Origin: Macrolepiota albuminosa
Lineage: Eukaryota; Basidiomycota; Agaricomycetes; Agaricales; Agaricaceae
Direction of reading: 5' to 3'
Assembly: GCA_027475525.1 (NCBI GenBank)
Contig: JAMWFC010000113.1
Span: forward strand, 2,592,001-2,656,000
DNA: 64,000 nucleotides
The position numbers and the translations under genes are program-made. Shown here piece by piece: positions 1 to 64,000 of this stretch (its first letter is position 1; every line of letters begins with the position of its first letter). The notes under the pieces were generated by a model. That model saw only the letters and a program-made list of their open reading frames with translations, ran no database searches and was not told the origin of the DNA.

Positions 1-189
1 ATTGACTCAAGTGCCAGGTATGTGTTTCACAGCTAATCGAAGAATAATAAATCTTATGGAGTTGCAGGATTTGTTGATGAAGGAAACAAGAATGTGGATT
101 ACTTGTTGGATGATAGGAATGAAGAGGAGGAGAGGGAGGAATTTGAGCCAGTCCTGCATGATGATGAATATGAGGAGAACAACATATAA
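1..189 (+). CDS. 3' end of an unidentified gene (cut by the window edge)
   Basis: An open frame enters the window at base 2, is interrupted by a likely 50-bp intron (18-67, GTATGT...TTGCAG with a CTAAT branch site) and ends with TAA at 187-189. Splicing gives a very acidic C-terminus beginning LTQVPGFVDEG, rich in Asp and Glu. I do not recognise the family. The acidic tail and the transposon-rich surroundings make a multi-copy transposon-associated protein possible, but this is inference. Confidence 0.3.
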
Positions 190-1044
190 GAGTTTGCCTA
201 CAGAGTTATGCTGACACACAAGAGTGACTTGGATTTGAGATGATGAAGAATGCTTCCCACCAGCCAACTTGCTATAATTGTGGCATGTTTATTGATGGAC
301 TGTTGTTATCATGGTTTACCACCACTAACAAATCTCAGTCTTTACCCAGTGACTACTTTTGTGCAAAGTATTTTGTTTGGCTGCTTCATCTTCTATGCCA
401 AGGATCTGGAATACCTTGTCCTGAATGTCTTGTAGCTTCACATCACACTGGCACCAAGTAGTCATCAAGTAATCAACCCTGTAATGTATTGTACAATATC
501 TCTTGTTACTATGCATCTGATGTTCCGTTCTCTATGTAGAAACATAATTCATGTATGAGGTCCTCAGTTACCAAGAGATCTAAGCTTCTGAGCTTGTATT
601 TCCCTTCTCCTCATTTGATTTAATTTACTCAATTTTGCCACCGATGTACAACTATAGTTTGCGAGCCCAGATCAAGAAGCGTCGCAGTGTTGATATATAT
701 TGATACAGTACATATACCAAAGGTAGTACTACTATAAGTATGAAATATCAACCAGATGTCTGTAAGAATATGTTCTGAGCGAGATAGCATTTCAAAATCT
801 GATAGCCTATTTTGAGCATTTTGCCAGGGCCAGGGCAGACACCCGATAAGCGGTGGTCACGTTCGCGCTACCCGCTCCCCCATCTGGTAACATCCACGCT
901 TCTGGTATCCGAGTTTTTGCTTCCGAACTTCCATTGCTCCACTACCACGTGGTATGAGGCGAAGATATATAATATCATGGGTAGCAAAGTACTCCGATAT
1001 TTACCTCTACTCACTTTCACGATCCACTTTGACCCGATAATAAC
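190..1044. other. Intergenic, no gene seen
   Basis: Only short ORFs in conflicting frames occur here. The last about 150 bp must hold the promoter of the dehydrogenase gene that starts at 1045. A TATA-like string (atatataatatc) lies at 964-975. No RNA gene or repeat was seen. Confidence 0.4.
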
Positions 1045-2593
1045 ATGTCCGAACTCACAGGAAAGACAATGAAGGCTCTGTGGTACAACGCTGTGAGTGC
1101 ATATTGATATATTGATGCTGTGGAGTTGTTCACATGCCTTATTATTGATTGTTCTCCAGCCTGAGCAATTTGAAATCAAGCAGGTACCTATCCCTGAAGT
1201 CGGTGATGATGATGTCCTTTTGAAAGGTTAGTTCATCTATTCTTGAAGAGAATAATAATTGACGTTTCACGTGAGTTCACTGCTGCGGTTCGTCAAATTT
1301 TTCATGTTGTTGAGGATGGTACACCAATTGCTACCCAGGTGTTTGCGGCACAGACCAACACATCCACCATGTGTGTCACCTTTGCCGAAATGTACAGAAA
1401 TGAAGCTTAACAACCGTTTCAGGGAGAGTTTATCTCCAAGTTCCCAGTATGAACGTACCTGCATTTCTGCTATAGCGATCACCAATATTTTATCCCAGCT
1501 CATCCCAGGACATGAAGCAATTGGTTCCGTCGTGAAGATGGGAAAGAATGTCAAGGGATTTGAGATTGGAGACCGCTGTGTTGCAGACGTTGGCATTACT
1601 GTGAGTCTGATGCCTGTCAACCATGTGACAGCCACACAAAGCACTTTTCACTCTATAGTGTGAGAATTGCTTCTACTGCCGGAGAGGTCAATCACTCTTG
1701 TGTGAGAACTTCAATTCGCGCGGTGTAACTCTCGATGGCGGGTTCGCCGAGTACGTTGTTTAGTACGTCCTTCTTTCAGTGGTCTCTGTCCACGTCTTTA
1801 CAGAGATACTCCGATCTGCCTCGTTCAGCCAACAGAAGAAGCTTTACAAAGTGAAGAATCTCAGTGATGAGGAGGCCACCTTGCTCGAGCCTGCGGCTTG
1901 TGCCATTCATGGTCTCGACAAACTCAATCCTCCTGTCGGTGTTGAAGTACTTTTACTGGGCGCAGGCCCTACAGGTCTCATCCTCGCCCAATTGCTCAAA
2001 TTAAATGGGGCATCTCGAGTTGTAATTGCAGCAAACAAAGGCATCAAGATGGACATTGCAAAACAGCTCGACGCAGGCGATGAGTATATTGAGCTCGATC
2101 GGCAAAACCCTGAAGCACAGTGGCAGAAGTTGAAAGAAAGCAACCCTTATGGTTTCGATGTGGTTGTAGAAGCGACGGGCGTAGAAAAGCTCGCAAATGA
2201 GAGCATTAACTACGTCAGGCGAGGTGGTACATTGATGATATACGGTGTGTACGAAAACAAGGCGCTCGTACACTGGCCACCATCCAAGGTAATTAATTCA
2301 TCCTTAATTCTCTCACAAAGTATATTCATGAATTGATATAGATATTTGGAGACGAGATCAAGGTCAATTTTCGCACTGATCATGAGAAGTGATGGGCAAC
2401 TCCTCACATTTGTTGTTAGATCATCGGTTCATTCTCTCAAACGTTCTGTTTTCCTCGCGCAGTTGCTTACTTAGACAGCGGCAAGATCAGAACCAAAGGA
2501 ATGGTTACCGATGTCTTCAAGTTGAGCGACTACCAGAAGGCCCTTGATAAAATGAGCAGTAGGGGAGCACTCAAGATTGCGATCAAGCCATAG
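1045..2593 (+). CDS. Zinc-dependent alcohol/polyol dehydrogenase (medium-chain family)
   Basis: This encodes an NAD(P)-dependent zinc alcohol dehydrogenase of the sorbitol/xylitol/arabinitol type, expected in the cytosol and oxidising a sugar alcohol or secondary alcohol. The first exon begins [16 protein letters not shown] and is followed by an intron at 1093-1159. Spliced exons show the catalytic zinc cysteine in GVCGTD, then LIPGHEA, the structural-zinc cysteines in [18 protein letters not shown], the [10 protein letters not shown] segment and the Rossmann motif GAGPTG. The C-terminus is [20 protein letters not shown] and the stop is at 2591-2593. About eight short introns are needed. The exon around 1300-1375 is the least certain: the few residues normally found before GVCGTD are not obvious, so either a micro-exon was missed or there is a small deletion. 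The exact polyol substrate cannot be read from sequence. Confidence 0.85.
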
Positions 2594-3102
2594 CTCTGGA
2601 ATAGCATGAATAGTATACTCATAATCAATTAGGCACCTCAAATTTGTCATGTGTAGCGAGTGTGCGCTGAGCTTAGGTATCACCCGATGTAACAAGCAAA
2701 TGAATTCTTTCCAATTTCTTTGTCTGTTTCAGATTAGGACCTTGTCACGCAGAAAGGGCGAGCACTTGTGATCGGATACTCAAGACAAAATGTGAGGAAG
2801 TATCTTGAAAAAGCCTCGTTTAGCATATGACCATCATAATGGGACTGTATTTAAATGTTCCCTTCTATCTGGTGCTGTGCGTGACCTTCTAATGGGTCAT
2901 CTCACACCAAATCATGAATTGCAATGCAACACATCCACTTTATGTCCTGTTGGCAATAAATCGTAGCAGTGCACGTGTGTGCCAATCCCCGACCCATGAA
3001 ACAATAAATAGTATAAAACAGTTGAAATTTATTAACAAATAAAATTTTAAGGCAATACATTGTATTTTGTTTGGCTAGCATAAAAAAAGAGCAGTGTGCT
3101 TT
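2594..3102. other. Intergenic, no gene seen
   Basis: This is the 3' region of the dehydrogenase gene followed by AT-rich DNA. It has several AATAAA-like strings (for example near 2957 and 3003) but no supported coding sequence. Confidence 0.4.
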
Positions 3103-3720
3103 TCAGTCAGCCTCCATAGTAAGAGGTTGCAGAGCATCTTCACTGTCAACCACAGTGTGTTTGATGCAATGAGTAGGAAAATCATCTGGATCTTCTTGCA
3201 AGTTTCTCATGCAAGATATGCAAGATGGTTGAGAAGGCACTGCTACTTGAAGTTGTGCTATCCTATCATTCAGCAACTGGCATGCATTATTAGGTAAAAA
3301 ATGATAAAAAAAGCAAAAAAAAACATGCACTTGATTTGCAGTCCTGGCAATAAGCAAAAGTTTATCTAAATGAACCAATGGAGCATTCTTGCATTCCACT
3401 TTGACTGTGCAAAATATAACAGTGGCTTCCACTAAATGGCCTATATAAAAAGAATCTGGATAAACTTCTTTTTTCTCAGGTTGCCTAGAGGAAATAAAGT
3501 AAGATTAGAGAGCATGATCAAAATATATATGCAAATAAGGCATACCTTGTTTCAGGATTAGGGACAAGCTCTTTAAAAGTCACAACATTGTCATCTGTAT
3601 GCATGTAAGTACCATCAGACAGAATTCAAGTAAGAGCACCTCTAAGCTCACTCAACTCCTGCTTGTCATTGGTGCTCACTGGCTCTGTGGAAGGAGTTTT
3701 GCAGACATTAAGCATTCCTC
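3103..3720 (-). pseudogene. Decayed multi-copy fungal gene of unknown function
   Basis: On the minus strand a spliceable frame runs from about 3720 to the stop near 3103. Two introns (about 3488-3545 and one removing the T-rich stretch about 3294-3348) join segments reading MHTDDNVVTFKELVPNPET, then YIGHLVEATVIFCTVKVE, then LLNDRIAQLQVAVPSQ, ending PLTMEAD. Upstream of MHTDDN an in-frame TGA interrupts the frame, so the copy is broken. The 'GHLVEA' type segment resembles proteins scattered in many copies through agaricomycete genomes next to transposons, but I cannot name the family with confidence. It lies just inside the transposon-rich region, which fits a relic. Confidence 0.4.
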
Positions 3721-4744
3721 TTACAGTATTACACTGACAACTCTAGGGCACTTGTCAGCTTGGCCTGGTTTTTATCTTTTTTTCCAGCTCTAAAATGATG
3801 AGTTTCAGACTTCCATCAATGCACTAGGGCTATCTACAAACCCCCACTACTCCTAAATATTCTCAGATGCCACCACCATTTAACTTTGGAACACCAATGC
3901 CTTATTATCACAACTCTCTACAATCACACACTTTTGCATCAGCTACATACAGCACTTTAAAGGCTGATATTTATGCATGGTGCAAAAATCACGATCTTGG
4001 AAATGCTGAATGTTGAAGATTGATTAAGCTGGGCTTTATTGTTGGTGAAACAGCAAGTCTCACTGATTTTTCAAGGGATATGTGTCAGAGGACTCTTTAT
4101 TTCTTCACTCTCCTTTTATTCATTTTCTTATTTCTTCTGTAATTCTCTCACTTTATTGTTTTTATTCTTTCAACACTATCTATTAGTACTATTTTTAGCC
4201 TTTGAAGTGCTCTGATTCTTTAGCTATCATTCAGACAAGTATGGGCCCTTCAACACTACATATAGACTGCTTATATAAGCTAGAGTTTGTCAGAGTTCAC
4301 CTTTTATTTGTGCAATTACTTGTTTAGGCAATTTTTGAGTTTTTAAGATTCTGTTATCCTGTATAATTGTTTTCCATGCTTCAGAGGCCCTAGATGATAG
4401 AGTATTACTAGCAAAAGAACAGAAACTCAGAGTGTTTTCAGACATGTCTAAAATAAGTTTTATTACCTAGCAAAAGAACAGAAACTAAGTCATGTAAGTA
4501 CTAGGTATTTTTGTATGCTGAGTTGAGCCTTACCTCAGAGTGTTTTTGGACATGTCTGAGGTGGGCAGTACGTTGATGACGCCCAAATCAAGCTGGACGC
4601 TGCGTGGACTATCACTAGTGCAGCTACTTAGCCAATATAGCTTTGGGCATGCTAAGTGTGTGAGAAAGTCCCAGACAGGTCCCAGAGAACACATGGTAGG
4701 CAAGAGGTTGGTGGCAAGGAAAGTGGGTGATTGGAGGCACTTGC
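3721..4744. other. AT-rich gene-free stretch
   Basis: Only short ORFs in scrambled frames are present. An imperfect direct repeat of 'gcaaaagaacagaaactcag'-like sequence occurs near 4411-4435 and 4470-4486. It is probably decayed transposon sequence. Confidence 0.35.
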
Positions 4745-4898
4745 GTATGGCTCCAAAATGTGGCTACAGGGCGCTAAAAGTCGCTAAGGGGGAGCGCTAA
4801 GAGCATGGGAAAGTCGCTAAGGTATGGCTCCAAAATGTGGCTACAGGGCGCTAAAAGTCGCTAAGGGGGAGCGCTAAGAGCATGGGAAAGTCGCTAAG
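4745..4898. repeat. Exact 77-bp tandem duplication #1
   Basis: Bases 4745-4821 are identical to 4822-4898. The unit contains several CGCTAA motifs. The period matches seven other duplications in this window in unrelated sequence, which suggests an assembly artefact (see findings). Confidence 0.9.
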
Positions 4899-4997
4899 GA
4901 AGGCGCTAAGAGGTGCGGGAAAGAGTCGCTAAGAGGCGCTAAGTGTTAGCACCTAGAATGTGATAATAAAAGGATGAGATTGCTTAGCGGATCTAAG

Positions 4998-5154
4998 CAC
5001 GAAAGCCAAGCTGTAGTTGCAAGGCGCTAGAGAGAGAGAGATATAGAAAACTAGAGCAGAGTCCCCTTGCTTGACACGAAAGCCAAGCTGTAGTTGCAAG
5101 GCGCTAGAGAGAGAGAGATATAGAAAACTAGAGCAGAGTCCCCTTGCTTGACAC
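4998..5154. repeat. Exact 77-bp tandem duplication #2
   Basis: 4998-5074 equals 5075-5151, with three further chance matches. The unit contains a short GA microsatellite (agagagagagag). Confidence 0.9.
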
Positions 5155-5551
5155 AGTCAACAAGAGGTAGTCTGTTGCATATGGAGACCAAAATGTTGGG
5201 ATACGATCCCTACTGCCAAATTGATTCCCTGTACTACTAACAAAAAGTAGGTATTTATAGTAAAGAAAGTTAGCCGACGCTAAGAGGTTAAGCGCCGCTA
5301 GAGGGTGGTAAACTGATGAAAATGTAAGTAAATGCGGTGAATTGAATTGTATAGTAAAAAGGTCCATAATGATGCTGTCATGGAAATACTTCATCATTTC
5401 CCCTTGTAAGCGCTGCCACTGGCTAAGAGCATTATGCCGGATTGACTGATGCCCAGTGTCTGTGTAAATGTATAGCCTTGGAGTGCAAGTGGCAAGGTGC
5501 GGCGAGGTGTCAATAGTGGTGTGAAGAATAAGTGGTGCCATAAAAAGTGGT

Positions 5552-5705
5552 CTGAGAGTAATTGGAGTCTGTAGCTGCGAGTTATTAGTGTAAAAATATG
5601 AGACAAATAGCGCTGGAAGCGCTAGAGCCTGAGAGTAATTGGAGTCTGTAGCTGCGAGTTATTAGTGTAAAAATATGAGACAAATAGCGCTGGAAGCGCT
5701 AGAGC
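5552..5705. repeat. Exact 77-bp tandem duplication #3
   Basis: 5552-5628 is identical to 5629-5705, and the bases flanking the two copies differ on both sides. Confidence 0.9.
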
Positions 5706-5845
5706 GTGGCACTTCTGGTGGTACTAGTGGGCTGATGTGAGGTGCGGGTATTGGTGCTATCTGTAGCCAGCCATGATGCAGGCTCATCAACGTAACTATG
5801 GAATATGAGTAGTGCAGTGATGACACCAACTGTGGTTGGTGTAGT

Positions 5846-6306
5846 ACTTGATTGCAAGTAGTACTGATAGTTCTGGGGCTTGATGGTGTAGAATGTCACT
5901 TCAAATGCACACTGACTTGAGGATGAAATTGAGATGTTATAATGTTTAAGGCTTTCAATAATCTTTTTGAAAGCAGAGGGTTCTCAACAAACTCCAGCCT
6001 AAGCAATTCACTTCCCTGGGAATCACCAAGCCTTTGCCTATCAATTGCCTGGTTATTCTCTACTCTACTTGGGATAAGTACTTAATTGCAAGTAGTACTG
6101 ATAGTTCTGGGGCTTGATGATGTAGAATGTCACTTCCAATGCACACTAACTTGAGGATGAAATTGAGATGTTATAATGTTGAAGGCTTTCAATAATCTTC
6201 CTGAAAGCAGAGGGTTCTCAACAAACTCCAGCCTAAGCAATTCACTTTCTGGAAATCACCAAGCCTTTGCCTATCAATTGCCTGGTTATTCTCTACTCTA
6301 CTTGGA
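5846..6306. repeat. Diverged tandem duplication, period about 234 bp
   Basis: The segment starting ttgcaagtagtactgatag at about 5852 recurs at about 6086 and continues in parallel to the words tggttattctctactctac at about 6049 and 6285. The copies differ by substitutions and small indels, so unlike the exact 77-bp duplications this is an old, genuine duplication. Confidence 0.7.
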
Positions 6307-6837
6307 CTATTTATACTAATTTTTCTAGTGCACAGACCACCAGATCACATGACTTTTTGCTCTTGACCTCCCAGCATTCCTGACCTAATTTGTCATTCTA
6401 TTTTCCATTTTGATGATGTATGTTTCAGTGCCACCATTCCATTCATCTCTTTCTTCCTCCATTCAATGCAGGTGCCACCATTCTGTTCATCTCTTTTGAC
6501 ATCCCTCCATGCTTTTTTTCCTTTCCCCTTTCAGTCATGTCAAGTCAGGCATTGTCAGATCAGATCTTGATCTAGATCATCACAATTTGATCCTATTTTG
6601 TCACCTCTGCCAGCTTCCATGCTTCCCCTTCCCATAACAGTGTTTGGACTATTGTTGAGTTGATAGCTTGAGCTGGTCTCTGTCCTTTGTTCTGTACTGT
6701 TTGTGTATTTATTGGGGTGTTTTTGAAGATATAATTTGTTGAGACTGCTATCAGGAGGCTTACAGTTTTCAGCCTTATGATTAAATGTTTATTTTGACTT
6801 CTGGTGCATGTTGTGTCCCTGACTGCTGGTACAGCAT
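6307..6837. other. AT-rich gene-free stretch
   Basis: There is no supported ORF. A short direct repeat 'gtgccaccattc' occurs at about 6430 and 6471. Confidence 0.35.
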
Positions 6838-7279
6838 CATATCATTGGGTGTGCTGGACATTACACAGTACAACACCATCTTCAGCGCCTGGCATGCATA
6901 GTTGTGAGAAGTCCTGACAGAGTCCTGGTGTGCTCAAGCAGATGTAATTATTCAACATGCTAAATGATAGCGCTTCTGATGCTACCTGGCAAGTTGTAAG
7001 CAAGATGGTTCAGGCAAAGATATTGAGAAGAGAAGAAGTAGCACAATGTAATGTGCCCATAGGTAGCACTGTAGACAATGAAGATAAAAGAAACAAAGCT
7101 AGCACCCAACTTAGTGATAAAGTTAGGACAAGCTAGCATGATTTGAATGCTGAGTGTAACTTGGGTGCTCAAAGAGTTACGATTTGTTGCTATGTATATG
7201 CAGAGTAGCTATCTTTTATACTATACGCTACTGTATTTTTGAAATAAGTCTATTTGCGGCACTACCAATTAGCGCCTCT
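6838..7279 (+). repeat. Left arm of a long diverged inverted repeat
   Basis: This arm, read in reverse complement, matches 9340-9785. Shared landmarks include 'atggtgttgtactg' (in the right arm near 9739, inverted in this arm near 6868), the 'gggcacatta' block (9558, inverted near 7048) and 'gtgctatcattta' (9650, inverted near 6963). The arms flank about 2 kb that includes an old LTR. It could be two inverted copies of one element or the terminal inverted repeats of a large DNA transposon. Confidence 0.6.
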
Positions 7280-7283
7280 TCTC

Positions 7284-8055
7284 TGTCAGGTTCTGCTGAG
7301 TTGGGAGCTTTCTGGAAAAGCAACACCTTTACAAGGCAGACTTGATCTATGTGTACTCAGGTGGTCTAGAACTCCAGACCATGCTCCAGGGTTCAAGATG
7401 TGAACAAGGATTTCCCAGGATAAGGGACTTAGTCTGGAGATCAGGAGAAGTTAAAAAGAGAAAGGAGTTAAGATCAAGTCGAGAACCAGGGGTTCTAAGA
7501 TGAGACCAGAATTAATAAACTTCAAGTTGCAAAGTGTGTACTAATCTCAAGAGCATGCAAATAAGTTGAGTGTGCCAGTCAAAGCATACCAGTCAGTGTG
7601 TACCAGTCAATCAAAAGGGCATGCAAACAATCAATGTGATATTAAGACTAGTCTACTACAAGTGGGTAGCTACTCTTTAAGTACCAGTGGGGGTTACTCC
7701 AGATTCCTGAGGGGTTCCAGGATGTCTGGGGTGCTTCCAGGAGTTAATAGGCAGCAGAGGAAGGAAGGAAAATTGTATACCAGGAATTGTGCATGCAGAG
7801 CGTGCAATTAATTGGCATGGAGGGATAGTCATGATGCATGATGTGTGATAGCCAGGGTGATTTGATGTGATCTGATTATGGATCATCATGTTAGCAGATA
7901 GTCCCAGAGTCTATGATGCAGAGCTGTCAGGAGGCATGTGTGATGGCAGGGCTTAATGCATATGATGGCAGTGGAGGTGGTCCTGATGGCAGGAGTTGTG
8001 TCACAGGGTTGGCAGGGGTGTTCTGGGGTGGTTCTGGGTAGGAGAGGTCATGACA
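7284..8055 (-). mobile_element. Old CpG-depleted LTR (solo or fragment)
   Basis: Read on the minus strand, this segment is homologous end to end with the solo LTR at 12527-13396, from TGTCA at 8055 to TGACA at 7284. Differences are mostly C-to-T and G-to-A changes at CpG sites: the younger copy has cgccaattgatcgcgcg (12794-12810) where this copy reads tgccaattaattgcacg (minus strand, 7817-7801). No clean target-site duplication remains. Confidence 0.7.
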
Positions 8056-9339
8056 TCTCCTGACACATAGCAAAAAAAATTTTGCCATCAAACTTAACCA
8101 TGTCACATACACTGACGCACTCCCTGACGCTGCTGTCTACTAATGAGGTTGCCCCTCTGGTCACCTGGGAGGCCTGGGATGCCCGTTACTGGCATTGACT
8201 AGATTGTGAGCATGTGGTGGCACTTGCCCAACAATGTAAGTATACTCATGCCACTTTTGCTTGGCATGATCAATGTCTCTTTTCCAGAGCAACAAAACCT
8301 TCCCACTCTGGAGGCTGGTCCCAGCCGTCTCCCAGAACCTGCTTCAGAGGCAGGCTCAAGTAGCCTCCTGGAGTTGGTGTCTGAGCCCCTCTCTGAGGTG
8401 GGACCTAGCCACTCTGCACCTATCTTTGCATAGATGACAGTCTGCCCCCCTCATCCTTACTTTTCACTCCAGCCTCGCCTTTCTGCCTCTCATTTTTGTC
8501 AATCCAAGATGGCCCCAGGAATAATCTCAGTGGTCCCAGATGACTTGCACATTCCATGGGTGGGCATGGTGCAGGAGATGTTTGAGCAGGCCCTGGAGAG
8601 GCCCTGGAGAGGCCCCAGGGATTGCCCACTCATGAGTGGTGCGTTAGCAATGGGCCAGTAAGTGATTTTATACCTCTGGGCCTTCTGCTGATGCTGGTCT
8701 TAGTGTGTCCACTGTGCTCGCCAGTGATAGGCTTCTACTTAGACTGAGCGCATCAAGGAGCACACTACAGGCCTATGAACACAGGCTATACTCAAGACCC
8801 TAGCAATCCTCTCAGACACAGGACACCACGGATCTTAGCGCTCAATTATAGGCGTTGTTTATCAGTCTAAACCACCACTACTAAGCTTTCAGCATATGCC
8901 ACTTATTGACTTTAAAGGATTAGGAGACCAAGGACTCAGGGCGCTAGCATGATGGCGGGGACATGACTTTGACCAAACTCCAATCAGTTCCATAAAGGAG
9001 TTAGCATTAGGTGCTGCCATTGGATGAGGCACTTCAATCAGAAGTCTAAAGAATCAGCAGCGACAGAACAGGATATACTCTAGCCTGACATTTTATTTAT
9101 CAAGAATTGATACCAGGTTTAGCGCCGACAGTAGAACTCATGGCATCTGTCAAGGATTTTCTGACCATACCCTACAAAGGCCTGGCCAATCAGAATTACA
9201 CTAAAAAATGAGCAGACTCATACAAAGTTTAAGTCAGTTTAGAATTGCTGTGGCCAATGGGATATAACGCTGTTGGTCACCGTTTCTCTATGTGTGCTGG
9301 TCGCCGTTGACAGGTTGCCATTACCTACAACCATGAGGA
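8056..9339. other. Transposon-derived DNA with no intact gene
   Basis: Short frames at 8206-8433 (Pro/Glu/Ser-rich, LEAGPSRLPEPASEAG) and 8434-8661 look like pieces of a degenerate gag-like or linker region. Both are unsupported as genes. Confidence 0.35.
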
Positions 9340-9785
9340 GAGGTGCTAATTGATAGTGCTGCGAATGGACTTAGTTTAAAAATATAGTAGCACATAGTAT
9401 AAAAGATAGCTACTCTGGATGTACATAACAACAAATCATAACCTCTTGAGCACTCAGTTACACTTAGCATTCAAATCATGCTAGCTTTATCTGACTTTGT
9501 CACTAAGTCAAGCGCTAGCCTTGTCTATCTCATCTTCATTGTTTATGATGCCACCTATGGGCACATTACGCTGCACTACTTGTCTTTTCTTCTATATCTT
9601 TGTTTAAACTATGATGCTTACCATCTGCTAAGTAGCATCCGAGGTGCTATCATTTAGCGCATCATTCTATCACCTCTGCTCAAGCACACCAGGACCCTGT
9701 CAGGACTCCTCACAACTACGTACACCAAGCGCTGGAGATGGTGTTGTACTGCATATATGTCTAGCGCACCCAACTACAATTGGCG
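9340..9785 (-). repeat. Right arm of the long diverged inverted repeat
   Basis: This is the reverse-complement partner of 6838-7279. Similarity runs through the 'tacataacaacaaatc' and 'cactcagttacactt' blocks near 9421-9470 to about 9785. Confidence 0.6.
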
Positions 9786-11300
9786 TCATCACTGGATGGT
9801 GCCTTGCCTCTTTGAGGCCCCAAGTCCCTCATCTCAGAAGGATACCTTGGTTTGCGATGCATGTCAGCTTAACCATGAGTGGTGCTCCATATTGGCTCTG
9901 TGGAGGGCACATTGCTTTCACAGGAGCAGGAGTGGCCTTTGGAAGGGGTAACCTGGAGGATGGGGGTGGAGGAGAGAAATTGGGTCATGGAGCTGAGGGT
10001 TGGGTTGTCTGGAGGATTTGGGGGAGTCCAGTTGGGTGCATGCTGGCCAGTGGGGCCCCACCAGCAGCACCTGCAGGAGGGAGGGGCCTCAGGGTTGGGG
10101 ATTGAGCCTGGCCCATGGTCCTAGTCACATGTCAGGTGACTTGGGCGGGAGCCAGCAGAGGTCGAGGTAGGTGCTCAGACAAAGAGAAGCAACGAGCCTC
10201 TTGCCCAGACCATTGAAAAGAGCATGCTTACCCTTTGAGACCCCGCCTCTGGCCTCTCCATTGCATCTGTCTCCAGTAGTATTTTTGCCCTTGTTGGGGC
10301 AGCTGCTGGGTGTTGATGTGGAAGCTCTCTAGGAGCATCTAGAGCAGGCTAAGCAGGAGAGGAGAGAGTTGGCAGACCAGCACCAGGTAACGGCGGGACA
10401 CCTCCGGGAGGTCCAAACGTCTCTGGCATGGAGTGAGGAGGGGGCAAGGCAGGAGGCAGTAGCCAGGCAATAGGTGGAGGAGGACTGTGGGGTGGCACTT
10501 TGGGAGTTGAAGGCAGCACAGATTGCCAGGAGGGAGGTGGAGGCTGAGCAGGACATGCTGCAGGCCCAACTGGAGCTAGAGACAGGTCGTATGGAGCTGG
10601 CCTCCCCAAGTCTGTGGGGATTGCCTGGATGGCTATGCTGAGTAAGTGTCCCTTGCTTCCTGGGTGTTCTGGCACTGATGTCTCCAGATTGGGTCCAGGA
10701 GCATTGATTGCTCTTGGACAGAGTGGCTGCAGCTCTCATGTTGCTGCAGGAGAGGCAGTGGCCTAAGGTGATGACTCTTGGAGTGGAGCGGGGTATGGAC
10801 TTGCTAGAAAGGATGGTGGCCATGCACTGATGAAGAAATGTCCCTGCTCTGGAGACTTGGTTTGAATGGGTACTTGATGAGAGCAAGCTGCTTCCATCTT
10901 GGGACCAACTGCTGGAGGAGGTGTCGTAAGAGCATGTTCCAGAGAAGTTGGGAGGGGAGGAGCCCCAGGGGTGGCTGGCAGGTCCTGAGAAGGAGGAGGA
11001 GGAGGGGGCAGGAGGTCCAGGGGTCCCTCACTAGTTGATTTTCTTGTTTATCTTCTTTTTTTGATTTTTTTTGTGATACCATCATGACTTGCAGAGACTG
11101 TAAAATATTGTAATGTAGAAAAATGTACATACTTGTCCACTCAGGACTCGGAGGTCAAATAGGTAGCATAAGGAAGGCAAAATGTAAGCTAGGAGACTGT
11201 GCCAGGCTCAGTCATGGGGGGACAACTCCCAGGACTTGGAAATATTAGAAAGGGTAAGAAATGAGAAATAACAGAAAGAGACAGGAAATATACATGGGAG
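9786..11300 (+). pseudogene. Decayed coiled-coil (gag-like) coding relic
   Basis: Between about 10320 and 10610 the plus strand reads a heptad-like, Glu/Gln/Ala-rich stretch (EQAKQERRELADQHQ, then LREVQTSLAWSEEGARQE, then WELKAAQIARREVEAEQDML) broken by in-frame stops. Long Glu/Gln/Ala coiled coils of this type are common in gag-like proteins of agaricomycete retroelements. I cannot assign a family, and nothing intact remains. The antisense ORFs here are Pro/Ser-rich shadows. Confidence 0.4.
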
Positions 11301-11319
11301 TTGAATTTCTATTAAATTC

Positions 11320-12521
11320 AGAGGTGGGGGTTATGCCCACTACTGCTGTATGTGAGTCCTGCACCTGGGAGGAGTGTTTTTTGGATGCCATTGTTCAAAA
11401 TTCCAGAGCTTGTCAAGGGCCTCTCTGAGGTTGCAGCATGGTTTCCAGGTGTTGTCTTCTGGGCCATATCTCTTCTATTGTACCAGGAAGTGGGGTTGTC
11501 CACAAATGTCTCAGGAGTTGAGGATGTCTTCAACCTCATCATAGTATTTGTCCTCAACTTTGACTGGGGGAGGGGGTTCAGGGCATCATTTGAAAAAGGG
11601 GTCTGAAGGGACAGACATGGAAGATCAGGTGCAGACCTTTGAGTCCTGGGGGGAGTTTGATCTTATAGGTGTGGAATGAAACTTTCTTCAAGATCTTAAA
11701 TGGACTAAGATGCTTGTGATTGAGTTTTGGGGAGGGCCAACAGGTGCACAGGTGGCATCAATTTAACCATACCTTTGTTCTGGAGACTCAGTCAGGGGTG
11801 TCTTCCTGTTTTTAGTTGGCGTGTTTCACATAGGCCCAGTTTGTAATGTCAATCTCTTCCTGAAGGAACTCCTGGAGGGACCAGAAATCCTGGGCAACCT
11901 CATAGGCAGCATGTGATAGGATGTCCTAGAGTGAGAGGGTCAGTCAAGGATAGTACCTCTTGTTGGCAAAGAATGGCAATACCCTGGTAGCATAGTGCAG
12001 CATATTGTTGTAGGTGAACATGGCCAGGGGGAGTTCGGCATGCCAGTTGTCCTGCAAATAGTTGATGTATAGCCAGAAATACTGTTTGAGGGACTAGTTG
12101 ACTCTTTTGGTTTGGCTGTTGGTTTCTGGGTGGTAGGCGGTAGAGAGGTCAGTCTTTACTTCAAGAGCCTTACACAAAAAGGTCCAAAACTTGGATATGA
12201 AGAGCAGGCCATAGTCAGAGACAATGTCGTTCAGGAGTCCATGCTTGGCAAAGACGTGCTTGAGAAACAGCTGGGTGAAGTCTGGGGTGGTGTCTGTGGT
12301 ATAACAGGGTAGGAAAATGTCCTGCTTGGTTAGCTTATACACAACAACAAGGATGGCATCAAACACAATTCTACTGGAGGTGGCAAATTCAGCCATATCT
12401 GCTTGGTTAGCTTATACACAACAACAAGGATGGCATCAAACACAATTCTACTGGAGGTGGCAAATTCAGCCATATCTCTTTAAGTTTGGTGCCTGCATTC
12501 GTATTACTAAATCATCCTTCC
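11320..12521 (-). pseudogene. Ty3/gypsy integrase-chromodomain relic
   Basis: On the minus strand, 12396-12094 still reads an integrase core: KLTKQDIFLPCYTTDTTPDF, FLKHVFAKHGLLNDIVSDYG and STAYHPETNSQTKRVN, the last carrying the catalytic Glu. The first catalytic Asp (normally before the RLTK segment) is replaced by Tyr. Downstream, in broken frames, are the 'KTGRHPTPD...VWLN' C-terminal integrase segment and, near 11560-11370, a chromodomain-like stretch (YYDEVEDILNS, then KRYGPEDNTWKP) with in-frame stops. This is a dead chromovirus-type Ty3 element whose 5' part lies beyond the inserted LTR at higher coordinates. Confidence 0.75.
12322..12477. repeat. Exact 77-bp tandem duplication #4
   Basis: 12322-12398 equals 12399-12475, within the integrase relic. 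It shifts the frame at the start of the integrase core. Confidence 0.9.
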
Positions 12522-12526
12522 AGCTT

Positions 12527-13396
12527 TGTCACGACCCCCTCCGGATCCACCCCGAGACACCCCCGGAACCCCACCCGCTAACCCTCCCCCCGACCCCGCA
12601 GAACGCGCCCCGCCATCACTACTACCGGCACCGCCATCACACGCATCAACGGCCGCCATCATCCGTCAACGATCACCATCAGCCAGCCCCCCGGGACCCT
12701 TGCATCATGGACCCCGGGACCAACCGCCATCAACGATCGGATCTCGCGGCGCGGCCATCACGCATCACGCACCACGCATCACAACTCCCTCCACGCCAAT
12801 TGATCGCGCGTCCCCACACGCGCGATCCCGGTATACAGTCCCTGCCCGCTACTCAATGGCCCCCGGAACTCATCCTAGACACCCCGGAACCCCGAGACAC
12901 GTTCCCGTAGTACTTATAGCATAGCTCCCCACTGTATTCGCCAGTCTTGATATTGCATACACTGTTACATTGGTTATTGCGTGCCCTCTTGTTTGACTGG
13001 TACGCCTCGTTTGGTACGCTTCGACTGGCATGCCTTAGTATTTGCGTGCTATAAGTTTGGTACGCACTTCGCGACTCTTAACCTCGTTTGGTACGCTTCG
13101 ACTGGCATGCCTTAGTATTTGCGTGCTATAAGTTTGGTACGCACTTCGCGACTCTTAAGTTACTAACTTGGTCTCATCTTAGAACCTCCGGTTCACGACT
13201 CGACCCCCTCTAACCCCAGTTACCTCCAACCCAAAACCCCCGGACTCTAGTCCCCTATCCCGGGATTACTCCTGTCCTCGTCTTGAACCCCGGAGTCCTA
13301 GCCCCGGAGTTCCAGACACCCGAGTATTTGTAGGTCAAGTCCGCATCGTAAGGGCGTTGCTTTTCCGGAAGGCCCCCGACTCAGCGGAACCTGACA
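12527..13396 (+). mobile_element. Young solo LTR with perfect 5-bp target-site duplication
   Basis: The element begins TGTCACGACCCC and ends GGAACCTGACA, giving inverted TGTCA/TGACA ends. It is flanked by AGCTT on both sides (12522-12526 and 13397-13401). It is CpG-rich and GC-rich against AT-rich surroundings. After removing the 77-bp duplication inside it, the length is about 793 bp. It carries no coding sequence; the ORFs read through it are Pro/Arg/His-rich noise. It sits inside the decayed Ty3 element, so it is younger. Confidence 0.85.
13005..13158. repeat. Exact 77-bp tandem duplication #5
   Basis: 13005-13081 is identical to 13082-13158, inside the solo LTR. Neither flanking base extends the match. 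Confidence 0.9.
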
Positions 13397-13401
13397 AGCT
13401 T

Positions 13402-14305
13402 GTTGTAGGCACAGTTAGGCTGGTTGTGGTCCATGCTCTTGCAATTAAAATAGTGGAGTCTATTGTCCTCAGTAACTGGGGTTGTGCTCCCATAGTTCAT
13501 ATCAACAAAGACCATAGGTTGAGTCGCTTGCAATATGGCAAAGTAGTTTGCCCAGGTGAGAGGCAGAGCTTGTGCAAAGTAGATGTTCCAGGTTGGTTTC
13601 TTTGCTCCAAATTTTGAGATACAGGGGAGCTGGACTTTTTTCAGCTGCTAGTCTGACTTCTAGATTGTTGATGATGTCAAGAGTGGGTTCAGGATTGTGC
13701 TGGGATGTAATATTGCCAATGATCTTACTTTTGAGGAGGGCAGTAAAGGTTTCATCCTTTCTAAGTGTTTCTCTAACTATTCTTGTAATCTCATATTTAG
13801 CTTCCTGTATGGTGGTGGCATCTTTGATGCTTAGGATGAATCTCTTGATAGAGCAGAGGAAACAGGAAATAGAGGAGAGTATGGGATGATGAAGGCAGTC
13901 ACCTCCCTGGTAGAGATGATCAGATTATTGACAAAAGTGAAAAGGCAGTTTTTGATGGTTGGCCTTTCTGTTCATTTTGATTGCCTTTTTTTGCTGTGGG
14001 AAGAATAGCTTTACTCTCTCGCCTGTCATCCTGTATATGAGGGACTTCAGGTTCTTGCTGGTGCTTACCAGATCGGAGTCCTTACTGGCCTGCCAGTCTC
14101 TGATCCAGGCTTTTGATTCTGGATATTGGGCAAAATAGGACTTTTGGTTTGGTAGGAGGTTGAACCACAGGAGGGTGGAGAGATGGATGGTAGTAAAGCC
14201 ACCTGGTGAGGTCTTGGTTCTCTCCAAATCCTTTTCTTGTAGAATAGAATTGAATCCAAAAGGTTCAAAAAAGTGAAACAATGTTAAGAGCTCAGAGTTG
14301 CACAA
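13402..14305 (-). pseudogene. Decayed retroelement gag-like relic
   Basis: Read on the minus strand, frames with stops include a helical stretch (DATTIQEAKYEITRIVRETL) and then HYFNCKSMDHNQPNCAYN, which looks like a CCHC zinc knuckle whose first Cys has become Tyr. A second open piece lies at 14305-13925. Position and orientation fit the 5' (gag) end of the same minus-strand element whose integrase lies at 12.1-12.4 kb. With the solo LTR removed, the two pieces become contiguous. The RT region is missing. Confidence 0.45.
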
Positions 14306-14382
14306 CAGAACCAGATCAATTTTTAATTCAATTCAAGTAGTGTAACAAAAAGCTACCTTAGATAAGGTAGTGTAGACAGTTG

Positions 14383-14472
14383 TAAGTAGTATATTACATA
14401 ATTAAGTAGTATATTACATAATTAAGTAGTATATTACATAATTAAGTAGTAGTATATTACATAATTAAGTAG
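14383..14472. repeat. 20-bp AT-rich tandem repeat
   Basis: The unit aagtagtatattacataatt recurs about four times, one copy carrying an extra 'agt'. It is an ordinary minisatellite. Confidence 0.85.
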
Positions 14473-15788
14473 GAAATTATATGATTATTTCTGTAATTAC
14501 TATGTTACAACTAGCTTACTATTGGATTGAACAACTAATAGGTTGTTCAATAGCACAGTTAGGTTTTAAACCTAAAGCAAAGGCTCTAGGTCACTTGGTT
14601 ACATCTGGGGCTTAAGACAGTGAAAAGAAACAAGTCTGGGATTAAAAGACCTAGTCCTAGGTTGAAGTAAATGAGATAAGCAAGTAGAAGAAGATCAAAT
14701 TGAGGACCAGAGACAACTGGCACATTTTCAACAATGCATTCTGCAATGGAATGCATCTTCTTATTGGACAAGATCTCAATGCCCAGGACCTTTGGACATG
14801 CAGTTCTATGTCTACTGACCAGGCTCATCAAGGCAGATGAGCCAATGACAGGTCAATCTATTGACCCTATGCCTACACTATCCCCTCTGCAGAACTATCC
14901 AGATTCTCCACCTCATGCAGGGCCATTGGGCACTACTCATGAGCCTGCTGCCAAGGAAGAATTCCTTGACTATGATATAGACAATGCTACTACTGATCTA
15001 TTTTATGAATCTGGAGACTCATCCAAAGCCCTTGTTTCTAATTTACCGAGACTGTCATCCTATCTAATTGGAAGGAGAGTGTGTAGTGTAGTGCACTATG
15101 TGGGCCTGTGCCACATAGCTTTAGTTAGTATACTTACAATATTATATTATAATTATTATAATATTTATTTACACTATAATATTACACACTCTAGCTACTT
15201 TATAAGCAGCTTATTTTTGTGTTCTGCTACATTGTCAATAGACCAAGACTGGTCTGATCCAGTGTGTCTGAATCTTAAGCTGTTCAAACTATAACTTCTG
15301 CTACACAGGTCCAGAGTAGATTGTGATGTAATGGCTTCTTAAGGTGCATACTTCTCATTGCCTGTTGTTGCAGCTAAATATGCAAGGTTATTACAGTCTG
15401 AAACTAGAGCTCAAGGAGCATAATAAATAACAAAAGGACTGGGACCCAAACAAGTTCAATAGGTGATTAGACTAATGACTTCAAAGAACTGCCAGAGTAA
15501 ATGTGTTATGTAGCATGGATACCCTGACATTCTACACTTGTATTTTTCAAAATTAGTTTGGCAGGTGATTGTATTCATGAACAAGTCTCTCTGTGTATGA
15601 GGAGTCTGTGAGACCTCATCTCAAATGTTTTCACTGCATGTTTATGGGATCCCAGCCTAACAACTATGGGAAACTTCTGGTCAGATAACGATAGCAGCAA
15701 GATGCATCTCAAGTTTCCAAGGCAGTTATCCCAGATATAAAATTTGAATTCAGGAAAATTTGGGGGCACACCAAAAAAGAACTAAGAC
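14473..15788. other. AT-rich gene-free stretch
   Basis: The 186-codon frame at 14734-15294 shows no recognisable motif and ends in an AT-rich, Tyr/Asn-rich tail, so I do not accept it as a gene. No other supported feature was seen. Confidence 0.4.
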
Positions 15789-15878
15789 AGCCCACCGCGA
15801 GGATCGAACTCGCAGCCTTCAGATGTTCTAGTCACTTGTCTAAAAGTCTGACGCTCTATCCAATTGAGCTAGGCAGGC
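15789..15878 (-). tRNA. tRNA-Lys (anticodon TTT) with a short intron
   Basis: On the minus strand a full cloverleaf can be drawn. The acceptor stem is GCCTGCC with GGTGGGC (two G-U pairs) and discriminator T. The D arm is GCTC/GAGC with an AATTGGATA loop, and the anticodon stem is TCAGA/TCTGA with loop CTTTTA plus A. The T arm is GCGAG-TTCGATC-CTCGC. An intron of about 16 nt follows position 37, the usual place. It lies about 260 bp upstream of LYS2, on the opposite strand. Confidence 0.9.
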
Positions 15879-16138
15879 AATAATAAGATCAATACTTTAC
15901 GATGGAATACTTAGCGCGAGAGGAGGCAGCGACATCTTTAAAAACACTAGACTTGAGTATTGCTCACAATTCAAGGGAAACTACTGTCTAAAGTTGACCG
16001 TCATGCTGTTGCCCAAGGGTACCTTTACCAATCGGAGGAGTTCGGCTACTTTTCGGTAAAATACGGTCGATAAGATCTTTGAGCGAAGATTGATCATAAC
16101 TCTCAAAAATTTGTGCTAACCTTATATCATCTGCACAA

Positions 16139-19100
16139 ATGGCGAACGAACGTCTCGCCAAAGTTGTCGCGAGATTACAGAATCTGCCCTCCATCTCTCT
16201 TCCTACTGATTATCCAAGACCGACAGGTGCTAACAAGGTCATCGAGGCAGCCCATGTCGCACAACTTTCAGAACAAACATCTCTGAGCTTGCTCAAGCTT
16301 GCACTCTACGGTGAAAGCGAGAGTGTGGAAGACGACGACAGTGTCGATGAAAACAGGCCTTCCGCGTTTCATCTCTTGTTGGCAGCGTTCACTGTGCTGC
16401 TGCATCGTTACACGGGAGACACTGATGTTGTTATTGGTTCTTCATCCGCGACTGAACGAGATCCTCTGGTTCTGCGCATATCAGTGGAGCCGACAGATCC
16501 GTTCTGGGCTGTCGTACGACGTGTGCAGCAGGTAGAGAGAGAGGCTGAAGGGGATGCAGTTCCTTTCGATGTCCTTACTAAGGAACTCAACAAGGACAAG
16601 GACGATGGCCTTGAATCTCCCATCTTCCGTGTTCGTTTCTTCGATGAAACTGATAAGCCACAAGACACTTTCATTCTATCAACAAGTCTGACCTCCGATC
16701 TTACAATCTTTGTTACCCGACCCCCAGTCTCAACACGCTCAGCCTTGGCGCCGCATATATCACTCCGTATCATCTACAACTCACTTCTTTTCACCGCGAG
16801 CCGTATCTCCTGCATAATTGATCAGCTTTCGGTTCTCCTTCGCAAGGTTTCCGCAGTCCCTCTTTCACCAGTAGGCGCCGTCCCTCTTCTCACGCCTGCA
16901 CAAAGGGCCAAGCTCCCCGAACCCACTTCTGATCTTGACTGGTGTGGGTGGAAGGGAGCTATCACTGATGTCTTTTCTCGTAATGCGCGTCAATGGCCAG
17001 ATCGGCCTTGTGTTGTTCAGAGCATTCCAGCTGCATCCCTCACTGACGTCCAGGATCGCATCACATTCACATACAGTCATATCTTACATGCTGCCAATAT
17101 ACTGTCACACCATCTCATCAAAGAGGGTATCCAGAGAGAAGAGGTGGTTATGATCTACGCGCACCGTAGTGTCGACCTTCTCGTTGCTGTCATGGCTGTG
17201 CTCAAAGCTGGTGCTACGTTCTCAGTCATTGGTCAGCTCAGACTTTGATTTTTCTTCTTCTTTTTCTGAAGTTAACAATCCAGACCCGGCCTATCCTGCC
17301 TCACGACAGATCGTCTACCTTCGTGTCGCACAACCACGTGCATTGGTCGTTCTCAAAGGCGCTGGCACCATCAGCCCTCCAGTTCGCGAGTTCCTGTATG
17401 CCGAGTTGAAAATCCGCGTCGAGGTTCCTGCACTGGAAGTTCTCCCTGGAAATGGTATCGCTGGAGGAATCGGAGCAAATGGAGTAGATGTACTTCAGCC
17501 TCACTTGCATCTTGCTGACATTGACCCTAATGTCACTCTCGGACCGGACAGTATTGGCACTTTATCATTCACGAGTGGAAGTACCGGTATTCCCAAGGGT
17601 GTAAGAGGGCGGCATTTCAGCTTGACTCATTTCTTCCCGTGGATGGGTGAAAGGTTTGGTTTAAATGAAACTTCCAAGTTCACCATGTTAAGTGGCATTG
17701 CACATGACCCCATCCAACGCGACAGTGAGCGTTTCTGCCTCAACGTCTAAGCTGTACTCTAACAAGTCTTAGTGTTCACCCCTCTCTTCTTTGGCGCACA
17801 GCTCCATGTCCCCACAGTTGATGATATTGGCACTCCAGGGCGTTTAGCTGAATGGATGGCTGCCAGCGAGGTTACCGTCACCCATCTCACCCCTGCCATG
17901 GGTCAACTCCTCTCAGCTCAAGCCACATGTCAGATTCCTTCTCTCCGCAGCGCATTCTTCGTAGGTGATGTGCTTACCAAGCGTGACTGTCTTCGCCTCC
18001 AAGCTCTCGCTGCAAATGTTTGCATCATCAATATGTACGGTACAACAGAAACCCAACGCGCGGTGTCGTACTTTGCCATCCCCCCAATTTCTGAAGACTC
18101 CACGTTCCTCGCCACACAAAAGGACATTATGCCTGCGGGTGAAGGAATGATTGACGTTCAATTACTGGTAGTCAACCGTAACGACAGGAATATTCCATGT
18201 GCCATCGGCGAAGTAGGCGAGATCTACGTCCGCTCAGGTGGCCTCGCAGAGGGTTACCTCGATGCTGACGCGACTGCAGAAAAGTTTGTGAATAACTGGT
18301 TTTCTGCCAGTAGATCACCGCGAAGAGATACCATCCGGCACCCGGTCGAGGACCTCGCTGGTCCCGAGTCACGACATTGGAAGGGAATTCGGGACCGCAT
18401 GTATCGTTCTGGAGATCTCGGGCGTTACTTACCCAGCGGCATTGTTGAGTGTACTGGGCGTGCAGACGATCAGGTGAAGATTCGGGGGTTTAGGATTGAG
18501 CTTGGGGAGATCGACACGCATCTCAGTCAGCATCCGCTTGTACGAGAGAACGTCACATTGGTTAGGAGAGATAAGGACGAGGAGAAGATCCTGGTCAGCT
18601 ATTTTGTGCCACTTGATGCACCAGATCTCCAGGCCTATGCCAGTGACATACAAGAAGAGGAGGGGGACAAGGGTTTGGCGAGGGGTATCCGCAAGTACCA
18701 AAGACTTATCAAAGATATCAGGGAGCACTTGAAGAAGAAGCTTCCAAGTTACAGCGTACCAACACGTAAGGAATCCACTCGGTTCGACTTACAGATAATT
18801 AAACGAAAGTTGACACAGTTTTCGTTCCATTGAGACGTATGCCTCTGAACCCCAATGGCAAGATCGACAAACCCGCCCTTCCTTTCCCAGACACAGCGAG
18901 TGCGGCGACGACAGCACTACAGGCGGAAAAGGGCTCTTCAACGGAAGAGACTATGCGTGTGATCTGGTCGAACCTGCTTCCAAGTGCACCTCAGCCTATA
19001 CCGTCCGACGAAAGCTTCTTTGACCTGGGTGGTCATTCCATACTAGCCACACGCCTTATCTTCGAAATTCGCAAGGTGTTCGTTGTAAACGCTCCATTAG

Positions 19101-20677
19101 GCCTCGTTTTCGACGAACCGACGATCGATGGTCTCGTACGTGCTGTTGATGCTCTTCGTAATGCGGACCTTGGGCTTGAGACCGCAAATGGTGCTCCAAC
19201 TTCATTTGGTGCGCCTAGTGATAAAGCTACCGCTGTTGCCGTTGAGTACGGACAGGATTACAACGAGTTGCTCCCTCGACTCAAAGCTTCTTATCCATCT
19301 CTCCCTTCCGATTTCCACCAACGACCACTTACTGTGTTCCTCACCGGTGCCACCGGCTTCCTGGGCGCTTTTGTGTTGCATGACCTGCTCTCGAGAGAGG
19401 GCAGGATTCAGAAAGTCGTCTGTCTCGTTCGTGCTTCTACTGTGGAAAAGGGCCTAGCGCGTTTGAAGGAGGGTTCAACAGACCGAGGTGTTTGGAGTGA
19501 CTCTTGGGTGTCGTCGGGGCGGCTAGAGGTGGTCACGGGAGATCTTGGTCTAGATCTATTCGGACTTGGGCAGGACACTTGGGATCGAGTAGCTCAGGAG
19601 GCTGATGTTGTGCTTCATAATGGTGCATTGGTGAGAAATTTTCTTCTGCCTTAGAAAAGCGTGTTTTTCATCATGATTTAGGTCCACTGGGTATACCCGT
19701 ATGAAAAACTACGGGCAGCTAATGTAATTGCTACGATGACGGCGATCACACTTGCTTCGACAGGGAAGCCCAAGAACATGGTGTTTGTGTCCTCAACGTC
19801 GGCTGTAGACACCGACCACTATGTGCAACTTTCCGAATCGATGTCGTGTGGGCGGTCTCCGTATTCCGGTGTGCCTGAGAACGATGACCTGGAGGGTGCC
19901 AGGTCTTCACTCAAGACGGGGTACGGCCAAACGAAGTGGGTCTCCGAAAAGCTGCTGTTTGAAGCTGGCAAAAGAGGTCTCAGTGGGCATATCGTACGTC
20001 CTGGATACGTTGTGGGAGACTCGCGTACAGCAGGTGAGCTCATCCGTTCTTCCGTCATTCTCGTCGGTCCCTTTCTGACAATTATCTTTTTTTGCTATGA
20101 AGTCACAAACACCGACGATTTCATTTGGAGATTAGTCAAGGGATGCATCCAGCTTGGTCTTGTGCCTGACATGAATAACACTATCAACATGGTACCCGTT
20201 GACCATGTGGCCCTTTGTACGACTCTATCAGCGATATCGCCTCTCCCGGATGCTTCGATGACCGTTCTTCACATCACTGCTCGGCCACTCCCCACCTTCA
20301 ACAGCATGCTGTCATCTCTGAAACGATACGGGTACGCGACAGAACCCTGTGAATATGTCGTCTGGAGGAGAAAGCTCGAGCAGCACGTCATGGAAGTTCA
20401 AGACAACGCACTGTTCCCTCTCCTACATTTCGTCCTTGACGATCTCCCAACGAGCACTAAAGCACCGGACCTGGATGATACCAACACGACGGCGTTGTTG
20501 CGGCAGCATTCCGGGGACCTTGCAAGGACAGTCGGTGAACCACTCATGGGTCTGTATATCGCCTGGCTTGTCGCGGCTGGGTTCCTCCCGTCGCCTTCAC
20601 TTGCATCACCAGAAAAGCAACTCCCACGCCTGGCAAACGCTGGGACTGTAAAAGCCGCTGGACGAAGCGGCGCTTAG
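16139..20677 (+). CDS. LYS2: L-2-aminoadipate reductase, large subunit (LYS2)
   Basis: This enzyme reduces alpha-aminoadipate to its semialdehyde, using ATP and NADPH on a phosphopantetheine arm, in fungal lysine synthesis. Six exons (16139-17231, 17284-17724, 17773-18765, 18819-19630, 19682-20033, 20103-20677) give 1421 residues, the normal size. The N-terminus carries the LYS2-type LPTDYPRP segment and a condensation-like region. The adenylation domain shows [22 protein letters not shown] and a long C-terminal part ending [15 protein letters not shown] carrier domain follows with the phosphopantetheine serine in [12 protein letters not shown]. The thioester reductase domain begins [19 protein letters not shown]. 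All introns are 48-69 bp with GT-AG ends. The gene is complete and shows no sign of damage. It needs a phosphopantetheinyl transferase encoded elsewhere. Confidence 0.95.
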
Positions 20678-20768
20678 GGCTTGATTTAAAAAAAGACTTA
20701 AGAGAATCTCAGAGATTTGAAACAAAATGTAATAATACTAATATCGTTGTCTTCTTTTAAATTTGATG

Positions 20769-20960
20769 TTACACGATACGCCCGTGCATGACTCTCTTGA
20801 GCCTTTGCGATACTAAGGTGTCTGTGATGCCAATATCCATATCCGGTTCCTCATCTATAGACCCATCCGGTGTGGCGCTCATCCTCCCATCCTTGACGTG
20901 AATCCAACCGCGGTTCTCGGCAGCCCACGGACTGATCTTTGCAAAGTTACGACATATCGA
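20769..20960 (-). pseudogene. C-terminal fragment of the UstYa-like gene, copy 1
   Basis: On the minus strand this reads CRNFAKISPWAAENRG, VKDGRMSATPDG, then a short acidic tail ending MHGRIV and a stop. It matches the C-terminus of the intact UstYa-like gene at 21.6-22.9 kb (CRNFGKIREWAAENRG, VKDGRISATPDG). No upstream exons are present, so it is a truncated tandem duplicate. Confidence 0.75.
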
Positions 20961-21060
20961 AGATAAGGGCTTGATTTTCTAAAGAAAACAGAAGATTTGA
21001 AACAAAACGTAATTGTACTAGGATCGTTTTCTTCTTGATTTGCTGTTTATGATAAGGACA

Positions 21061-21300
21061 GCACGATACGCCCGCGGATGACCCTATTGGGCCTTAGGTG
21101 CCGAACTGCGCTACTAGGGTCTAGGACCCATCATGATGGCGATGGGTAATGATGCCCCACAATCCATGTCATGTCCATAATCCGGATCCGCATTCGGTTC
21201 CTCATCTATAAACCCATCCGGTGTGGCGCTAATCCTTGACATACATCGAGCGGTTTTCGACAGCCCACGGTGATCTTTGCAAAATTGCGACAACCAGGTA
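21061..21300 (-). pseudogene. C-terminal fragment of the UstYa-like gene, copy 2
   Basis: This is a second partial copy, with the block SRISATPDGFIDEEPNADPD in frame on the minus strand and upstream sequence (LSQFCKDH) frameshifted relative to the intact gene. The motif acgatacgcccg downstream of each copy (about 20774, 21064, and acgatacaccc near 21523) shows that all three share one duplicated 3' region. Confidence 0.7.
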
Positions 21301-21567
21301 CGATATCGGAAATACTCGCCTGGATTGTCGCGGTGGCTGGGGTTCCTCCCGCCGCCTTCACTTTGTATCACCCGAGAAGCGACCCAAACCGCTGAACTGG
21401 ACGAAGCCGCGCTCAGGGCTCGATCAAATGTTTGTAAGACTATGATTATTGCAGAGATTTGGAACAAAATGTAATACATAATACTAGTATCGTTTTCTTC
21501 TGATGCTTATGATTGTCACAACACGATACACCCTTAAACGACCATCTCGGGCCTTGGATACCAGAGT

Positions 21568-22886
21568 CTACGCCCCATCATGATGGTGATGGTGATGGCC
21601 CATCCCCATCCCCATCCCCATCCCCATCCCCATCTCCATATCAATATCCATACCCGTCCCATGTCCAAACCCATCAGGAGTAGCGCTAATCCTCCCATCC
21701 TTAACATAGATCGACCCGCGATTCTCAGCCGCCCACTCCCTGATCTTGCCAAAATTACGACAGCTATGCACGATGTCGAATCGGGGGCCCTCGCGTGGTG
21801 AGGATGATGAGGATTCGGGCTTGGAGTCGTGTTCGGGTTCGGGTTTGCGCCAGACGATGGTGCTGATGTCCGCGGAGCACTGGACAGACTGGCGTAATGA
21901 GTTGAGACAGTGCGTTAGGTGCGTTCGGCGCGTGGTGGAAGCCATTGCGTTCGTGGTGTTGTAGTAGTGTTCTGATGGGATATGTGAATGAGCGACCGAG
22001 CGAGAGCGTGTGTGGGCGGAGACATACGAGGATACAACGCCTTCCTGATCATATTCTAAATGCGGAGTGTAGATTAAGTTGAGGGAGGATTAGGAAGGCG
22101 GAATGAAAGGAAATGAATAGAGGACGCACGATGCAGTGGAGTTCATGGAAGACGTCAAGGAGCATGATGTATTTGTTGTCGCTGTTTGGGACTCGCATTG
22201 TTGTGTTGGCGAGTTTAAGAGCTTGTTGTTCGGTTAGTTCTGATATTCCGACTGTTTAATTGTATGTAGAGTGAGTTATGAGGGATGAGGGATGAGGGAG
22301 GTACGAACAGTTGTACAAGTCTTCCCAAGCAGCGTCGACTTTCTCAGAAGGAGGCATGGTGTACATGTCGTCGCCTTCGCCATTGAGACCACTACGGAAC
22401 TTGACGACTTCGTATTCCACGATATCTTCCACCGGGGCTGTTCCCCCCACAAAAAAGGGAAGAAACAACGAAACAAAGAACAAAGAAACAAAGAACTCGT
22501 CAGCCTCGAAACCCCACACGACACGACAACCACAGGAAAAAAAACGCACAATAAAGCACCTGTGGATTCCCGTTCCAGTTCCCGTTGCCGTGCACAAAAG
22601 CGTGGTTGGCTTTGACCTCGGCTTCGGCTTTGACTTCGGCTTTGACTTTGACTTTGACTTTGGCGAGGAGGAGGAAAAGGACGAAGAGCGTGACGAGCTG
22701 CATGAACGCGACGACACCGATGGTCCATACCGGGATTGACGCGCGTTTGGTCATTAACCTGCGGGCAGGCAGGAGGTACTTTGTTTCGTTCGGATGTGCA
22801 GTGTCTTTTCCTTCTTCTTCTTCTTCTTCGTCGTCGTCGTCGTCGACGTGGGCATGGGTATGGGGGAGAAGCGGCTCGTAGAGCAT
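21568..22886 (-). CDS. UstYa-like oxidase, DUF3328 family
   Basis: UstYa-family proteins are fungal membrane-anchored oxidases that modify or cyclise ribosomal peptides in the secretory pathway. From ATG at 22886 the protein has an acidic N-terminus (DDDDDEEEEEEGKD), one transmembrane helix (VWTIGVVAFMQLVTLFVLFLL), and a Lys/Ala/Val-rich linker. After introns at 22438-22549, 22252-22308 and about 22129 onward, family landmarks follow: LYSPVEDIVEYEVV, PPSEKVDAAWEDLYNFGIS, and both conserved HXXHC motifs, HELHC and HLTHC, the second followed by CLNSLRQSVQCSAD. The C-terminal HSCRNFGKIREWA block is also typical. The end is odd: Met-Gly dipeptides and six consecutive His. It is divergent from the repeat-peptide gene at 23468, with about 580 bp between starts. 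The exon between the two HXXHC motifs is uncertain. An in-frame ATG seven codons upstream could be the start. Confidence 0.85.
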
Positions 22887-23467
22887 GGATTTCGGTGGTG
22901 GACGCATGAGGGTGAGTAAGCCCGGGGTAAGGTAAGGTAAAGATGATAGCGAGGATAAAGAAAGTCTTATAGACAAGCGGCAAAAGTCGCTCTTGAGAAT
23001 GGTTTGGCTTCTGCCCCGTATACGTCGCGGTCGAGTGATTTATCAGCTAGCCTACCCTACCCTCTTCGGATAGGATATACTGTACGGAGTCAGGATTTGT
23101 GCGTGGAATCACGGTTTGTGGAGTCGAGCGGCGTTTAACTCAGCTGTGTAGCGCGTCTTTGCGTTCGTCAGGGAAAGCTTGATACCTTTTGTTGACGGGA
23201 AAAGAACCAGCACGGTATTATGGATGTTCCTTTCGGTCTGCGAAGCACTTTTGGAGCGGCGAGAAGACGGTGGGAGAAGATGGGGCGTTGACTCGGGGTT
23301 CATAAGATATGACCGTGGATGACGGAGTGGGTATGTGTGTGTGATGTGTGTGAGCTTGCATCGATGTCGTATGCAAGTCACGCTTGCATGGGGAGTGGTA
23401 TAAAAACAGAGGATGAGGAGAATCAAGACAGTATCGTCTGTTGTCTGTTGATCCCTTTGTCTTTGCC
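22887..23467. promoter_or_regulatory. Divergent promoter of the UstYa-like and repeat-peptide genes
   Basis: A TATAAAAA box at 23399-23406 lies 62 bp before the ATG at 23468. Just upstream the word CTTGCAT occurs twice directly (23355-23361, 23383-23389) and once inverted (ATGCAAG, 23371-23377), within 35 bp. Such a cluster is a plausible transcription-factor site, possibly shared by both genes. Confidence 0.5.
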
Positions 23468-24799
23468 ATGATGAGATCGTTTGCTATCCTCTACCTTTTC
23501 GTCGCTGTTGCTGTTGCTGTGCCCGTTGTTAATGAAGCTACAGGTGCGTTAGTCGATGGTGGTTTGAGAGTGGACAGGCGTCTTATAATTGCTTGTGCAG
23601 TGGACGATGGTATTAAGCTTTACGAGCGAGTAGTAGATGCCGCTACTGGTTTGTCCAGACCATTTCTTGGAAAGATAACAGATTCATGTGGCTATAGTCG
23701 ATGACGGCAGTAGATGCCGCTACTGGTTTGTCCAGACCATTTCTTGGAAAGATAACAGATTCATGTGGCTATAGTCGATGACGGCATCAAGCTTTATGAG
23801 CGAGGAGTAGATGCCGCTACTGGTTTGTCCAGACTATCTCTTGCAAGGACAAGAGACTCATGTGGTTGTAGTCGATGACGGCATCAAGCTTTATGAGCGT
23901 GGCGTAGACGCCGCTACTGGTTTGTCCAGGCCATTTCTTGCAAGGACAAGAGACTCATGTGGCTGTAGTCGATGACGGTATCAAGCTTTATGAGCGAGGA
24001 GTAGATGCCGCTACTGGTTTGTCCAGACTATCTCTTGCAAGGACAAGAGACTCATGTGGCTGTAGTCGACGACGGCATCAAGCTTTATGAGCGTGGCGTA
24101 GATGCTGCTACTGGTTTGTCCAGACCATTTCTTGGAAAGACAACAGATTCATGTGGTTGTAGTCGATGACGGCATCAAGCTTTATGAGCGTGGCGTCGAG
24201 GCTGTGACTGGTAATACTCGCTGATTTCACAGAGTCTCTGGACTGACTCACGGAACGTTAGTCGACGATGGTATCAAGCTCTACGAGCGTAATGTTGAGG
24301 CTGCAACTGGTAAGTGTGTTCCCTTTGTATATCGGCTCTGAATTGACAACCCCAGTCGATGACGGCATTAAGCTTTATGAGCGTGGCGTCGAGGCCGTCA
24401 CAGGTGATACTCGCCAATTTCACAGAGTCTCGAGACTGACTCGCAGAACGTTAGTCGACGACGGTATCAAGCTCTACGAGCGTGATGTCGAGACCGCGAC
24501 CGGTAAGCAGGGTCTCTTGTATATCGGCTTTGAATTGACAACCCCAGTCGATGACGGCATCAAGCTTTATGAGCGTGGCGTCGAGGCCGTCACTGGTAAT
24601 ACTCGCCAATTTCACAGAGTCTCTGGACTGACTCACGGAACGTTAGTCGACGACGGTATCAAGCTCTACGAGCGTGATGTCGAGGCTGCGACCGGTAAGC
24701 AGGGTCTCTTTGTATATCGGCTCTGAATTGACAACCCCAGTCGATGACGGCATCAAGGTTTACGAACGAGGGACGGGAGCGAAATGGAATTTTGTTTAA
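23468..24799 (+). CDS. Secreted multi-repeat peptide precursor, 12 mini-exon repeats (RiPP-like)
   Basis: Exon 1 (23468-23543) encodes a signal peptide (MMRSFAILYLFVAVAVAV) and PVVNEAT. Eleven exons of exactly 48 nt follow, each bounded by phase-1 introns and encoding one 16-residue unit of type VDDGIKLYERGVDAAT. They lie at 23601, then (after one 77-bp artefact) 23775, 23872, 23969, 24066, 24163, 24262, 24356, 24455, 24548 and 24647. A final exon (24741-24799) has a variant unit ending GTGAKWNFV and a stop. DDGIK and YER are invariant, and each unit holds one Tyr; variation is confined to the G/D/N/V and D/E positions and the AA/AV/TA end, apart from the last unit. There is no KR or RR site. 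The arrangement beside a DUF3328 gene matches fungal RiPP precursors (dikaritin type). The product and its processing are inferred. Another possibility is a repeat-rich secreted wall or signalling peptide. Confidence 0.75.
23601..24799 (+). repeat. Exon-intron tandem array (97-bp units, then 193-bp double units)
   Basis: Units 1-6 repeat every 97 bp (48-nt exon plus 49-nt intron beginning gtttgtccag). From unit 6 the array changes to a double unit of 192-193 bp (unit starts 24163, 24356, 24548, 24741), in which a 51-nt intron (gtaatactcg...gttag) alternates with a 45-46-nt intron (gtaag...accccag). Introns are nearly as conserved as exons, so whole exon-intron blocks have been copied. Confidence 0.9.
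23632..23786. repeat. Exact 77-bp tandem duplication #6
   Basis: 23632-23708 equals 23709-23785. It breaks the 97-bp periodicity of the mini-exon array exactly here. Removing one copy gives a normal 48-nt exon and restores the 97-bp spacing. Confidence 0.9.
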
Positions 24800-24835
24800 A
24801 AAGGCCGATTATGACGGTAGAATGTAGTTGTGATT

Positions 24836-24880
24836 GACTGTTAGTCGACGATGGCATCGGGCCGTGTACATTTTTACAAT
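24836..24880 (+). pseudogene. Remnant of a 13th repeat exon, beyond the stop
   Basis: After the stop codon the sequence 'gactgttag' plus 'tcgacgatggcatcg' reproduces an intron end and the VDDGI start of a repeat unit, then similarity is lost. The retroelement begins at 24881, so the array was probably longer and has been trimmed. Confidence 0.6.
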
Positions 24881-25166
24881 TAGTGCCCATTCAAGGGCAG
24901 GCACTGCACGCGGGAGGGGCGTATTTTGACGCGTGACGTTGGTGTGACTCTATGCTCGTGAATTCCATCCACCATCAGGGATTCCACACTACGCATATCG
25001 TAATACTTGTTTTCACCGTTCCTCGTCGTAGTTTCGCGTTCATCTTTATCTTCTTCGCTCTCAACCTCCGTTAGCGTTTGTAGAATAGCTTCTGTCATTA
25101 CTTCGCTCGCATATATACCTTTCGTCTGCGTTTTCCACTTCCTTTCATCTCTCTATCTTCTACACC

Positions 25167-27718
25167 ATGGCTGGTCAGCAAAACCCTCGTGGACGGGGAT
25201 CCAGGGTCGTCAACCCTCCCGTTGCTCGCACGCTGCGCCCTTCTTCTATTCTTCGTGGGCAAGGGGAGCGCCACAGTTCCCCTGAGAACTTTCAGGGCGG
25301 GCATCTCGACACCCCTCGCCTTCCTGAGCCTCGCCTTACTGAGCTTCCTGAAAACGTTTCTCCTGCCCCGCAGGGCGGACCTCCTGATATTGCGGCCACG
25401 CCGGGACCGGTCCCCGAGTCTCATTCAGGCACTCGGCGAGATCGTTCCCCGTCTGCTCACTCTGGCAACCGTAGCTCGCCTCCCATTCCGCCTGCAAAGC
25501 GATCTCGAGTTCGCCAGGATCGTGAGGAGGACGCGTCGCCTGACGCGACTATTACCGCCGACGTCGCGGACGCATATATGCAGTCCTCCGTCCCCGTGTT
25601 CGCAAATGACGGACATTTTCGTACCCCCGGACCTGCTCCTCGGTCGAGCCAGGTACCGGCTGCACCTTCGAGAGCCCCTGTTGTTTCTGAGGCGCCTGCG
25701 AATAATCTGTATCGCGCAGCTTCCCCCGGTTCTCGTCACCTGGGGAACATGAGTGACGACGAGCGTGTCATTACTATGACGGACTCTATTTTGTTGCAGC
25801 TCTTTCAGGCGCACGGCCTGGAGCTCGATCGCAATGGTGAGTTTCTTTTCCTACTCCGTCCGGTTTCCCATACCTTCAACTTGGGCATGTGCGTGGCGCG
25901 GTGCGCTTTTATTGGCGCTGTGCGCACTCTTTCTGGCGCTTTGCGCACTGTTACCTGGCGCTTTGCGCACCTTTGACTTGTTGGCACACTGTGCGATTTG
26001 TTGGTGCGGTGCGCACTTCTTGGTGCGGTGCGCACTTCTTGGTGCGGTGCGCACTTCTTGGTGCGGTGCGCACTTCTTGGTGCGGTGCGCACTTCTTGGT
26101 GCGGTGCGCACTTCTTGGTGCGGTGCGCACTTCTTGGTGCGGTGCGCACTTCTTGGTGCGGTGCGCACTTCTTGGTGCGGTGCGCACTTCTTGGTGCGGT
26201 GCGCACTTCTTGGTGCGGTGCGCACTTCTTGGTGCGGTGCGCACTTCTTGGTGCGGTGCGCACTTCTTGGTGCGGTGCGCACTTCTTGGTGCGGTGCGCA
26301 CTTCTTGGTGCGGTGCGCACTTCTTGGTGCGGTGCGCACTTCTTGGTGCGGTGCGCACTTCTTGGCGCGGTGCGCACTTCTTGGCGCGGTGCGCACTTCT
26401 TGGCGCGGTGCACGTTTTGTGCACTCTCCTTGTGCACAGCGTTCTTCGTAACTTTGCCTTGCGCATAGACCTCGGCGCCTTGCACGCGCCCTTTTCTGTC
26501 ATGCCGTGTTTTTCCTTGGCTTTTGTGCCGCGTTTTCATTTCTTGCTTAAACGCGTTTCAACGTTGACCTTTATTCGTATAGAACTCTTGCAACACATCC
26601 ACGCGGTTCATGATCGCGTGGGTAACACTGCTCGTGTTGCGTCTGCCCCTGTTGGAGGCATCGCTCTCGGGGAGGTCCCGAATTCTCCTGCATTGCGCGC
26701 GAATTCTCCAGCATTGCGCGATTCCGCTCCGGTACCAACGAGCCTCCCTCACATTTTGAGCGCACCTGCTCACCGACCCCCAGGCATGTTGCTGAACCCC
26801 GCTCCTCACGTCGCTCACCCATCCCCGGGCGCTGCCTCAGGCCGGGTTTTACATGGGCTGCCCCCTGCTGTCAGCCGGTTGCTGTCCTCAGCCGACAAAG
26901 TTTACCCTCACAAAGTTGTACGAGCGCTGGAACAGGGCATGCTGGAATACATTCCTCTCGATCTCTTAACTGACGAGGCCTGTCGGCGAGCGACTCGGGA
27001 ACCACCCCCTCCGGACTCTTCCTTCGTCTTCGCAAACGGCAAACTTCGTCTGCCCAGCGCTGCCTTCGACATCTCTAAAGAGTCGAAACTCAGCTTTGAT
27101 GATTGGTTGGCCGCATCGGACAACCTGGTCGGTGCCATGCGTGTTCATCTTCGTGCCGGTTCAGACAGTGGCTCAGGGGGTCCCGTTGCTAATGCGATCG
27201 CCGATTCGTTCGCAGCCCACTTCAAACGGCTCAAATCTCGCCCTAATGCACGGGTCGAATACAATATCATCATGGATTACGACCAGCGTTTACGTGCTTT
27301 ATTTCTTCGCGAATCCCATTCCTTTCGCATGGATACGTTCCAATCTGACGTCTGGGAGGAATGCGTTGCTACGATGCATGCCCAGCGAGTCTCTAGCCTC
27401 GATCACCGTTTGCTTGAGATGGAGTCCTTTCTGGCGCGGTCTAAATCTGCCCCTGCGAAGTCTGCATCATCCGCATCCTCGTCCGTCCGTTCCAAATGTT
27501 TGTCCTGCGGATCTCTTGAGCACAAACTCTCTTCCTGTCGTGCCACTCCCCGATTTCTCCGTCGAGAGAACAGGACTTGGCGCACCCCCTCGGGAGCGTC
27601 AGTCTGCTTTGCATTCAATAACGTCTCCTCCTGTGACAGAGGGACAAAGTGTGCGCATTCCCATGTTTGCTCCCTATGCGGGGCTTCGGCTCACGGCGCA
27701 CAGACATGTGCCGCTTGA
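25167..27718 (+). CDS. Gag-like ORF1 of the Ngaro/PAT-like element
   Basis: Exon 1 (25167-25836) starts MAGQQNPRGRGSRVVNPP and is Pro/Ser/Arg-rich and probably disordered. A 746-bp intron (25837-26582, GTGAGT...GTATAG) holds a minisatellite. Exon 2 (26583-27718) resumes ELLQHIHAVHDRV and includes a helical region (LLSSADKVYPHKVVRALEQG) and Cys/His-rich segments near the end: CLSCGSLEHKLSSC, a near CCHC knuckle, then CDRGTKCAHSHVCSLCGASAHGAQTC. This is expected to be the nucleic-acid-binding structural protein of the element. A long unspliced frame also runs through the minisatellite from 25889, but its translation is just the 19-bp repeat and I do not accept it. The joint predicted by the intron gives a coherent reading frame (DRN then ELLQ). 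Confidence 0.7.
25990..26413 (+). repeat. 19-bp minisatellite inside the gag intron
   Basis: The unit ggtgcggtgcgcacttctt is repeated about 21 times in perfect register. The last few copies change to ggcgcggtgcgcac, and decayed units flank both sides (gctgtgcgcactctt near 25918, gctttgcgcac near 25939 and 25963). Each unit contains the palindrome GTGCGCAC. Confidence 0.95.
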
Positions 27719-29372
27719 GGAGCTTTTTCCTGTGTCCACGCCTCTAAAAGCGGATTGTTGGGAGTTTTCCTTACGAGACGCTGGGGTCCTGGACCTCTTT
27801 GCGGAGGTGCCGAAAGGCCTCCGTTCTGGGTTCGATATTGGCATTGATTCCTGTAAACTTGACCGTTCCTTCTCTCCTCCAAATCATTTTCGTTCCGCTG
27901 AGGCTCGTACTTTTGTTGTGTCTAAATATTCCGCCGAAGTGGCGCTTAATAGGGTTTCGCCGGGATTCTATCCCCATATCGCTGAACAACTTTTTGGACC
28001 TTTTCGCTCTGCACCGCTCAACGTTATTACCAGTTCGGGAGGCAAACTTAGAATCACTCTCGATCTCTCTTATCCTCGACATAATCCGAATCATTCTTCA
28101 ATAAATTCTTACATCGACTCCGATAATTTCCCCTGTGATTGGGGTACCTTTTCCGCATGCTGGCTCTTGGTGGCAAACAGCCCCGTAGGAACTCAGGTCG
28201 CCGTCTTCGACGTTGAATCTGCCTTCCGCATCATTCCCACACGTCCACAGGACTGGCCGAAACTTGCTGTCGTGATTGATGGGATTGTCCATTATGATTT
28301 CCGACTGAATTTTGGCGCATCTTCCGCTCCGGGTGTATTCGGTCGCGTCGCAGATGCTGCCGCGTGCATTTTCAAGCATCGCGGGGTTGATGACGTGCTG
28401 AAATGGGTGGATGATTTTATATTTTTCAGATATCCACTATCCTCTTCTGCGCCTCACTCATATTCCTTTGACGAATCCCTTATTCACAACGTCGCAGACG
28501 AACTCGGCTGGCCTTGGTCACCTGACAAGCACTCCCCCTTTTCGGATTCCTTTGTCTATATCGGTTTCCTATGGTCTTTGTCGGCTAAGACCGTGGAACT
28601 GCCTAACAACAAAATCTGTAAGTATCTTTCGAAACTTGACGACTGGGATGCGAACGGCACCGTTACACTGAAGATGACAGAGTCTTTGATCGGCACTCTG
28701 AATCATGTGTGCCTTGTTCTGCCTGCAGGTAGATCTCACCTCCCATCTCTGTTTGCATTTCGCGCTCGTTTCGCACGATGTCAAAGCAGCTTTGTCCGAC
28801 TCACACCAAACGGGGCTGTCAAAGAAGACATCGCATGGTGGCGGTCATCATTACGAGACAGCTGGTGCGGTTCGCACGTTGTTCGGCCTCCGGAGCCCCT
28901 CGAGCTAGACATTTACGTCGACGCATCAACCTCATGGGGTATCGGCCTCGTCGTTAATGGAAAGTGGCTGGCATGGAGATTGCGGCCTGGTTGGAAGAAC
29001 GATGGTCGAGACATCGGATGGGCCGAAATGGTAGCGGTTGATTTAGCAATCCGCGCTCTGGCAACTGCAGGCTTCTCGCATTGTCACCTAGTCTTGAAAT
29101 CAGACAATTCGGGAGTCGTGGGCGCATTGGCGGCTGGCAGATCCCGAAACGCACAACAGAACGCCATTTTGCGCCGGATTGTGGACGTTTTCCAATCTCG
29201 CTCGATGTGGGTCTCTATTACATGGGTGGCTTCCGAAAACAATAAAGCGGATGCACCTTCTCGTGGTATCTTCCCTTCTCGGAAACAGCTTTTTCCTTTT
29301 CCCCCTCGTATTCCTTCTTATTTGGCTCCCTTCGTGTTTGGCGCTGTCGAGCATCGCGTTTTGACCAGTTGA
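27663..29372 (+). CDS. Reverse transcriptase-RNase H ORF2 of the Ngaro/PAT-like element
   Basis: This ORF overlaps the end of ORF1 in another frame; the first plausible ATG (MFAPYAG) is 27663, although the frame is open from 27096. RT landmarks in order are GKLRITLDLSYPRHNPN, VAVFDVESAFRIIP (first catalytic Asp), LNFGASSAPGVFGRVAD, and WVDDF (the YxDD-box equivalent). RNase H landmarks are LDIYVDASTSWGIGL, GWAEMVAVDLAIRAL, VLKSDNSGVVGAL and ENNKADAPSRG. No stops interrupt it. The enzyme copies the element RNA into DNA. No protease or DDE integrase is present, as usual for the DIRS/Ngaro order. Confidence 0.85.
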   Translation: MFAPYAGLRLTAHRHVPLEELFPVSTPLKADCWEFSLRDAGVLDLFAEVPKGLRSGFDIGIDSCKLDRSFSPPNHFRSAEARTFVVSKYSAEVALNRVSPGFYPHIAEQLFGPFRSAPLNVITSSGGKLRITLDLSYPRHNPNHSSINSYIDSDNFPCDWGTFSACWLLVANSPVGTQVAVFDVESAFRIIPTRPQDWPKLAVVIDGIVHYDFRLNFGASSAPGVFGRVADAAACIFKHRGVDDVLKWVDDFIFFRYPLSSSAPHSYSFDESLIHNVADELGWPWSPDKHSPFSDSFVYIGFLWSLSAKTVELPNNKICKYLSKLDDWDANGTVTLKMTESLIGTLNHVCLVLPAGRSHLPSLFAFRARFARCQSSFVRLTPNGAVKEDIAWWRSSLRDSWCGSHVVRPPEPLELDIYVDASTSWGIGLVVNGKWLAWRLRPGWKNDGRDIGWAEMVAVDLAIRALATAGFSHCHLVLKSDNSGVVGALAAGRSRNAQQNAILRRIVDVFQSRSMWVSITWVASENNKADAPSRGIFPSRKQLFPFPPRIPSYLAPFVFGAVEHRVLTS

Positions 29373-29532
29373 TAAGTCCTTGCATTGAAACCATGTTACT
29401 CTCTGTAGAACAAACCACCGTGTATCGAACCACCCTGTGTACTGTTTGCAAATCATATCTGTGGTCTTAGTATTTGGTTTTGTGTGCCTAGTGAAAGCAC
29501 ATCGTTACACTTCTGTCTAAACGTACTTTACA

Positions 29533-30714
29533 ATGCCCATTCATCTATCTTTAATCCCCGAACGGCCCCTTTCTATCGCAAGGGACCATCGTTTCCACCC
29601 TTACGCGGCAGGTTTGGGGTCACTAATGGTGGTCTCACCACACTCTCGTCGTTATCCCTCTGCTCCTATCGGGCAAACCGCGAACGACTTTTCACCTGAA
29701 ACTCTTCATCGCTCTAGTGCCTCCGTCGTCTTGTCCGCCGACGATAAGGCTCTCGTTGATCGCGTGATCTCTCATTCTTGGATGCCGTCCACGACCAAAA
29801 GGTATTCATCGTCGGTCAGACACTTCTTAAAATTCTGCGATGAGCGGGGTATCCCCGCGGAACTGCGTTTGCCCGCCGCCGAAGAAGTTTTGTGTTTATA
29901 TGCGGCGTCGATGGCAGGTTCATTGTCTGGGGGCGCAGTCGGCAATAAGTTATCTGGGCTTCGTTCTTGGCACATTCAACAAAATATGCCCTGGCCGGCG
30001 TCAGTTCGGCTGAGACACACTGTGCGAGGCATCGAAAACCTGCGACCGCCGGAATCCTTCCAAAAGGAACGTCCCCCCATCAGTCTCGAAATGTTGCAAT
30101 GCGTGAAGGCCAACCTGGATCTAAATAACTCATTACACGCGTGCGTGTGGGCAGTGGCTACGACGGCATTGTGGGGACAGATTCGGCTGGGCGAATTCCT
30201 CCCACCCCGAGAGCGTAATTTTGATTCCGCAATCATACCCCATTGGTCGAACTTTGGGTCTCCTAACGACACGGGAACAAGGTCCCTTTTTCTGCCGCGG
30301 ACGAAAACCTCTGGTCGTAAGGGAGAGACAGTACTCATAACTCGCCAACAAGACGACTATGATCCGATCGCGGCCTTGGCTAACCATTCCCGGGTCAACA
30401 ATGTCCAACTTCATACTCCTATATGTTGCTACAGGAATAAGACTGGTTCTCATATTGCGCTCACAGCTCGGAAATTGGTGATGGTCTTCAATTCCATACT
30501 GGAACGCAACAATTTGCCCACAATCAGTGGACACTGCTTTCGCATCGGCGGCACCACCGCCCTCTTGCTCAAAGGCGTTCCTCCTCACGTTGTCAAAACA
30601 TTGGGCCGGTGGACGTCTGATGCTTTTCTGAGGTACTGGCGAAATTTGGAATTAATTGCGCCTATGTATGTAGAGTTGTTGCGCCCAGTTATGTCGTACT
30701 TGGACAGGCGATAG
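29533..30714 (+). CDS. Tyrosine recombinase ORF3 of the Ngaro/PAT-like element
   Basis: This recombinase of 393 residues would integrate a circular DNA copy of the element. The N-terminal SAM-like region includes WMPSTTKRYSSSVRHFLKFC. The catalytic domain shows the first Arg in TTALWGQIRLGEFL, the HxxR box in SGHCFRIGGTTALLLKG, then LGRWTSDAFLRYW, where the Trp and the nucleophile Tyr lie at normal spacing. The frame is uninterrupted, so the element may be active or recently active. The gap from ORF2 is 160 bp. Confidence 0.88.
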   Translation: MPIHLSLIPERPLSIARDHRFHPYAAGLGSLMVVSPHSRRYPSAPIGQTANDFSPETLHRSSASVVLSADDKALVDRVISHSWMPSTTKRYSSSVRHFLKFCDERGIPAELRLPAAEEVLCLYAASMAGSLSGGAVGNKLSGLRSWHIQQNMPWPASVRLRHTVRGIENLRPPESFQKERPPISLEMLQCVKANLDLNNSLHACVWAVATTALWGQIRLGEFLPPRERNFDSAIIPHWSNFGSPNDTGTRSLFLPRTKTSGRKGETVLITRQQDDYDPIAALANHSRVNNVQLHTPICCYRNKTGSHIALTARKLVMVFNSILERNNLPTISGHCFRIGGTTALLLKGVPPHVVKTLGRWTSDAFLRYWRNLELIAPMYVELLRPVMSYLDRR

Positions 30715-31373
30715 CCTCCGGTTGGGGTGCAGGAAATCATTTACTACGTCCTGAGTTGCCTTCGTCTCTCGGGATGGGGTCAGAGGTCTCTGCTGACTCG
30801 TGAATGCTTTCCCAGTTCTAGCCCCTATTCGGGACCCCGTCACATAAAGGGGAGTACACTCGAAACTGGATGCTGGACTATCGCCCACCTTATGGACACC
30901 GTACTTAGGAATGACTAGAGAATAATATTGTTTGTAATAATCGAGCCATCATTCTTGGGGATAGTAGGAAATAGAATTATTTGAGGTATCTACTTCTTTG
31001 ATGGTCACCCCCGGAACGACACGAAATAGTGCCCATTCAAGGGCAGGCACTGCACGCGGGAGGGGCGTATTTTGACGCGTGACGTTGGTGTGACTCTATG
31101 CTCGTGAATTCCATCCACCATCAGGGATTCCACACTACGCATATCGTAATACTTGTTTTCACCCACCCACCCACTCCTATCAGCCGTCACATAAAGGGGA
31201 GTACACTCGAAACTGGATGCTGGACTATCGCCCACCTTATGGACACCGTACTTAGGAATGACTAGAGAATAATATTGTTTGTAATAATCGAGCCATCATT
31301 CTTGGGGATAGTAGGAAATAGAATTATTTGAGGTATCTACTTCTTTGATGGTCACCCCCGGAACGACACGAAA

Positions 31374-31468
31374 GATGTCAGTTTCATAGTATCGTAACAC
31401 CTGTAACACCGGTGATCGGGGTCTTTACACGCGAGATAAAAACGAAAAGTGGTGCAACGAGACTGCAA
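31374..31468 (+). promoter_or_regulatory. Residual HMG-CoA reductase 5' region
   Basis: Only 95 bp separate the element end from the HMG-CoA reductase ATG. No clear TATA box is seen in it. The native promoter must therefore lie partly on the far side of the 6.5-kb insertion, or the element supplies it. Confidence 0.45.
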
Positions 31469-34400
31469 ATGCTGGGCCAACTCAGGTCAGTGCTGCGGCC
31501 GCTGGCCATCCTGGCCGCCTACAATCCCATCGAGACCATCGTCGTGTTCTCCATATTCGGCACTTTGGCGTACTTCCACATTCTGACTGCAATCAAGCAC
31601 TCTGCCTTCCTTGCGCCCTCGACTGTCCCTCCCCTGCGCCCGACATACCTCGCTCTCCGCCATGCCGACTGGCTGCCTGTCCGCGAACACGTCTGGTCCC
31701 GTCCCCCGCCCGATGCCGCCCTTTTCCAGATCCAGCAACTCGTCTTCACCAGCCCTGTCTCGTCCGACCTCACTGCCCGCCTCGCTGCTGCCGCCGCCGT
31801 GTCCCACGCGAACAGCTCGTCGCTCACCCTCGCCGTGGCGTCCACCAGCCTCACCGCAGTCACGTCGCTGCTCCCATCCGCCTCGTTCCGCCTGCTCTCG
31901 TCGCTGCCCGCGTCCGACGAACCAGTCATCGGCGACACCTCTTCGCCAAAATGGATTGCCTATGCATTCCGCGCTCTCGTCATACGCTTCTACACGCTCG
32001 CACAAATGGCCGACTCGCTCGACATCCTGCTCATCCTGCTTGGCTATGTTTTGATGCACTTTACGTTTTACCTGCTTATTTCCCGCTCTCGTGCGCTGGG
32101 CTCCAACTTTTGGCTTCCCGCTGCAATCATGAGCAGCTCCATCCTTGCTTTTCTTCTCAGCATCCCCATCGCACTCGCCCTCCACATCCCGATTGACCCC
32201 GTCGCACTCACTGAGGCCCTCCCTTTCCTCGTCTGCACCGTCGGCTTCGACAAACCACTCCGCCTCGCCCGCGCCGTCTTCCTCCACCCACACCTCACCA
32301 CGCCCCCCGTCGCCCTCTCGTCCCTCCAGTCCACACATCCAGTGCCCCTCAAACCAGCTGCAAAAATCCTCACAGAGAGCTTGTCTCTCACTTATCCCCC
32401 CATCATCAGAGACTATATCCTCGAAATTGCCGTCCTCGTCGTCGGCGCCAATTCTAAAGTCGATGGTCTCAAGGAAGTCTGTGCCCTTGCCGCCCTCTTG
32501 CTCGCCGTCGACTGTCTCTTGATGTGCACCTACCTCGTCGGTGTTCTGGGCGTCATGATCGAGGTATCTCTATTCGTTTATTGTTCTGCTTACTGTCTAA
32601 TACCGTCTCTAGGTCCGCCGCATCCAAACTTTATACAAATCCCGCTCCTCCATTCCCCGCTCCAGAACAAACTCTGTATCATCATACCACGACCCGCCCT
32701 CTTACGGCAGCACACCTTACTCGTCGCACCCAGGCACGCCCTCCGCCTCCTCCCATCGGCCTCATAAATCCGCACTCGTGCACCCGCCGCCGCCGCCGAC
32801 CTGGCGCGAACGTCTACTGGGCGTCAAAGGCGCCTCGCTCATCGGCAAAGGCAAAGAAAAAAGCTCCGTCGACAAAGAACCCAACCCCGTCGCGCGGCTC
32901 AAGCTCCTGCTCATCGCGACGTTCCTCAGTCTACACATTCTGAACCTCATCACGCCTCTCGCGCCGAGCTCGCTGCTGCCGAACCAGGCGTCCCACCACC
33001 CGCCAAAAGCGTACGACGGGCTCCTCGCCGGCGACGCCAAGGCGCGTGCGCGCGCGCGCTCCCGGGCCAATGGCGCGTCTGCGCCTGCGTCGAGCACACA
33101 CGGAGGACGCGTGGACGTGACGGACGCGAACGTCCAAGCGGTGCTTGCGCGCCTCGCAGTGTCGCCGGGGGAAGACGAGCTCGTCGTGCGCGTGTGCGCG
33201 CCCATATTCGTACACGCGCTCGCGTCCCCGCTCGCTCTGCCCGCTGCGCCGGACGCGCTGGAGCTGGACCCCGCGGAGCACTCGCACTCGCACGGGCACG
33301 CGGCGCCGCGCTCCCTCGAGGGTTTCATGGACTCGTGGACGCGCCTCGTGGGTGACCCTGTGATTAGCAAGTGGATCGTCGTGCTACTCGCGATCAGCAT
33401 TATGTTGAATGGGTATCTTATCAAAGGCATCGCGGTTGGTGCTGGTGTCGGCACGGGCGTCGTCGCGGGCAAGGCGCTGCGGTTCGAGGGGTCGCAGGCC
33501 GACGACGACGACGAGGTGCTGGTGTCGGCACGGGCGTCGTCGCGGGCAAGGCGCTGCGGTTCGAGGGGTCGCAGGCCGACGACGACGACGAAGAGCGGGA
33601 GCGTGTGAGGGAACGTGTGAGGGGGAGGGGGAGGGGGAAGAGGGACGACGACGACGACGTGGTGGTGGTGGAAGACGTGAAGACGTTTACGCTGGAAGAC
33701 GTTGATCGGCGGTTAAAAGCGCGTTTGGACGTTCCTTCGATATCGATATCGATCTCAAATCCCCCTTCGATATCACACACGCCGTCGACGCCCACGGCCG
33801 TATCGACGCCGTCCCCGCCGCCCCCGCGCGTCCTCCCGCTGCCCCTGCCCCTGCCTGTGTCGCCCGAGCCGAAGCACGACGACGAGGCCACGGTGCGGGC
33901 GTACGAGGCGCTCGTGCGGATGTACGACGCCGCGGAGGGCATGCACGCGAGGGCGGAGGTGCTCGCGGGCATGACGGACGAGGAAGTCGTGCGCCTCGTG
34001 CAAAAGGGCAAAGTCGCCACGTATGCGTTGGAGAAGGTGTTGAGTGGCGGCGAGGCGGGGTGGGGTGTCAGAGAGAGGGAGCTCCAGCGCGCTGTTCGCG
34101 TGCGCCGCGCGGTTTTGTGTACGTTTTTCCCCCTTGCTTGTACGTGAAGGCTGATTAAAGTGAATGTGTGTGTGTGTGTGTAGCCCGCGAGTCGAGGACA
34201 CAGACGCTGGAACGCTCGCTCGTTCCGTATGAGCGATACGATTATACCCGCGTGCTGAATGCATGCTGCGAGAACGTGGTGGGGTACATCCCGATCCCAC
34301 TAGGTATCGCCGGGCCACTCACGATCGACGGTATATCCTTTCCCATCCCAATGGCCACAGCCGAAGGCACACTAGTCGCGTCTACCTCGCGCGGATGCAA

Positions 34401-35614
34401 AGCGCTCAACGCAGGCGGGGGCGTGACGACCGTGATCACCAAGGACGGAATGACGCGGGGGCCGGCGATCGATTTCCCGTCGATCGAAGAGGCCGCGCGC
34501 GCGCTGAGGTGGGTCCAGGGCGAGGGGTACGAGTGCCTCAAGGCTGCGTTCGAGAGCACGTCGCGATTTGCGCGGTTGCGGGATATCAAGGTCGCCATGG
34601 CGGGGCGGACGGTGTTTGCGCGCTTCGCGACTGCGACGGGCGATGCGATGGGGATGAATATGATTAGTAAAGGCACTGAGAAGGCGCTTGAGGCGATGCA
34701 GCGCGAGTTCCCGGGGATGCTCGTGTTGGCGCTTTCGGGGAATTATTGCACGGATAAGAAGCCCGCTGCGATTAATTGGATCGAGGGGAGGGGCAAGAGC
34801 GTCGTCGCGGAGGCTGTCGTGCCCGGGAAAGTCGTGCAGAGCGTGCTGAAGACGACGGTGGAGGCGTTGTGTAATTTGAATGTGAAGAAGAATTTGGTGG
34901 GGAGCGCGATGGCGGGGAGCGTGGGTGGGTTTAATGCCCATGCCGCGAATATTTTGACCGCCGTGTTCCTTGCGACGGGTCAGGACCCCGCGCAGAACGT
35001 CGAGAGCTCGAATTGTATCACGTTGATGGAACCGTGCGTGTCTCTCTCTTTCTCTCTTTCTGTGTGTGCTGACAAAACGCGCGCAGGACGAACGACGGGA
35101 AGGACCTACTCATGACGGTGACGATGCCGTCGATCGAAGTGGGCACCGTGGGCGGGGGTACGGTGCTCGCGCCGCAGGGGGGAATACTCGAGATGCTCGG
35201 GATCAAAGGCGCGCACGACACGACGCCCGGCGCGAACGCGCAGCAGCTCGCGAGGATCGTCGCCGCGGCTGTCATGGCGGGCGAGCTGTCGCTCCTCAGC
35301 GCGCTCGCGGCGGGCCATTTGATTAAGGCGCATATGGCGCATAATAGGAGTGTGCCGAATACGCCGGCTGGTGCGAGTGGGAAGGGAGGGTTGTTGGTTC
35401 CCAAGACGAAGGAGGAGGGGCGCGTGAGCGTGAGCCTGGGGGTGAGCAAGGAGGAGAAGGAGGAGAAGGAGGGGGTGCGCGGGAGCGATACGACGTCGAC
35501 GTCGAGTTTGCCCGCGAGTGAGAGTGGCGCGGCAAGGAGGAGAAGGAGGGGGTGCGCGGGAGCGATACGACGTCGACGTCGAGTTTGCCCGCGAGTGAGA
35601 GTGGCGCGGCTTGA
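31469..35614 (+). CDS. HMG1: HMG-CoA reductase (frame broken twice by 77-bp duplications)
   Basis: This ER-membrane enzyme reduces HMG-CoA to mevalonate for sterol synthesis. Exons 31469-32563, 32613-34118, 34184-35033 and 35087-35614 give 1274 residues once two 77-bp duplications are ignored. The N-terminal half has several membrane helices and a sterol-sensing-like region ([19 protein letters not shown]). After a low-complexity linker the catalytic domain begins [20 protein letters not shown]. It shows [35 protein letters not shown] (catalytic Glu), [12 protein letters not shown], the lysine in [14 protein letters not shown], and [12 protein letters not shown]. The catalytic His region is [11 protein letters not shown]. 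As written, the copies at 33438-33591 and 35457-35610 shift the frame by 2 nt each; with one copy of each removed the frame is continuous and ends SESGAA. I therefore regard the gene as intact in the organism. Confidence 0.93.
33438..33591. repeat. Exact 77-bp tandem duplication #7 (in HMG-CoA reductase)
   Basis: 33438-33514 equals 33515-33591. It shifts the coding frame; collapse joins QADDDDE directly to ERERVRE in frame. Confidence 0.93.
35457..35610. repeat. Exact 77-bp tandem duplication #8 (HMG-CoA reductase C-terminus)
   Basis: 35457-35533 equals 35534-35610. The duplication adds a spurious Arg-rich tail running to 35783; collapse gives a stop at 35612-35614. Confidence 0.93.
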
Positions 35615-36890
35615 TGCTGGCGTTTGTCCTTTGAGAGAGAGTTTTTTGCTTTGCTTCGCTTCCCCGTCGCTTGCGGCTCGGCTTGTTTTTGGATTTGGAT
35701 CCCTTTTCTTTCTTTCTTTCTTTCTTTTTTTGGTTTCGTTAGTTGCTTGCTTGCTTACTAGCTATCTATATATATATACATAACTCTGCATAACATGCCA
35801 CGTACCCGCAAGAATTCATATATCCCCCCCTCCCCATCGTACTACACTTAATTACGTATATATATATCTACATAAACCCCTCACCCTCACACGGGAGCGC
35901 GTATTGGTATAACTTACTTTGCGGCTTTTGAATGTCGACGTCGATCTGGTGTTTTTTTTTGAGTCGGCGATGGCGAAGTGTGGTGTGGTTGATTTCGTCT
36001 TTGGTACGAGGGGGATGTACATAAAGGACAGTGACCATAATGGAACGTCATTTTCTCTATTGACAACTGCATCGCCGGAGCACGAGGTTATCTCTGGTAC
36101 TGGGTATCTGGGAGAGGGTGCGGCAGAGGGTGGGCAGGATATCATGGCAGGCCTTTCGAGCATCGCTGGCTCATATGCAGTAAGCTTGTGTCTGGAGACA
36201 ATTATAAGGCTGAGGGAACATTGTGTTGAAGCACTATCGTGGATTCAACTTACCTTCCTAATCAAGAACGGAAGCATATTTCAAGAGGTTGTTTGTGCAT
36301 CCGGCGTTCAAGGCAACATATTACCGAAGAGCTGTGCATTGAAGATTATCAACGGTTTGAGTTTTCTTTTTTCTTTCCTTTGTAAGAAGGCTGATTTGTG
36401 ACAATAGCTATGTGTTCAATTACCCGAACACTAGTCAAGTTGCCACTTCATCGAATCTCTACTTTGTGGACAGTCAGTTTAAATCAATGCACTTCTTGTC
36501 AAATGCATGTCGTACTGATTTTACTATGTCATTTTAGGATTCCGACTCGGATGTACAGTGCTTCATATCGCGTTTTGAAGAGCGCCGTCATCTTGAATCT
36601 GAATCAAGCTGCTGCATGAATATCTACTCAAGCGCAATCGCACATGCGCTCAACTTCTTACCTCAAGGACGGTGGATGCCTGTTCTCCTGAAGCCTGCAG
36701 ACTAGGGACGGCAGTTTTACGTTCCTGACATCAGTCGCTTGGATTGTCATTTGAAAGCCCGGTGTGGCCATTACACCCACAAATCAGATTATCGTTTGAA
36801 TCTCTCCTCTTGATACATATCAATAGCCTCAGAGCTTCAATTTCGTCCTTTTAAAGTCCATCCTAAAGACCGAAACTGGTGGAAGTCCCA
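35615..36890. other. HMG-CoA reductase 3' region and gene-free DNA
   Basis: This contains a TTTC microsatellite (near 35708-35728) and TA-rich stretches. The frame at 35919-36401 has no recognisable motif. Parts of 35.6-36.0 kb recur near 40.1-40.4 kb beside the HMG-CoA reductase relic. Confidence 0.4.
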
Positions 36891-38389
36891 ATGCAGCCAG
36901 CTCAAACTTGGCAAACGCCCGCGCAGGGGACTCAGGCTCTCCCTTCCCAATTGATGAATCAGGTGTATTGGACACCAGAGACGCAAGCTGTTGCTCGAGA
37001 CAATACAGTTAAAAAGCGTGTGATGGAACATCGATTCTACAATAAATTCCTTATACAAACCTGTGCCATCACTAATAAGTCCAGCATGGCTGCTCCATCC
37101 CTCGTGGAATTTGCCCACATGAAGCCTCATAAAGATACTCATGAAAGAGATGATGTACGTGGTATCAACGTTGAGCAGCCTTACTGATACACTGACTAAA
37201 ATATTGATGATTTCAGATGAATCGTTGGGCGTGGATGATGGGTCATGCTTACAGGGAGACATTTCATATTGATTGCCGACTGAATATAATGCCCTGTATG
37301 TCAAGTTTGACTATGAATATACTCAAGACTTACATCGATAGTGAACGTCTACATTCACCGAATGCTGGATGCGCATCTTGTTACCTTTTTCCTAGATGAA
37401 AACATCCTTAAGATCGTTGAGAAGAAGTTGCTTGTCAATTCTTCCGTAAAGACAGCGACTGAACAAAGGCAACGTATCCTCACGGTGCGCAGTCACATAA
37501 TCCATCTCCATCATTGAATCTCATTCACTTTCACCAGGACCTCGATAAAGAGATGCCTAATGGAGGCTGGCCAGTTACTTTCATGGCGTCTAACAAATGT
37601 GATAAAACAGAAGTAATTGTGGTCCATGATATGGGGGAAGACTCAAATGGTCGTTTGCATACTACCAAAACGTATCAAGTCTTCACGCACCCTTTTGAAA
37701 TCCCTTTCAAGACCGCGGCCAGCCCTATCTTCATTCTGGCAAATATGCTGGAACTACGAAAGAACTTGAGCGTGGTCGAAATGCGTTGGTATGATTCAAA
37801 TTGGAATGTCGATAAGTGGAAACTGTTCTTAGAGGGTGTGGACCTCCTCGAGGGTCTTGTAGAAAAAGCATATGTCCCAAAAGATTTCAAAAGAAGAGCG
37901 GGACGCAATACCAGGAGAAGCAGTCGCGGTGACACTGTGCTTGGGCCACCAGAGGACAAGTATGATTATCGAGTAGGCAAGTATGAGTCAGAGAAATTTG
38001 TGGCTCATGTCGCACAGTACAATTCTGACAACTCCAAAAACGAACATCGCACGGACTCGGAGGAGGAAAACGATTTGGATAAGAAGTCCCCGAAAGGTCC
38101 GGTCTTCGCATCAGATGTCTACGTCGAGAACGGTTTTACTCTCTTGCTTCGCGATTTGCAATCGCCTGCCGAAAACCTTTCCCAAACAGCCCAAACTCTA
38201 GGATCAGTTTCAGACGATGCTGATGAAATGGAGTCAGCAGGGCCTTTTTCCGAGGATGAGATGGGCAGTAGATCTGGGTCGCCAGAGTCACCAGATTTAT
38301 CTTCAGAATATGTCAATGACGAAACAGGAAGTGAAATCGGGGGAAGGGATAGCCCACTTGAACTTCGCTCACGCCTACGAATCTCGTGA
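36891..38389 (+). CDS. Uncharacterised fungal protein, possibly HNH-endonuclease-like
   Basis: Four exons (36891-37154, 37217-37295, 37396-37484, 37538-38389) join in frame to 427 residues. The N-terminal part contains FYNKFLIQTCAITNKS followed by EFAHMKPHKDTHE, then WAWMMGHAYRETFHIDCRLN and later NLIHFHQDLD-like sequence. The Cys, 'AHMKPH' and 'DCRLN' spacing resembles the HNH-like proteins that are numerous in agaricomycete genomes, where a cysteine, an 'AHIIP' segment and a 'D-S-x-x-N' segment recur. The C-terminal 150 residues are acidic and Ser-rich (SEEENDLDKKSPKG, DEMGSRSGSPESPD), so probably disordered. No catalytic activity can be confirmed. The gene sits tail to tail with another uncharacterised gene at 38.6-39.5 kb, which may be a relative. 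Confidence 0.6.
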
Positions 38390-38601
38390 ACTCCTCGCAA
38401 CATCAAACCTCACATTGCTCAGTTACTCCACACTTTGTTTTCGTCCTTTCAACACTCTGCTCATACCCTAACACGATTGGACCGAACTTCCGGCATACAC
38501 CAAGTCACGACGAAAGGCATTTCAGGAAGTAACTACTTGATTCAGTACATTGTAACTATAACAGTGTAATGTCGAGACAAATGCCAGATAGCAATCATCA
38601 T

Positions 38602-39456
38602 TTAGCACACAGGAGGATCTGCGCACATTGTAGAAACATCCTGTAATTGTTCCTCTTCCTTAACAAAAGGTAGCGGCCTTTGGGGCTGTGGCTTGGTAGA
38701 GATGAAAATGCTGGGCATTGGTGTCTGTACCATGTCATAGACAGCGCGAATTCTCCATTTTTGCTTGTAGAGATCGGCACTAACAGACGTAGATTGACCC
38801 ATCAAGAAACTAGAAGCAATGACCAGCCACATATACGGAGGGATAGATGACCAAACACGTGTCGTGCCACTCTGAGTAAGAGTCCCATCGGTAGTATAGA
38901 TAGGAAATGATTCAAGTCGATAGAGCCTGTACGGATAGAAAGTGCGACCAGATTTAGATACACAAAGACCTTCCTCTAGCTGGGACAAGTGTCAGAAGAG
39001 CTTACGAAGGTGCAGAAAAAATTACATACCGGAGTATACCTTGTCCTTTGCTCTGGAGGACAAGAATGAAGATTATCCCACCAAAGTTGAACGAGATAGT
39101 CGAGGTGTTCCTCTTCAGGAACAAGCGTCCACTTCCTGTCATTGAAAGCTCTGGCCATATTCAATTGTACTGTAAATCGCTCGTATATTGCATCCAATAG
39201 CAGGATGACAGTAAAGTTGCTCACATCTCAAGACGTTTGATTTAGAGCCAACGAACTCGTTTGTCTCGCCTCTTTGAAATCCCATGCCATATTCGATGGG
39301 ATCGAGCTGGTATGCAATTGCTTCGGCTCGACGAACAACGTATTATGAAAATTAACCCACCATTACTGCTGAAGGAGAAATCAGTGGGAGAGTGTAGATA
39401 GCATCCCTTTTTTCAAGGCACAGCTGCGGTAGATGGAGGATGTCTTTCGAAGGCAT
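38602..39456 (-). CDS. Uncharacterised protein, possible relative of its neighbour
   Basis: From ATG at 39456 the minus strand reads MPSKDILHLPQLCLEKRDAI, then after a short intron AEAIAYQLDPIEYGMGFQRG, then after another NMARAFNDRKWTLVPEEEHL and LVQLWWDNLHSCPPEQRTRY, and finally LEEGLCVSKSGRTFYPYRLY to the stop at 38602. The 'LVPEEEHLDYLV' and 'FYPYRLYRLESFP' blocks recall the C-terminal halves of fungal HNH-like proteins, and the neighbour on the plus strand has comparable spacing. I see no HNH residues here, so this may be a partial or derived member. Intron borders in the first half are uncertain. Confidence 0.5.
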
Positions 39457-39599
39457 GTGGATGGGTCGAAAGGTACATAAGTTCAAGACACATAGCTGAA
39501 TTTATGGTTGACCAACACATGTAAATAAATGCTGGCGCCATGATAATTCGGGCAAAAGATGTTGCCTAAGGTTGAATCGGCCACACGATCATATACTTT

Positions 39600-40400
39600 T
39601 GTACCTTTCACCTGGGTATCGTTTCCCATCCCGATGGCCACAGCCGAAGGCACGCTCGTTGCGTCTACCTCGCGGGGGTGCAAAGCACGTGGTGGCGTGA
39701 CGACTGTCGTCACCAAGGATGGGATGACGCATGGGCCTACGTTTGATTTCCTCTCGGTCGAAGAGGCCGCACGGCAATGGCATGGATCCATGGTGAGGGG
39801 TACAATGACCTCGAGACTGCGTTTGAGAGCACGTCGCGGTTTGCGAGGTTGAAGGGTATAAAGGTCATGACGGCGGGGCGGACAGTGTTTGCCAGGTTTG
39901 TGACGGCACGGGCGACGCGATGGGAGTGAATATGATCAGTAAAGGCACAGAAAAGGCGCTTGAAGCATATGACGCATAATAGGAGTGTCCCAAATACGCC
40001 GGCGGGCTTGAGCGGCGAGGGCGGGTTGTTGGTCAAGTCGAAGATGAGGATTTAGGAGGAGGAAGAGAATGTGCCTAGGAGCAATGTAGCGAGTGGGAGC
40101 CCGTGGCTTGATGCTAGTCGCTCCTGTTCTTTGCTTCGCTTCGCTCCTCTTCTCCGTCGCTTTGCGCTCGTTTCTGGAATTTAGATCCTTTTTTTGGTTT
40201 CGTTGCTTGCTATCTATTTACGTACATGCCACCCATAACACATCCCTCCCCCCTTTACTACATCCAACTACACTTAATTATATCTTTACAATCTATATAG
40301 ACCACTCACCTCCGAGCGCGTATTGTTATACTTACACTGCGCTTTTCAATGCCGATCTGGTGTTTTAGTTTACGAAAGTGGTGTGTTGAGGTCGTCTTTT
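39600..40400 (+). pseudogene. Broken partial copy of HMG-CoA reductase
   Basis: The plus strand reads [36 protein letters not shown] and [10 protein letters not shown], then, in a different frame, pieces matching [10 protein letters not shown] and AGRTVFARF. The centre of the catalytic domain is deleted: the piece ending GTEKALEA is joined almost directly to one reading [12 protein letters not shown] near 39967. Similarity continues into the HMG-CoA reductase 3' region (ctttgcttcgcttcgctcctc near 40129, compare 35648). It has no start, no membrane part and several frameshifts. It was probably made by duplication about 4-5 kb downstream followed by decay. Confidence 0.85.
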
Positions 40401-40751
40401 TTCAATGGAAGAAGTCAGTTCTTAAGTCTCCTCGGTGTCATGATTTTCAAGAATATCAGAACATTCATCCAAGTAGATGTCGAGATACTGTCCGGATTCC
40501 TAATTTTGCCCGTCTACAATATACCTAGTTTCCCAGCCAAGACTTTCTGTATTCAATGTAATATCATAGTTGGAATAAGAATCCTGTTTGGTCCACAACG
40601 TGCCGCTGAGCTGTGTAATATACATACTTATCTTCCGTTATCATCCATGGTTTGTACTCCATATCAATTGATGGCTTCAAGGCCAGTTAGTTAAGAAGTC
40701 CGTTAATTGGTAGAACAACTTTATGAGGATCACTCCAATATGTCGGAGGTT

Positions 40752-41703
40752 TCACAACTTGGCGAAAAAAACTGCTCCTTTCGCAAGATCGCCAGTCTGC
40801 GGAATGGCAGCAGTTGCACCCGCGTCAACAGGCAAGAATACGCCTGTGATCCAGCGTGCCTGGTCGCTTGCCAAAAATCGCACAGCAGCGCCTACATCCC
40901 ATCCATTCCCTTCCGTGTGTAAAAGACTGCGTTTGCGTCGCGCTTCACGAGCCTCGTCGGGCATACCACGACTGTACATCATTGGTGTATAAACCATACC
41001 TGAAGGATACGTATCAGCAACCCAAAAATGAAACTGAGTGATTGAACGGACCGGGACAGACAGAATTGACCCTTATGCCCGCCGGTGCATGGTGGGCCGC
41101 CATCGCTCTCGTCATGTTGAGAATCGCACCCTTGCTTGTCGGGTAGAGTAACGTTGGGGTTCCCCCAATTAACCCTGCAACGCTTGCAATGTTGACTATT
41201 GCACCACGTCCGCTGATAGTTCCACGTTTGTTCTTTTCCATTGCAGGGACGGCATACTTTGCCATAAGCATCATACTCGTAACATTGATCTCTAAGCCCC
41301 GTGCCCATTGCTCGGGTTCGACATCAACAGCGGTTCCTTTTGGACCACCGACGCCGACATTATTCACCAGAATATCAAGTCGTCCAAAGTGCTTCAGGGC
41401 CTCATTTACGATCCGCTCACAGTCAACAGGCTTTGTCACGTCTGCTTGGACTGCAACGGCGACACCAGACCCAAATTCAGAAGTGATCATGGAGACAGTT
41501 GTGTTGGCCCAGTCAAGATTTATGTCTGCACAGACGACACGGGCGCCAGCTTCCGCTAGTAAAATCGCGGCAGCTCGTCCATTTCCGATTCCAGATGACT
41601 GTGACCCAGCGCCAGTGACGATGGCGGCGCGGCCTGCGAGTGAACGTAAGGGCCGTGGGGGGTTGAGATAGTCAGGGGGGTAGGCGATTTCGTCGTCAGA
41701 CAT
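40752..41703 (-). CDS. Short-chain dehydrogenase/reductase
   Basis: Two exons (41703-41052 and 40999-40752) give 299 residues, a normal SDR length. From MSDDEIAYPPDYLNPPRPL the Rossmann motif follows as GRAAIVTGAGSQSSGIG, then VCADINLDWANT. Further landmarks are NNVG (the NNAG position), the catalytic Ser in IVNIASVAGLIGG, the YxxxK motif in LLYPTSKGAI, and a C-terminal WITGVFLPVDAGATAA typical of classical SDRs. An acidic residue after the second strand (AD) suggests NAD rather than NADP. The substrate is unknown. The single 52-bp intron splits CPG from MVYTP. Confidence 0.9.
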
Positions 41704-42120
41704 AGTGTGTGGGTGAAAGAATCCAAGGCACGTCAGAACATGAGAGACCCTTTGCCATTTCTTCAATCTTTACATAAGTATATAGCACCACCAGCCAATG
41801 CAGAAAGAGTTAAGTCAATGCAACTTGAGAATCGTCACACGAGGAATCGGCATATGCCGAGGACTCAGATTCAACGGATAGTGTTGGTCGAAGTTGAGCG
41901 CTGAGCGCTTGAGCATTGAGACACCACATATACTCGATGGCAAAATTCTCACTCCAACCCACACTTGTCAAGTCGGCGGCTGATAATGGCCCATCAGAAG
42001 GAATCAATCCTCGTGGTCAAGAACAGTCTCATCAAATGGGGTCGTTGGTGCAATGCATATCATATTGAGCGTCATGGAATAGAAAGAGTGTAACATAAAC
42101 ATAGTACACATGATATCCGC
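41704..42120. other. Intergenic, no gene seen
   Basis: This region holds the SDR promoter and the eL42 3' region. A short ORF at 41810-42007 on the minus strand has no recognisable motif. Confidence 0.4.
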
Positions 42121-42780
<660 letters not shown>

Positions 42781-43071
42781 TTTGTTGGCGGCGGCGACGA
42801 CGATGACCAAATGCTTACCTCGAGACTTCTGTTGTCTGCCTCGGGAATCGCCGAACTGGTGGCTTGTACAGTTGTGGAATTTAGGTTCAAACTCCGATGA
42901 TGTCTGCCGCATCACTTTTCTTGGAATTTACAGACGCGACGAACTCCTACTTATTGCACGAAAATGAGAAACGCACATGTTATCCTATTTTTAAAGGTTA
43001 AGACAGTGGATTATGACATAGGCTCATCACATTCTGGACATACACCAAAACAAATGGAAAGACATCCGCAA

Positions 43072-44644
43072 TCACATTGAATTACCCCTGATAAATTCGA
43101 AGTCGAATGGCATTTCGTCCTCAGTGTCAGAGCCGTCCTCAGTGCCAGAGCTCGATGAAGGTAAAGGGTCCAAGTCCGACGATTCGACCACGTCCCATGC
43201 AGAACCAGAGGATGAGGCACTGAAGTACCCATCAGGGCTGTCAGAGCATTCAGAGTCGGTCGAGGTTACGAAGGGATCATTCTCGCGTCCCTTCGGTAGA
43301 GTCTTCAATTCAATCTTTCCATCCTTCGGCTTCCTCATGGAAACCGCGTCCAAAGTATTCTCAAATCCCATTTCATCATCATCATCTTCATCATCGTTGC
43401 CCTCGCTTGCTTTGAAACAACTTTGTGTCGGCGTCCGTGCCCTTTTTTTAAGCGCTCCAGAAGATCTGATACCAGCCTCCCAATTTAGCAACTCCTCGCG
43501 CTCGCGCTGGTGCCGCGAGAGAAGTTCATCCCAGACTGATTTGGGCGCTGGACATCCAAATTTCTGATTGAGCTGACGACCAGTATGATGGACCATCCAG
43601 TCGGTATCAAGTATTCCCATATACGTGACATCTTTGTAAACACCCTCCATCTGACTATAGAAAGCACGACGACGTGTGCCTTCATGGTTGAACCTCCTGT
43701 TGAGCAACAAGGTAAATTACAGCGAGTCGAAAAACATTTGACAGAACATACATTTGGGTGAAAAAGCAGATTGCACGGTCCTTGGCTACGTGATCTGGGA
43801 GGATTGCCTGCACGCGGTGGCACTTCTCGGTTTCAAAAGCTACTTTTAGCACCATCTCAATAGCTCGGTGCGCATAGCCTTTACCCCGATGTACTGGATT
43901 AAGGATGATACCGATATTGAGTTCTCGGTCACGCAGGTAATCACCAGTAGGACCAGCCAGATTTACAAGGTAGACAAGTCCAATAGCATCGTCCTGAGAC
44001 GTGGAGTTATCGGCAAAGTGCCCCCCCATCTCGTAGTCAGAAACGCTCGGACCTTCCAGCGGAAGATCATGGTGGAGGTTAGACCAGAAATTTTGACTGG
44101 TCTGTTGGGTGCTGTCAGCTCCCTCGATGAAGGAATCTGGGGATTGGGAACTCATTCCCATGGGTTCTTGCTCCATGACTTGAGGCTTGGGGTGACCGAC
44201 GTCATACCACCTATGCCTGTGCCAAGGCCCAAAGGTCTGAGAGATGAAGGACGATCAGTCCTTCTTTCGAAAACTGCATACGCAGGATGCAACATACCTT
44301 CGACGACTCTCCTTGTCGATTTGGCATATTTCCGCCGGATAATCCCACTTGATTGTCTGAGGAAGTGGAGTCCTTGCGCTTATTAGTGAGCCGCAACCAA
44401 TGGGCGCTTAAACCCCACATACTTTCGTCTTCTCTTCATGCCTCGGATTCTTCTTCATTATCACAGCGAAGTAGTATGCAACCTCAGCAAAAGTCATGAT
44501 GTCCAAGGCTGGGTTACACGTCTCCACAGTAGCAAGTTGGAGCTGCTCAAAAAGACCAAGGAGATAATCAAAGCGTTCATCCTGGCCAGAAAGTCCTCGA
44601 GACAGGTATAAGTCGTTTTGTGGCTCAGATGTGCTACTCTCCAT
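43072..44644 (-). CDS. GNAT-family N-acetyltransferase with disordered acidic tail
   Basis: Four exons (44644-44423, 44378-44298, 44236-43752, 43696-43072) give 470 residues. GNAT enzymes move an acetyl group from acetyl-CoA to an amine. The acetyl-CoA loop is HRGKGYAHRAIEMVL (R/QxxGxG/A), preceded by the beta-strand LNIGIILNP. Later strands read VQAILPDHVAKDRAICFFTQ and FNHEGTRRRAFYSQMEGVYK, then ILDTDW near the domain end, all typical of small fungal GNATs. The remaining about 170 residues are acidic and Ser-rich (GNDDEDDDDEMG, STDSECSDSPDG), likely disordered. The substrate cannot be read from sequence. Confidence 0.85.
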
Positions 44645-45892
44645 GATTTAGTGGAAGAGGATTGAAGTCAGGAATGAATCTGAAGTGCGATGCGCAGCGC
44701 TTCGATGCTTGGGCTGTTTGCCATGAGTTCAGTCACCTGCATGATCTTTTAATTGATTTGAGATTAGCGCTCAAGTTACCACCGATCGGCGTGTTTGAGC
44801 GTTTTGGATGAGGTGTGTACTAGTAAGTACAAAACTCACTTTCCGAAACCAATCGTCACGCGTCACGCCAGACAGGAACATCTTCATATAAATATCGCAT
44901 TGTCCACGCAATTGGACCATGGGGGACAAGGCTTATGCGACTCTGGCTAGCACGAGACGCAAGAAAATCAATACCTCACCCCCGAGATCCCCATTGCAAA
45001 TTTGGATACTTGGAGCGTCATCGTATCTTGTTCAGTCTGTTTGTTTGTTTCTGTAATTGGAATGGGCAATAGGCGCCATATTATTTGACTCCAGCGATGT
45101 CTTCCTACGAACCCCCTCAATGTCTTGTTGGTACCTCATTGACCTGCCGCCCACCCTGACATAATGCTACTTCTTTCTTCTTTGTTCGACCTGGGTTCTC
45201 GCCTGCATTCTTTATGTGACTTCTTCGTCTCGCGTGTGATCTCTATCACAATTTTTAAGCTTTGAGGGCGTTAATGGGGTGGGTCCTTATACAAGTTATC
45301 CACAAGTCGTGGAACAATTAGTGCACATTGATTGAACCATTATCAAGGAATGGCACGCCAAATCTCACCAGCCCTGTGGTCTGACTCGAGCATGCGAAAG
45401 TATCCTTGCTATAGCATCTCATATCATGACAAACTCCAAAACACTGGTATCCAGATCTGGAAGTCACAAAATTTGCCAATGTCGAAGCACTGTGCACATA
45501 TCTATGCCCGACTGTGAGGCGATTTCTGCCCCTTACACTAATGCACATGTGGCGAGAGTGATTACGAGAGCGAGGGAGAGATCTAAAGATTATCGGTAGT
45601 TATAGCGTGGAATCTGTACATGAAGACGTACTTGCGTGCATTTTCAATCAACCGCGACTTCAGCAACCTCGAACAATCAACGCTCTTGTGGACTGCTAGC
45701 AAAAGCCTATCGCTAGCTTGTGCCCAGATAGTGTGCACTCCCATTATACCTGCATTTATCCAGAGGAAATAAGATGAAGCCAGATACCCTTTCCATTTCA
45801 TCTTACACAGCATGTAATGCAGTAACGGCCTGCGAGTGCCTTATTCTGAGTCTTCTTGATAAATATAGATTATTCTTCTACCATAACCAAAA
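44645..45892. other. Intergenic, no gene seen
   Basis: Short ORFs only. The minus frame at 45583-45813 begins MLCKMKWKGY, which recalls a chromodomain strand, but nothing else supports it. Confidence 0.4.
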
Positions 45893-48800
45893 CTAGGCAG
45901 GAGGGCTGTCCTCCTCTTTGTCCTCCTCATCCCGAGACAAAGTTCGCTTTTTCAGAGCCTCCAACTCAACCGCGGGTTTGAAAACGGTCGAAATTTCAAA
46001 CCGCTTGTCGCAGGCACTACGGAATTCATCCACCCTCCCCGACTTGATCTCCGTCAAGAACTCCAGGACCTTGAGCGCCGTCTATGATGGAGCAACATCA
46101 GATACAAAATCAATAAAACACGAGTTGGAAGATACGCACCGGGATGTCAAGCTCCGAATTCTCTCCAAGAACACTGAAAATTAACTGCTCAACCTCTTGT
46201 ATCGGCTCCTTCAACATGTGCGCCACTTTCGCAGCCGCGATCACCGCAAGCGGCTCAGAAACGTGACGCTGGAGGTATTGTCCATTGAATGTAAGTATTG
46301 AAAGACCTTCAGGCACGACTTTCTGTGCGGCCTCCTTGAGTAACGGTCCGACAGGCGCTGGCGGTTCTGCTGGTAGCTCATCCATTGTTTTCCGGAAGTG
46401 CATGGAACGAATGTGCAACTCGGGGTGCTCTGCGTTTATGGAGCGCGCATAATTAAGTGCCTGAAGAGCTTGAAGGTACTTTTCTATTGGATATAGTCAG
46501 AAATTAATGGAGTTTGTTCTGGGGATGAGAAGTGAACATACTTCGACGGATCGCGACGTCGTAGACGACACACCAGACCTCAATGTTTTTGGTTACGAGG
46601 GTAGTGAGTGGTTGAAGGAATTTGGCGGCTTTCTCTAGGGGATCAGAGACACCAATCAACTTGAGACCTTCCGGGTCGTCGTCTTTGGGATGGACGGGTT
46701 CAAGACCTTTATCTTCGTTGGCAGATGGTGTAGATCCTGCAGCGCATCACAAAGACTCAGGACAAATCTTAACGTGAGAGTGAAGAATTCCGTTACCTTT
46801 CTTGGGTTCTTCCTGGACCTTTTGTGCGGCCTTCTTGGCCTTCTTTTTGGCCTTTTTCTCAGCATCTGTCAGTTGTGCTGTGTGCCATCGAAATCAATGA
46901 CAAAAAAATGGAGATAGAATCATCCTCACGTGAAGATGTGATGGCAGTAGCTATTGAAGGGTCGTCGTGGGTAGCAAGGTATATCTGAGAAGATGTATTA
47001 TAGCCCTATCCAGAAACCATTCTTGATGAAACTTACTCGTGAAGCTGAAAGCGCCGCTTTCACGTAAGCTGGATGTGATCGCAACCGATCTTCCCATTTT
47101 ACCAGTCTAAAATGAGGGTAAGGCAAGGTGGGATTTTAGAAAAGGATCAAGACACACTTTGTGTAGATGTTGAGAGTGAATTTACGTAGATTATACCCAT
47201 GGAAATCGTACTGGTCGTCTTCTATCTCATTAAAAACCTGGGAGTCACGACGTCAGTCTACATAGCTCAGAACAATGATTGTGACCACCTTTTGGACCGC
47301 GTGATATTTCTTTAACGCCAAATTTATTTTTCCATTCCGGTGGTGCGCATCCGCTTCTTCTAATAGATACAACAACGACTGCATGTCTTCTAGATCGGCT
47401 CCAGGGCTCACTGCGTCTTTCTAAAATAACCCCACATCAGAACCTCGCCCCGACCGAAGACAATGAAGTTGATGTCCATCCACGTACCTTGGTAAACAAC
47501 CCGAACATATTACTTGCCTCCTCAACACATCCCGCCCTCAGCAAGTACTTCGCGCACTTGGTATTCAAGAACCTATCCTGGCCGTCCAGCAGCCGGGCAT
47601 CGTTCACACATTTTGCAGCTCCAAGCAAATCGCCTGCGCGCTTCAATATACGTCCTTTGCATGTGTGTAGTTCTGGAAGTGTGGGTGTGTGTTCAAGCGC
47701 GACCTCGACCGTCTCTAGTGCCCTTCTCGGGCGCCCGAGGTAGGAGTGGTGCTGTGCAAGGAAATAGAGCGTCCAGAGGTAGGCCGTTGGATCTGTGTCC
47801 TGTGCTACAGATGATGATGACGGTGCTTCGGAGGAAGGGAGGAACTCGATACGAGCGGCTTCTACAAGTTCTTCAATGATGTCGCGTTTTGCGACGTCGG
47901 TGTAGAGGGATTTAACGTCGACAAAAAGGGACGGGATGCCTTTTGTTAGGCCGAAAATGAGGTATGATCTCGCGAGATCACGGAAATGATCGCCTACAGC
48001 GATAGTGAGGGCTAGACGCCGTGGGGCAGTGGCTTTTGGGAGCTGTGAAGAGAATTGTCGCAGGACGTCAAGAGCTTCTGGACTTGGGTTTTCTGCATCA
48101 AAAGGTCGTATTAGTGACAGGGCAAATTGAGGTTGGTTTTCGAGTCGTACCTAACGATAAACCCTGATTCGAAAGATATCCATGATAATAATCATAGCAG
48201 TCTGGATTGTGCTCAATCAGCGCGCGCCATGCGTGTTCTGCTTCTTCCGATTTGAGTTTGGATAGCAGTCGAGCTGAAGACGAGTAAGAAGGATTGACAG
48301 TGAGAAACGGAGTGGCACACCTCGGCATTCCATGATCGCCGTACGGTCTATGATGGCGCGGGATTTGGAATTCACATCGAGGAGAGAAAGCGCTTCGGAG
48401 TAATCCCCCATCTCCTCTAGGATCTGAATATGGTAGAGTAGAGTTTCGGAATGCTCAATATCGTAATCGGCTACATTCTGTTTGCCAGGGATGAGAGAAT
48501 CTGACACGAGACTGCTAAAGAGTGTCTTCACACCTTCAACGTCCGCTCATAATGCTCCAGCGTTTTTCGTGCCTCTGATAGATTCCCATTCAGATGATAG
48601 GCCACGGCTAAAGCGATCCAATGCTGGCGGAGTGTCGGTCGAATCTTAAGGAGCGTGTGCCGTGTCTCTACCAGTGCGTCGAAGAGTCGCAATTGAGTCT
48701 GTAGCTGGGCCGCGTCACGCAAGATGTTTAGGTTTTCCTGTCCGGCCAGAGATCGAATGGGTATATTGGTATTTATTGAACATTAGACGTACTTTATCAA

Positions 48801-49193
48801 AGCGTAAGGCTTGGGTATACGACTTTAATGCCTCTTCGTAGTTCTTCTCTCCTTTTTGAATAAGGCCGAAGACGTGCCAAACGATGTGGGATGTCAAGTC
48901 AAGTTTGACGCCCTTTTTCACGAGGTCGATACCCTCCTCCCGCTTTCCCATATGGGTCAAAACAAGACCCTTCATGCATATTGTCTCTACAGGAAGGGTC
49001 AGCACGCATGCAGTACGTTGGTTGTGCTGTCGAACACACCGCCGTGCTCAGGAAACTTCTTGAGAATCTGATCAGCGGTTTTGAGGCCTTTCTTGAGTTG
49101 TCTTGTCTCATAGAGGGTAAGCAGCTCCTTGAAGAGCGTGCCCTCCTTGGACGGGAGGCTCCTTTTGGCAGGGATTGGGAGGGCCTTGGACAT
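45893..49193 (-). CDS. NAA15: NatA N-alpha-acetyltransferase auxiliary subunit NAA15
   Basis: NAA15 is the ribosome-docking TPR scaffold of NatA, which acetylates the N-termini of nascent proteins together with NAA10. From ATG at 49193 the protein begins MSKALPIPAKRSLPSKEGTL then FKELLTLYETRQLKKGLKTA, followed by TPR units recognisable as family members (ETICMKGLVLTHMGKREEGI, HIVWHVFGLIQKGEKNYEEA, LRQHWIALAVAYHLNGNLSE). Late landmarks are the basic segment EKKAKKKAKKAAQKVQ near 46830 and the C-terminal EALKKRTLSRDEEDKEE. More than ten short introns interrupt it, and no broken exon was noticed. Its start lies 72 bp from the start of PDS5 on the other strand. Confidence 0.9.
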
Positions 49194-49265
49194 GGAGAGT
49201 GGACAGAATATTTTTGGCGGAACAAAGGCAAACAACGCGTGCGCGCTTCTCACTCGACGACGACG
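49194..49265. promoter_or_regulatory. 72-bp divergent promoter of NAA15 and PDS5
   Basis: Only 72 bp separate the two ATG codons. Both 5' leaders must be very short or overlap, so the genes probably share control elements, or transcription of one starts within the other. Confidence 0.6.
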
Positions 49266-52200
49266 ATGGTCGCACAAACCCGCCATGCCGCGCAGCCCTC
49301 CCCCAAGCGCAAGCTCGCTTTCCATGACAAGCTCACCGGCAAAGGCCTCTCTACCGATGCCCTCCTTAAGAAGATGAAGACCCTCCATGCCGAGCTCGCT
49401 GCCCTTGACCAGGACTTCGTCGACACCACTTCTCTCGGCAGCGCACGCAAGGAGCTCGTCAACACTTCTATCCTTCTCCACAAGGATCGCGGCGTCAAGG
49501 CCTACGCGGCATGCTGTCTCGCTGACATTCTCAGGCTCTATGCCCCCGATGCGCCATATACCCAGTCTGAGCTTCGCGACATCTTCCAATTCTTCTTTCG
49601 CCAACTTACTAATGGACTCAAGGGTGCCGATGCATCATACTATAACGAATATTTTCACCTCCTGGAGTCTCTGTCCACAGTCAAGAGCGTCGTGCTCGTG
49701 TGTGACTTGCCAAACGCGGAGGAACTCATGTCAGAGATATTTCGCGACTTTTTCAACCTGGTTAAGCGCGACTTGCCCAAGAAAGTTGAAATCTTTATGG
49801 TGGACATCCTAGTTGCCCTTATCGACGAGGCTCAAGTGTTCCCGAACGAGGCGCTGGAGGTGCTTTTGTCTCAATTCATGGAGAACAATCTGGTGTGTCT
49901 CCTTTCTATCTTACTCCCATCATCCTTTCTTTCTTGACCTCTATGCTTAATAAATTACTTCCTTCTATCTCTATGAATACATCCTAACTCGTCCTTGTAG
50001 CGTATAGAACAGGCTGGATACCGACTCGCGGTCCAAGTCTGCAACGCCACCGCCGACAAACTTCAACGGCACGTCTGCCAGCACTTCACGGACATAATCG
50101 TAGAAAACTCCCAAGACGAAGATCTGGACGAGATTCGCACGGCGCACGAGCTTATTAAACGTATCAACCACTCATGTCCGGGGCTCTTACACAGCGTCAT
50201 ACCGCAACTGGAGGAAGAGCTGCGTGTCGATGAGGTCAGTCTGCGGCTGATAGCGACTCAGACCCTGGGTGAGATGTTTGGGGACAAGGGTGGTGCGGAG
50301 CTGGTGAAGAAGTATCCAACCACGTGGAACGTTTGGCAGCATCGGAATATGGACAAGGCGGCATCTGTCCGTTTGAAGTTTGTTGAGGCGACAAAGGGTC
50401 TGCTTGTCAACCTTTTTGAGCAGAGGGAAGACCTTGAAAGTACGTTGTACTCTAGACCAGGGGTTTTTTCCGCTTACAGGCCTGCAGAAGCTCTCCAGGC
50501 TAAGTTGTTAGATCCAGATGAGAAGGTTCGGGCGGCAGCATGCAAGATGTATGGACAACTGGACTATGAGACCGCCCTACATCATGTTTCTGAAAGACAA
50601 CTGCGTGAGGTGGCGGAACGTGGAGTAGATAAGAAGGTGTGTGCAGAGAACGTAGCTTTGCGTTGTCAATTTCCCTCTCATCATGTTGACTGAACAGCAA
50701 TCTGTCCGCGTTGAAGCATTGACGAGCTTGGGCAAGCTATATAGCTTCGCGTACCCGGAAATGTATGTTTATCCTGCTAGTACCTTGTTTTTAGGTACTT
50801 ACAGGTTCTTCAGCGAAAATAATGAACCATTAGCTATCAAGCAATTCTCTTGGATACCCAATGCGATACTGCAGATGATTGCGATTAGCCACGAAGTCCG
50901 GTGCGACCATCGTCCACAAGTTCTGGTTATACAGTAGTCTCACATTACGTTTCCTTAAGGGCGGTGGTGGAACAGGTCGTGATGGAATATATATTACCCC
51001 TTCCATCCTCATCGACACCATCGACTTCGAAAGGAGAAGTTGATGAAGTGGCGTGGACGGATAGGTTGCTTCTTACTATGAAGTATCTCGAGGAAAAGCC
51101 TACCAACGCCTTGTTGGTGTTGACAGGCGTCAAGCAAGTGTAAGTCGTAGAATCTGCTCCATGAGTTGTAGATTTACCTGCTTTATTCTGTAGCCGGCCA
51201 AATGTATATGACCACTTTTTGGACGCGTGTGTCAAGAACAATGTTTGCTGTAGTTCCTTCTACTTTCTCGTTCCTTACTGACATATGCTTCGTACTAGGG
51301 TGGCATCATTGATGAAAACGAGGAGCTAGTTACGCAGCGCCTCAATGGCCTTAGTCAACACATATCTCGTTCGTCGCATCTCTTGGTCATGGGTTTGATT
51401 TCTGAAGCATCGTTTGAATTGCAGATACCTTTCCTGATCCTTTCAAAGCTAGCGAAGACCTCGAGGCTTTCGCTAAGCTAAACGAGAATCGATTGTACAA
51501 ACTCCTCAGAACTTGCATGGACCCTCAAACGGACCTGAAAAGCCTCGTCAAAGCGACGGTAAAGACAATTTTTGCTGCCAGTCCCATGCTCTTCAGCTCA
51601 TATATGGAATCAGAACGAGTTCCAGCGGAGAGTGGAGCAACAAGCCCCAAACCACACAAACACGTTACTTACCCTCCTTCGACGCTCAAGCTTCCGAATA
51701 CTAAATCAGTCGTCTATCCCTACACTTATCAAACGTCTGCCTAAAGGCCACTCACATACTAACAACCATCCACTAATCCTTCTGAAATTCGTGTCTAAGC
51801 ATTCGCCTGCGCTATACAAGTCTCATATTGGTGAGCTCACCAAGGCCATTGCGGATGAGAAGAATGCGGGTGTGGTGGAGGGGTGTTTGCATGCACTGGC
51901 GGGGGTATTACGGTATGATCCTAAGCTGGCTCCGACAGATAAGTTAGTCTCGTCATTAGTGTGTGTTCGAGGCGTTACTCACCTGAGTCCAGGCGGACGC
52001 AGGATCGTATCATGCGGTTCGCTCTTCAAATCAATCCGCGGTTGGCTAAGTTTGCAGCTAGAATCATCGCAGTGTCAAGCGACGCTGAAACGAGGATAGC
52101 ACTCGTCGAGGTGCGCCTCTTTGATTACCTTCATTTTTGTCATCGGTTTCTTATGTCTGTTTCTTCTTCCTCACAGTCCGTGGTAGAAGAGTTGAATAAT

Positions 52201-54171
52201 CGTGAACCAGATAAACTTGTAGCACCTATCGCAGCCCTTGCGCAAGTTGCACGGTTCGCGCCAGCAGCATTCGAACACAAGAGTGATGTCATCACAACTT
52301 TTTTGCTCAAGAAAGTTCTCATGGTGCCTGTACCGCCTGATCCCGTAAGGCTCCTCCTTAAAACCTCTCCAAGTTCTTCCTCTTATATTCCGATGAATGA
52401 AGGACGGAATGGATGTCGATGAGGAATGGATTCCCGATGAGGATATGTCAATGACCCTACGGGCAAAGATTCTGGCGCTCAAGGTGTTCAGATATCGCAG
52501 CCTTGCGCATGCGGGAGATGAGCAGGCGGTAGAGATTTCTACGCCTGTTTTCAAGATGTTTACAACGCTTCTTGAGTATGGGGGATCGTTTACTGGAGAG
52601 GCTGGGGAAGAGTAATTATCTTTCTCAGATCTTTTTTCAGATACTACTTAATGCTAATTGTGAAATATAGTCCGAAGGTCATGTCACGGATGCGTCTACA
52701 GGCGGCGGTTTCTATGCTTCATCTATCGACTGTTGAACTATATGCGCAGACGATCGCATCGAAATTTTTGAGGCTGGCGGTCACAGTTCAAGTACGTTTC
52801 ACTAGGTTTGTCAAGTCTTGTGTTGACTAGGTTCCTGATATCAAGGATTCATGTTATAACGTCCGGATACTATTCCTTTCGAAACTCGTCTCCCTGTTAC
52901 AACCACGGAAGCTTCCAGCACGATTCAACACAATTCCATTCCTTACTGTTCACGATCCGGAAAGTGATGTGAAAGCAATGGTGAGCTGGTTGTTGTGTCA
53001 CACGGCGTCTTTCATTGGTGTATATTCAATGCTTCAGGCTTCGTCATACGTTGTAGGGGCACTGAAGACAATGCGACCTGGTATTTGTGCTCTTTATTTT
53101 CAAGTTTTTCCAGTGCTGATATTCCCTCAGCTATCAAAACAGATCATCTGGAAATGATATTCATCCAGTTGCTACATCTTCTGGCTCACCACCCAGACTT
53201 CAACAGGGCACACGAGGACTTGCTTGACATCGCTAAGTCAGTTTGCACAACTATTATATCTCCCTCCATATTGATTGATTCTCTCCTCCAGATACCTCCA
53301 GTTCTATATCGAACTCATTGCTACCTCCGAAAACGTTTCTCTACTCTTTTACCTGGCTCAAAAGGGCAAGACTGTCCGTGATGCAGAGTCACATACGTAT
53401 ACAGAGGTACGAGAATTCAAAGTTGTTCCAGTTTTTACTCATGATTCGGATTAGAATTTATATGTGATTGCGGAGCTTGCACAAGAGCTGATCAAAGTTC
53501 ATGCAGCTAGTCGATCTTGGACAATTCCTAGTTATCCTGGCAAAGTCCGACTACCACCTAACATTCTCCGTCCACTTCCTAACGCAGAAGCAGCGAGGGA
53601 GGTGAGCATCTCCCCTACCTTGATAATTCCCGACTAATTCTCCTCAGATCGCCAAGACGGTCTATCTGCCAGAAGAAACTATTTCTTGGCTAGGCACTCT
53701 TTCAAACCTCAAGGTAGATGGCTCTTTGTACTTGTATTGGGGTCAGATATCTTCATGTTGTCCTACAGATGGAGAAAAAGGAACGGAAGGTTCCGGTCAA
53801 GCGCAAAGCCCCTGTGTCAAAGACGAATGGCTCTGCTAAGTACGTCGTACCGTCGCGATAGACATTCACACAAGAATCATGCCATCATTAGAAGAACGCG
53901 AGTCAAGAAAAAGCGAGAATTTGAGGATGATTCTGAAGATGAGCCTTCTGCAGATGAATACAGTGACGACGATATTCCAGAAAAGGCCCCTGAGCCTGAG
54001 CCTGAGCCTGAGCCTTCAGACCATGAGCAGGAGGAAGACGCGGAAGAACAATTAGGCAGGGGCGCGAGAACTCGCGCTCGAGTAAGTCACGATAATCACC
54101 ATTCTGGTCCAAAAAAACCTCATTATTCTGATCTTTAGGTACGAAGGCAAAGAAAGGCTGCTAAATCGTAG
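49266..54171 (+). CDS. PDS5: Sister chromatid cohesion protein PDS5
   Basis: PDS5 binds the cohesin ring in the nucleus and regulates its maintenance and release. The protein starts MVAQTRHAAQPSPKRKLAFH, followed by KGLSTDALLKKMKTLHAELA and the conserved HEAT-repeat segments VKAYAACCLADILRLYAPDA, PYTQSELRDIFQFFFRQL and YYNEYFHLLESLSTVKSVVL. Later exons keep HEAT-like helices (KVRAAACKMYGQLDYETALH, NREPDKLVAPIAALAQVARF, LYVIAELAQELIKVHAASRS). The C-terminus is a charged tail (KKKREFEDDSEDEPSADEYS, PEPEPEPEPSDHEQEEDAEE) ending RRQRKAAKS, as in other fungal PDS5 proteins. Well over a dozen short introns divide it. No frame break was noticed, though not every splice site was resolved. Confidence 0.9.
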
Positions 54172-57100
54172 CTCGAATCCAAAGATGGAAAGAAAAGATG
54201 ACGTTTATTTCTATTCGGGAATCCCGATGGCCACAGGTCACTTTATGTCATATTTTGCGGAATATTCATTTCTCTCTTCGTGCAGTCTGTATTGTCAAAC
54301 AATTGCCTTCCTTTTTGTAACGACTAGTATTAGTAGGACCGATTTTTCAGTTAGCCTTATATATTAATGGACCTCAATGACTAATCACTGATGCATGATG
54401 GTTTGGAGTTGCTGAGGCGTAGACCATCGTTTGCTTTCGACTGAGTATAACGTGCTAAAAGGTGCTGGGAAGATCTACAAACTGCACAGTTGTGTGTCGA
54501 GGTCATCCGCTGACGTGATTTTAATTGGAACGATCACTTCATTGATATATGACATTGGGAAGAGGGGCATCGACATCTATGCCCCCGTTGGAGAACCAGG
54601 AATTTTAGTAGATGGAAAGCATGGCACACATGAGTTGGAGGGATGTCTATACGGGGCGTCGATTGGGCAAGAGATGTGAGATATAAACTGATACACAGAT
54701 TGAAACTACGTTACGCTAGCGCGAGGAAGCTTGATGGCGCAAGGCTGTTCATCTTCAAGTCCGACGGAATAATGTGTGATCGATGGATCATGTATCTCTG
54801 CTCAGTTGCAAAATTAATTTCATGTCTACACCTAAGCCACGTCAGCTTGTAAACTTTTATCATTGACTTTCTGGCTCTCACAAGGTGCGAAGATGTCAGA
54901 ACAGCATCCCGAAAGTAAGGGTTCGACCAGTGATTGCATCCGACCTATTTACGCCACGAGTTCATAGTTGCCTGTTCCTTGCTCTTCGCCAGCGCCATCT
55001 CACTGGGATTTTGTAACAACTTCCGATGTGGTTCTTCCCATTCTTCTTCGTAGTAATTCTCGATTTCATGAAAGATCTAGGATATGTCCGAGAATATGAG
55101 TGCAAAGCCTTATAGACACTGTTAACCACATACCGCTGTCATCCAGGCGAGTTCGATGAGGTGGCCGGGTATGCTAGGGAAATTATCTCAGTTTGTGGGG
55201 CGGACCCGCGAGATGTGTCGCCTGAAATAATCAACGAGCTCGACGACAGAGTCGAACGCCTTCGTTGTTCTCAAGCAAAGCGCAAGGGCCGGCTGTTCAT
55301 GAAATAATCCCACCAAAATAGCAATTTCATACAATTCGAAAATCTTCACCGCTCGGCTTGAAATTGGTCTGAAAAATGATGAGTTAGCTGTACTTCAGTA
55401 TCCGAGGGTAGGAAATCGGTATCCTTGAACTACAGCGGAAAGATGTCATAGCCATGTTGAGGTGAGATTACTCGGGCGGAAGCGTTGAAATGACTTGTGG
55501 AATGAGAAAACAGCGTACTCCCTGTCTTTCTCAGCGGATAGATTGTGCATCCTTTTTGCATTTCATCGTCAGTCCCTGGACCCATCAGAAACATGGTCGT
55601 ACACGCTCAAAAGCATAGATGAAAGTGCAATGACAGCAGTTTGCTTTGGGAAACAACCTCAGAACGTTCTGGGCGGAACTTGAGCTTCAGTAAACTCAAT
55701 CAGAAGGGTCTAATTGTCTTTGGTGTTAGAATAGATGAAACTAGAGAAGAGATCTCCCTGAATTGATCTGCACCGTGTGGAAGTGTTCCCGCGACATTCC
55801 GTGTAGCTCTCTGACCAAGGCTCGGGTTTGGTGCACCTGACCGGACAAAATTTTCCCAAGGGAAATATGTATTTGCACCCGGATTTTGACCTGATTTTGA
55901 CTAGATTTCTCCACTTTTTGAGACGGAATTTTTCTCACGATGATTCTGGTATTTGTATAGCAGTATTTGTTTTGGCTGCTTATTTTCAGCTGTTGACTTC
56001 AGCTTGTGCTTTCGGCTTGGGATTTCGGCTTGCAATTTCGGCTCATGATTTCGGCTCAGGCCTTTTTTGGAAGCTGAGGGCACAAGTGTTCTAGGAGTCG
56101 ATGCAGCACGTCCATAGGAGAGTAACGTCCAGCTGCACTTCCGGTAATCATTCTAGTGGAGACTTTGTGGATGATGTCCACAACGGATGTACAAAATTGT
56201 AGCATGTGCAATGTGCTCCTGTAAACGCAAGCGCAATCTGGCCAAATAAGTTGGACATCAGAGAATCGACGCCGAGAAACGCTAAATTCATGTATACCGA
56301 TACCTTGAGCAGCGAGATCACAGGTTTCTGATACAAAATTGATCATAGTCCTGGGGCGTTTGAGGGAAGCATGACAAATGACATTTGTTCTGGACGACGA
56401 GACGATATTGCATCGTAAGGCTAAAGATAGCCATCCCTTGAACCTGTCAAGTTACACATGACAAAATTGCATGCCATTGATAACAATCCCCATTGTTTTC
56501 CAGAGAGAATAGCATATGTGTCAGCAAGCACCATTCTGTCTTCTGGTACCCCCAACAGTTACTATAATATATCGTGTATGACGTGTCATTAATTCATTGT
56601 CAATCAGGTGAGGACCTATGCCATGGCCAGCTTACTCAGCGACCCCAACGCAGTGAAAGACCTGTTCACATACATCCACGCGACGGAACGGTTCAAGAGA
56701 TCTTATGGAGACCTTACCATAACGACAGAGGGTCATCGACATCCTTTGTACGTTAATTAAGAGACAGATTTAAAGTCCGAAATCAAAGCTCGAAAGCAAA
56801 CAAGAACGTGAGAACTTAATATCAAATCAAAAATTTGGGATCAAATTCAACAATTGAAGTTATTAGATAAAAGCACAGTTCTGATCGAAATTCAGCTCTT
56901 GAAAAACTTAATCAATTACTATAATTTTGTCCGGTGAGGTCCTTCATACTCGGGCGGAACTATGTTCCATCAATTTCTCACAACTAGCAAAAACGGCGCA
57001 ACTTAGGAATCATCTATGACGGCATACGCATAACAGCTTGTGATCACAACTTTTAATAGTTTTTCTTGGCCAAAAAAGCCTCAGCTCGTTTTATTCTAAT

Positions 57101-58016
57101 TCCCAATGAACGCGTGTTGTTTTCAATCAAGGTGACTACTCAACGCAACTAACTACAGAAGTGTGACATCCCCAGATACTCCGACCTTGAATTGCATGTC
57201 TATGTTGGTTAATCTGTACAAAAAATAATGATTGGAATAGAATGATCTAATGATCCCCTGTTGGAACAGGTACCATACAATCAGAGTATATCGATATCAT
57301 CAGTAATAGATAGAGGGAGTTGACCAGCATATATGTCCTTTGAAATCTCGTCGCATGGACTAGTGAGCGTAACGGATTGTAATATTCTGTAAATGGACTT
57401 GCATTGTAAGAATAAATCGTCGACCGATAAGGACACAAAAATGAGCTGCGTAGATAGTAATGTGATCCGAAATGGAACTCTGTAACTCTCGTAGCCCGTC
57501 TAGAACCCATCCATTCACACGTTTTCCATATACGAAATAAGGTACATCAGGGGTCTGGTGGTTTAAGCTTTTGAAAACGATTGGAAGACTCGGTTCCAGA
57601 TGTAGCAGCATTCAACGATCCGGATCGATGCTTATCAAGTTGTCCAAATAGGTCGCGTTTCGTCCGAGATGTCCAAATATCGTTCTTTTGAATGGTGAAA
57701 TCTTATACGACAACATTCAAACTAGAAGGCTCAATATGTGACCGAGAAAATGTGGCGTATACGCATTTCGAAAATGGTCACAGCATCACCACTGCATTAT
57801 GACTACTACTGCACAATCGTGAATATGTTAATGACTACACGTACTGGAAGATATACGGGTTGCAGCTGGCTGTGTATGAAAAAGCTGTTTTTAAATGAAG
57901 CATCGTAATGCGTGAATGGATGAAGTTGTGCCCAGCAATAAAACAAGATAAACCCAAACGGTATGTGTTATTGGTGCGATATCTTTTCTAACCTTGCAGC
58001 CCGCTCCAGGAAAAGA
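54172..58016. other. 3.8-kb gene-poor stretch with coding scraps
   Basis: No complete gene can be supported. Possible scraps are a plus-strand frame at about 55150-55307 (EFDEVAGYAREIISVCGADP to a stop, preceded by a good splice acceptor), a minus-strand frame near 55075-54958 (ENYYEEEWEEPHRKLLQNPS), and a plus frame at about 56612-56760 (MASLLSDPNAVKDLFTYIHA to a stop). None shows enough of a domain to name. The DNA is AT-rich and probably holds decayed duplicates or transposon pieces. Confidence 0.4.
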
Positions 58017-60101
58017 TCAAACCGGCCCGCGACTCAGCTCGACACCAACCTTTTGCACAAGCTGCATCCCGAGAGGCTCCAATGCGTCTTTCCACACCTC
58101 CTTGCGCCTTCTGCCCTCAAAGATATAGTTCGACCGTTCTCCTGTCTCGCCCTCGGGCCCAAACACATAGAATCTATCCTCCCTCCACGGCGCCTCTCCA
58201 TGAGCGAAGGATATCCATTTCTCCTGCATAGCGTCCCGTACGCGGCGGTAGGACCATTCGTCGACAACACACGTCACCCAGTCTTCGTCTGTTTCCAGTG
58301 GGAACGTGAAACTTTCTTCTCTTTCGTCATCATCGTCGGACAAGTCACAGAGCATTTCTGAGAAGCTGGAAGTAGGCGATTGCGATGATGGAGGCAAGGG
58401 AACTGTATCAAACAGGTAGATCAAGTCCGCGCCATGGTGCGGAGCACCTTTTGAGGGACTTTCCTGATCAAACACATATCGCCACACGCCACGGCCTCCT
58501 CGTTCACGTTTAGCATTGTGAGCCACGCACTCTGTAGGCCATGCGACGCGAGCGTCGTTCACAAGGTCCATGATGCGCTCCGATATCTCCTCGTCTGGCG
58601 TGTATAGAGAGATATCGTAGGCTCGCATGATATTGCTCGCCATGAGCAGTGACTGACATACAGCCTTGATACGGCGCACCGCGGCAGAAGCATTCCACAG
58701 TGATATCGAGTTCTCCCAGTGCGTTGCGTCCACCGCAGAGTCTCCGATGATCAGCGGCTGCAAATTCGGAGGGAAGGTGAACCTAGGCGTATGTGCTGGA
58801 GAGGGAGGCACACGCGACAAGCTTCTTACGGCCGACCTACTTCTCGCACGACTATGTGCACGCGCTATATGATCTTTAAGCAGATAGTGATGCCGTGCAT
58901 GTGCGTCATTTGGCTTGGCAAAGTACTCTTTCCAGTCGGGTCGAAGAAACACGCCGTCATCAACGACACGGACTGAATGGCCAAGACTCGCGAGTTTATC
59001 CGCATCGTATGCACGGAACTGCTCCATATCTTTGATACGCAACCTTGAGAGCATGCGAGAGAGGTGCCATCCCGAATTTACTACATCCGAAAGGTTGTAT
59101 TCCACGAGTGCGCTTTGTATGATAGCGCGCTGGAACACCGGACGAGTCTGATTCTCCGTGGATAGAAGATGGTACAGTATGTCAGCACCACCCGACGATA
59201 CGCCGAACACCGTGATGTTTCCAGGATCTCCACCAAAGTCACCGATGTAATGATGAAGCCATTCCATCGCCCTTCGTTGATCTCTCAGGCCTGGGAAACC
59301 AAGAACGTCAGTCCGTTTTCCATCATCATACATAGATACGGCGACATGCCATAGTTCCCAACGCCTTCCTCTCCGGCAGCCATGTTGTCTTCCCGAATCA
59401 TGGGACTCGCCGCAAAACCAAACAAACCAATGCGGAAGCTATATCATGAAAGTTAATTAAGAAAACTATTTTTTCTAGGGAAAACGACTTACTTAAAAGT
59501 GACAATGATCACTGGTTTACCCATACTTAGACCTTTCCTCACGAGGGGACCGCCATCATAAACCCAGCTCGCACCACTACCTCTGTCGCCGCCCCTGTCC
59601 GTAAGACCGAGTCGTGAACATGAGTAAATAGATACAGGGTAGGAAGATACACACCCGTGTACCCACAACATGACTGGCACGCGAGATTGAGGTGTGAGCC
59701 CACCCGGACATGTAATGTTGAGATTCAAGCACTCAAATTCGTCCGACTTCAGGACCTGCTGCGGGGAACGATCATTCGAGATGCCAACCAATGTTTCTTC
59801 ATAAGATAGCCTCGAACGAGGCTGAGGGCAGATTGGCCTAGATCCATGAGCTTGTTAAAAACCAATGAGATGAGATTGAAACGTACCCATGATGCGAGGC
59901 GTCGACTATTGGAGGGTATGTCTTCCACAACTTCGACGGGCGAAAGCGGGCAGGTACAGAAGCGTACTTAATGCCTAAGTACTGATGTATTGGTACACCT
60001 GGTGTTGATAGAGGGTGATCAACACCATAGAAGGTTGCCTTGAGCAACACATGATGGACGTGCGGGGCACCGGAGTGATATGGCTTCTGCACCGTTGGCA
60101 T
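58017..60101 (-). CDS. Type-B carboxylesterase/lipase family protein
   Basis: This is an alpha/beta hydrolase of the carboxylesterase type B family. From ATG at 60101 exon 1 reads MPTVQKPYHSGAPHVHHVLL and IHQYLGIKYASVPARFRPSK. Next come GPICPQPRSRLSYEETLVGI and CLNLNITCPGGLTPQSRVPV. The oxyanion segment LWVHGG is split by an intron, then DGGPLVRKGLSMGKPVIIVT and IGLFGFAASPMI. The nucleophile elbow is VFGVSSGGADILYHLL (Ser in GxSxG; usual form GESAGG). The His is probably in GAPHHGADLIYLFD. There is no obvious signal peptide, so it may be intracellular. An Arg/Ser-rich insert (RAHSRARSRSAVRS) and an acidic insert (DDDDEREE) are unusual. One intron between NYG and LRDQRR seems to start with GC rather than GT. 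The substrate is unknown. Confidence 0.85.
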
Positions 60102-61406
60102 GCTCGTCAAAGGAACCTAACGTCACGAGTAAACCGTGAGGATGTAGAGGAGAGTAGAAATGAGAGGACACGAGCAAGAGACAAGGCCAGATTGACGAAT
60201 GGGGGGTTGATGTATGTTCGTATCAAAGGAGATACCGAGACAGACCTACATCGTTTCGATCGATCGAATTGGGTGGAGAGCACTTGAAAACTGAGACGAT
60301 TCTCCAGGATAGGAAACGCTATAGTTTCTGCACGTGATGCTGATCTCCCAGACCTTTCTGGCATCGTTTAACGGACGAGTCCTTGCCAGGAAGTAGCATT
60401 CTTGACACTCGTGTGCCCAATTTTGATTAAATCCGTCTGGACTAGATTAAGAGCCTTCCGCATGTGGGGGCGAGGACTTATAACGGCGTCACTGATGTTT
60501 TGGTATGAGCCAATTTGAAAATTCGGCCTCCGTGACTCCATGGTCTAGACTGACTACTGACTGCCATTGTGCTCTTGGGGACTTGTTTATTCGACGCTGA
60601 AAGTGAAGTTTCTAAGACATGCGGGATGTGGGCCGGGGACTTCTTGAACACTCTAACTCCGTATGTAGAAGGCGATAGATAGTTCTGCGATAAGCAGAAG
60701 AAGGCAATCTAATAAACTGAAGTCATTGCGGACGTATACTCCAGAAGCATCCTTCATTACAGTGGGTCAGGAAATCCATTAACGACTTTCACTCACGGCA
60801 CCTCTATATATGCAATCCTATCAGACTAATGTTGGCATTAGCGCGAGACGATTGTTTCAGGAGATTCTTCGGTAACAAAAACGGAATCTATACAAAGTAT
60901 GAAATACATGAACCATCTTGGGTGATGACGACGCACCTGTGTGTTTATCTGCCCAGCAGGATCTCTTGTGACGAGTAGATCACGAAGCAACACATCCATT
61001 GCAATCGAACTCTACTGCCATATATTCACGATCATGTACTAGCAGACAGTACTGAAAGTTATTATCTGTGTATCGACACCCCCTCCATGTGGGTCACAGT
61101 AGATAAACGATTTTGAGGATGGAAAGGAGACCGCCGACCAAATATGAAAAACATTACTCTTTAGGTTGAGCATATCACGACGTGTTAGATCTTAGAATAG
61201 TAATAGAAAGACTGAAGACGTGCGCCCAGCATTGAACAGGGGATAAAAGACCAAAAACTGTTCAGTGCTAATTATCGATATCATTCTCATCATGATATGT
61301 CGGAAATCTCCGCCGGACTCAACGATGATTGCGGCCCGAAATGGTCAAATGTGTATGGTACATCTTACAATTGCCTTACAAGTATGTATCCTTATGCCTT
61401 ATTATA
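60102..61406. other. Intergenic, no gene seen
   Basis: This holds the carboxylesterase promoter and about 1 kb of sequence without supported ORFs, RNA genes or repeats. Confidence 0.4.
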
Positions 61407-62436
61407 TCATCCCCGTACCCTCACCACTTTCCGTTTTCCTTTCTGTATACCCCCGGATGCGCCTGGTGTGGGACCAGCACCAGGAATAGGACTTTCTGTG
61501 GCGTTCATCCCAGCTTTGACAGTCTCGATGAGTACACCAGTTGAGATCGCAGGAGAATATTGCGAGATCCGGCTTGACAGAGGTGGAAGGGGTTCTGGAG
61601 GTACAGGAACCCGGCGACTACCTGTTTGTTTAGGCTGCGGAGCCGCAGGCGACTTGGACTTCGTCTGCGCAGGTTGCTTGCCTTTGCTAGAGCTCATAGG
61701 TTTGGGCGGCGGCGGCACCGCTGCGGGATTTGACGGGGTATAATTGTAAGGTGGTTTAGGAATATTTTCTGGCTTTAGTTGTTGTATCTGCAAGCAGATC
61801 ATCTCGAGTAGCTGTTTCTCTGTAAAGAGGTGGCGCGCGTCTTGGCGTGCCAAATCAAGTAAGAAGGATAACGACTTACTAGTCTTTACGGCAGAGTTGA
61901 CAAGCCGTCCCTCCTTCTTCCACTGTACACGTACGCGGCCGGGGTTATCCCAATCACGCGGATGTGCTTTACTGACCTCGTGTAGCGTGCTGAGGCCTAA
62001 CCGACTGGCCGCTTCCGCAATATCCTTGCTGAGCGGCCACCAAAGGCTCTTTGCACGCGACACACGACGCTGCCCTGTTGCATAAGGCCGCTTGGCGTCT
62101 ATGTAGATGGGATAGATGCACGTCCATCTGTGCGAGTCGATTGTTTCTTTTTTTAATCTCGCATTAAAAAGTCAAAGGCACACACGCTTTGTAGGGAGTG
62201 ATGTCGAGAGTCGAGCTGGTCTCTGGACGATTTGCGCCTGAGGCTGTGGGCCTGGACTGTACCTTGGAAGAGGGCGGCGAAGCAGGGCCGGCTTGCGGCT
62301 CGAACTCGTCGTCCGAGATGTGCAGCTCCTCGATAAGAGGCCCACGGGTGCCAGTGTTGGGGAGAACATGAGAAGGAAGAGGGAGTATGGTGTCGTCGTC
62401 GAACTCGTCCTCGACAATAGGTGCTCTGCGAGACAT
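61407..62436 (-). CDS. SEC65: Signal recognition particle 19-kDa subunit (SRP19/SEC65)
   Basis: SRP19 binds the tip of SRP RNA and allows SRP54 to load, so it is needed for co-translational targeting to the ER. Exons 62436-62186, 62127-61880 and 61819-61407 give 303 residues. An acidic N-terminal extension (MSRRAPIVEDEFDDDTILPL) precedes the conserved domain: AWTCIYPIYIDAKRPYATGQ, RRVSRAKSLWWPLSKDIAEA, HPRDWDNPGRVRVQWKKEGR and AVKTKKQLLEMICLQIQQLK. The C-terminal tail is Pro/Lys-rich and disordered, ending GKRKVVRVRG, as in yeast Sec65. Introns are 58 and 61 bp. The gene is intact and divergent from the JTB-like gene, with 214 bp between starts. Confidence 0.93.
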
Positions 62437-62650
62437 GGCTGTTGGACAGAGGGAGTAGTGATCGTTTGTCCCGTACGTCTGAGTGGAGATAGGTGATTGG
62501 CTTTTCCCACGTGTCTCTGTTCTCCGCACTCACCACGTTCATGTCCTACAGATGATTTTCCACTCGTCAGGTCTGACAACGACGATATGTTTGTGCGTTC
62601 AGTGCGCATAAAGTGTTGATGCTCTCTTACGAGTCTCGAATAGAACTTTC

Positions 62651-63222
62651 ATGTCTCTTTTCTCATTTGTATTAGCCGTTCATGACCACACGAACCCACC
62701 CGCGAATGATACACAAACAGCACTTACCTGTACACCATTCCATGAATGCGAGCCCTGTCCAAAGTCCCAAGTATGTTCTGCTTTCTTAGTTGTACAGATC
62801 TAGAACCTATTTCCCACCAGCTTTCAGAACCATATTGCCAACCCTTTGGTAATAGACAGCTCATGCACTGTTTCAATGCCACGTCCGCACGTCCTCCATC
62901 TCACGGCCCCCCAAGCTCTAAGGGTGCACAAGCACTTCCAGGGAGCATCGGCTCGGATGTCACCATTGACCTCGATGCATTTAAAACGGAACATCCAGAA
63001 GGCGAAACACCCGCCTGGGGTTCCTGTGGTCGCATTGTAGCTCAGGAGCGTGCAGACTTCTTGGAGTTCGTGACATGCAATATCATATTTGCAGCCATCG
63101 CTCTGTTCGTGCTATTTGCACGTTCCAAGCGTCTCCGCCTGCTTCAGGCGAGGCAACTGGCTGCACGTATTGGGGTGGTTCGTGGTACAGGGACAAGGTT
63201 GGGCAGAGGAGGTAGAGTTTAA
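62651..63222 (+). CDS. Small single-pass membrane protein, JTB-like
   Basis: Two exons (62651-62770, 62821-63222) join at phase 0 to 173 residues. The N-terminus MSLFSFVLAVHDHTNPPAND may be a weak signal sequence. A Cys-rich lumenal segment follows (CTPFHECEPCPKSQLSEPYC, later LMHC and WGSCGRI). Then comes one membrane helix (CNIIFAAIALFVLFA) and a basic cytosolic tail (RSKRLRLLQARQLAARIG). The order of paired cysteines, an 'SC-R' element, an F-x-E/F-x-x-F approach to the helix and a basic tail matches the JTB family of animals. Similar small proteins occur across basidiomycetes, but I cannot verify homology here. The start was chosen because it opens the only frame that splices cleanly to the conserved second exon. 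Confidence 0.6.
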
Positions 63223-64000
63223 TGGATTTTTGTTCGAGATGTTATTAATAGGTATGCTCCTGTGCCTTTGCCGCGTGCGGTTGTGTGGATTATAGTGTAT
63301 TAGTAGACTTGAGACTTGAGTACTGGGTACCTGCTTTGATATAAATGCCGCTTCCGAGCTACGATCCAGACTGTGCTATGCCAGGCTAACTTTGGAAGAA
63401 ATACAATCACCAGCTGGATTTGCGCCATTCCAAGGAGGACACTTATAAATGCGCTTCGCTCGCCATTGTTGCCGTGGTTTTTTTCCAAGGACAAACGCTG
63501 AGAAATGTAAGGGATACTCAAATCGCAATTCACATCGTAGTCGAAGCATGAGTGAGATACATTTCCTTGAAGTTTTATGCGAACAATAGTCCTTTAATTA
63601 TAACCAAGAGGTACGAGCCGGTCCTCGGGATTCTCTGCATAATCTCCCCTGCTTGTCAGCCGTGGGATAAGGATGAACATATATAACCAGATTTAAATTC
63701 TGATCGCGGTCATCTTATTGTGACGTTCTTTCTTTGTGTTTCGACTCGCCCAAATGTCATTGTCATTTTTAGGGCTGTTCGTTGCATTGTAATTTTTTTT
63801 TTCGTGTGACAAGGTCTGGACAATGCTTGTTTTCTTGGACAACAACCACCGATGCATGGACCCTGGTGTGACCACACGTGGTGTTGATGATCTTGATTCC
63901 CAACGTATCCTTCCGAAGTGCCAGACATTCTCGACAAGCTTATCTTGGACTCTGGGACTCATCTTGGGGGAAATTGTGCTCTTGGAAAACTTTAGTGCTT
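63223..64000. other. Intergenic, no gene seen
   Basis: Only short minus-strand frames without motifs are present (for example 63693-63962). This is the 3' region of the JTB-like gene followed by unassigned DNA. Confidence 0.4.

Follow-up and report, generated by a model that had tools for sequence, protein, structure and literature searches.

Does the gene pair at this locus of Macrolepiota albuminosa, a UstYa-type oxidase back to back with a predicted secreted repeat protein, form a pathway for a modified ribosomal peptide? A sequence-only reading had interpreted it as a UstYa-type peptide system, and the analysis reported here partly supports that interpretation. The window, meaning the whole stretch of DNA analysed (64,000 nucleotides, C106:2592001-2656000), belongs to a genome of 100,137,612 bases in 129 contigs. 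The features on which the argument turns are the following.

21568..22907, minus strand: UstYa/DUF3328 gene, five exons, 346 amino acids, no internal stop
22907-22550, 22437-22309, 22251-22130, 22055-22028 and 21971-21568, minus strand: the UstYa exons, from consensus splice sites and the relatives' alignment
22908..23467, no strand: divergent intergenic region, 560 bp between the start codons of the two genes
23468..24799, plus strand: repeat precursor gene, 13 exons in the full-length model, 220 amino acids, 12 units
23468..23543, plus strand: exon 1, leader MMRSFAILYLFVAVAVAVPVVNEAT, a clear signal peptide by eye; kept in protein P0012 of Blastosporella zonata
23601..23648, plus strand: unit exon 1, VDDGIKLYERVVDAAT, from the splice model
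23698..23725, plus strand: frame-breaking mini-exon of 28 nt, within the 126-nt intron 23649-23774 of the full-length model
23775..24694, plus strand: unit exons 2-11, 48 nt each, from the splice model, starting at 23775, 23872, 23969, 24066, 24163, 24262, 24356, 24455, 24548 and 24647
24741..24799, plus strand: last exon, unit 12 VDDGIKVYERGTGAKWNFV and stop, from the splice model
24845..24865, plus strand: leftover start of a further unit (VDDGI) beyond the stop codon, by eye, end approximate

A coordinate check places the end of the UstYa stop codon at 21568 and that of the repeat gene at 24799, both to the base. The UstYa exon borders were set by consensus sites and alignment with relatives. 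The search that found the ten relatives used a 361-residue query; because these relatives showed that model to be wrong, its fourth exon was corrected, giving the final 346 residues. The spliced protein matches PF11807 over profile positions 5-220 of 220 (E 2.6e-48, 165.2 bits, above the curated cut-off of 25 bits), and HELHC at residues 198-202 with HLTHC at 230-234 conforms to HxxHC(x)nHxxHC, confirming the DUF3328 protein with both motifs that had been described. DUF3328 is described as a binuclear copper family with this motif as its site, which is required for activity in CctR (PMC12435403). An N-terminal hydrophobic stretch, WTIGVVAFMQLVTLFVLFLLL, was taken as a membrane helix by eye.

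Among the ten relatives aligned, H198, H201 and C202 never vary, and H230, H233 and C234 hardly do; the annotated model of one of them, P0004, lacks the second motif. The four closest are 61-69% identical to the window protein, and the closest named ones come from Tricholoma furcatifolium (Tricholomataceae), Tephrocybe sp. (Lyophyllaceae) and Termitomyces, all Tricholomatineae, which makes a mushroom of this suborder the probable host. The C-terminal tail of the window protein is rich in Met and His. Its His-rich stretch is common to the window protein and its four closest relatives (for example HHHHGHHHHDGA in P0002 and P0004, and just GHDHH in P0005), with Met adjoining it in most of these, and is absent from the other six aligned. 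This tail may bind copper. The DNA encoding the C-terminus, with its Met-Gly run and six His, is a (CCCATC)n microsatellite (window 21568-21640).

The joined exons of the repeat gene form one open frame, with all 12 introns running GT..AG in phase 1; 11 of them measure 45-57 nt and one 126 nt. The encoded protein consists of the leader MMRSFAILYLFVAVAVAVPVVNEAT followed by 12 units, each encoded by a separate exon (of 48 nt for units 1-11), and each made of the core VDDGIKLYER and a variable tail. One Tyr lies in every core. The reported count of 12 units is right, with GIKLYER occurring in 11 of them, and GIKVYER with a different tail in the last. GIKLYER or a part of it had been proposed as the core; GIKLYER does lie within the conserved segment, which is longer than that. 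Neither GIKLYER, IKLYER nor VDDGIKLY is matched in the open-access papers searched, and among these the statement that no product with this core has been described stands. Every VDDG has a conserved [AV]T in front of it, the leader ending likewise: its NEAT (KEVT in P0012) resembles the unit tails. A single Arg follows LYE.

Pfam names were not accepted for this protein. Ten families gave matches, the best being Exonuc_VII_S (64.8 bits, above its cut-off). For nine of these families, no individual part of the protein would pass by itself, and all ten are taken as sums of weak matches across a repeat. Fibrinogen_BP, at 18.2 bits under a cut-off of 50, was likewise set aside.

I searched for relatives of the precursor among annotated proteins, in which tiny exons are easily missed. 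With the full-length precursor, the only match among the 7996 candidates listed was P0001, whose E of 0.7 I attribute to chance. Shortening the query brought up a single match among 4156 candidates (E 3.5e-15): P0012, the 71-residue hypothetical protein C0991_005203 of Blastosporella zonata (Lyophyllaceae). It consists of MKSFAILSLFVALAVAAPLVKEVT and, after it, two units that contain VDDGIKLYERGV and carry Lys in their tails. The leader and both cores are thus kept while D/E changes to K in the tail, and by this comparison leader and core, but not tail, are conserved between the genera. P0012 ends in TGKSDS. Judged from the protein by itself, this looks like translation running on from ACTG into a GTAAGT donor, and it would fit the same exon border. 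The homology search that had been suggested yielded one relative with a conserved core, and no further genome with the unit beside a DUF3328 gene. B. zonata does not appear among the ten UstYa matches, eight of which bear a species name, and the named UstYa species have no precursor match among the matches listed.

The two genes are arranged head to head, as had been reported, across 560 bp. TATAAA occurs at 23399 on the plus strand, 69 nt upstream of the first ATG of the repeat gene, and the UstYa side of the region contains neither TATAAA nor TATATA. On one side of the pair lies a gene with Condensation, AMP-binding, PP-binding and NAD-binding_4 domains (16100-20677), by its domain order probably a Lys2-type aminoadipate reductase. 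Between them, at window 20650-21560, are degenerate minus-strand duplicates of the UstYa 3' end (~20769-20978 and ~21114-21300) and one of the Lys2-like gene end (~21310-21425), all with approximate ends; since both gene ends occur in degenerate copies, the tail-to-tail junction has undergone at least two duplications. On the other side is a retroelement-like stretch, then an HMG-CoA reductase gene. The retroelement-like ORFs span 25841-29369 and include a 19-bp array of 21.6 copies (26001-26411); RVT_3, the sole match in 26970-29369, is sub-threshold (17 bits, cut-off 21.6).

An intact UstYa gene divergent from a probably secreted, Tyr-containing repeat precursor under selection is, by analogy, the arrangement known from UstYa-type RiPPs, and that comparison is supported here. 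I give roughly even chances to the reading that the two genes are a minimal UstYa-type pathway that works like the dikaritins, the cores being released other than by ordinary Kex2 cleavage. Several observations count against it. No second genome was found to carry both genes next to each other, and a scan of 26 ORFs (the window has 91 of at least 130 amino acids) revealed nothing recognisable as a gene for a tyrosinase, methyltransferase or peptidase. The UstYa profile finds at least three more loci in this genome, and the other three show no tandem-repeat precursor in the stretches examined; a strict pattern recovers both HxxHC motifs in two of the three, not in the C58 plus-strand copy. DUF3328 enzymes also carry out hydroxylation or halogenation.

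Those other loci have neighbours of their own. At C58 (L016 6203-6284, 6336 onward) a secreted-looking peptide of 49 residues with two Cys (MFQLRALF...SLPDCI), without a Pfam match, lies upstream of another UstYa gene, and at C9 (L018 8317 onward) a 72-residue first exon that looks like a P450 N-terminus by eye, again without a Pfam match, is head to head with a third one. A tandem repeat at L018 3163-3426, ~4 kb from the UstYa gene, is not coding-like and was rejected as a precursor.

The strongest competitor of the two-gene pathway holds that the repeat protein gives unmodified linear peptides, or is secreted whole as a repeat protein of the wall or of signalling, while the UstYa acts on another substrate or is a chance neighbour. 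This agrees with the absence of KK, KR, RK and RR from both the 220-residue model and P0012, with linkage in one genome only, the UstYa and precursor matches falling in different species, and with a computational survey, in which only 103 of the 1680 KEPs from Basidiomycota lie within 15 genes of a DUF3328 gene (PMC7329392). It sits less well with the immediate divergent adjacency, with a Tyr in the most conserved part of the unit, and with DUF3328 counts that in the same survey are highest at the gene adjoining the KEP gene (PMC7329392). I consider it unlikely, while giving it real weight. By the same survey the idea of a UstYa-repeat pairing in basidiomycetes is not new, UstYa-KEP pairs as such being already known there computationally.

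A second alternative concerns the integrity of the precursor. Positions 23632-23708 and 23709-23785 are a perfect 77-bp tandem duplication, which created the 28-nt mini-exon, flanked by the same splice sites as its sister exons. Its inclusion would end translation after VDDGSRCRYCR, soon after unit 1, leaving one unit, which counts against the pathway as well. The 12-unit protein thus rests on skipping of this exon, on a duplication-free allele, or on an assembly error. The precursor might then be newly broken in this strain, with the mini-exon included and the pathway dying here although functional in relatives: the duplication is perfect and hence recent, the mini-exon has both splice sites, its inclusion brings the early stop, and the degenerate UstYa 3'-end copies nearby indicate local rearrangement. 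However, 11 further units stay open with consensus-like introns, a 28-nt exon could be skipped, and a perfect tandem copy might equally be an assembly error. I regard such a recent loss as improbable.

Selection on the repeats was assessed among the 11 full units. The whole unit has pS 0.55 and pN 0.055, and its last six residues, the tail, have pN 0.155. In the core, pN is 0 and pS 0.515: no amino acid differs though about half of the synonymous sites do, so the core codes and is under purifying selection. The eight core columns that vary all fall on third positions of codons (P 7.7e-6 on the assumption of independent columns, to which copies related to each other do not fully conform). Within the first five units, divergence is 0.020-0.184 between introns and 0.021-0.208 between exons; with values so alike, the exons are not simply younger. 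A degenerate DNA pattern of the unit matches 12 times in the window, against 0.02 expected in shuffles, and nowhere else in the 100-Mb assembly with one mismatch allowed. A looser pattern finds the array again, its 12 exact matches being confined to it; matches with one mismatch lie scattered elsewhere, 20 of them against 8 for a control. Searches for further precursor copies gave four matches by DNA and 11 with P0012 as query, all inside the array. The idea of a noncoding minisatellite with chance open frames, which the tandem periods of 97 and 193 bp would suit, is hardly credible beside core changes that are all synonymous despite similar intron and exon divergence and a homologue in another genus, and the codon-level test rejects it as far as sequence can.

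In the two-gene pathway, then, both genes would be co-expressed, the mini-exon would be skipped and the leader would take the precursor into the ER. There the membrane-bound, binuclear-copper UstYa would oxidise each VDDGIKLYER core, of which there are up to 12, and the most likely outcome is a bond between the side chain of Tyr8 and an aliphatic residue such as Val1 or Ile5. The units would then be freed by some protease that is not the ordinary dibasic Kex2. Cutting might take place at the [AV]T-V junction found in every repeat or behind the single Arg; both sites are guesses. The sequence facts are solid, and the pair is a good candidate. As a tentative extension, rather less probable than the pathway itself, it may represent a Tricholomatineae family of UstYa-modified ribosomal peptides with one core per exon, excised without Kex2 sites, and missed by dibasic-site surveys and by gene models without 48-nt exons, whose UstYa has a Met/His-rich, copper-binding-like tail.

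The RiPPs given as characterised in two reviews are amatoxins/phallotoxins and borosins in Basidiomycota, and dikaritins and epichloecyclins in Ascomycota (PMC9233826, PMC12048977). Should the pathway prove true, the copper-oxidase route would reach into Agaricales through a mushroom UstYa peptide; if such a peptide is also made without Kex2 sites, the rules now used for mining would overlook part of the class.

The dikaritins of Ascomycota (ustiloxin, phomopsin, asperipin-2a) share with this locus a multi-copy precursor, here probably secreted, a core Tyr and a nearby UstYa/DUF3328 gene. As in those systems, several near-identical cores lie in one precursor, here 12, and a DUF3328 gene stands beside it, here divergent and in this genome only; asperipin-2a likewise has only one DUF3328 gene (PMC7329392). 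The locus differs in its basidiomycete host, its one exon per unit, and its lack of dibasic Kex2 sites and of any tyrosinase, methyltransferase or peptidase recognised nearby. Because the repeats have no Kex2 site between cores, they lack the defining release step of ustiloxin-type precursors. The dikaritin-like pairing that had been proposed hence survives as an intact UstYa gene divergent from a selected Tyr repeat precursor; with such sites absent from both precursors, neither the name dikaritin nor KEP is warranted. KEPs are defined in Umemura's survey by at least three repeats of at least 8 amino acids between KR, KK, RK or RR (PMC7329392), so a KEP-type survey would not list this precursor. 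The Basidiomycota KEPs do share the signal, putative here, and the tandem repeats beside DUF3328, and Tyr occurs in 65.6% of the repeats of DUF3328-linked KEPs, compared with 38.2% in the remainder (PMC7329392). In Pleurotus, the number of UstYa-like genes is 16 (PMC8893723).

P0012 of B. zonata shares the leader, the VDDGIKLYER core and the lack of a dibasic site, and differs in its two units in the annotated model, its tail Lys and an extra AQ between units. The epichloecyclins (GigA, Epichloe) share an internal core Tyr and an aliphatic residue at or near the core start, although GigA, whose core sequences are unlike VDDGIKLYER, is likely Kex2-processed, and the crosslink here is only putative. 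In epichloecyclins Tyr is linked to an N-terminal Ile, according to a review (PMC9233826). Finally, the plant burpitides, made in unrelated organisms by BURP-domain copper cyclases, share copper-dependent side-chain macrocyclisation, putative here, and the CctR paper compares the planar four-His site with that of the plant burpitide cyclases (PMC12435403).
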